From a virus, in IMG/VR virus record IMGVR_UViG_3300030109_001848, positions 2,547 to 33,691 of that record: 31,145 nucleotides of DNA. One strand, 5' to 3'. Shown in pieces: positions 1-31,145 of this stretch. Numbering within the stretch: the stretch's first letter is position 1; every line of letters starts with the position of its first letter. Both the position numbers and the translations under genes were made by a program. The notes under the pieces are model-generated. The model was not told the origin of the DNA. It made no database searches and saw only the letters and a program-made list of their open reading frames with translations.

Positions 1-821
1 TTATCTATTGTATTTTGAACCGCTTGTCTTTCTTCTTCTGTTTCTGCGGCATCTAACTGTGCTTGCAATCTTTCCTGATTATAAACATCTCCATGAGTCA
101 TTACATCCGTCCTAGGAAAAACACTTTGTTCAAATGCTCTTAGTCCCATGATGCGATTAGGATTTTCTGCAAGCTCTTTATATATTTGATTTATTCTTTC
201 TCTTTTTTTTGCTATTTTTAAATTACCCACTGTAGAACCAGAACCACTTAAAAGACCTGTAGAACCTTCACTTTCTGTTACACTGTCAGGTTCATCAATA
301 AGTCTTTTTAATTCATCTCGTAATTGTGAATAATATTGTTCTGGTTTTACCCCTGACTTTGCGGATGCTCCGTATTGCATACCTAATAAATTTTGGGCTC
401 TAACACTACTATCAGCTAAACCTCCGTTGTCCATATTTATTCTGCCGCCTTCGTACATACGAACAGCAGCGGGCATACCCATAGTCTCTTGTCCTCTAGG
501 CTCATTAGGAAGCATATTAACCATGCCGCCCCCAGCCCCTACTGATCTAATACCAGAAGGCATGTTAGGTTGCATTTGCCCCATAGCCATAGTTGTAGAT
601 GTAGGCATAGGTGCTGTAGCTTCTGCTACTTTTTGTTCAGCTACAGTTTGTGCTGGCATTTGTGCCTCTGCCGCTGCGAATTGTTTTTCCATACTAGTAC
701 GTCTACTTAACTCAGCTACAATCATATACTGAGGGTAACGTCCTGACGGTTGTGTAGCTTCCTGTACTAAAAACTGTTTAGGTACGCCTTTTAACGCTTC
801 TGATATTTGTAGTAAATTCAT
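1..821 (-). CDS. Large structural or internal virion protein, N-terminal part
   Basis: The reading frame is open for 273 codons from ATG at 821 and runs off the left edge, so only the N-terminus is seen. AAGGA lies about 8 bases before the ATG. The start reads MNLLQISEALKGVPKQFL, followed by a PSGRYPQYMIVAELSRR stretch. From memory, long internal or tail proteins of marine podoviruses, some with a lytic transglycosylase domain further on, begin this way. The middle is Met/Pro/Gly-rich and the end of the visible part is a charged helix. No enzymatic domain is visible here. It is last in the tail block, directly after the 312-aa protein. The virion role is inferred from position and from the N-terminal wording. 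Confidence 0.75.
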   Translation of the reverse strand, partial: MNLLQISEALKGVPKQFLVQEATQPSGRYPQYMIVAELSRRTSMEKQFAAAEAQMPAQTVAEQKVAEATAPMPTSTTMAMGQMQPNMPSGIRSVGAGGGMVNMLPNEPRGQETMGMPAAVRMYEGGRINMDNGGLADSSVRAQNLLGMQYGASAKSGVKPEQYYSQLRDELKRLIDEPDSVTESEGSTGLLSGSGSTVGNLKIAKKRERINQIYKELAENPNRIMGLRAFEQSVFPRTDVMTHGDVYNQERLQAQLDAAETEEERQAVQNTID

Positions 822-826
822 AGTTG

Positions 827-1765
827 TTATCCTTGGAAGGCTTTATACGCACCTAATCCAGCAATACCTAAACCAGCTAAAGTTTGAAACGGACTAGGTG
901 TAGGAGTTACTGTACGTGAAGATACAGGAGTAGAGCCTTGCAGTCCTCTAACCATATCCGAATAAAATTGTAGTTGTTTGTACGGATACTCTTGCTGACG
1001 TACAAAATCTTGATACTGCATATCCATTAATCGTTGCCGATCTGCTTGGCGAAGTGTACCTGCTCTTTCTAAAGATTTTAATCTCTGCAACTCCGCACTT
1101 TGCGCTGTTGTGCCTAATTGACCTAATGTTTGAGCTCCAGACAAACCTAACCGTGCAGCTTGTTGTCTTGCCATTCTATCTCTTTCAAACTGTTGTTGAG
1201 CTTGAGAGAAAGCAGCTTGTGATCCTTTAGTTTGTATATCCGATAACCGAGTACCTAAGTCAGAATAAAGTTTACCTTCCATCAGACCGTAACGAGAGCC
1301 TCCAAATGCACCTGCTCTTTGAGCTCTACCTGCTAAATCAGTTCTCATTTTCTCAGCATCGGATCGGGCTTGTCTTTTAGCTATATCAGTAACAGATTGC
1401 TGGTAAGGAGACATATACTGAGCCGCTTGTTCCGCACCAAATTGCCCCGGTTGTGTTCCCATCTGAGTAGCTTGTAGCGCAGCTAGTCCAGCGGCTGGGA
1501 AGTAAGGAGATGTTTGTAAATTTTCATACCCTGATAAAGCTCTTTGCTGTGCAGGAGCCATACCTGCTAGTCGTTCCTGACCATACGGAGTGTATTGTGC
1601 TTGGCTTAATCCTTCAGCCCTTTGTGCAATATCTTCAGCATAGGGGACTAGAGTTTCAGGTATCGTAGTTTGGTAGCTAGTTTGGCTACCTCCACTATCA
1701 CTACCACCATAAAAAGTAAAAAAATCTATCCAGTACTTAGGATTAATTAAGTTATATAGCTTCAT
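827..1765 (-). CDS. Putative tail or internal virion protein, Gln/Ala-rich
   Basis: The protein has 312 aa. The first 30 residues are aromatic-rich, and residues 40-270 are a long Gln/Ala/Arg-rich helical region with repeated short motifs (AQQRALSGYENL, QARSDAEKMR, QQQFERDRMARQQAARLG). The C-terminus is Gly/Pro-rich and hydrophobic (LAGLGIAGLGAYKAF). This pattern is common in internal or tail-associated proteins of marine phages. No catalytic domain is visible. The start overlaps the end of the upstream GNAT-like gene by 14 bases, as expected for one tail operon. The function is inferred from context only. Confidence 0.7.
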   Translation of the reverse strand: MKLYNLINPKYWIDFFTFYGGSDSGGSQTSYQTTIPETLVPYAEDIAQRAEGLSQAQYTPYGQERLAGMAPAQQRALSGYENLQTSPYFPAAGLAALQATQMGTQPGQFGAEQAAQYMSPYQQSVTDIAKRQARSDAEKMRTDLAGRAQRAGAFGGSRYGLMEGKLYSDLGTRLSDIQTKGSQAAFSQAQQQFERDRMARQQAARLGLSGAQTLGQLGTTAQSAELQRLKSLERAGTLRQADRQRLMDMQYQDFVRQQEYPYKQLQFYSDMVRGLQGSTPVSSRTVTPTPSPFQTLAGLGIAGLGAYKAFQG

Positions 1766-2180
1766 GTTTTATCCATTTACAATTTGTTTTTTTCATTTCC
1801 ATTAACACTATGTCCCCACCATTATCATGCATCTTATCCCAACGCATTTTTTCATTAAAACCCGCTTTTTCAGCTAGAGTAATACTTCGTTTATTCAAAC
1901 TATTAATAACACCAAAAATGATATCAACACCACACTGATTAAAAGGATAATCATAGGCTGCAAACGCCAAAGTTTTTGGGTTAGATTCACCAAATGAAAC
2001 AACGTGCATCTGTACAGTTCTTCCAATCCAAGTGTTATACCCAACCACCCAGTCAATACTGCCCTTTTTGCTGTACCAAAACAACGCTTTAAGGTCATTT
2101 GTAGGTTGGACAAAAGCTCTTTCATATAATATCCCTGCAGCTAACTCTATCTGTTTTTGGGTATTTGCTACTACTACCAT
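1752..2180 (-). CDS. GNAT-like protein, similar in plan to T7 gp13-type internal virion protein
   Basis: The protein has 142 aa. Its C-terminal part (NKRSITLAEKAGF followed by a beta strand, near residues 94-131) has the form of the last part of a GCN5-related N-acetyltransferase fold, where N-x-x-S-x-x-L-x-E-K-x-G-F is the usual helix. The acetyl-CoA loop (Q/R-x-x-G-x-G/A) is not evident, so it may be a non-catalytic relative. Phage T7 gp13 and its homologues (DUF2833) are GNAT-like proteins found in the same tail or internal-protein region. The ATG overlaps the preceding stop as TAATG. The GNAT fold is moderately supported; enzymatic activity is not. Confidence 0.65.
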   Translation of the reverse strand: MVVVANTQKQIELAAGILYERAFVQPTNDLKALFWYSKKGSIDWVVGYNTWIGRTVQMHVVSFGESNPKTLAFAAYDYPFNQCGVDIIFGVINSLNKRSITLAEKAGFNEKMRWDKMHDNGGDIVLMEMKKTNCKWIKHEAI

Positions 2181-3946
2181 TACGCTGGCATAAACTGTTC
2201 AGCTTCTATTTCTGGAGGCTGAGTCTTTTTACCTGTTCGTGCCATACGCACTCGATCCATCATTTCATACAATTGACTAGCCCCAGCATTACTAGAGCCA
2301 TTACCTAGTCCTGCAACTACATCAGCAGGTACTATAAATTCATCCTTGGATAGGGCCACTTCTTGTTCGCCCTCTATATCACCAAATACTTGATCTTCCA
2401 TACCATCCCCTCTACCGTCTACTTGCCCTTCGGTTTGAGGTAAAGAAGTAATACCACCCTCTTGCATCCCTATTGGTCGCCCAAACTCACCTCCTCTACT
2501 ACCCTCAGTTTGTTCTACTTGAGGTTGATAATCTGAAAACCTAGACCTTTCTGGTCTGTACCTTGTAAGGATGCCTTTACTTGTTAAATCCTGCATTTCT
2601 TTACGAGATAAATTTTTAGTAGGAAATAATTTATAAGTTGTGTCGCCTCTAACACCGGGAGCAATATTAGGAGTATTAGCTGACCACATAAAACCTTCGG
2701 GAGCTCTACGCTCTCGTATATCGCTTAGTAATTCTGAATCAGAAACTTCTAATTTTCTTTCTGGGGGAGGGGTAAAATACGTCCCTTCCACACTACTTAT
2801 AGGAGTCATGCCTCCACCCATAGGAGCCATAGGAGCCGTAGGAGTAGTGTAATTACCCGCTGGCATTGTAGCTGCCATAGGAGGTAAAGAAGTATCAGCC
2901 CCGTAACTTGCTATAAGAGGTGCATAATATCCTAACCCCATATCTTCGGGAGTATCTTCTACAGGAGCTGTAGCATTAACTGCGCCTCCCTCTTGAAAAT
3001 ATCTATACTCTCTAGAACCATACCCACCATCAGGATAACTAACATTCCTTTGATAAGGTTTAGTCATAGCCACCATTCTACGTCTTCTTTTTTCTTCTTC
3101 TTCTTCTTCTGAAGGAAGCATAGCTTGACCTGCATATGTAGACCCTGCCATAAGTGCAGTATCTTTAAGATTAGTAGGAGCCATGTTTTTTAAAAATCCA
3201 GATATTCCACCACTAGTCGAGGAACCATCATCAAAAGTTCCGTCTTTAAATTCTGGATATTTTCTATCAAATTCAGCCATAAGAGCATCACTTCTAGGAG
3301 TCACGCCTCCACTCATAGAAGTCGTAGGAGTAGTAATATTAGAAACAGAAGAAGCATCAGCAAGAGGATTAGCCACTGCGTCCTTCCCAAATAAGTTACT
3401 TATAGTTCTATCATTAGGATTAGTAAGATCAGGTGCAGCATTACTACCTGTTACTAGCCCCTCCGTTTGATTTACCTCATCAATCCCCGGCTGTGCTCCT
3501 ACACCCATTAACTTAGCACCTGCTCCATAAACTAAACCACTGGTTAGTCCCGCATTAAGAGCATCTGAAGTATCCGCACCTCTCATTTTAGCTAACGCAG
3601 CACTAGTAAGTCCTTGGAACAAAGACTTTTGAACTAATGGGTTGCTAAAAATTCCCCCTGCTGCCCCTGCCCCTGCCCCTGCCCCTGCCCCTGCTGTTGC
3701 TGTTGCTGTTCCTAAACCTCCTGTAGCAGCACCTAAAGCCAAAGGAATAGCAATAGGAGCAATCCTATCGAATAACTTAGTAAAGCTAAATGCTTCTGGT
3801 AAACCTGTTTCAGGGTTAATAGTCATTTGCCCCGGAGCTAAAGAAGCTAATCCAGCTACTTCTTGTGGGTTCATGTGAACGAGCATGGAGTCCCCATACC
3901 GTCCTTTACTTGCTAATCCTTGCGCTGTTTGCGAAGTTCTATTCAT
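2180..3946 (-). CDS. Low-complexity minor virion protein with GGxVxGxGxGxxD-type C-terminal motif
   Basis: The protein has 588 aa. The N-terminus carries a conserved-looking block (LVHMNPQEVAGLASL, then MTINPETGLPEAF). A Gly/Ala-rich hydrophobic stretch near residues 67-100 contains Ala-Gly dipeptide repeats, followed by Pro/Thr/Met-rich disordered sequence and a highly charged run of Glu and Arg near 280-290. The C-terminal 100 residues have the widespread phage pattern in which a Gly-Gly-x-Val-x-Gly-type string leads into SKDEFIVPADVVAGLGNG and a final helix. From memory, this plan is common in marine phage tail or internal proteins. It contains no recognisable enzyme. It starts 1 base from the 95-aa gene stop. 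Confidence 0.7.
   Translation of the reverse strand: MNRTSQTAQGLASKGRYGDSMLVHMNPQEVAGLASLAPGQMTINPETGLPEAFSFTKLFDRIAPIAIPLALGAATGGLGTATATAGAGAGAGAGAAGGIFSNPLVQKSLFQGLTSAALAKMRGADTSDALNAGLTSGLVYGAGAKLMGVGAQPGIDEVNQTEGLVTGSNAAPDLTNPNDRTISNLFGKDAVANPLADASSVSNITTPTTSMSGGVTPRSDALMAEFDRKYPEFKDGTFDDGSSTSGGISGFLKNMAPTNLKDTALMAGSTYAGQAMLPSEEEEEEKRRRRMVAMTKPYQRNVSYPDGGYGSREYRYFQEGGAVNATAPVEDTPEDMGLGYYAPLIASYGADTSLPPMAATMPAGNYTTPTAPMAPMGGGMTPISSVEGTYFTPPPERKLEVSDSELLSDIRERRAPEGFMWSANTPNIAPGVRGDTTYKLFPTKNLSRKEMQDLTSKGILTRYRPERSRFSDYQPQVEQTEGSRGGEFGRPIGMQEGGITSLPQTEGQVDGRGDGMEDQVFGDIEGEQEVALSKDEFIVPADVVAGLGNGSSNAGASQLYEMMDRVRMARTGKKTQPPEIEAEQFMPA
3657..3712 (-). repeat. Hexanucleotide microsatellite inside a coding region
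   Basis: About five copies of CCCTGC are followed by about three of TGTTGC (plus-strand reading). They encode an Ala-Gly and then Ala-Thr dipeptide run in the 588-aa protein. The units are in frame, so copy-number changes by slippage would add or remove two residues without a frameshift. Confidence 0.85.
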
Positions 3947-4233
3947 TATGTCGCTACCTTCAAAGTGCCGCTATCATTGTAAACGGTTCCTACTGCTAGA
4001 CCCGATGCCGAAGTTGGTAAACTACTAAGTATTATATGTGTTTTTAGTCCTGATGTGTTAAATTCTGCATCGACAACTACCCCACCACCATTGTCTAATA
4101 TCTGTAGTCTTGCAGTTTGGAATATTTCTGGGGTTTCGTACTGAGAAAAGAACAATCTAAGTACACGATTAAGCTCGTCCAAATACCTTCGTTCGTATGC
4201 TACGGGTGGTGTAGGTAATATCGGTATCGCCAT
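3946..4233 (-). CDS. Conserved hypothetical virion-associated protein, 95 aa
   Basis: The N-terminus is a Pro-rich leader followed by an aromatic helix (YLDELNRVLRLFFSQ, near residues 17-31). The C-terminus is a short Gly-rich beta region (LPTSASGLAVGTVYNDSGT). From memory, small proteins with a VLRLFF helix and a LPTSATGL-type end occur next to the large gp10-like tail protein in many marine phages. The stop and start codons meet those of both neighbours within one base, so it is translated as part of the same operon. No function is known to me. Confidence 0.65.
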   Translation of the reverse strand: MAIPILPTPPVAYERRYLDELNRVLRLFFSQYETPEIFQTARLQILDNGGGVVVDAEFNTSGLKTHIILSSLPTSASGLAVGTVYNDSGTLKVAT

Positions 4234-6437
4234 TATCTTTTTCCGTCCGTCCTAATGTCCATGCGTGGAGTTCCTAACTGCCATTTAGTCCCGACAGAAG
4301 AACTTCCATCTATTTTAAATTTCATTTGCCTACCTCTTATCCGCACATCTAATACATCGGTATAGAGTTCAGTAGGTGATAAAGCGGTTGCAGATACCGA
4401 CTTTGCGGTTTCTGTGGTATAGGATGCGCCTGAAAAATTACGTGGCGTTAGTGTTAAAGATACTTCTGGGTTTGTAGCAGTAGAACCCGAAAATGTCAAG
4501 TCCGGTATTAATCTAGATACATAACCAAAACGATCTCCGTCCCCAATATCAAAATCAGAAGACTCTATATAAGAGCTTAGAGATGTAGCCGAAGTGCCAG
4601 AAATATCATCAGTGCCGACTTCATGGTATAAAAGTCTATTGTTGTAATCAGCAGCTATCGGGTTACTTTTCGACCCACTATCGAGCCAAGCACTTCTAGC
4701 CATAGAGCCAAAATACCATATATTCTCAAGATAGTTATAGATAACATATGAATCTATACTATTAGACTCACTGGAACAGTAGAACCACCAAGCCTCATTA
4801 AACCCTTCATTACCCCCTGCAAATATCTGAAACTCTTGATTCTTATTCATACCATCATACACATAAGAGCGCAGGGTAGAAGGTAATGCTCTAACCTGAC
4901 CATCGTATACATAAAACTTATCATGCCCCATCCAAAACACTAGATTGTTGGCAGTAATAACAGAGTTAGGAGATATAATAGATATATTGGTAGCTAATAG
5001 ATTAAAGGTGAACACGTAAGGCAAACCTACAAACTGCATAGAATATATAGCAGTATCGGTAAATATAAGTATTTCTTGTCGAGTTTGAATTGCAGTTACT
5101 ATCTGACTACCGTTATCAAGTCGATAATCACCTGCTGTGTTATCGGTTCTTGGAACCCACATAGCTAAATCTTCAGACGCAGACCATCTTATTTGTAAAG
5201 CATCAAAACCTCCACCAGCCCCACCAAATCTATCAGTCCCCAGACATACAACATGTCGGGATTGGTCAGCTACCAATACTGCGGTAGCAGTTCTAGGTAT
5301 GTAAGCAGCGTCAAACCCTGTAGCTCCACTTGTTTGATTGTGTAAAGTTTCCCCTCTAGCACTTGTGCCGTCAGACTTGTCCCAGTAGAAAACGCCTCCT
5401 TGATACTCTCCGAATACTAAATCTTCTCCGAAAGAATCATGAGTCCATAATCGTAACTGCGATGCTAAATCAGAAACTACCGTAGTACCCCATGTTGAAG
5501 TCGTTGTATTTTTCTTACGGATAGATACCGTACCTCCGGCACTAGAGTCAGAACTGTCAGGGTCATAGGTAATCCCATTAATAACTAGTGATATAGTGTA
5601 GGAATTAGTATTGACTTTAGTAATCTGAAAAGCCGTAAGCATAATATCAGTACATGCAAAAGCTGTTCTGCCGTCTGTACCACTTAGAGCAAAAGAAGTA
5701 CCTATAGAATTTATGTAAATATAATCCCCTGTATCTAAACCATGTCCTGTGTGGGTTACAGTAACTGTGGCACTACCTGCACTTACGTTAAATGGGTCTG
5801 TACCTAACGTAACATCTACAAAGTCGGGCCAAGTACCAGAGCCCCATCCAGCAACAAAACTAAACTCAGAAGGGCCAACCCCTATTAAATAAGAAGCATC
5901 TGTAGCAGAACCACCGTTTCCAGAATCAGAAGCATTAGCTGTAGCACTTGCAGTAAATGTATATACGGTAGAGCTAGGCACTGATGTAATTACATGTTCT
6001 GTGTTTAGTACCGTAGCTGTTATAAGTCCACCTAAACTTACTGCATTTGTAATTAATACGGAGTCCCCCACTGCCGCCCCATGTCCTGAACTATCTGTAG
6101 CCGTAATTACAGCTGATCCGTTAGTTGCAGAAAATGTGGTGGTATTAGCATTAGATGCTCGTATCGGGGTTATATCATAAAAAGTACCGCCTTCTTCTAC
6201 ATAGTATTTTTTATTAGTCCCTACACCTGTAAGATTATCTCCATCCAAAGCTATCCAGTTTATAAGCCCACGAGCTATTCCTAGATATTGACTAGAAGAT
6301 ACTCGTGTCCATCCACCTATTTGTTCAGGATATCCTGATTTAAAGCGTATCTTATCGGAATCGTACCAACCACCTTCATTAGTGTAATTAGATACTTCTC
6401 GGTTTATACCCGGTTTAAATTGTAGTTTCTGTAACAT
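4233..6437 (-). CDS. Packaged DNA stabilisation / tail hub protein (P22 gp10-like)
   Basis: The protein has 734 aa. The start (LQFKPGINREVSNYTNEGGWYDSDKIRFKSGYPEQIGGW) and the many short beta strands with repeated W/Y-D-G turns are typical of the large P22 gp10/T7 gp12-like tail proteins that plug the portal channel after packaging. A stretch around residues 95-170 is Ser/Thr/Ala-rich and probably an inserted Ig-like domain. Residues 380-600 contain propeller-like blades (for example DKFYVYDGQVRALPSTLR). It follows the lysis block on the same strand. The assignment rests on wording and position. A role in the tail nozzle is likely; the exact homologue is not certain. Confidence 0.75.
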   Translation of the reverse strand: MLQKLQFKPGINREVSNYTNEGGWYDSDKIRFKSGYPEQIGGWTRVSSSQYLGIARGLINWIALDGDNLTGVGTNKKYYVEEGGTFYDITPIRASNANTTTFSATNGSAVITATDSSGHGAAVGDSVLITNAVSLGGLITATVLNTEHVITSVPSSTVYTFTASATANASDSGNGGSATDASYLIGVGPSEFSFVAGWGSGTWPDFVDVTLGTDPFNVSAGSATVTVTHTGHGLDTGDYIYINSIGTSFALSGTDGRTAFACTDIMLTAFQITKVNTNSYTISLVINGITYDPDSSDSSAGGTVSIRKKNTTTSTWGTTVVSDLASQLRLWTHDSFGEDLVFGEYQGGVFYWDKSDGTSARGETLHNQTSGATGFDAAYIPRTATAVLVADQSRHVVCLGTDRFGGAGGGFDALQIRWSASEDLAMWVPRTDNTAGDYRLDNGSQIVTAIQTRQEILIFTDTAIYSMQFVGLPYVFTFNLLATNISIISPNSVITANNLVFWMGHDKFYVYDGQVRALPSTLRSYVYDGMNKNQEFQIFAGGNEGFNEAWWFYCSSESNSIDSYVIYNYLENIWYFGSMARSAWLDSGSKSNPIAADYNNRLLYHEVGTDDISGTSATSLSSYIESSDFDIGDGDRFGYVSRLIPDLTFSGSTATNPEVSLTLTPRNFSGASYTTETAKSVSATALSPTELYTDVLDVRIRGRQMKFKIDGSSSVGTKWQLGTPRMDIRTDGKR

Positions 6438-6469
6438 TTGTATTATCTTCCTTTAACGCCCCACAACAT

Positions 6470-6655
6470 TCACCTGTTTCGTTTGTCAGTCTGCTGCCAC
6501 AACATTTTGTTTGCGGTTTTTCTTGTAAACTCTCTTGCTTGTTGTTTCGTTTTAAATTCTTTAACTCTAGTTCCATTAGGTATTGTCCAATTATCTTCTA
6601 CATGTACAGTTCGCCACACCCCAAATTTATCCATATACACTTGCCACTCATGCAA
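6470..6655 (-). CDS. Small protein of unknown function, probable TTG start
   Basis: The protein has 61 aa. The frame starts with TTG at 6655 inside the end of the endolysin gene (8-base overlap), and an AAGGAG box sits 9 bases before it, which is why TTG is chosen over the later ATG at 6634. The sequence has an aromatic N-terminus (HEWQVYMDKFGVW) and a basic C-terminal helix (TKQQAREFTRKTANK). Trp-rich beta followed by a TxxxAxxF helix is a common form in tiny phage proteins. A longer plus-strand frame over the same DNA lacks context. It is probably real; its function is unknown. Confidence 0.55.
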   Translation of the reverse strand: MHEWQVYMDKFGVWRTVHVEDNWTIPNGTRVKEFKTKQQAREFTRKTANKMLWQQTDKRNR

Positions 6656-7082
6656 AAAGCCTCACTCCTTCTTTATCGATAATCAAAGCATTTTTGCGAG
6701 GAGTTCCTCCCCCTTCATTAGGCACAGAAATATGTACCCAACTGTCATATTCACATATTACTTGATCGTATGGGATGCCTGATTCAATAATTCTAGCAAC
6801 TGCTTTACTTGGGCTAACCCCGGATATACGTATATCAGCCGCACAACCTTTCATATGCTGCGAGGTATCTTTTGACCCAACGGCACGATTTAGAGCTTTA
6901 CACCGGAACCCAGAATTAATAAATATGGGTGCGCCAAAGTAATTACGTATTTCCTGCAACATGTATGCCAAACGTCTTAGGTTACTTAGCTGTACATCAT
7001 CCGGTGTATTGTTGATATCCATTCGTTCAGCTGTACCAGAAGCTGTAAGTTCTTCTAGTGAAAAATTAGCTGTTAATCTCAT
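6648..7082 (-). CDS. Endolysin, peptidase M15 family (zinc D-Ala-D-Ala carboxypeptidase-like)
   Basis: The protein has 144 aa, the normal length of a single-domain peptidase M15A. The zinc-site signatures are clear: SQHMKGCAAD at residues 74-83 (S-x-H-x-x-G-x-A-x-D, with His76 and Asp83 as ligands) and WVHIS at 115-119 (His117 the third ligand). SGFRCKALNRAVG near 57-69 matches the upstream conserved segment. Such enzymes cut peptide cross-links in peptidoglycan and serve as phage endolysins. No signal peptide is present, so it needs a holin for access. Its 132-aa upstream neighbour overlaps it by 17 bases. The family is well supported; the exact bond cut is not known. Confidence 0.92.
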   Translation of the reverse strand: MRLTANFSLEELTASGTAERMDINNTPDDVQLSNLRRLAYMLQEIRNYFGAPIFINSGFRCKALNRAVGSKDTSQHMKGCAADIRISGVSPSKAVARIIESGIPYDQVICEYDSWVHISVPNEGGGTPRKNALIIDKEGVRLFA

Positions 7083-7464
7083 TGGGTACTACCCCCTTAT
7101 ATTCTTTATGGTAGACCATAACTCCAGTGTCTGCTACGCAACGTTGCATAACAATTTCTTTAACTCTAAAAGATAACTTACCTTCTCTAACTAACAAACC
7201 AACTTCATCTTTTAAATCCCTCCACCATTTAGCTCTAGAATATGTATGGTATTCATCTACGGAAGACTTTTCCCAAAATACATTTATTTCATATAAAGGT
7301 AGTCCTCTTTTAATTTCATCATATACATTCATAGCTAATTCGGTTCGTACTTCGCAATACTCTTTATAATTCCCTGCTACTAATTTATTTTTTTCTATGA
7401 AAAAACCTACCCCAAAAGTTATTAGCATTGGTATTAAAATAAATGGAGCCATTTGTTTAATCAT
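7066..7464 (-). CDS. Membrane-anchored protein beside the endolysin, possible spanin-like
   Basis: The protein has 132 aa. One hydrophobic segment near residues 6-23 is followed by a soluble part with Tyr/Trp/Glu-rich helices (for example VFWEKSSVDEYHTYSRAKWW). Single-span proteins next to the endolysin are often spanins or holins, but there is no clear Rz-like coiled coil or lipobox. It overlaps the endolysin start by 17 bases and the 93-aa gene end by 4 bases. A lysis-related role is plausible from position only. Confidence 0.6.
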   Translation of the reverse strand: MIKQMAPFILIPMLITFGVGFFIEKNKLVAGNYKEYCEVRTELAMNVYDEIKRGLPLYEINVFWEKSSVDEYHTYSRAKWWRDLKDEVGLLVREGKLSFRVKEIVMQRCVADTGVMVYHKEYKGVVPNEINS

Positions 7465-7742
7465 ACCCTAGTCCTTTTTATGCTCTCTTTACCTTTTTTA
7501 AATATACTAGCAACTTGATTTTTACCCATAACTTTTGCTCTTTGTTCTCCTACTGTAAGTATTTGTATTTTTCGTGCATATGGTTTTTTTATTCTTTTTA
7601 CTTTAGCTACTGTAGCCCTTGCATCAGCAGGTGTAGCAAACTTTATACTAACAGTGTCCTTTGGATTCTCATCTGTATATAAACGTCTACCACTACCTTT
7701 AGGTTTTTTACCTGTCCCTACCTTTGGGTCTTTCTTTTTCAT
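7461..7742 (-). CDS. Small Lys/Arg-rich conserved protein, 93 aa
   Basis: The protein is strongly basic. It begins KDPKVGTGKKPKGSGRRLYTDENPKDTVSIKF, which resembles from memory a small protein found in many marine phages. The middle part (FATPADARATVAKVKRIKKPYARKIQ) looks helical and could bind nucleic acid. The ATG lies 4 bases inside the end of the holin-like gene. Its role is unknown. It is one of several short basic proteins in this late operon, which suggests virion-associated or DNA-contact functions, but this is inference. Confidence 0.65.
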   Translation of the reverse strand: MKKKDPKVGTGKKPKGSGRRLYTDENPKDTVSIKFATPADARATVAKVKRIKKPYARKIQILTVGEQRAKVMGKNQVASIFKKGKESIKRTRV

Positions 7743-8122
7743 CGTTTACCAAAAAACTTTGTAGCACTTCTCACACCAAAACTAGCCGCTACAATAACGC
7801 CCAAACTATACTGATACCAAGTAGGCATCATCTCTAATTGCTCAAACCCGTTTTGCACAATGCCTTCTGCACCGGGGATAAAAGCAAGTATCAATGGGAG
7901 TGAAAACAAAATTGTTAACCATTCATCCTTGAATGATTGTTGACTACCTTGAGCCATGATCTTGTCCCAATTTCCCTCTTGTAGACTTGTTTGCTTATAA
8001 ACTTCTGCCTCTGCCTCGGCTTTAGCTACAGCAACCTTGGTCTGCCCACGCTGTTTCTCTACCCTAGACTCAACAAAACTTCCCACCACAGAGGCTATTG
8101 GATTAATTAAACTCTGCCACAT
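7739..8122 (-). CDS. Holin-like protein, GTA_holin_3TM-type
   Basis: The protein has 127 aa. The N-terminal part is amphipathic with an Ala/Glu/Lys helix at residues 28-45. It is followed by a SFKDEW entry motif (63-68), a hydrophobic segment at 69-84 ending in FIPGA, and a second segment near 103-119 (YSLGVIVAASFGVRSA). The FKDEW...LPLILAFIPG...W...ASFGVR pattern matches my memory of the three-helix holin family first described in gene transfer agents. It lies two genes from the M15 endolysin, fitting a lysis cassette. Spacing to both neighbours is 1-4 bases. Confidence 0.72.
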   Translation of the reverse strand: MWQSLINPIASVVGSFVESRVEKQRGQTKVAVAKAEAEAEVYKQTSLQEGNWDKIMAQGSQQSFKDEWLTILFSLPLILAFIPGAEGIVQNGFEQLEMMPTWYQYSLGVIVAASFGVRSATKFFGKR

Positions 8123-8394
8123 TATGCTGTCCTCCTATACTTTCTAACTTTTTTAGCAATGTTTTTAGGTTGTTTAACAAATTGTTTACCTTTTTTCTTA
8201 CCTTTAGCTTTTGCCCTATTAGTAGCTGCTTTTTCTGCGGCACTTAAATTTTTCCAAGCGGCATCGGGTAAATATCTTTTTTTACCCTCAGATTTTTTAC
8301 CGTCTGAAGTTCTCCATTTTTGAGCCGTCCAGTCTTTTAAAGACCGTTGGGATTTCCTTAACCCTTTTTTCTTTTTTGTTTTTTTAGTACTCAT
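8122..8394 (-). CDS. Lys-rich conserved protein with WRTSDGKKSEGKKRYLP motif
   Basis: The protein has 90 aa and is very basic. Key blocks are SLKDWTAQKWRTSDGKKSEG (residues 18-37), YLPDAAW (41-47) and a KAKGKKKGKQFVKQP tail. This wording recurs, from memory, in small proteins of unknown function in phages and environmental bacteria, possibly related to DUF5872, though I am not sure of that number. The start overlaps the previous stop as ATGA. No catalytic residues can be named. A nucleic-acid or virion role is possible because of the charge. Confidence 0.68.
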   Translation of the reverse strand: MSTKKTKKKKGLRKSQRSLKDWTAQKWRTSDGKKSEGKKRYLPDAAWKNLSAAEKAATNRAKAKGKKKGKQFVKQPKNIAKKVRKYRRTA

Positions 8395-8585
8395 GACCTA
8401 TATCCACCGCCAGCTTTTTTATAAGCTGCGGCTAACATTTGAGCTTTACGAGCACTCCATTGCCCCGGATTACCCCCCTTTGACCCCGCTTTAATCCTGC
8501 TAAACAGGCGTTTCCGCATGGCAGGTTTGGTATAATTACCAGCTTCATTTACCCTACTTTTAGATTTTTTCTTTTTTACTGCCAT
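8391..8585 (-). CDS. Small basic protein with GxPGQWSARKAQ...YKKAGGGY motif
   Basis: The protein has 64 aa. The C-terminal half carries GGNPGQWSARKAQMLAAAYK, a motif that from memory is shared by many short phage and giant-virus proteins and is often named DUF5872. The N-terminal half is Lys-rich and probably disordered. It is translationally coupled to the 90-aa gene by an ATGA overlap. Both genes share the same style of basic sequence and may act together. The function is unknown. Confidence 0.68.
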   Translation of the reverse strand: MAVKKKKSKSRVNEAGNYTKPAMRKRLFSRIKAGSKGGNPGQWSARKAQMLAAAYKKAGGGYRS

Positions 8586-8937
8586 TTCGTTTACTCCATG
8601 CCGAGGCTGCCATAAAAGTGGCTACTATGCCTAAGTTAGTAATACTCCAAACTTGCAAAAACGGAATAATAATATTTAACCTTGCTTCTGACACTAATGG
8701 GGTTAACACTACAACTACACCAGCACACACCGATAATAATGAAACCCAGACCATTCTACGTTGTTGGTCAGCCATACGGTCAGAGTTTTCAATACGGATC
8801 ATACGTTCTTCCCTACGGAGCTCTTCGTCTGACACTATTCCATCACCATCTAAATCATGTTTAGCATATCGGCTATCAGGTTCAAATCTTTTTTGTGCGG
8901 TCAAATCATCTACTCCCATTATAAAAATACTCACCAC
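8560..8937 (-). CDS. Membrane protein with one EF-hand calcium-binding loop
   Basis: The protein has 125 aa. A canonical 12-residue EF-hand loop DLDGDGIVSDEE lies at residues 28-39, with Asp28, Asp30, Asp32, Ser36 and Glu39 in the ligand positions. Two hydrophobic segments follow, near 65-84 and 91-112. The frame starts at a GTG at 8937. An ATG at 8919, preceded by GGTGAG about 10 bases away, may be the true start and would leave 119 aa. It overlaps the upstream gene. An EF-hand on a two-span protein next to holin-like genes suggests calcium-responsive membrane function, but this is inference. Confidence 0.7.
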   Translation of the reverse strand: MVSIFIMGVDDLTAQKRFEPDSRYAKHDLDGDGIVSDEELRREERMIRIENSDRMADQQRRMVWVSLLSVCAGVVVVLTPLVSEARLNIIIPFLQVWSITNLGIVATFMAASAWSKRNGSKKEKI

Positions 8938-9443
8938 TTCCCTGCTTTTTTGCCCATGTCAATCATCAAATCAATCATAAACCAGATCATAAAACCACCG
9001 AATCCTAGTATTGCAATCACTGTAGCCCAATGAAGAATGTCATCAATTCGTTTCTTCTTTAGTGCAATTTCCCTTTCTTGAGCTAATTTCTGCTCTCGGA
9101 TCATACTTTGCCGAGTTTTTAAAAAATCCTTCCAAATTTGTCCTCCGTCAGCGTATGGCCCCCATAATAACTTTTGTTTTATATCTGCTAGTGCCTGTTT
9201 CGCATTTCTCTCTGCGGTAACAATATCCATTGCTTGCTGCGACAACGATTTATTCTTTTTACCTCCTCCTGCTCCTATTTCTTTTTTTGCTTTACTAAGT
9301 GTCTCTGTGTGATCAAATAACTTTCCTAAATCTTTCGTGATATCGTTAACATCTTTAGCAGCAGAGATTCCTTTTTTAACTAGCTCTGCAGCAGTTTTTA
9401 CGCCCGAAATTGCTAATCCGATGCTGACAGGGTCTAACATCAT
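8931..9443 (-). CDS. Coiled-coil protein with C-terminal membrane anchor
   Basis: The protein has 170 aa. It begins with a hydrophobic amphipathic helix (MMLDPVSIGLAISGVKTAAELV), then Lys/Glu/Ala-rich helices (residues 45-130), and ends with a strong transmembrane segment at about 139-159 (WATVIAILGFGGFMIWFMIDL) and a basic tail. From memory, similar proteins occur in the lysis or tail region of marine phages. An AAAAAGGATGG sequence precedes the tandem ATG codons. No name can be given. A spanin-like or membrane-scaffold role is possible. Confidence 0.65.
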   Translation of the reverse strand: MMLDPVSIGLAISGVKTAAELVKKGISAAKDVNDITKDLGKLFDHTETLSKAKKEIGAGGGKKNKSLSQQAMDIVTAERNAKQALADIKQKLLWGPYADGGQIWKDFLKTRQSMIREQKLAQEREIALKKKRIDDILHWATVIAILGFGGFMIWFMIDLMIDMGKKAGKW

Positions 9444-9475
9444 CCATCCTTTTTAATTAATATATCTCCTTTTAT

Positions 9476-10492
9476 TTATGTAGCCGCAAAATAAGTCCAA
9501 TTAAAACGCACGTAACTAGTAGCTCTAAAATCACTAATCCCAATAATTTCTACTTCTGCCCCAGTAGTACCGCTATCAAAAGACTGAGCTATATTTAAGG
9601 TACTAGCGTCACTAGCTGATGAACGGGTAATTGCTATAGTGCCTACAGAATCTCCTCCGATATCAACATTATTTAGCATAACAGGGCCGCATCCATAATT
9701 ATCACTAGCGTCATAATCAAAAGGTAGTCCTCCAATAATAGCGTCCCCACTCCCCCCACCTGTAATCGAACTTGCTAACTGAACAATTGCGTTAATCGTA
9801 ACCTGTCTACCAATCTTAACGTAAAACCCTGCAAAGTTAGCCGCTTCATAAGTTCCTGCAGTTGTTGACCCTGCTAGAGTAGGAGTCCAAGTTCCTTCTT
9901 CGTAATCATCCAGAGTATTAACATTTGAACTAGCAACTTGGGTAGCTGGAAAAGCAATACCTTTTGATACTGTAGCTATTTCAGCTAATGTAGTTTTACC
10001 ATCGGAAGCAATAGTAATTGCGTCTGTATCCCCAACGCTACCTATATTTCCCCCGTTAGCAATAACAAGATTATTTAAAGAAGTTATAGTAGTTATAGCG
10101 TCTACAACATTAGTGCCGTCACAATACAAAAAGGCTGTTAGCCCATTGCCTACAGTGATACCAGTTCCTCCAGAAGTTTTAAATACAATACTTTGACTTC
10201 CTGATGTGCTATTTTTTACAATGTATAACTTTTCTTTAGTTGGGCAGACGACATTCCTAGAAGCGGATAAAGTACCAGAAAGCTGAATAACCATTTGTCT
10301 TGCTTCATCAGTAACACCACTATTAGTAGTAAGTGTATAATTAGCATCAGACATAGTTACTGCAGCTACACCAGCTATAGCTTCTTCTATAAGTGTGCCT
10401 ATATTAACATTGGTCGTAGTTCCCCACGTACCTGATTGCTCGCCAGAGCCTATAAGTTCTAATCGTAATCTATCTGAATATGTACTTGCCAT
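9476..10492 (-). CDS. Tail fibre-like protein, 338 aa
   Basis: The start reads TYSDRLRLELIGSGEQSGTWG, a wording I recognise from many phage tail-fibre or tail-needle proteins with an (S/N)xRLRLELxGxGExxGTWGxxTN beginning. Residues 70-160 are beta-rich (Gly/Thr/Ser), and the C-terminal half (TPTLAGSTTAGTYEAANFAGFYVKIGRQVTINAIV) looks like a trimeric fibre tip or receptor-binding domain. It heads a group of four minus-strand fibre-related genes. Receptor binding is inferred. Spacing to the neighbours is 15-32 bases, and the ribosome binding site is modest (AGGG, 8 bases). Confidence 0.78.
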   Translation of the reverse strand: MASTYSDRLRLELIGSGEQSGTWGTTTNVNIGTLIEEAIAGVAAVTMSDANYTLTTNSGVTDEARQMVIQLSGTLSASRNVVCPTKEKLYIVKNSTSGSQSIVFKTSGGTGITVGNGLTAFLYCDGTNVVDAITTITSLNNLVIANGGNIGSVGDTDAITIASDGKTTLAEIATVSKGIAFPATQVASSNVNTLDDYEEGTWTPTLAGSTTAGTYEAANFAGFYVKIGRQVTINAIVQLASSITGGGSGDAIIGGLPFDYDASDNYGCGPVMLNNVDIGGDSVGTIAITRSSASDASTLNIAQSFDSGTTGAEVEIIGISDFRATSYVRFNWTYFAAT

Positions 10493-10507
10493 TTTATACC
10501 CTATATA

Positions 10508-10873
10508 TTAAGGGACTTTCGTCCAAATTGTACTAGTATCGGATATCTCCGTCCAATCTCCTGATGGCCCTGCAGATACGTCTGTCCAAGTAGTATCTGG
10601 CCCATCTATAATATCCCTCCAAAATGCTAACTGCCCTGTAGCTGATGTTATTACTCCTGCTGTAGTTAATGTTACATTTGCTTCTGCATTAGTTGTTACG
10701 CTTCCTCCAGCTGATGTTATTACTCCTGCTGTAGTTACATCCTTACTTACTTGTTGAGCCACACTAGCTACTGCAGATGTTATTGCTCCCGCTGTAGTAA
10801 CCGTTACTCCAGTAGTGATATACCTAGAGTGACTGCTATAAGGTGAAACTGAATAGCCGGGTGATCCATACAT
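10508..10873 (-). CDS. Short repeat-bearing protein in the tail-fibre cluster
   Basis: The protein has 121 aa. Residues 23-100 contain three copies of a TTAGxITSA unit, with matching nucleotide repeats (ATTACTCCTGCTGTAGTTA, plus-strand reading, at least twice). The C-terminus is Trp/Thr-rich (TTWTDVSAGPSGDWTEISDTSTIW), with W-T pairs at regular spacing. Such repeats are typical of beta-structured shaft or adhesive tips. It lies between the 338-aa fibre and the 42-aa membrane protein. The fibre role is inferred from position and composition. Confidence 0.65.
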   Translation of the reverse strand: MYGSPGYSVSPYSSHSRYITTGVTVTTAGAITSAVASVAQQVSKDVTTAGVITSAGGSVTTNAEANVTLTTAGVITSATGQLAFWRDIIDGPDTTWTDVSAGPSGDWTEISDTSTIWTKVP

Positions 10874-10874
10874 T

Positions 10875-11003
10875 TTATTTCTCTATAAAGTCCGTATAAA
10901 TTAAAAAAGCTAATGCTAGGCTAAAACCTACCAAACTAAGTCCTACCAACAAAACAAGAGCAACATCCCAAAACCCCTGCCATTTAAAACAATCAATCTG
11001 CAT
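10875..11003 (-). CDS. Small single-span membrane protein, 42 aa
   Basis: The ATG at 11003 lies 11 bases inside the end of the 57-aa gene, and the TAA ends 2 bases before the ATG of the 121-aa gene. The peptide begins MQIDCFKWQGFWDV and has a strong hydrophobic stretch from about residue 14 to 36 (ALVLLVGLSLVGFSLALAF). The tight fit between two genes on the same strand is the main evidence for it. It may be a holin-like or superinfection-exclusion type of peptide; nothing decides this. Confidence 0.55.
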   Translation of the reverse strand: MQIDCFKWQGFWDVALVLLVGLSLVGFSLALAFLIYTDFIEK

Positions 11004-11166
11004 CTGCTATCGTCAGAGTCCCTGCGGCAACTTGTCGAGCAATTTCATCGTAATGCCGATTCCCGATTCGTATCGGGACAGACATTTCCTGCCCACCAAC
11101 CACAATTGTCACCGAAACATTTTGCCCCGCCTCATTTGCGTAATATTTTGCACTAGAGATATTCAT
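10993..11166 (-). CDS. Small conserved phage protein, 57 aa, coupled to the long tail fibre
   Basis: The ATG overlaps the stop of the 759-aa fibre gene as ATGA. The sequence starts MNISSAKYYANEAGQNVSV and continues with VVGGQEMSVPIRIGNRHY and EIARQVAAGTLTIADAD. From memory, short proteins of the type VxxGxxMSVPxxxxNRHYxEIxxQVxxGTLTIxxAD are widespread beside tail fibres in marine phages. Coupling suggests a fibre chaperone or attachment role, but that is inference. Confidence 0.72.
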   Translation of the reverse strand: MNISSAKYYANEAGQNVSVTIVVGGQEMSVPIRIGNRHYDEIARQVAAGTLTIADAD

Positions 11167-13442
11167 AAGTCTGCGTCAAACTCCATTTTACTATCATCAG
11201 CTTTAAATTGGAGCATTCCAGCGTTTCCACTGGATAGCCCCGACAATCCTGTCTTCTTTAAAACCATCCCGTGTGCTGTGTCAGCCGCACCATTTACTGC
11301 TAATCCACTGGTAAAAGTTGCACTGTCGGCATCGCTCTGAGTTCGCAAAGTCCCATCTAAGGTAAAAGTTGGAACAGCCCTCATAGTAGTGGGAAAGTTA
11401 ATTGGAGCGTGAAATTGGTTAGCCGCCATAGAAACAATAGTACTAACAGGATAATCGTTGTCATCCCCAGCTATTAAGTAAAAATATCTTTGACATCTGG
11501 CTAATGAAGTTCCGTGATCTTCAAATTGAAATTTAGGAATAGTTGCTGACGTATATGTGCCAGCTTCTAGCTGAACTCCAGTTATAAAAAATGTTCGGCT
11601 TGTTGCGTCAAAAAACGAGGTGTCACTAGAATTTGCAATGTTTGCGTTTGTACTGCTTGCCCAAGCACTAGTATTTTGAGTTCCAGAGGTAAAAGCTGAC
11701 CCAGCATGGAGCCATAAGGACAGTTGAAATCCGCTTGCGTTGGAATTTACGATGGCTGTCGATGTATCTGCCGGATAATTCAAAATAACTTTTGCCCAAC
11801 TTGTGGTAACAGAAAACCGTTGGCTCACTTGTTTGTCACCGCTTTGGGTTGTTAAACTGCAAGTATAGGTTGCTGACGCATTCCCTTTTACCCAAAATGC
11901 TACTGTCAAAGTTGTTGCATTTGCCGTTCCAAAATCAAGCGATTGGACATTTTGCCCCTCTATATGTTGTCTAAACTGCAAATATTCTGTCGATGCGATA
12001 GATGTATCGGCTGTTGTACAGGCTAATTTTGTCGAAAATGAAAATCCGTATCCTGCTGGCACATCTGTATCTTGAGTTTGGGTTAATCTTCCAGCCGTAG
12101 CGTTGGGAGATGTTTGCCAACGGTCAGCACCAGCATATTCATTTGCAGTTGCCCCAACCCCTGTAGTCGAGGTGCTTCTTTGGCTATGCCTCATGTCGCC
12201 ATTAATAATATAGGATTGGGCATTGGGTCGTAAAACCGCATTTGCCCCCACATCCGACAACAACTCAGATGCGCTTCTGCCTTCAATAGATGTGCCGTCA
12301 ATACGTAAAAAATCATCATCAGCTGCGCCAGAAGTAAATTTAGCTATATTCGTATTGGATATACCTGTATCTAGAACTGCTGCAGTTCCCAACCCTAAAG
12401 ATGTCCGTACAGTTGCCCCAGATTCAGCTACAAAATTACTTCCATTACCTACAATAAAATTACCATCTGTAACCGCCAATCCCGCTACATCGGTTAACTG
12501 GGCATCTGACGCTTGAGCTCCAATATCACTTAAAACTTCGGATGCGCTTCGGCCCTCTATATCTGTTCCATCTACCCTAAGAAAATCATTATCTGCCACG
12601 CCAGAAGTAAATTTAGCTACATTAGTGTTGGATATACCTGTATCTAAAGTTGCTGAAGTTCCAAGCCCTAATGAAGTTCTTACTGTCGCTCCTGATTCCG
12701 CTACAAAATTAGACCCATTACCTACTATAAAATTACCGTCTGTGACTGCTAACCCCGCTACATCGGTTAACTGAGCATCAGACGCTTGGGCTCCTATGTC
12801 TGACAACACCTCACTAGCAGACCTTCCCTCTATGTCTGTTCCATCTACCTTAAGAAAATCATTATCTGCTACACCGGACGTAAATTTAGCTACATTAGTG
12901 TTAGATATACCGGTGTCCAGAACTGCCGCAGTCCCTAGTCCTAGAGAAGTCCTAACAGTAGCTCCTGATTCAGCTACGAAATTAGACCCATTACCTACTA
13001 TAAAATTACCATCCGTAACTCCTAGTCCAGCTACGTCTTGTAGTTGAGCATCTAATCTAGCATTTGCAACTGTCCCTGTTAATTGAGTTGCAACAATACT
13101 TTTATTAGTAAGCGTTTGAGTACCGTCAGAAGTTACTGTTTTACCGGCAGGGTAAGTAACAAATACATCCTTAGTGCCAGCAGAAAAGTCTACCGCACTA
13201 TTAGAATTACTAGATGTAAAAACACTTGTACGGGTAAGGGTTGGCCCTGAAGTTGCTACTGTGCCTAACCCTACTTCCCATTCATCAGCCGATAAATTAT
13301 GGATAGCGTAGTGACATGTATTGGTGTCGCCTATCGCAGAACTAAAGGTTTGATATCCTGATATGGCTCCCGCTAAAGTTAATGCTCCAGTGCCTGTAGT
13401 GGTTGAAGTCTCCCTTACTCTATCCGCAAATACATGTGCCAT
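11163..13442 (-). CDS. Long tail fibre with three 91-residue repeats and a C-terminal carbohydrate-binding-like domain
   Basis: The protein has 759 aa. The N-terminal 100 residues (MAHVFADRVRETSTTTGTG, then SADEWEVGLGTV) are a common phage fibre or baseplate-attachment start. Residues 141-231, 232-322 and 323-400 are three copies of one unit with DGNFIVGNGSNFVAESGATV, then LGLGTAAVLDTGISNTN, then DGTDIEGRSASEVLSDIGA. Residues about 408-640 begin YIINGDMRHSQRS and contain AFWVKGNASATYTCSL and a FFITGVQLEAG end, like galactose-binding or CBM-type folds in phage fibres. It probably binds a host surface glycan. It lies between small fibre-associated proteins. Confidence 0.82.
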   Translation of the reverse strand: MAHVFADRVRETSTTTGTGALTLAGAISGYQTFSSAIGDTNTCHYAIHNLSADEWEVGLGTVATSGPTLTRTSVFTSSNSNSAVDFSAGTKDVFVTYPAGKTVTSDGTQTLTNKSIVATQLTGTVANARLDAQLQDVAGLGVTDGNFIVGNGSNFVAESGATVRTSLGLGTAAVLDTGISNTNVAKFTSGVADNDFLKVDGTDIEGRSASEVLSDIGAQASDAQLTDVAGLAVTDGNFIVGNGSNFVAESGATVRTSLGLGTSATLDTGISNTNVAKFTSGVADNDFLRVDGTDIEGRSASEVLSDIGAQASDAQLTDVAGLAVTDGNFIVGNGSNFVAESGATVRTSLGLGTAAVLDTGISNTNIAKFTSGAADDDFLRIDGTSIEGRSASELLSDVGANAVLRPNAQSYIINGDMRHSQRSTSTTGVGATANEYAGADRWQTSPNATAGRLTQTQDTDVPAGYGFSFSTKLACTTADTSIASTEYLQFRQHIEGQNVQSLDFGTANATTLTVAFWVKGNASATYTCSLTTQSGDKQVSQRFSVTTSWAKVILNYPADTSTAIVNSNASGFQLSLWLHAGSAFTSGTQNTSAWASSTNANIANSSDTSFFDATSRTFFITGVQLEAGTYTSATIPKFQFEDHGTSLARCQRYFYLIAGDDNDYPVSTIVSMAANQFHAPINFPTTMRAVPTFTLDGTLRTQSDADSATFTSGLAVNGAADTAHGMVLKKTGLSGLSSGNAGMLQFKADDSKMEFDADL
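12243..13022 (-). repeat. Three tandem 273-base coding repeats in the tail fibre
   Basis: The units are 13022-12750, 12749-12477 and 12476-12243 (the last is shortened to 78 codons). The protein copies are nearly identical, but the DNA copies differ at many third codon positions. Examples are the codons for the GTDIEGRSASEVLSD and AVTDGNFIV blocks, while short stretches such as CCCGCTACATCGGTTAACTG stay unchanged between copies 2 and 3. Confidence 0.9.
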
Positions 13443-13453
13443 ATGTTATCACC

Positions 13454-13903
13454 CTATGCCAATCTTATAATAGCTGTAGAAGCCCCAGCCGCAGGGAAAG
13501 TAATTAAAAAATCACCTGCTGACGCTGTAATATCCCCTCCAAAATCTAACACGCACACTGCTGGATTTGTTAGAGATATAGATGTTGTATTAGGAGTAGA
13601 GTTATATATCAACGCTCCCCTAGCTGTTACAGATACATTAGAAAACGTTAAGTTAGCAAAATCACACACAGCTGTGGTGCTAGATAATGCCGGATCAATC
13701 GAAGTTAAATTTGATCCCCCCGAAGAATAATTAGTGCCTGATGATTCGTTAGAAGAACTAAAAGCAGTTGTTGTTGAACTTAAACTAGCGTCAGAAGTAA
13801 ATAAAGCGAACTTAAAGGTATCTCCTGAAGAAGCGTCAAAATCGTGAGCCCCAACTAAAAGTTCTTTTTTAAAAGAAGTGCAAATCGCTTGTGTAATTGC
13901 CAT
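13454..13903 (-). CDS. Conserved virion protein (phage tail or decoration type), 149 aa
   Basis: The protein starts AITQAICTSFKKELLVGAHDF and continues with DTFKFALFTSDASLSSTTTAF. The wording matches, from memory, a widespread phage family with the form C-x-S-F-K-x-E-L-L-x-G-x-H-x-F...TFKxALYTSxA. The rest is Ser/Thr-rich beta structure. It is encoded just upstream of the long fibre, with 11 bases between them. No enzyme motif is present. A structural role on the tail or capsid surface is likely. Confidence 0.7.
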   Translation of the reverse strand: MAITQAICTSFKKELLVGAHDFDASSGDTFKFALFTSDASLSSTTTAFSSSNESSGTNYSSGGSNLTSIDPALSSTTAVCDFANLTFSNVSVTARGALIYNSTPNTTSISLTNPAVCVLDFGGDITASAGDFLITFPAAGASTAIIRLA

Positions 13904-14199
13904 TAAAGTCTCCCGATAATATATGCCGCATCCGAGAATCCAGCATTATGTAATGTGTTTGATAATGTTGTTCTGTCACTTTTAACCGCTTGTAGTAAAT
14001 GGTTGTATATAACTTTTTTTACCCTAGCTCTATAAGCTATAGCCTGATCCCTTAGAGGCTGTGGAACTGTATCCCCTATATGAAGTATTTGAGCTACAGC
14101 AGCTTCTGCTAATTCTTCGCAACTCAAACCTCTACCAGAAGTGGCTTTAGCTACAACCGAACCTACTTCCACTCCTATTTCAGAACTTGCCAACATCAA
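13903..14199 (-). CDS. Conserved small helical phage protein, 98 aa
   Basis: The sequence is helical and mildly basic, with a core of SGRGLSCEELAEAAVAQILHIGDTVPQPLRDQAIAYRARV and an ending of LLQAVKSDRTTLSNTLHNAG. From memory, similar proteins of about 100 aa occur between adaptor and fibre genes in marine phages. The start overlaps the 210-aa adaptor end by 4 bases. Its start codon may be either of two adjacent ATGs. The function is unknown. Confidence 0.65.
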   Translation of the reverse strand: MMLASSEIGVEVGSVVAKATSGRGLSCEELAEAAVAQILHIGDTVPQPLRDQAIAYRARVKKVIYNHLLQAVKSDRTTLSNTLHNAGFSDAAYIIGRL

Positions 14200-14828
14200 G
14201 ACACCTCATATCTAACTTGACCGGAACGATACGCATCTCGTCTATCTTTACCGTCACCCAACATTTTTAACGCCTTAATACCCTCATCATATCTACCTTT
14301 ATACACCGCTAAAAGGTCTGCGTCCCCTTTCATATAGGTATATGCCTCCATAATACATCCATACAAAAGAACTTCCTCGTAATTATCTCCTAGCCAAGTA
14401 GTGGACTGTGATACTATAGAAGAAGGATAGTGATAATAATGCAGTTCAAGACTGTAAGCTGCATCGGGGGTTGGAGCTAAAAGCAATGTGTCATCATCAA
14501 ATAAAGCATAGTACTTAGGCAAACCCGTGGTTGATGCGTTGTTATAGGCTTCCCGTATCCAATTAACATCTTTATTTAGAAGGTAGGTATAAACACTACT
14601 ACTAATTACCGCTAAAGAATATGGGGCTAAAAAATCACTAGGAGTTTCTACATAAGTATTACTTGCAGTGGTTGTACCTGTAGAGTTCCTACGTAAAGCA
14701 GGTAACTGTACAGTGTTATAAATTCTTTGCTCCGCTTGCTTAATAAAATCATCTAAATGATTTACAAAAGAAGTTTCTGTATTCTCTGTGTAATCTTGTA
14801 TAGCTTGTTTTAAATTAGTGTAATTCAT
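14196..14828 (-). CDS. Head-tail adaptor-like protein (SU10 adaptor type)
   Basis: The protein has 210 aa. The start (MNYTNLKQAIQDYTENTETSFVNHLDDFIKQAEQRIYNTV) followed by LPALRRNSTGTTTASNTYVETPSDFL matches, from memory, the SU10-type portal adaptor family. The form is helix, then beta sandwich with GLPKYYALFDDDTLLLAPTPDAAYSLELHYYHYP, then a C-terminal helical bundle. Such proteins sit under the portal ring and start the tail. It follows the Zn-ribbon and proline-rich genes and overlaps both neighbours by 4 bases. Confidence 0.75.
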   Translation of the reverse strand: MNYTNLKQAIQDYTENTETSFVNHLDDFIKQAEQRIYNTVQLPALRRNSTGTTTASNTYVETPSDFLAPYSLAVISSSVYTYLLNKDVNWIREAYNNASTTGLPKYYALFDDDTLLLAPTPDAAYSLELHYYHYPSSIVSQSTTWLGDNYEEVLLYGCIMEAYTYMKGDADLLAVYKGRYDEGIKALKMLGDGKDRRDAYRSGQVRYEVS

Positions 14829-15262
14829 CGCATATACCCGCTAAATAAAGACATTAACCCACCACTAAAAGGTGAGTTGTTAAAACCACCACCATAGCCA
14901 CCGCCATATCCCATCATAGGAGACATGCCATACCCACCGAACATAGGCATCATACCATAATTACTAGCTCTAGACATTCCATATCCACCATAACTACCTA
15001 ACCCAAAAGGAGAATTGTTATATCTTGGCTGTTGGTTGTAGGCTTGAAACTGTTGGGTTAAATATTCATAAGGGTTATATTGCTGTTGTTGCTGTTGCAA
15101 CTGTTGAGGAGGTTGCATTGGAGGTTGCATTGGAGGTTGCATTGGAGGTTGCATTGGAGGTTGCATAGGAATAATGGAATCATCCATAGGATCAATATTA
15201 GGAGGAGGGACTGGAGGAGCCACCATGTCTAATTCGTTTCCTATATCTTCTATTGGACTCAT
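14825..15262 (-). CDS. Pro/Gln/Met- and Gly/Tyr-rich low-complexity protein
   Basis: The protein has 145 aa. The N-terminal third has five or more PMQP units and a seven-Gln run, and the C-terminal half is Gly/Tyr/Met-rich (YGGYGMSRASNYGMMPMFGGYG). It resembles short disordered phage proteins near the head-tail adaptors. The start overlaps the Zn-ribbon gene end by 4 bases and the stop overlaps the adaptor gene start by 4. The role is unknown. The coding repeats are listed separately. Confidence 0.6.
   Translation of the reverse strand: MSPIEDIGNELDMVAPPVPPPNIDPMDDSIIPMQPPMQPPMQPPMQPPMQPPQQLQQQQQQYNPYEYLTQQFQAYNQQPRYNNSPFGLGSYGGYGMSRASNYGMMPMFGGYGMSPMMGYGGGYGGGFNNSPFSGGLMSLFSGYMR
15108..15167 (-). 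repeat. Five tandem 12-base repeats encoding PMQP units
   Basis: The units GGAGGTTGCATT (plus-strand reading) lie at 15108, 15120, 15132, 15144 and 15156, the last ending in A instead of T. The near-identity at DNA level suggests recent slippage expansion within the 145-aa gene. Confidence 0.9.
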
Positions 15263-15597
15263 GATACTGTAACCTCTACTGTTCCTACAGATACTGTTAT
15301 TTGTAAACTTACAGTTCCTGTTTCTCCTAAATTACCATCCCCCACAGGATTAAATCCAAATATACCCCTGCCTGAAGAACCTCCAGTGGGTCTTGGCCCT
15401 CGTAATGCCTGTGGATCATTGATAGGAAAACTACCTAAACTATTCTGAGGATGGTCTTGATTCCAACACTCAGGACACGCTTTTATACTAGTTTCCTGAT
15501 CCCTAACAGAAGTTTCTTTTAACTCTTTTAACTTATATCTAAACCCACATATATCACAAAAGCCGAAGGCAAATTTACCTGAAGCATAAGCACCCAT
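15259..15597 (-). CDS. Zinc-ribbon protein of the head-tail module, 112 aa
   Basis: Four cysteines form two knuckles, CDIC at residues 14-17 and CPEC at 41-44, an arrangement typical of a zinc ribbon. After it comes NSLGSFPINDPQALRGPRPTG, a wording I recall in many marine phage proteins. The C-terminus is Gly-rich with a short beta stretch (TVSLQITVSVGTVEVTVS). It could bind nucleic acid or a virion partner. It sits between the 51-aa protein and the proline-rich protein. Confidence 0.72.
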   Translation of the reverse strand: MGAYASGKFAFGFCDICGFRYKLKELKETSVRDQETSIKACPECWNQDHPQNSLGSFPINDPQALRGPRPTGGSSGRGIFGFNPVGDGNLGETGTVSLQITVSVGTVEVTVS

Positions 15598-15600
15598 TAC

Positions 15601-15756
15601 TTACCCCAGTTTTTTGCTGCTTTTATTGCCTCTAATTGCTGCGCCTTTTCCTCTTGTCGGAACTGTTTGCGTAGATGCCATATTATTAGGGTATCCTGCA
15701 CTGTTGGGGAGTGGCCCCGGTTTTGGTTGTTGGTATACATTTTTAAACGCTTTCAT
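15601..15756 (-). CDS. Small basic protein, 51 aa
   Basis: The ATG at 15756 is preceded by AGGAG with about 7 bases of spacing, and the gene fills the gap between the adaptor (ends 15766) and the Zn-ribbon gene (starts 15597). The sequence is MKAFKNVYQQPKPGPLPNSA, then GYPNNMASTQTVPTRGKGAA and a basic end (IRGNKSSKKLG). The wording PKPGPLPNS...TRGKGAA.RG is familiar from small marine phage proteins. The function is unknown. Confidence 0.65.
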   Translation of the reverse strand: MKAFKNVYQQPKPGPLPNSAGYPNNMASTQTVPTRGKGAAIRGNKSSKKLG

Positions 15757-15765
15757 AATTTTCTC

Positions 15766-16452
15766 CTATACTGGACTAATGTTCGGAGCAAACTGAATCG
15801 ATGACTTATCTCTATCTTCATCAGCCGCTAGATTAAACTGTTCTTCGTATGCTGCTTTAAGTAACGCCACCCTGTTGAGATCAACTTCGGGGCGTTTGAG
15901 AGCAATATTATAAGCGAGCCCAGAAACCAAAGCAGGGATAAACCTACTAGGAACATCCATAGTGTTACTAGCAGCAGTACCCGCATCGTCCATCCTTTTA
16001 AGCCTCCAATAAACGACAGTATAAGTTTCTGCGTCATCTGGAGTAGGCCATACTGTGAACGTGGGGGTAGCTTGTCTATTAATGTAGAGTTGGACAGGCC
16101 GCCCTGTAGAGTTTTTAGCCGTGATGGTTGCATAGGTAGACACCGATATTCTATTAAGGGAAAGATCAGATTGATTAGTTCCTGACCCAGTTCGTATAAC
16201 ATGTTCTAGTAAGTCTATAGTGGAAGCTGGTAAAGTGTACGTAGCTGTCCCTGCAGTTAAAGCCTGTGTGCCTTCTTCTACAGTCCATAAATTAATCCCA
16301 CGATTAGACCACTCAGCAGACATTATATCGAGGCTACGTCTAGCAGTTCTTAGATCGTATCCGCTACGCATTTCTAATCCACAACGCTCAAAAGCGTCTT
16401 CACAAACTTCTGCTACATCGGGATTAAATGTTGCTGTACCACTAAGTGCCAT
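15766..16452 (-). CDS. Head-tail connector / tail accessory factor (P22 gp4-like)
   Basis: The protein has 228 aa. Typical blocks are FNPDVAEVCEDAFERCGLE (residues 8-26), YDLRTARRSLDIMSAEWSNRGINLWTV (33-59), ATYTLPASTIDLLEHVIR (74-91) and MDVPSRFIPALVSGLAYNIALKRPE. These match my memory of P22 gp4-type tail accessory factors, which bind the portal ring and stabilise packaged DNA. An N-terminal helical bundle is followed by a beta domain and C-terminal helices. It starts a head-tail completion block and is preceded by a repeat-rich basic protein. Confidence 0.78.
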   Translation of the reverse strand: MALSGTATFNPDVAEVCEDAFERCGLEMRSGYDLRTARRSLDIMSAEWSNRGINLWTVEEGTQALTAGTATYTLPASTIDLLEHVIRTGSGTNQSDLSLNRISVSTYATITAKNSTGRPVQLYINRQATPTFTVWPTPDDAETYTVVYWRLKRMDDAGTAASNTMDVPSRFIPALVSGLAYNIALKRPEVDLNRVALLKAAYEEQFNLAADEDRDKSSIQFAPNISPV

Positions 16453-16746
16453 TTAAACCATCCTCGCCCTAGTTTTGCCTCTTTGAGCCATGCCATCACA
16501 CTTAGGGTTAAATCCTTTATTCTTCATAGTCTTACCGCCATCCATCATTTTTTTCATGGTCATACCACCGCCCATCATTTTCTTTACCTTACCCCCGTAC
16601 ATGTAGCCCATCATTTTCTTTTTATCTTTCATGGTCATACCACCGCCCATCATTTTCTTTACCTTACCTCCATACATAAAACCCATTTTTTTTGCTACAT
16701 CAGGACGTTCTTTTTTTAACGCCATCATGCCTTTATTCATTTTCAT
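16453..16746 (-). CDS. Met/Lys/Gly-rich repeat protein, 97 aa
   Basis: It contains two near-identical blocks of MYGGKVKKMMGGGMTMK (residues 24-40 and 49-65) and a third partial one, ending with CDGMAQRGKTRARMV. The DNA copies are also nearly identical (around 16560-16610 and 16635-16680). From memory, short Met/Gly/Lys-rich proteins ending AQRGKTRxRMV are common in marine phages. The charge suggests association with DNA or the portal, but this is inference. It lies between the 58-aa membrane protein and the gp4-like gene. Confidence 0.68.
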   Translation of the reverse strand: MKMNKGMMALKKERPDVAKKMGFMYGGKVKKMMGGGMTMKDKKKMMGYMYGGKVKKMMGGGMTMKKMMDGGKTMKNKGFNPKCDGMAQRGKTRARMV

Positions 16747-16748
16747 AA

Positions 16749-16925
16749 TTACTTCTCCCTATGAATTAAATTTTGCACAGTTTTAGTTTCCCATATACGG
16801 ATACCAAACCATACAATAGTAAAAATTCCAACTAATGCTTGAACATAACCAAAAAACACTCCAACTCCTAACGTAGCAGATACTCCATCTACAATAGGCT
16901 TTAAAGATTCAGGGTTACTTTCCAT
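16749..16925 (-). CDS. Small membrane protein, holin-like, 58 aa
   Basis: The frame from ATG 16925 begins MESNPESLKPIVDGVSATLG, has a hydrophobic region from about 19 to 43 (LGVGVFFGYVQALVGIFTI, then VWFGIRIW), and a charged tail (ETKTVQNLIHREK). It overlaps the stop of the 59-aa gene by one base (TAATG) and ends 3 bases before the next start. One membrane span with a short charged tail is the usual form of small class II/III holins, but the 127-aa protein is the better holin candidate here. Confidence 0.65.
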   Translation of the reverse strand: MESNPESLKPIVDGVSATLGVGVFFGYVQALVGIFTIVWFGIRIWETKTVQNLIHREK

Positions 16926-17104
16926 TAGGCTTTCTTCCCTTTAGCTTTTATTTTTGCTGTTTTGGATAAATCTTTAAAGTGGAATAATTTTTTACTTGTT
17001 TTGCCATGTGTTTTACCAGAATGTAAATCTCCATTAGGCATTTTATGTGTGCCACCTTTGTGCTTCGTTCCATCTCTAAAATAATGCGGAACACCTATAG
17101 CCAT
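16925..17104 (-). CDS. Small basic protein with MPNGxLHSGKTHGKTSK motif, 59 aa
   Basis: The ATG at 17104 is preceded by AGGAGTAGAGT, giving a good ribosome binding site. The protein reads MAIGVPHYFRDGTKHKGGTH, then KMPNGDLHSGKTHGKTSKKL and a Lys/Ala-rich end. The His/Lys/Gly pattern matches, from memory, short proteins in many marine phages. It is coupled to the 58-aa membrane protein by a one-base overlap. The function is unknown. Confidence 0.68.
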   Translation of the reverse strand: MAIGVPHYFRDGTKHKGGTHKMPNGDLHSGKTHGKTSKKLFHFKDLSKTAKIKAKGKKA

Positions 17105-17115
17105 ACTCTACTCCT

Positions 17116-17406
17116 TCACCATTTGACTTTATCTGCCCAATAAGCTGCCGACATCTTACCCTTCTTTATATTCCTGCCATGTCTGGCTTTAAAGGAACGT
17201 CTTTTAGCTTTCATACGAGCAGATTCTCCCTTTTTAGGTTTACCTGCTGTACCTTTTAAAGTACCAACTTTTTTACCCTGCTGACCGAAACGTATAACTT
17301 TCTTCTTACCCCCCTCACAAGCCTTTACGACATGTGATTTTTTAGGGTGTTTAGGAGTACGCTTCGGCCTATTACAAGGCATATTCCTTACATTGATTGA
17401 AGCCAT
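17116..17406 (-). CDS. Conserved basic protein with NRPKRTPKHPKKSHVV motif, 96 aa
   Basis: The blocks are NRPKRTPKHPKKSHVVKA (12-29), KKVIRFGQQGKK (35-46) and the C-terminal RSFKARHGRNIKKGKMSAAYWADKVKW. This set of motifs is shared, from memory, by short proteins in many tailed phages (T5-like, marine and others), often annotated as hypothetical. The strong positive charge suggests nucleic-acid or capsid contact. It follows the PqqA-like gene with 6 bases between stop and start. Confidence 0.75.
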   Translation of the reverse strand: MASINVRNMPCNRPKRTPKHPKKSHVVKACEGGKKKVIRFGQQGKKVGTLKGTAGKPKKGESARMKAKRRSFKARHGRNIKKGKMSAAYWADKVKW

Positions 17407-17412
17407 TGCTTA

Positions 17413-17484
17413 CTACCGATTAGCAATATACATAGTAACTTCAAACCCAAAACGCATTTCTGTATATTCTGGTTTAGTCCACAT
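17413..17484 (-). CDS. pqqA: PqqA-like 23-residue peptide (PQQ precursor type)
   Basis: The peptide starts MWTKPEYTEMRFG and ends FEVTMYIANR. Its length (23 aa) equals that of classical PqqA, and Glu15 and Tyr19 are in the right positions: EVTMY has the ExxxY spacing whose Glu and Tyr side chains are cross-linked by PqqE to make pyrroloquinoline quinone. From memory, Klebsiella PqqA (MWKKPAFIDLRLG...EVTLYISNR) shares about 13 of 23 residues. AAGGAG lies 7 bases before the ATG. It is expressed from the late operon, between decoration-like proteins and the 96-aa protein, and no pqqB-F gene is present. PqqA-like peptides have probably been annotated in some marine phage contigs; I cannot check. 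Confidence 0.85.
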   Translation of the reverse strand: MWTKPEYTEMRFGFEVTMYIANR

Positions 17485-17495
17485 AGTATTTCTCC

Positions 17496-18119
17496 TTATC
17501 CGTCAAAAAACACAGTAAAACTTACTGTTGTTCCCGCAGGTAAATCTATATAAGCCCCGCCAGTAAACAATATACCATCATCAGGTATATACGGGTCTAT
17601 ATAATCTTTAGTTGTAGTAGCTGATTTAACTGAAAATAGGCTTGTCCCACTTATAGGTGACGTATTGTAAAAAGTCATATCCCCTATTGTGCCACCAGTA
17701 GTAGCATGGATACCCTTCAGACGAGTTCTTTCTGAATTAATTTTAGCCTGACCACCTGTAGTCCCTGCAGCAACACCTATCGAAGTGTTAGTGCCAATAG
17801 ACCCATCACCAGCAACAGAAGTTATAGTGTCGTAAAACTTAGTAGAAGTTACAGTATTGGCGTTGGGGCCAGCTATATCTTCAGTTAAAGTATTACCAGC
17901 TATATCTGTGCCTGTAAGGGTTATAGTAACTCCTGAGATGTTTCCACCTGAAGTTAAAGTTACTTTAGCAGCTTGATCTGTAGCATGAAACGCCCCTGTT
18001 CCTGCCGCAGTTGTTAAGGTCATAGCGGCAGTGCCACTAGTCGTCTGTAACGCTGCGACAACAGCGGTTGAGGCAGATAAACTATTCAGAAAGGTTTTTG
18101 CTTTTATATCAGAAGACAT
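17496..18119 (-). CDS. Virion surface protein, decoration-like, 207 aa
   Basis: The composition is Thr/Gly/Ser/Ala-rich with many short beta strands (VTLTSGGNISGVTITLTGTD, then AGNTLTEDIAGPNANTVTSTKF). This is typical of immunoglobulin-like or head-decoration proteins near the capsid gene. It starts 13 bases after the 182-aa gene and ends 11 bases before the PqqA-like gene. No motif gives a more specific function. Confidence 0.65.
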   Translation of the reverse strand: MSSDIKAKTFLNSLSASTAVVAALQTTSGTAAMTLTTAAGTGAFHATDQAAKVTLTSGGNISGVTITLTGTDIAGNTLTEDIAGPNANTVTSTKFYDTITSVAGDGSIGTNTSIGVAAGTTGGQAKINSERTRLKGIHATTGGTIGDMTFYNTSPISGTSLFSVKSATTTKDYIDPYIPDDGILFTGGAYIDLPAGTTVSFTVFFDG

Positions 18120-18132
18120 AATTTAACCCCCC

Positions 18133-18681
18133 TTATGCTACTTGTACGTATTCAATTACAAAAGTAAACGATCCAGCAGTAGTAGCATCTTGGGTGTTAG
18201 TAATATTGCAAAAAATAGTTCTTTCCGCACTGGCGTACTGTGGTGAAACAGGTGCAGTTGCAGCGTTTTGAGTTTCAACTACTAAGGTAGTGGTAGTTAC
18301 ATTCCCGACTACAACGGTAGTGCCACCGTCTAAAATCTCATCGGTGATAGCCGCCACAATCTGTGCTCCAGAACTACTTGTTCCTACTTCGTAGCCAATA
18401 TCCCCAGAACCAATAATTGGTGCAGTTACGCAAAATATTTTAATATCGGTAATAACAGTGTTTGCTGGTTGAGTAAACTCCCCAATAGCTGGACTATCAC
18501 CCGCAGTGGTGTTTACGGTTACGCCTGTAGCAAAACCCACATGTTTAACGTACTTGTTGGTAACAATACCTGTGGAAGCAATGGAAGCAACATCGGTAAC
18601 AACTCCTGTAGAAGTATTTTTTGATATTACTTTAAAACCATTTTCAGAGCGAACTGCTCCTGTAAATGTTGTATTAGCCAT
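18133..18681 (-). CDS. Virion surface protein, 182 aa
   Basis: The start is MANTTFTGAVRSENGFKVIS, a wording I recall from many marine phage structural proteins (NTTFSGPVRSENGF type). The rest is beta-rich with VTVNTTAGDSPAIGEFTQPANTVITDIK, which resembles decoration or head-fibre folds. It has a strong AGGAG ribosome binding site and is the first gene after the capsid terminator. The structural role is inferred from wording and position. Confidence 0.7.
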   Translation of the reverse strand: MANTTFTGAVRSENGFKVISKNTSTGVVTDVASIASTGIVTNKYVKHVGFATGVTVNTTAGDSPAIGEFTQPANTVITDIKIFCVTAPIIGSGDIGYEVGTSSSGAQIVAAITDEILDGGTTVVVGNVTTTTLVVETQNAATAPVSPQYASAERTIFCNITNTQDATTAGSFTFVIEYVQVA

Positions 18682-18730
18682 AATATTCTCCTGTCGTGGC
18701 TAGTGTCAGCTTTCGCTGTCAGAAGTTTTA

Positions 18731-18767
18731 AAAAAGAGCCCAACTTAAACCTAAGCCTAAGCTGGGC
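18731..18767 (-). terminator. Intrinsic terminator downstream of the major capsid gene
   Basis: On the minus strand the stem GCCCAGCTTA / TAAGTTGGGC (10 bp with one G-U pair) has a 10-base loop and is followed by TCTTTTTT. It lies 30 bases after the capsid stop and before the next gene on the same strand, so it probably gives partial termination that keeps capsid mRNA most abundant. Confidence 0.85.
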
Positions 18768-18796
18768 ATTACTCGTTTAGGAGGTTGAGTAAACCA

Positions 18797-19708
18797 TTAT
18801 GATGAACCACCTGAACCAAACATTCCTAATGGATCAGACCAACCGAAGCTGTAACGCTCACGAGCTTTATATCTTGCATTGCCTGTGTCGAAATCTCCGT
18901 CCATAGAGGTTTGCATTGGTGTCCTAACAAAATACTTAAGACCATTAGGTACATCAGTCTTCAAGAACCATGCGTTAGTGTCAGTCAAGAAATGATTGAC
19001 CGCAAATCCTTGAGGAACAGCACCCATTGCCCTAATAGCATTCGTGTCGTTATCAGCAGTTGCAGTACGTAGTTCAGTCTCTAGCAGACGAGTAGCTACA
19101 AATTGCAGGGCTGAAGGAACGATTAACTTTAGAGGACGGGCAGCGATCAGAAGACCACGCTCATCAGTCCAACCACCAATCCTAATGATAGCTGACTCTA
19201 AAGAAGTCTCGTTTAAGTCAGAACCTGTGTCAGGCTCGTTCCTATTAACACCACCGGAAACAAGTGGGTGTGCGAGTGAAAACAGCTCAACTCCATCACC
19301 GCCAGTAAAACTGCTGTCAAATCCGTTGTTTAGAACGGCAGCTGCTTTAACTTGCTTGGTATAAGCCATAGCTCTAGCCAAGGCCTTGGTATAACGACTT
19401 GAAAGACTGTCGTATAGATTGTCTTCTACAGCCTCTTCTGTTATGGAAAATCCTAGTGCAACTGTTTCATGGTTATAACGAGCAGTCCAAGCCTCTTGAG
19501 CATTATCATAAGATATAGCCGAACCTTCGTTTTTAACCGGAGCAGCACTAAAACCAGATAGTTTTACTTCTTCCTCAAAGCTACGCTCTGAAGTTTCAGC
19601 ATCAAAAATCTCAGTATGCTCTTCTCCATATTTATCATACTCCAAACCGAATAGTGCATTTAAGCCCGGTAGGAGTTCCTTCAATAATTGTGCTCTTGAA
19701 ATAGCCAT
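18797..19708 (-). CDS. Major capsid protein
   Basis: The protein has 303 aa, the usual length for marine podovirus capsids of the Mu gpT-related HK97-fold type. It starts AISRAQLLKELLPGLNALFG, continues with YDNAQEAWTARYNHETVALGFSITEEAVEDNLYDSL (residues 66-101) and ends YSFGWSDPLGMFGSGGSS, blocks I recall from such capsids. It follows the scaffold and head protein genes and is directly followed by an intrinsic terminator, as expected for the most strongly expressed structural gene. Confidence 0.85.
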   Translation of the reverse strand: MAISRAQLLKELLPGLNALFGLEYDKYGEEHTEIFDAETSERSFEEEVKLSGFSAAPVKNEGSAISYDNAQEAWTARYNHETVALGFSITEEAVEDNLYDSLSSRYTKALARAMAYTKQVKAAAVLNNGFDSSFTGGDGVELFSLAHPLVSGGVNRNEPDTGSDLNETSLESAIIRIGGWTDERGLLIAARPLKLIVPSALQFVATRLLETELRTATADNDTNAIRAMGAVPQGFAVNHFLTDTNAWFLKTDVPNGLKYFVRTPMQTSMDGDFDTGNARYKARERYSFGWSDPLGMFGSGGSS

Positions 19709-19722
19709 TATTTATATACTCC

Positions 19723-20358
19723 TTATAAGCCAGTAGCAACCATGTAAGCATGACCACCCTTTTGGATATTGCTATCCTCATACGGGGCGTTCCACTTAAC
19801 GATTACTTCTGTGTGATTACCGGACGAATCAGTAGTTTCGTCAACTACATCGACAATTCTTAACGGTAAGGTTTTTGTTGTAGCAAGACTACCACTTAAA
19901 AGAGCAACTTTAGAATTGCCGTTCGTAGTACTGCCAGCATTTTGAATTAGAGCTGCATTAACTCCAATAGCCGTGTATCCGATTCCTGCAACGGTAGTAG
20001 TACCGGAGCATGACACTATTTTAAACAGTGCATCGGGATCGTCCACAACATAAGCCCTAGCATCTGCTGCTACAGTACTAGCGGGCCAATAGTTTTTAAA
20101 AGTTAATTGCCCTGTATTAGGGTCGGTAAATCTACACCCCACAAACACACCAATAATACCTGTGGTAGTGGTGGTAGTAGTACCTGTCTCTTTCTGAATA
20201 GTTCCATCATTTGCTCTCTTTACAATGTCGCCATTGAAAATATCGGTTGCAAACCCGGAAGCTATTTTCATCTGTCTTGTTGAACCCGCATAAGGCTGAC
20301 CACCAATCAGATTGATTGGTTTTAGACCATATGGAGCTGAAACAGTTGGATAAGCCAT
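19723..20358 (-). CDS. Head-associated structural protein (decoration-like), 211 aa
   Basis: The start AYPTVSAPYGLKPINLIGGQPYAGSTRQMKI is a wording I recall from marine phage structural proteins encoded next to the capsid. The rest is beta-rich with Thr runs (six or more Thr in a row near residue 60). It may decorate the capsid. It lies 14 bases before the capsid gene and has no enzyme motif. Confidence 0.7.
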   Translation of the reverse strand: MAYPTVSAPYGLKPINLIGGQPYAGSTRQMKIASGFATDIFNGDIVKRANDGTIQKETGTTTTTTTGIIGVFVGCRFTDPNTGQLTFKNYWPASTVAADARAYVVDDPDALFKIVSCSGTTTVAGIGYTAIGVNAALIQNAGSTTNGNSKVALLSGSLATTKTLPLRIVDVVDETTDSSGNHTEVIVKWNAPYEDSNIQKGGHAYMVATGL

Positions 20359-20380
20359 TTAATTTCTCCAAAAAATAAAT

Positions 20381-20839
20381 TTAACCACTGCCTTTGGAAA
20401 CATTACTTCTTTTATCGCTAAACAAAGGCATTCTCGGATTGTTCTCCCTCATAAAATTGTTATCTACCGACCTAACTTGCTGCTGGGCTAAATCTTGATA
20501 GTAATCAGTTCTACCTTGCGCCATCCCTTTCGGCATCTTACAAAGTAGTAAACCACCAGATTCAATATTGCCAGATTTATTAGCTGTAAATCCGTACTGA
20601 GTAACAATTTCAGGGTGATCTTCTGCTTTTACAGGAACCCATCCTTCACGCATACGCATAGACGCATTTCTATCATCTTTTTGCCCTAGTAATGCTGTTC
20701 TAACCCAACGAAAAGTAAATCCGTCTTGTGGGGTAGGATCGGGCAATTGTGTTGGTGGTGTCCAAGCCTGTGTGCGAGTTTCTTTTTCTCGTGTCTTAGT
20801 CTGTCTAGGTTGTCTTTTATTCTGTGTAGTATCTTCCAT
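20381..20839 (-). CDS. Conserved head-module protein, 152 aa
   Basis: The blocks are FRWVRTALLGQKDDRNASMRMREGW (about residues 43-67), then AEDHPEIVTQYGF, GGLLLCKMPKGMAQ and a C-terminal MRENNPRMPLFSDKRS. These recur, from memory, in a small conserved protein between scaffold and capsid genes of marine phages. It has one Cys and no membrane segment. Its function is not known to me. An assembly role is suggested by its constant neighbours. Confidence 0.7.
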   Translation of the reverse strand: MEDTTQNKRQPRQTKTREKETRTQAWTPPTQLPDPTPQDGFTFRWVRTALLGQKDDRNASMRMREGWVPVKAEDHPEIVTQYGFTANKSGNIESGGLLLCKMPKGMAQGRTDYYQDLAQQQVRSVDNNFMRENNPRMPLFSDKRSNVSKGSG

Positions 20840-20848
20840 AAATATCTC

Positions 20849-21781
20849 CTACTTATTAAGTTGAGCAACTTGCTTTGCGTATTCTTCTACAGGAACTCCT
20901 AACCTTTTGGCTAATGATACCTGAGTAGAAGTCAACGTAATTTTCTTAGATGATGGACTTCGCTTCACAGGAGCGACAACATTGGCTGGAGCAGATTTTT
21001 TAACCTCCGGTTCTTTTTCAAGAACATCGTCTAAGTCTTCTTCACCCAGACGGTCTGGGAAAATCTGTTTTAAGCGAGAATCTATTTTCTCGTAGTATTC
21101 ATCAGAACGAGGGTCTATACCCTGTTTTACTAATTTTTCATGCACCCCATAAGCTAGGGCGGTCATTTCTTCGTCATTCCCAAACCAAGTATTCTTTTTA
21201 AACCATGATTCTGCTTTTAAATCAGGTTTAGGAACTTCATTACCCTTATTATATACTTGATTAGATTCTTTTTGTAAAGCGTTTTCTGTGTTTTGGTACT
21301 TAGGATTGTAATCAGCTGCACTTTTCTTTGCCACTGTAGCTTCAGCAAGTCGAGTTTGAGCTTCTACAATTGCTTCGGGATCAGCGTCTTCATAGGCTTT
21401 TCTGTACGCCTGTTGAGCAGCAGATAGTTCAGCTTCAGCCGTTGCTTTCTTGCTATCCATAAGCACAGTTTCACCTTGCGACAAGTTTTCTTTTAGCTTA
21501 CGGTTTTCTTCCTGCAAAGCCTTAGCATAGTTATAAGCCTCTCTAGCTTCCCTTTCTTTAGATTCTTTAGCCCTACGCTCATCGTGATATCCTTTTTTGA
21601 GCTTGCTAATACGGCTTTTTACTTTATCTCCGTATTCATCCATTTCTTCAGCAGTAGGCTCAGGGTTATCTCCAGCTTTTAAAGGTTTTTTATCCCTATC
21701 TTCTTCAGGAGTATCATCAACAATCTCAACTTCAAAATCATCTTGTTCTTCCACAACTTCCTTTTGTATTTCTTCTGTCAT
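20849..21781 (-). CDS. Scaffolding protein
   Basis: The protein has 310 aa. The N-terminal 40 residues are highly acidic (Glu/Asp), followed by a long charged coiled-coil helix at about residues 45-165 (SRISKLKKGYHDERRAKESK, then KATAEAELSAAQQAYRKAYED), and a Lys/Ser C-terminus. Acidic, helical proteins upstream of the capsid gene are the typical form of capsid scaffolds. Four genes (portal, secreted protein, 63-aa, GroES-like) precede it. The evidence is composition and place in the operon. Confidence 0.8.
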   Translation of the reverse strand: MTEEIQKEVVEEQDDFEVEIVDDTPEEDRDKKPLKAGDNPEPTAEEMDEYGDKVKSRISKLKKGYHDERRAKESKEREAREAYNYAKALQEENRKLKENLSQGETVLMDSKKATAEAELSAAQQAYRKAYEDADPEAIVEAQTRLAEATVAKKSAADYNPKYQNTENALQKESNQVYNKGNEVPKPDLKAESWFKKNTWFGNDEEMTALAYGVHEKLVKQGIDPRSDEYYEKIDSRLKQIFPDRLGEEDLDDVLEKEPEVKKSAPANVVAPVKRSPSSKKITLTSTQVSLAKRLGVPVEEYAKQVAQLNK

Positions 21782-21790
21782 GTTTATCTC

Positions 21791-22189
21791 CTAATTAGCA
21801 CGTGAAAATCCACGTGGGTCTGCAACAACGCCTTCTATGCTGTCATCGTTCAACATACGAAACTCCTCTCCATCCACAAACATACGTGTGCCAGAATAAG
21901 TTCGCATAACTACAAAATCACCTTCTTTACACCAAGCCCCTGAAGGAAACTTATCTTTATCCACATAAGCATCGGGGCCAAGAGCCATAACAAACCCAAT
22001 ATTTGCGGCTGTAGACTCTTTTTCTATTACGCTGTCCGGTTTTATGATCCCCCCTTCAGTCCTTTCCTCTATATTAGGAAGGGCTACTAGTATTTTATAT
22101 CCTGAAGGTTTAGGGAGCCTTAAAGACTTATCTTTATAAGACTCTACTTTTTCTATCGTTTTATCTACATCAACTGCACTTATAGACAT
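21791..22189 (-). CDS. GroES-like co-chaperonin
   Basis: A start at 22189 (MSISAVDVDK, 132 aa) is chosen over 22219 because the upstream codons overlap the preceding gene and its stop, and GAGG lies about 6 bases before the ATG. The core PSGYKILVALPNIEERTEGGIIKPD has the Cpn10 form, with the mobile loop ending GGII as in the GGIVL of GroES, and EGDFVVMRTYSGTRMFVDGEEFRMLNDDSIEGVV matches the C-terminal strands. Phage co-chaperonins such as T4 gp31 adapt host GroEL for capsid folding. It is encoded just before the scaffold and capsid, which fits that role. Confidence 0.85.
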   Translation of the reverse strand: MSISAVDVDKTIEKVESYKDKSLRLPKPSGYKILVALPNIEERTEGGIIKPDSVIEKESTAANIGFVMALGPDAYVDKDKFPSGAWCKEGDFVVMRTYSGTRMFVDGEEFRMLNDDSIEGVVADPRGFSRAN

Positions 22190-22190
22190 A

Positions 22191-22382
22191 TTAATCCTCT
22201 TCTTTTTTGGCAGCATCAACTGTGTCTAAGAAAGCCCGTTCAGCTAAAGCCAAGCCTTCTATTACCCCCACCAGATGCCGATAGTGGGGAAAATCCGTTG
22301 CGCCTCCGGTAGATACCGTGTCAGCGTAATCATTCATTAATATACGTATTCTGTCTCTAAATAAATCCTCAAAACTATTCAT
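22191..22382 (-). CDS. Small conserved helical protein, 63 aa
   Basis: The start at 22382 (MNSFEDLFRDRIRILMNDYA) has AGGAGA about 5 bases upstream and is preferred over a 33-codon extension that overlaps the previous gene. The end (HLVGVIEGLALAERAFLDTV) has a pattern I recall in short phage proteins (CGVIxGLALAExxFLDL). It is all helical and acidic. It ends 1 base before the co-chaperonin start. The function is unknown. Confidence 0.65.
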   Translation of the reverse strand: MNSFEDLFRDRIRILMNDYADTVSTGGATDFPHYRHLVGVIEGLALAERAFLDTVDAAKKEED

Positions 22383-22398
22383 GCAGTCTCCTAAACTG

Positions 22399-22782
22399 TT
22401 ATTTACATGCTTCTCTAAGCCATTCTCCTTCTGGAGTAGAGGGTTTGGGAGGAATAAACTCTGATCCTCCGGGTGGAACAACCATCATTTTAATTATGCG
22501 TCCTTGATCATCGTAGAGAGTTACTCCTGCTAATGCTAAAGTCTGCTCTTCACATTTACCAGCAAAACGAACATAACGGAAAGCAGGGGTTTCTATTCCC
22601 CCTATAGCTACCACAAAACCTGTTAGATTTGCCCGTACACGAATAGAGTCTTTCTTAAACTCATGCTCTTCCCCGTCTTCCACAACAGCGTAAAATTCAG
22701 GAGAGTTATACCCATATGCGTTATAAGGATAGAATAAAACTATTAAAAAACATAAAGTTAATCTAAACATAACCATATCCAT
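22399..22782 (-). CDS. Secreted or periplasmic protein, possibly surface-adhesin E-like
   Basis: The protein has 127 aa. Residues 1-24 look like a signal peptide (basic R7, hydrophobic LTLCFLIVLFYPY, cleavage after AYG). The mature part has two Cys, Cys77 and Cys126, that could form a disulfide, and a pattern RYVRFAGKCEEQTLALAGVTLYDDQGRII ending WLREACK, which resembles the Adhesin_E Pfam layout, though I am not sure. The ATG follows the portal stop by 4 bases with GAGAGG as ribosome binding site. A secreted protein in a packaging operon is unusual; an envelope role such as superinfection exclusion is possible. Confidence 0.6.
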   Translation of the reverse strand: MDMVMFRLTLCFLIVLFYPYNAYGYNSPEFYAVVEDGEEHEFKKDSIRVRANLTGFVVAIGGIETPAFRYVRFAGKCEEQTLALAGVTLYDDQGRIIKMMVVPPGGSEFIPPKPSTPEGEWLREACK

Positions 22783-22785
22783 ACT

Positions 22786-25257
22786 TTACCTCTCTGGCGC
22801 AACAGGTGGAACCTGTGGTTGTGGCTGTTGGGCTTCCTGATCCACAGCTATGTTTTTAGCTACGTCCAAACCAATTCTAAGCCCTTCAGCTTTTTGTTGC
22901 TCTGTTAACTGTTTCTCTTGTTTCTGGATATCTACACCCAACTTAGCTCCGGCAATCTGTTTTTGAGTGTCGAGTTTATCGTTAGCTATTGCAGCATCCA
23001 TTAGGTCTTTAGCAGCTTTACGCTGTAGTTCTGCTTCTTTAATTCGTAGCTCCGCTTGTTGCATTTGAACAATTGGGTCTTGAGCAGCTTGTTGCGCTTG
23101 CTGTTGTGCTTGTTGTGCGGCTGATTGTTGCTGTACCTGAGTAGAAGCCTGTGCCATCATTTTTGAAAGCTCTACTTCAAGCTCTTCTGGCATCGCCTCG
23201 TTAGGTGCAGGTAACGGTACACCCATTTGTTTTTCAATTTCTGCCCTGTACTGCATAGCTACATGTTCAGCAATATGTGCTGCTAATGCTGCTTGCATAG
23301 CGTTAGCCATAGGACTCTGCCCCACCAACTCTCTAATTTGTGGATTCTGCATAGCAGACATATGAGTCTGTATATGGGCCTTATGGTCTTGATATAAAAA
23401 GGCTTTTACAGGTTTTCCTGTAAGTATAGCCATATTCTCGCTAACTGGGTCTTTAGGTGTCATATCCTCCTCGATAGGTACTAATCGAGAAGCATCTTTT
23501 ATTCCTAAAGTCTCTAACATCTGTTGATGAAGTAAAGGTAGATCATAAAGTTGGGGGGCTTGTTGTGCTAATTGTAAAGCTGCTTGGTATTTAACCACCC
23601 TCATAGACATTGTAGCTGCATTAGGATCACTAACAGGTACAACTTCAACGTCCATATATTCTTTTTTAGAAATAATCTCCTGTCTAATTTCTACTCCCTG
23701 CTCCATAGGGCGTATTTGGGTAACATTATCCCCACTTACTTCAGACTCATAATCTCCTGCATGATCTTCTATAATTTCTTTAAGTAACTTAAACTCCGTT
23801 TTCATAGAGTTGTGCATACGAGCTTGTACAGCACTCATAACCTTTAACATTCTTTCCAGAATTGCTAGGGTTGTGCCTACAGGAGCTTCAGAATTAAGAT
23901 CAACACTCTTAAAATCAGAGATTGCCGCCATTGAACGACCTTGATTTATAATATCTTGGAATAAAGCTAGTAATGTTTGAGAAGGTTCTTTGTAAGGCAG
24001 GAACGATATATTATCGGCTATCTTACCTCCGGGTACATCCACATCACGAAACTCCCCCGGCATAATAGGTGTATCATCACCTTTAATTCTAAGTCCCCTA
24101 GTTTTAAGACCCCCCGGTAAGTTATTTAATGTACCTGCGTCAACTAGCTGCCGAAGTAAAGAAGTACCAGACTTAGCATGCCCACCAAGTAAATGTATAA
24201 GTCCAAATCCATAAAATCCAAATCCCGGTATATAAGTGTAATGTACGAAATGATTCCGTTTCTTTTTAAGTTTGTCTTCTTCTCTCCAATTACGGTACAC
24301 AGATAAAACCTGTGATGAAGAACGATCAATGGTAATAACATAAGGAAGAGCTATCTGATCGGGGTCTTCTCCTAAATCGTACTCTACGTGCATCTCAAGA
24401 AGCTCATACCTATTATCTTCTTGTATCTCTACACCCTCAGCTTTATCTTTCTTTTCTTGTATTGAAGTTCTAATAAAACCGGGATTCCCTAAATCTACAG
24501 AAGAATAAAACCCATTAACCTGTAAAAACCTAACTTCATTCTCGGTCTTTCTCATTATATGTGTAGCACGGGGGCAAGTAGTTAAGTCAGACGAACCATA
24601 AGCAACTACAAAATCCTCTGCGGGTATAAAAGCTGCACATTGACGACCAAGTGCTGGATCATAGTAAACTTTCTTAAACGCAGACCCCGCTAAAGCCAGA
24701 TTCCACAATAATCTTTCATGTTCTGGGCGGTATTCTGTCATCTCCTCGGTCAGACGATAATTCATATCCTCCTGCACACGGGCGGCTACTTTATCTTTCT
24801 CCTTAGAAGGTTTACCTAACACTTTAGTCTTTACTGGCCCTGCTGCAGGGAATGTTTCGGTTATAGCCTCAGACTGAAATCTTACTACAGCTTCAGATAG
24901 TAGTGGATGATATACCCCACAAGCACCATTCCAAGGTTCTGTCCTGTCTTCCATATTTAGACCAAGAAGCTCCAGACCATCCTGATAAGTCTGACTCCAA
25001 TCTTTTAGACTTTCATTGTCAGCCTCAAACAGCCCTACAAGATCATCAGATATATTAAGCAACTGATCCGCATCTAACTCTTCAGCTAGATTAGAATCAA
25101 AATCCCCATCAAAAGGACTATCTACTTCATCTTCCCCTAGAGTGACTTCCACACTGCCATCGTCCTGCATCTCTATTTCAATAGCGGTATCCTCTGCTTC
25201 AGGAGGTATATCCCCTTCTGGGTTACTAACGTCAACTACCTTTTCAATAGCCATCAC
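22786..25257 (-). CDS. Portal protein (P22-like)
   Basis: The protein has 823 aa, within the usual range of long P22-type portals. It has an acidic N-terminus (residues 1-60), then DWSQTYQDGLELLGLNMEDRTEPWNGACGVYHPLLSEAVVRFQSEAITETFPA, the typical portal entry, and further portal-like blocks such as RPEHERLLWNLALAGSAFKKVYYDP and HFVHYTYIPGFGFYGFGLIHLLG. The C-terminal 170 residues are Gln/Ala-rich helix, forming the barrel. The portal ring is the channel for DNA entry and binds the large terminase. It follows TerL with 9 bases between the genes. Confidence 0.88.
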   Translation of the reverse strand: MMAIEKVVDVSNPEGDIPPEAEDTAIEIEMQDDGSVEVTLGEDEVDSPFDGDFDSNLAEELDADQLLNISDDLVGLFEADNESLKDWSQTYQDGLELLGLNMEDRTEPWNGACGVYHPLLSEAVVRFQSEAITETFPAAGPVKTKVLGKPSKEKDKVAARVQEDMNYRLTEEMTEYRPEHERLLWNLALAGSAFKKVYYDPALGRQCAAFIPAEDFVVAYGSSDLTTCPRATHIMRKTENEVRFLQVNGFYSSVDLGNPGFIRTSIQEKKDKAEGVEIQEDNRYELLEMHVEYDLGEDPDQIALPYVITIDRSSSQVLSVYRNWREEDKLKKKRNHFVHYTYIPGFGFYGFGLIHLLGGHAKSGTSLLRQLVDAGTLNNLPGGLKTRGLRIKGDDTPIMPGEFRDVDVPGGKIADNISFLPYKEPSQTLLALFQDIINQGRSMAAISDFKSVDLNSEAPVGTTLAILERMLKVMSAVQARMHNSMKTEFKLLKEIIEDHAGDYESEVSGDNVTQIRPMEQGVEIRQEIISKKEYMDVEVVPVSDPNAATMSMRVVKYQAALQLAQQAPQLYDLPLLHQQMLETLGIKDASRLVPIEEDMTPKDPVSENMAILTGKPVKAFLYQDHKAHIQTHMSAMQNPQIRELVGQSPMANAMQAALAAHIAEHVAMQYRAEIEKQMGVPLPAPNEAMPEELEVELSKMMAQASTQVQQQSAAQQAQQQAQQAAQDPIVQMQQAELRIKEAELQRKAAKDLMDAAIANDKLDTQKQIAGAKLGVDIQKQEKQLTEQQKAEGLRIGLDVAKNIAVDQEAQQPQPQVPPVAPER

Positions 25258-25266
25258 TACCCTCTC

Positions 25267-26814
25267 TTAATAATAACTTGCTCGTTTGTGCCGCATCCAA
25301 CTTGTATCTTCATCGGGCTCATCACTCTTTAGACGTATAAACCCACCCCGTCTATATCGTAATAAAGCCTGAGTCATACTATCTACATAATCATCATGTT
25401 CCCCTGCAGGGAAAGACGCTGCTTCCTCTATAACTTCTTGAGCCCATCTTGTGTCCGGAGCCCAAACTGCCCCCGAAGCAAAAAGATCAGTTACTGCATT
25501 AACTCTGGCTATCTTATCATTCCCTCTGCTAGGAGTAAATTCTGATACAGGTATACCCATAGCCCGTAGTTCAAAGACTAACGGTGCGCCACTAGCTTTT
25601 GCTTCAACAATCAGAGCATCGGGCTCCCAATCTGCGTAATGCTCCTGTGCTTTTACCTTCAGTTCAGGAAACTCCATACGTTTTTTATACGCATCTAACA
25701 AAATAATGTTAGAAGTTGCGGCTCCAGTGTCCTCATCTGTATGACTAAACACTCCCCACGTTGTGCAAGCTGAATAATCCGACCTGTTTGTTTTTAAAAA
25801 CGCAGTATCCCATGATTGTATAATAAAATCGCAAGGGGGAGGCGTATCATCTTCCCAAACCTGCCACCATTCCCGTTTTAATAGGGCTCCTTCCTCGGAT
25901 GTAGGGGTTTGTTGGTACTGAGCTTGCCATTTAGAGATAGGTAATTGGGTTTTTAGGTTTTCTAACTCCTCTTTTACCCAAAATTGAGGCCAAATAGGAT
26001 TGCCAGAGGGTAAAAGTGCAGGAAACTCGATAACTTCCCACTCATCTCCCCCATATTGAGCACTTGCTTTGATAACTTGGCCTGTTAAGTCCCGTTTTGA
26101 CCACCTTGTCATTACAACAATAATAGAACCCCCCGGTTGTAGACGCTGTCTAGGCCCGGATGTGTACCAATCGTAGACTTTATCGTAGACTTCAGGACTT
26201 GTTTCTGCAATAACGGCTTCTTGCTCTGAGTGAGGATCATCAATAATTAACAAATCAGCACCTTTACCCGTTACAGCACCGCCTACACCAATAGCGAAGT
26301 AATCACCACCTACATTTGTGTTCCATCGACCAGCCGCTTTAGAGTCAGACTGTAAATGTACCGTGGGAAAAACCCGTTTGTACTCATCACTACCCACTAA
26401 GTTCCTAACCTTACGACCAAAGCCCACAGCTAACTCTGCAGTGTGAGATGTTTGTATAATTTTTTTGTTAGGAAACCGCCCTAAAAACCATGCGGGGAGA
26501 AGGTAAGACGCAAATTCTGACTTAGTATGACGGGGAGGCATATTTATAATCAGTCTTTTAGCCTTACCTTCTGCAACTTTCTCAAAGGCTTCTGCCATTT
26601 TTGTATGGTGATAGCCCTCTATAAAATCAGGCCACATCGTTTTTACAAACCTTAAGAATTTGTTTTGCGCTGTAGTCAGTTCATATCGGTTACGGACTTT
26701 ATCTAATTCCTCAAGCATTTCTGCTTTTTGGTACGGAGACATATTAGGGAGAATAGAGGTTAGGTTTGCTTTCATGGCTTTATACATCTCCATGCTGTGC
26801 TCTTGCTTATCCAC
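25267..26814 (-). CDS. terL: Terminase large subunit
   Basis: The protein has 515 aa. The ATPase domain has a Walker A-like MPPRHTKSE at residues 92-100 and Walker B LLIIDDPHSE at 188-197, with motif III VMTRWSKRDL near 234-243. The nuclease domain shows SWDTA (Asp336), LIVEAKASG (Glu404) and HDDYVDSMTQA (473-483), the three acidic metal ligands. This enzyme packages DNA into the prohead. The start codon is GTG, one base inside the end of the small subunit gene, with AAGGA about 9 bases before it. It is adjacent to TerS and the portal as usual. Confidence 0.95.
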   Translation of the reverse strand: MDKQEHSMEMYKAMKANLTSILPNMSPYQKAEMLEELDKVRNRYELTTAQNKFLRFVKTMWPDFIEGYHHTKMAEAFEKVAEGKAKRLIINMPPRHTKSEFASYLLPAWFLGRFPNKKIIQTSHTAELAVGFGRKVRNLVGSDEYKRVFPTVHLQSDSKAAGRWNTNVGGDYFAIGVGGAVTGKGADLLIIDDPHSEQEAVIAETSPEVYDKVYDWYTSGPRQRLQPGGSIIVVMTRWSKRDLTGQVIKASAQYGGDEWEVIEFPALLPSGNPIWPQFWVKEELENLKTQLPISKWQAQYQQTPTSEEGALLKREWWQVWEDDTPPPCDFIIQSWDTAFLKTNRSDYSACTTWGVFSHTDEDTGAATSNIILLDAYKKRMEFPELKVKAQEHYADWEPDALIVEAKASGAPLVFELRAMGIPVSEFTPSRGNDKIARVNAVTDLFASGAVWAPDTRWAQEVIEEAASFPAGEHDDYVDSMTQALLRYRRGGFIRLKSDEPDEDTSWMRHKRASYY

Positions 26815-27470
26815 TACTCTATATCCTTAGACAATAACAACCCTTTCTGCATCTCATTCCAGTTTTTAACTTCCTCGTCTAACTCTAACTTTTTGTCCTT
26901 TGAGTCGGGTACTTTTACTTCCTCTACATCTTCAACATCGTTAACCCACTCTCCTTCTAGTATGGTGTCCAGACGTTGCTGTATTTTTTTCTCTAATTCT
27001 TCTGTGCTCTCATGCTTGATCGTAACTTCTGACTTATCAGTAAATAACTCAGCGGCTTTACCTAATAACTCTAGGGCTCTCATCCTATTACTATCTTTTG
27101 GTGATACAGATTCCTCAAGAAGTTTATTAACTACATACACCCGAAGCTGTGCTTTTTCTTGAACGACTTCTTTATCGTACTCATCTAACAGTGCGGCTAA
27201 ATGAAGGGCTGACCCATTTGTTTTTATTGTATCTTGCGTAACTTTTCGTTTAGAAGGCTTCTCTTCTTGCACAACCTCTTGGAAAGTCTCCCTAGCATTT
27301 TCTTTATCTTCCTCGGTAGGTTGTATATCTACACCCATATTTTTTAGAGCTACTGCTGTGTTACAAGCAATTTTTGCTCTATCTAACGCTTCTAGTTTCG
27401 CCCCGACAAAATCGGCATCGGGTCTTAAATCTTCAGGAAAAGGTATACCTTCTTCGTAATTAATACTCAC
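26814..27470 (-). CDS. Terminase small subunit
   Basis: The protein has 218 aa. It has the typical composition of TerS proteins: helical N-terminus (PDADFVGAKLEALDRAKIACN), a central oligomerisation region (QLRVYVVNKLLEESVSPKDSNRMRALELLGKAAELFTDK) and an acidic C-terminal tail. The RALELLGK...LFTDK string is a common mark of the small subunit. The start is GTG with AGAGGA 6 bases upstream, and the gene lies directly before TerL with a one-base overlap. It recognises the packaging start site on DNA. Confidence 0.8.
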   Translation of the reverse strand: MSINYEEGIPFPEDLRPDADFVGAKLEALDRAKIACNTAVALKNMGVDIQPTEEDKENARETFQEVVQEEKPSKRKVTQDTIKTNGSALHLAALLDEYDKEVVQEKAQLRVYVVNKLLEESVSPKDSNRMRALELLGKAAELFTDKSEVTIKHESTEELEKKIQQRLDTILEGEWVNDVEDVEEVKVPDSKDKKLELDEEVKNWNEMQKGLLLSKDIE

Positions 27471-27751
27471 TATTTATCCTCTGCTTCTTTGATTGCCCAC
27501 TTAAGATAAACCTCAGCTTTTCGCAAGTCCTCCACCCCATTAGTATTCTTCTTCCCATATCGACTTAAATATTTAAAAATATTACCAATACAATAACCTT
27601 CAAATGCCTTTGAAGATAATTTTGCACGTATAAAATCAATAGTCTCTATGCCACCATCCGTGTAGTGGTCGGGGCGGTTCACTACATCTTTCTGCACTCC
27701 GGGCTTTGAGCTACGTTGCCAATTGGGTACAGTTTTCTCTGCATCATTCAT
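27470..27751 (-). CDS. DUF3310 family protein, 93 aa
   Basis: The core VVNRPDHYTDGGIETIDFIRAKLSSKAFEGYCIGNIFKYLSRYGKKN followed by GVEDLRKAEVYLKWAI matches the DUF3310 pattern (NxPxHYxxGGIExIDxI...GNxxKYLxRxxxKNGxEDLxKAxxYL), often linked to nucleotide-kinase-like phage proteins. The start at 27751 (MNDAEK) is chosen over 27856, as the upstream extension is low-complexity and covers the G-rich tract. No Shine-Dalgarno is visible. It is the first gene of the leftward operon, next to the promoter candidate. Confidence 0.82.
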   Translation of the reverse strand: MNDAEKTVPNWQRSSKPGVQKDVVNRPDHYTDGGIETIDFIRAKLSSKAFEGYCIGNIFKYLSRYGKKNTNGVEDLRKAEVYLKWAIKEAEDK

Positions 27752-27760
27752 ATCGTAAGA

Positions 27761-27789
27761 ATAATACCAAATAAAATCAATTACGTAAA
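27761..27789 (-). promoter_or_regulatory. Candidate sigma70-like promoter of the leftward late operon
   Basis: On the minus strand TTTACG (27789-27784) and TATTAT (27766-27761) are 17 bases apart, placing the transcript start within a few bases of the ATG at 27751, so the mRNA would be almost leaderless. A second pair, TTGATT and TACGAT, lies in the same stretch. The position fits the start of a 27-kb operon, but the match to consensus is partial and a phage-specific signal may be used instead. Confidence 0.35.
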
Positions 27790-27795
27790 ATATAT

Positions 27796-27838
27796 GGGGG
27801 GTGGGGGTAGGGGAGGTAAAAAATAAGTGACGGGGGGG
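27796..27838 (+). other. G-rich tract 1, G-quadruplex potential
   Basis: The plus strand reads GGGGGGTGGGGGTAGGGG, then AGG, an AT-rich gap and a run of seven G. It can supply four G-runs of three or more if the last run is included. It stands out sharply in an AT-rich surrounding and lies upstream of the terminase module and of the covarying repeats. Confidence 0.7.
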
Positions 27839-27999
27839 TTTTCTGGGAAACGACATTAGCGGAGAACAAAACTATTTGGGTAACATTTTTTTATGTTCTT
27901 TTTGGGAAGCTCTAAATTTATTTAATTTCAATAGCTTATAGAGGTTTCATTTTTTTTCTCGATCTACGTGCCACATATGCCACATATGTAGAAGTACCT
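27839..27999. other. AT-rich non-coding spacer
   Basis: No convincing gene, terminator or strong promoter is seen in this 160-base stretch. It has T-rich runs and, near the right end, the direct repeat CCACATATG twice (27971-27989), whose core is a CATATG palindrome. It separates the G-rich tract from repeat A. Confidence 0.55.
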
Positions 28000-28119
28000 T
28001 TGTAATATACGTACACCACAATATGAGATAAACATGAGTGTTCCAAGTTTATATACAAGTTGGAACAACGGAAAGCCCCTGTACAAAGGCATCTTCAAGG
28101 TTTTGTTCCAAGTTGTCTA
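28000..28119 (+). repeat. Direct repeat A with triple 7-base word GTTCCAA/TTGGAAC/GTTCCAA
   Basis: This 120-base unit matches repeat B at the same offset (151 bases). The three segments are at 28040-28046 (GTTCCAA), 28060-28066 (TTGGAAC) and 28105-28111 (GTTCCAA). Segment 1 can pair with 2 (8 bp) or 2 with 3 (9 bp), but not both. The upstream TTGTAA and TATGAG, 16 bases apart, look like a plus-strand promoter whose transcript would start near 28034. A further 10-bp hairpin (28110-28119 with 28126-28135) follows. A 35-codon frame (28034-28141) lies here without a Shine-Dalgarno sequence; its coding status is doubtful. Confidence 0.85.
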
Positions 28120-28135
28120 TCCGGTTAGGCAACTT
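28110..28135 (+). promoter_or_regulatory. Hairpin overlapping the end of repeat A
   Basis: AAGTTGTCTA (28110-28119) pairs with TAGGCAACTT (28126-28135, its first base T at 28126) over 10 bp with one U-G pair and a six-base loop TCCGGT. It shares two bases with segment 3 of repeat A, so it competes with the 2:3 helix. No T-tract follows, so it is not a plain intrinsic terminator. Repeat B has no equivalent. Confidence 0.6.
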
Positions 28136-28150
28136 ACTTGAGGAATATTC

Positions 28151-28270
28151 TTGTAATATACGTACACCACAATATGAAATAAACATGAGTGTACCGAATG
28201 TTGATACAAATCGGTACAACGGAAAGCCTCTGTACAAAGGCATCTTCGGGGTTTTGTACCGAATTACCGT
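28151..28270 (+). repeat. Direct repeat B with triple 7-base word GTACCGA/TCGGTAC/GTACCGA
   Basis: The three segments are at 28191-28197, 28211-28217 and 28256-28262. Compared with repeat A each word differs at two positions, and in all three segments the change keeps pairing intact. The first two changes in the 30-codon frame (28185-28277) are synonymous (GTT/GTA and CCA/CCG), while the other segments change amino acids, so pairing rather than peptide sequence seems to be conserved. TTGTAA and TATGAA, 16 bases apart, again form a promoter-like pair upstream. Confidence 0.85.
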
Positions 28271-28344
28271 GTTTTGACCTAACTTGAAAAAATTATAAAT
28301 TATTCGAGTAAATTAATGTGTATATAAGTAGTCGCCTCGCAGAG

Positions 28345-28377
28345 GCAAAAAGGGGGGTTGGGGGTGGGTGGGGGGGA
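28345..28377 (+). other. G-rich tract 2, canonical G-quadruplex motif
   Basis: The plus strand has runs of 6, 5, 3 and 7 G separated by TT, T and T, which meets the usual four-run short-loop definition of a stable G-quadruplex. A small hairpin GCCTC-GCA-GAGGC lies just before it (28333-28346). It sits between repeat B and the early promoter. Confidence 0.8.
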
Positions 28378-28382
28378 AATAG

Positions 28383-28394
28383 TAAGCTAGCTTA
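28383..28394. repeat. 12-base perfect palindrome TAAGCTAGCTTA
   Basis: A self-complementary 12-mer lies 22 bases before the operator-like palindrome. It may be a binding site for a dimeric protein, but only one full copy is seen in the window. Confidence 0.5.
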
Positions 28395-28416
28395 TAGTTG
28401 CGTAGCTTATTAGTTT

Positions 28417-28431
28417 TGGGGTATTACCCCA
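28417..28431. promoter_or_regulatory. Operator-like palindrome TGGGGTATTACCCCA, copy 1
   Basis: The arms TGGGGTA and TACCCCA are perfect with one central base. It lies 34 bases before the candidate -35 of the early promoter. The identical 15-mer recurs at 29911 and 30434. Confidence 0.75.
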
Positions 28432-28464
28432 GAATAATTAATTGTAATTAGTTAAAATTAATTG

Positions 28465-28494
28465 TTGCTTTTTGGTGTTCATTGATGTTATACT
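28465..28494 (+). promoter_or_regulatory. Candidate early promoter
   Basis: TTGCTT (28465-28470) and TATACT (28489-28494) are 18 bases apart, and transcription would start near 28501, about 30 bases before the 67-aa gene. An imperfect CTAC-GTAT-GTAG repeat follows the -10. Confidence 0.5.
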
Positions 28495-28531
28495 ACGTAT
28501 GTAGCATAAACAATTTCAGAAAGGAATAAAT

Positions 28532-28735
28532 ATGAGGGCTAAAAAAATCGGGACAGGATGGTATGAGTACAAGGGCTATCGCATGATGTACATTCCAAAA
28601 GAGGAGACCAATTATGGTCGAGGGCATTGGCTTGTCGGAGGAGCAGACAGCATAGAATGCCATGATGCAACGCAAACCAAATGGGAAGCGATGATTTTGA
28701 TCGACCAATACGAGAAGCAAGGCATCGCACCGTAA
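28532..28735 (+). CDS. Small early protein, 67 aa
   Basis: AAGGA lies 6-7 bases before the ATG. The protein is rich in Tyr/Trp/Gly (GTGWYEYKGYRMMYIPKEE) and contains a short beta-like domain, then a helix (TKWEAMILIDQYEKQG). It resembles small phage proteins of unknown function with a beta-sheet plus helix. It is the first plus-strand gene after the control region. Frames on the opposite strand have no context. Confidence 0.65.
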   Translation: MRAKKIGTGWYEYKGYRMMYIPKEETNYGRGHWLVGGADSIECHDATQTKWEAMILIDQYEKQGIAP

Positions 28736-28750
28736 CTAACTTTTAAGGAG
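28734..28750 (+). repeat. Shared leader AACTAACTTTTAAGGAG
   Basis: The 13-base stretch AACTAACTTTTAA recurs before the 243-aa gene (29016-29028), in both cases running into the Shine-Dalgarno sequence. It probably reflects duplication of a translation-initiation leader or a common binding site. Confidence 0.6.
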
Positions 28751-28755
28751 TAAAT

Positions 28756-28980
28756 ATGAAAGACAAAATATATCAAAAGACACCAAGACAAAAGAGGCAA
28801 TATATCGAAAGTGCTTTGAGAGAGATAAACGAATTGACTACCCAACAGACCAACATAATCCAAAAACTGACAAGAGATAAGACTATTGCACAACTAACCG
28901 AAATAACGGATGACATCCGAACAATAAACGAAATGATCCGAAACAGGATGGAAGGATCAAACTGGGGTAAATATAACTAA
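28756..28980 (+). CDS. Small coiled-coil early protein, 74 aa
   Basis: The ribosome binding site AAGGAG is 6 bases before the ATG. The sequence is charged and helical throughout, with Thr, Gln, Lys and Ile in heptad-like positions (residues 20-55), and no Cys. It may oligomerise. No homologue is recognised. It lies 20 bases after the 67-aa gene and before a hairpin. The function is unknown. Confidence 0.65.
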   Translation: MKDKIYQKTPRQKRQYIESALREINELTTQQTNIIQKLTRDKTIAQLTEITDDIRTINEMIRNRMEGSNWGKYN

Positions 28981-28994
28981 AGATTTAACACCGA

Positions 28995-29017
28995 TTGGGG
29001 GGACGGTTTCCCCCCAA
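28995..29017 (+). terminator. Hairpin after the 74-aa gene
   Basis: TTGGGGGGA (28995-29003) and TCCCCCCAA (29009-29017) form a 9-bp GC-rich stem with loop CGGTT. Only a short CTAACTTTT follows, so termination would be weak. It could instead stabilise the upstream mRNA or regulate the 243-aa gene. Confidence 0.55.
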
Positions 29018-29041
29018 CTAACTTTTAAAAAGGAATACGAA

Positions 29042-29773
29042 ATGACAACAAATCATCCGGATACATTTAATCCAAGCACCGAAATTATCACTCAAAAAGG
29101 CGGTAAACAATCCGTTCCATTATTTGACGGAATGGTAGATGTGCAATATAAACCTGACGAGATTCTAAAGAAAATAAAAAGCGGGGTAACATCTACAAGT
29201 AGATACACATCGGTCATGAACAATATAGCCAACATGTATGTAACCAATACAAAAAATATAGATGAAGTTATAAACAGCGAAAAGATTCTGCATGCGGTTG
29301 ATAAAATGCAGAAGAAACATGAGAAAGCATTACAGAAGAACAGCAAAGCGAAATTACAGCTTAAAGATATTTTTCCATTGTTCGGATTTACTACTACAAC
29401 TATAAGACAGAAAGGGCTAGGTAATTTCAGAAAAGACATTGCGACTCTATGCAAGATTTTAATAGCTGAGGAATATTGTTGGGAAAACGTGCGAGCAGGA
29501 TACGAGTTGATGAGAGAAGAACAGTTAGCCGATTACTCTGCAGGTATTAGAAAGAATCTGCTACCGCTTACTGTTACTATGCAAGGTATAGAGAAAGCAG
29601 TAACCGCATATAGAAAACGTGATGAAATAAAAGAGGATCAATTTGAAGAAGATCAAGAAGAGGAGAACACTCAAATAGTTGATGCTATTCTAGACTTAGG
29701 AAAAGCTAAGAAAAATAAGGACTGGAAACTAGTGGAGAAAGTATTGGAGGCACTAAAAGAAATAGAAAATTAA
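29042..29773 (+). CDS. Early protein of unknown function, 243 aa
   Basis: It starts MTTNHPDTFNPSTEIITQKG and has a mixed Lys/Glu-rich helical body. A region near residues 105-165 (DIFPLFGFTTTTIRQKGLGN, then RKDIATLCKILIAEEYCWEN) might be a small helical DNA-binding or replication-related domain, but I do not recognise a family. The acidic stretch near 196-208 and the Lys-rich C-terminus suggest protein contacts. It is the largest plus-strand gene here, ends before a strong terminator and has an AAAGG ribosome binding site. It could be an early regulator; unproven. Confidence 0.65.
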   Translation: MTTNHPDTFNPSTEIITQKGGKQSVPLFDGMVDVQYKPDEILKKIKSGVTSTSRYTSVMNNIANMYVTNTKNIDEVINSEKILHAVDKMQKKHEKALQKNSKAKLQLKDIFPLFGFTTTTIRQKGLGNFRKDIATLCKILIAEEYCWENVRAGYELMREEQLADYSAGIRKNLLPLTVTMQGIEKAVTAYRKRDEIKEDQFEEDQEEENTQIVDAILDLGKAKKNKDWKLVEKVLEALKEIEN

Positions 29774-29794
29774 CCTAATACAATTACTCAAATG

Positions 29795-29824
29795 CCCTAG
29801 CCATTTCCGGCTAGGGTTTTTTTT
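29795..29824 (+). terminator. Strong intrinsic terminator after the 243-aa gene
   Basis: CCCTAGCC (29795-29802) pairs perfectly with GGCTAGGG (29809-29816) over 8 bp with loop ATTTCC, and eight T follow. It ends the first early operon. A second hairpin (TTTCGCCT / AGGCGAAA, 29822-29842) lies directly after it. Confidence 0.93.
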
Positions 29825-29841
29825 CGCCTATCTCAGGCGAA

Positions 29842-29980
29842 ACCAGTTCTGTGGAGGGGAAAGAACATATTGTTACGATGAGAGACCAGTTCTGTGGAGG
29901 GGAGAGGTTCTGGGGTATTACCCCAAATATAACAATTTTCAGGACTACATAGCAAAACCAGTTCTGTGGAGGGGAAAGAA
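29842..29980 (+). repeat. Three copies of a 24-base direct repeat
   Basis: The core ACCAGTTCTGTGGAGGGG followed by AAAGAA (copies 1 and 3) or AGAGGT (copy 2) starts at 29842, 29885 and 29957. The distances between starts are 43 and 72 bases. The second operator-like palindrome lies between copies 2 and 3. The repeats may be protein-binding sites in the replication or transcription control region; they are unlike a CRISPR array. Confidence 0.88.
29911..29925. promoter_or_regulatory. Operator-like palindrome TGGGGTATTACCCCA, copy 2
   Basis: The same perfect 15-base palindrome as at 28417 and 30434. It lies immediately after the second 24-base repeat and about 500 bases before the downstream early promoter. 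Confidence 0.75.
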
Positions 29981-29992
29981 TCCCCCAAAGAG

Positions 29993-30020
29993 CATAAACT
30001 ACCATAAACTTGCATAAACT
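29993..30020 (+). repeat. Three CATAAACT iterons with 10-base period
   Basis: CATAAACT occurs at 29993, 30003 and 30013, exactly one DNA turn apart, as in iterons that bind a replication initiator on one DNA face. They lie directly before the TAACATTAT cluster and the AT-rich tract. Confidence 0.75.
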
Positions 30021-30026
30021 TATGAC

Positions 30027-30320
30027 AATGTTAGGTTGTAACATTATTGCAAGATTGCCTATTCATGCGGTTTTGCAAGGTTTATATATATATATATAAT
30101 ATAATAATGTTAATAATAGTAATAGTATGTATGTAATAATTTTTTTAATGTTTCATATTCTTTTATGTTTTGTTTTTTCTTGCACGTTCGTTTGTCCTTT
30201 CATGCTCAAGTATATCCCCATACCGAAATCCTAACATTATTACGCTTTTTACTTATCATCACTCCCCCAAGATCCGCATAGGTAGGCTTTTATACTAATA
30301 ATGTTACAACCTAACATTAT
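30027..30320. other. Candidate replication origin with TAACATTAT copies and 22-base inverted repeat
   Basis: TAACATTAT occurs at 30039-30047, 30232-30240 and 30312-30320, and its reverse complement at 30104-30112 and 30298-30306. The outer sequences at 30027-30048 and 30297-30318 form a perfect 22-base inverted repeat around a 248-base interior. Inside lie an (AT)n tract (30083-30099) and a very AT-rich stretch, like a DNA-unwinding element. No gene is supported in this interval. Iterons, inverted repeat and AT-rich core together resemble an origin, but no initiator gene is seen in the window. Confidence 0.6.
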
Positions 30321-30365
30321 TTAATTTATTGTATGTTTACCTTTATTGATATTCATAATAGGCGT

Positions 30366-30393
30366 TTGACATTGTTTGGGGTTCCTGTATAAT
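30366..30393 (+). promoter_or_regulatory. Consensus sigma70 promoter
   Basis: TTGACA (30366-30371) and TATAAT (30388-30393) match the consensus exactly with a 16-base spacer. The spacer contains TTGGGGT (30376-30382), a half-site of the operator-like palindrome. Transcription would start near 30400, 79 bases before the 121-aa gene. Confidence 0.88.
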
Positions 30394-30433
30394 GGTACAT
30401 GAAGGTCGAGATATAAATGTATCAACAGGCGTT

Positions 30434-30448
30434 TGGGGTATTACCCCA
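30434..30448. promoter_or_regulatory. Operator-like palindrome TGGGGTATTACCCCA, copy 3
   Basis: It lies in the 5' leader about 34 bases after the expected transcription start of the consensus promoter and before the ribosome binding site AAGGAG. The nine bases AGGCGTTTG precede it, and also occur at the -35 of the promoter (30360-30368). Confidence 0.78.
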
Positions 30449-30478
30449 AGATATTTATAAACAGCAAGGAGAAACGAA

Positions 30479-30844
30479 ATGGCAAAGACATCTAACAAAG
30501 ACGCAAGGCAATATGTAAAGGATAAAAAAGAGTTTATAGGTAATAACACTTTTGGTAGATGGGTAGATGATGATAATTATGTAGTCTTTAGTTATGGCGA
30601 ACACTTTCCAATGTTTGCCTATAAAAAGAATTTCGGGTGGTGTACTCAGATTTCTAAATATAAATTACCTAACGGTACATCATCGGTAACTACGTCTAAA
30701 CACTACACCCAATTACATCCGCACGATAAGGACATGGGTGAGGTTGCAGGTGTACCTGAGTTGCAAGAGTTTGTATCAGCAAAGGGTAAAACATACCCAA
30801 GTAGAGTTGTTATTTTTAGTTCACTTATAAAGGAGGGCGTGTAA
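30479..30844 (+). CDS. Conserved early phage protein with VVFSYGEHFPMF motif, 121 aa
   Basis: The ribosome binding site AAGGAGA is about 6 bases before the ATG. The sequence DARQYVKDKKEFIGNNTFGRW (residues 8-28), then YVVFSYGEHFPMFAY (34-48) and SKHYTQLHPH matches, from memory, a small phage family with a conserved YGxHxPM motif and a later TTxxH motif (perhaps named DUF8033). It has no membrane or enzyme signature I can name. It heads the second early operon under the consensus promoter and overlaps the next gene by one base. Confidence 0.72.
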   Translation: MAKTSNKDARQYVKDKKEFIGNNTFGRWVDDDNYVVFSYGEHFPMFAYKKNFGWCTQISKYKLPNGTSSVTTSKHYTQLHPHDKDMGEVAGVPELQEFVSAKGKTYPSRVVIFSSLIKEGV

Positions 30845-31026
30845 TGAAACCTATATTAAATGACGAGGCGACTAAGGCGTATAACAAAGGAGTACATGAA
30901 GGAGTTATTGATGAGAGTAAAGAATGGATTATTAACACTGTCTTAGAACAAGAAATTGTTACATTCTGCACAAGCGAAGGACAATATAGCTTTGACATTT
31001 ATGACTTAATAAAAGGAGGTGTGTAA
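30844..31026 (+). CDS. Small early protein, 60 aa
   Basis: The start ATG overlaps the stop of the 121-aa gene as TAATG, and AAGGAGGG lies 7 bases upstream. The sequence is acidic and helical (AYNKGVHEGVIDESKEWIINT), ending with a short beta-like part (GQYSFDIYDLIKGGV). No family is recognised. It ends with TAATG coupling to the next gene, so it is part of a tight early operon. Confidence 0.65.
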   Translation: MKPILNDEATKAYNKGVHEGVIDESKEWIINTVLEQEIVTFCTSEGQYSFDIYDLIKGGV

Positions 31027-31145
31027 TGGCTAGAGTTAAAGATGAGGTTGTAGATGTAATGGAGCGTGATGGAGTTACCTGTGCGGAAGCTATGCAGATA
31101 CTGGAGAATGAATGGGCGTTAGATGCACTAGTAGAACGTCATGAA
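31026..31145 (+). CDS. Early gene cut by the window edge
   Basis: A frame of 40 codons from ATG 31026 is still open at the right edge. It begins MARVKDEVVDVMERDGVTCA and continues EAMQILENEWALDALVERH. The start is coupled to the 60-aa gene by TAATG and has AGGAGG 7 bases upstream. Too little is visible for a function. The acidic helical start is similar in style to its upstream neighbour. Confidence 0.6.
   Translation, partial: MARVKDEVVDVMERDGVTCAEAMQILENEWALDALVERHE

Follow-up and report, generated by a model that had tools for sequence, protein, structure and literature searches.

The window, which is the whole stretch of 31,145 nucleotides analysed here, forms part of a 33.7-kb virus record and belongs to a tailed phage whose head, tail and terminase genes lie on the minus strand. 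The intergenic region between its leftward DUF3310-terS-terL operon and a group of rightward small genes contains two repeats, units A and B, arranged head to tail in tandem on the same strand (Table 1). The earlier note described them as mostly identical copies spaced by 151 bases, each carrying its own 7-base word three times, and both observations hold: positions 28000-28114 and 28151-28265 are 86% identical over 115 ungapped bases at a spacing of 151, the homology continues with gaps to about 28145 and 28290, and the words of both units were confirmed at the positions listed. Once extended, the helix of words 1 and 2 (1:2) comprises 8 bp and that of words 2 and 3 (2:3) comprises 9 bp.

Table 1. 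Features of the two units and their surroundings, in window coordinates; L002 is the related phage that carries both units.
Feature	Position	Strand	Remarks
Unit A	28000-28150	+	151 bp; direct repeat with 28151-28265; L002 homologue 1412-1562 (-), 22/151 differences
Unit B	28151-28290 (right end approximate)	+	L002 homologue 1261-1411 (-), 10 substitutions and an 11-nt duplication of word 2
Unit A leader, promoter-like TTGTAA-16-TATGAG	28000-28027	+	Contains operator-like imperfect palindrome; hexamers in 4/4 copies; weak consensus match
Unit A word 1, GTTCCAA	28040-28046	+
Unit A word 2, TTGGAAC	28060-28066	+	Partner is word 1 or word 3
Unit A conserved core between words 2 and 3	28067-28104	+	Only 3 A/B differences; from alignments
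Unit A word 3, GTTCCAA	28105-28111	+
Unit A helix P4 span	28094-28142	+	UUCAAG left end, CUUGAG right end; encloses word 3 and 3' hairpin
Unit A 3' end, terminator-like hairpin AGTTGTCTATCCGGTTAGGCAACTT	28111-28136	+	Predicted by folding; without U-tract here
Unit B leader, promoter-like TTGTAA-16-TATGAA	28151-28178	+	Near-identical to unit A leader; diverged from that of L002
Unit B word 1, GTACCGA	28191-28197	+
Unit B word 2, TCGGTAC	28211-28217	+	Partner is word 1 or word 3
Unit B conserved core between words 2 and 3	28218-28255	+	From alignments and A/B differences
Unit B word 3, GTACCGA	28256-28262	+
Conserved G-rich box left of insert	27797-27850	+	Cos-like or R-loop-like; common to L002, L084, L004, L003, L090, L097 and others
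Conserved AT box and second G-rich box right of insert	28283-28378	+	Common to relatives without units

Each unit begins with a leader containing the hexamers TTGTAA-16-TATGAR, which had been read as promoter-like. The separate leader per copy stands, and the hexamers recur in all four known copies as TTGTRA-16-TATRRK, but their sigma-70 match is weaker than claimed: 8 of 12 positions, counted by eye, with 9/12 at best (unit B of L002). In a 9-of-12 promoter scan the unit hexamers were not among the matches, whose number equals chance. The rightward genes have a promoter-like sequence of their own at about 28465-28505 (read by eye, absent from the scan scoring) and the leftward operon has one at 27789-27761, so that the units lie upstream of the apparent promoters of both flanking operons. 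The first rightward ORF starts at 28532, at least about 240 nt beyond the units, with the rightward promoter-like sequence between. Given the weak hexamers and a separate promoter-like site for the genes downstream, we treat transcription of the units, its strand and the two-state behaviour considered below as inferred.

A small protein gene was considered and rejected. Two frames are open, one of 35 and 30 aa from ATG and one of 79 aa from GTG that spans both units; however, the differences between the bodies of unit A here and in L002 are spread over codon positions in both frames with no concentration at third positions, the ATG is lost in unit A of L002, and the frame is shifted in its unit B. 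A 74-75% likeness between the unit core and a 24-nt stretch of the DUF3310 gene was taken as chance.

Several features of the surrounding region were recorded as observations in their own right. The DUF3310 ORF (27470-27856, minus strand) runs through the conserved G-rich box with its first 35 codons; its true start is probably the ATG at 27751, beside a TTTACG-17-TATTAT promoter-like site. The rightward 243-aa protein (29042-29773) has no PHROG match and only a sub-threshold Pfam match, its AlphaFold model is unusable (pLDDT 50), and among the fetched loci only L002 has a homologue, a scan of the collection confirming no others. After the terminator of this gene, ACCAGTTCTGTGGAGGGGAAAGAA occurs three times at 29837-29980 (spacing 43 and 72) and is also present at the end of L002. 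The palindrome GGGGTATTACCCC, operator-like and always intergenic, is found at 28413-28435, 29911-29926 and 30434-30449, and L002 has a similar one, GGGGTAATACCCC. The phage also encodes a Cpn10 (GroES-type co-chaperonin) at 21791-22219 on the minus strand.

Covariation of the words and conservation in a second phage

Units A and B differ at 16 positions, six of which are fully compensated changes within the three words. The claim that the word differences are compensated at all three places, with both 1:2 and 2:3 pairing kept, is therefore correct. Three further differences make up the adjoining eighth position, an unpaired homopurine (G/G/G in A, A/A/A in B) that also covaries; covariation at a position that does not pair argues against one inverted arm being a plain copy of its partner.

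The general pattern of a 7-mer, its reverse complement and the 7-mer again is rare: 20 versions of the window simulated with a first-order Markov model gave 2 matches, or about 0.1 per window. The exact 13- and 38-nt word spacing was found, among approximately 190 loci, nowhere but in the units of this phage and of L002. That six differences on 21 word bases should form two fully compensated triplets has p of about 5e-6, a conditional and post hoc value which assumes that the six are placed randomly on those bases. The 1:2 and 2:3 pairs all form in the four known copies, with two double changes per helix, and moving the partner by 1-3 columns reduces word pairing to 17-56%. Shuffle controls reached the observed covariation score in 13-18 of 500 cases; the units occur in two genomes only and the double changes trace to one divergence between A and B, which gives the covariation analysis low power.

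In the search for the unit in related phages, a pattern scan of IMG/VR identified one relative, L002, that carries both units in identical order with unchanged pairing words. The TerS protein of L002 is 91-92% identical, yet 53% of the shared terS fourfold sites differ. Against this, the body of unit B differs at 3 of 106 positions and that of unit A at 13 of 117, or 8 of 106 within 28038-28143 (about 8-11%), so that the sequence comparison points to constraint on the bodies, unless the phages exchanged the segment recently. The leaders differ from those of L002 at 7-9 of 34 positions; within this genome they show one or two differences from each other, and both are clearly unlike their L002 counterparts. 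They are therefore either homogenised or matched to a phage-specific regulator. In L002, word 2 of unit B is doubled by the 11-nt duplication, and there is also an incomplete third leader (C'), which runs into an intrinsic terminator that is also present in L084.

Relatives found through TerL share the G-rich box to the left and the AT box with the second G-rich box to the right. Between these boxes, L003, L090, L093 and L097 have little or nothing, L004 has a terminator hairpin only, and L084, whose TerS is 91% identical, has a C'-like leader and terminator without units. Judged by this comparison, the units are accessory, an insert placed between two operons that face away from each other. 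The G-rich boxes themselves (27797-27850 and 28352-28378, plus strand), kept in many relatives between divergent operons, are candidates for cos or for R-loop formation.

Wider searches returned no DNA match to the units in phage records, no word pattern in bacterial and archaeal genomes, only L002 plus chance matches for looser unit patterns in IMG/VR, and no further convincing copy with covariance model R1. The distant isolates HTVC027P, DSL-LC04 and 023Pt_psg01 differ in terminase-proximal gene order and have no comparable intergenic region. An Rfam search of the window at gathering scores gave no match, and only chance-level matches appeared at E up to 10. Overall, the words, their covariation, their conservation in a second phage and the lack of coding constraint are established at the level of sequence, and A and B represent a real, probably constrained, non-coding, duplicated element.

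Predicted structure and strand

Alternative-structure folding predicts both pairing states, the 1:2 state being the more stable. The energies for 1:2 and 2:3 (kcal/mol) are -30.6 and -25.9 for unit A and -26.0 and -22.2 for unit B, and in L002 they are -33.0 and -26.7 for unit A and -31.6 and -30.3 for unit B, so that plus-strand folding favours the 1:2 state by 1.3-6.3 kcal/mol. Folding z-scores are modest and alike on both strands (-0.8 to -2.4).

Other evidence distinguishes the strands. Helix P4 (UUCRRG/CUUGAR) is paired in all four copies, and its A/G changes stand opposite U, which points to a plus-strand RNA because the minus strand would have C-A mismatches. Similarly, an A-to-G change closing the 2:3 helix in unit A of L002 is wobble-compatible on the plus strand only. 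The 3' hairpin of unit A has a counterpart in L004 in the same orientation, AGTCG...CGACT followed by a T run, with a compensated T-A to C-G change. Taken together, these wobble-tolerant changes and the matching L004 terminator favour a plus-strand RNA. A further hairpin, GCCTTT/AGRGGC, lies between words 2 and 3 and counts against it: on the minus strand, where it was flagged as terminator-like, it pairs fully in all four copies, while on the plus strand it has C-A mismatches.

The hairpin of unit A is followed here by ACTTGAGG instead of a U-tract, unit B has no such hairpin, and a proper U-tract occurs only in L004, a relative that lacks the words. The switch-like logic originally proposed is supported in that two alternative pairings are kept in a second phage; mutually exclusive helices built from common segments are found in A, B and unit A of L002. 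In unit B of L002, however, the duplicated word 2 allows both helices to coexist, and strict exclusivity is therefore inessential there. The suggestion that separate words avoid cross-talk is only partly upheld, as A/B cross-pairing is disturbed by one wobble and one mismatch but not abolished. RNA dimerisation is predicted to gain 8-12 kcal/mol, with A+B gaining as much as A+A; dimerisation was for this reason rejected as the cause of the distinct words.

A proposed pair of small structured RNAs and the competing readings

We consider the units to be a pair of small structured phage RNAs from an undescribed family with two alternative pairings, a reading to which we give a probability of about one half. 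Under it, A and B would be tandem copies of a non-coding RNA gene on the plus strand, each transcribed from its own leader, with a start near 28030-28036 (A) or 28181-28187 (B) and a length of about 105 nt. The 5' hairpin of words 1 and 2, which belongs to the state with the lower predicted energy, would form earliest as the RNA is made and leave the 3' part free for P4 and, in unit A, for the terminator-like hairpin. Pairing of words 2 and 3 would instead enclose the conserved 38-nt core and disrupt both P4 and the hairpin at the 3' end. Most likely, the winning pairing would set exposure of the core, or termination versus readthrough toward the rightward early genes. Of the original suggestion of a small RNA or leader, the small RNA is retained, with a conserved, non-coding element whose structure is likely on the plus strand; neither unit clearly leads an identified gene, given the promoter-like site downstream.

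Phage HK022 offers a partial parallel: its putL and putR are two similar structured RNAs of about 70 nt downstream of early promoters, and put RNA consists of two stem-loops bound to RNA polymerase at the beta' zinc-binding domain, with a third strand involved in stem I (PMC9378689). By analogy, both cases may be viewed as two similar structured RNA copies in a phage genome with a partly similar architecture; the HK022 copies lie on two separate early promoters, unlike the units here, which are in tandem on one strand and have partner-swapping words. In type III toxin-antitoxin systems, ToxI-like RNAs consist of tandem repeats with the gene of a toxin endoribonuclease downstream, and L002 likewise has tandem RNA-like repeats before a terminator and a gene. 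Here, however, each repeat measures 151 nt and carries a leader of its own, and the protein encoded downstream has no Pfam or PHROG match above threshold.

A serious rival, absent from the earlier note, although on balance we think it unlikely, is that a DNA-binding protein of replication, partition or regulation recognises the words as half-sites, which form an inverted pair with a third site. One protein reading all three words would make them change jointly, and A and B would have two specificities. What makes this rival serious is that the unit A dyad, TGTTCC-N17-GGAACA, has the half-site and spacing (N16-17) of origin-like arrays in L097, L122 and L124, which hold extra half-sites too; a search of 22 records for the dyad pattern returned only those arrays and the unit A copies of this phage and L002. 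An extra half-site in unit B of L002 would also do no harm. The match was noticed post hoc and holds for unit A but not for unit B, whose dyad, TGTACC-N17-GGTACA, has an altered half-site. Furthermore, the TTACACT-type dyad spacer of the relatives is absent from the units, conservation between A and B is highest in the core that separates words 2 and 3 and not in the words themselves, and position 8 and P4 fit a plus-strand RNA better. The units also differ from the arrays in their long conserved core, their leaders and their location in another intergenic region, and the positionally corresponding arrays of this phage (30019-30322) use a different word.

The arrays in the relatives (L097, 3145-3611; L124, about 3300-3800; L122, about 3700-4000) carry TGTTCC/GGAACA at 16-17 nt inverted spacing and are probably origin iterons. 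Several have a further direct copy that generates GTTC-N7/8-GTTC, which we take to resemble the alphaproteobacterial LexA box. In the window, 30019-30345 is an origin-like AT-rich intergenic region with further copies of TAACATT and, on either side, a perfect inverted repeat of 22 bp, AATGTTAGGTTGTAACATTATT (at 30027-30048 and 30297-30318).

Because the words echo the half-sites of these origin arrays, we also entertained, as a distinctly speculative idea, that the duplicated partner-swapping RNA might prime or license phage DNA replication in the manner of RNA II, its transcript entering the G-rich box to form an R-loop. The ColE1 RNA II primer contains alpha, beta and gamma segments, the middle one pairing with either neighbour. 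Both cases involve three short segments with a two-partnered middle one and a G-rich stretch downstream on the same strand; the units differ in being duplicated and much shorter, no RNA I-like antisense promoter was identified, and the G-rich boxes are also present in relatives without units.

Attenuation in the classical sense, acting on a flanking operon, is conceivable but less well supported, and we hold it to be quite improbable. In trp-type attenuators and in riboswitches, alternative helices decide the outcome; here, 1:2 versus 2:3 pairing would set read-through into a downstream gene, either on the plus strand (rightward early genes) or on the minus strand (terS/terL operon, terminator GCCUUUGUACAGAGGC-UUUC). 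The exclusive helices of A, B and unit A of L002, the terminator-like hairpins and the occurrence of the 3' hairpin as a true terminator in L004 are in line with this. However, no U-tract follows the unit A hairpin, U-tracts in the window are poor and none of its terminators is clean. In addition, each flanking operon has its promoter-like sequence beyond the units, no regulated gene directly follows each copy, exclusivity is lost in unit B of L002, and Rfam gave no match.

It is very improbable, in our judgement, that pairing is under no selection and that repeats homogenised by template switching or gene conversion produced the compensated words as a mutational by-product. The near-identical leaders within this genome, unlike those of L002, are a sign of concerted evolution, and word 2 is duplicated in unit B of L002. 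Nevertheless, position 8, although it covaries, stays mismatched (G-G to A-A) where templated inverted copying would yield a pair, the A and B words are still distinct in both phages despite the homogenised leaders, and divergence in the unit bodies is far below that at fourfold sites. It is hardly credible that the units are recognised by the terminase or serve as cos sites, as the proximity of terS/terL and the conserved G-rich box might suggest, and a TerS (cosB-type) site is disfavoured, because L084 has the G-rich box and a 91% identical TerS but no units; L004, L003 and L090 have none either.

If the units are RNAs, as we favour, they would constitute an undescribed structured phage RNA whose copies keep separate words in two well-diverged phages, and would let one ask, in a natural setting, why switch-like RNAs in tandem need orthogonality. 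If they act as DNA, the half-site and spacing of the relatives' origin arrays would have been redeployed beside the packaging genes, with all half-sites changed in match.
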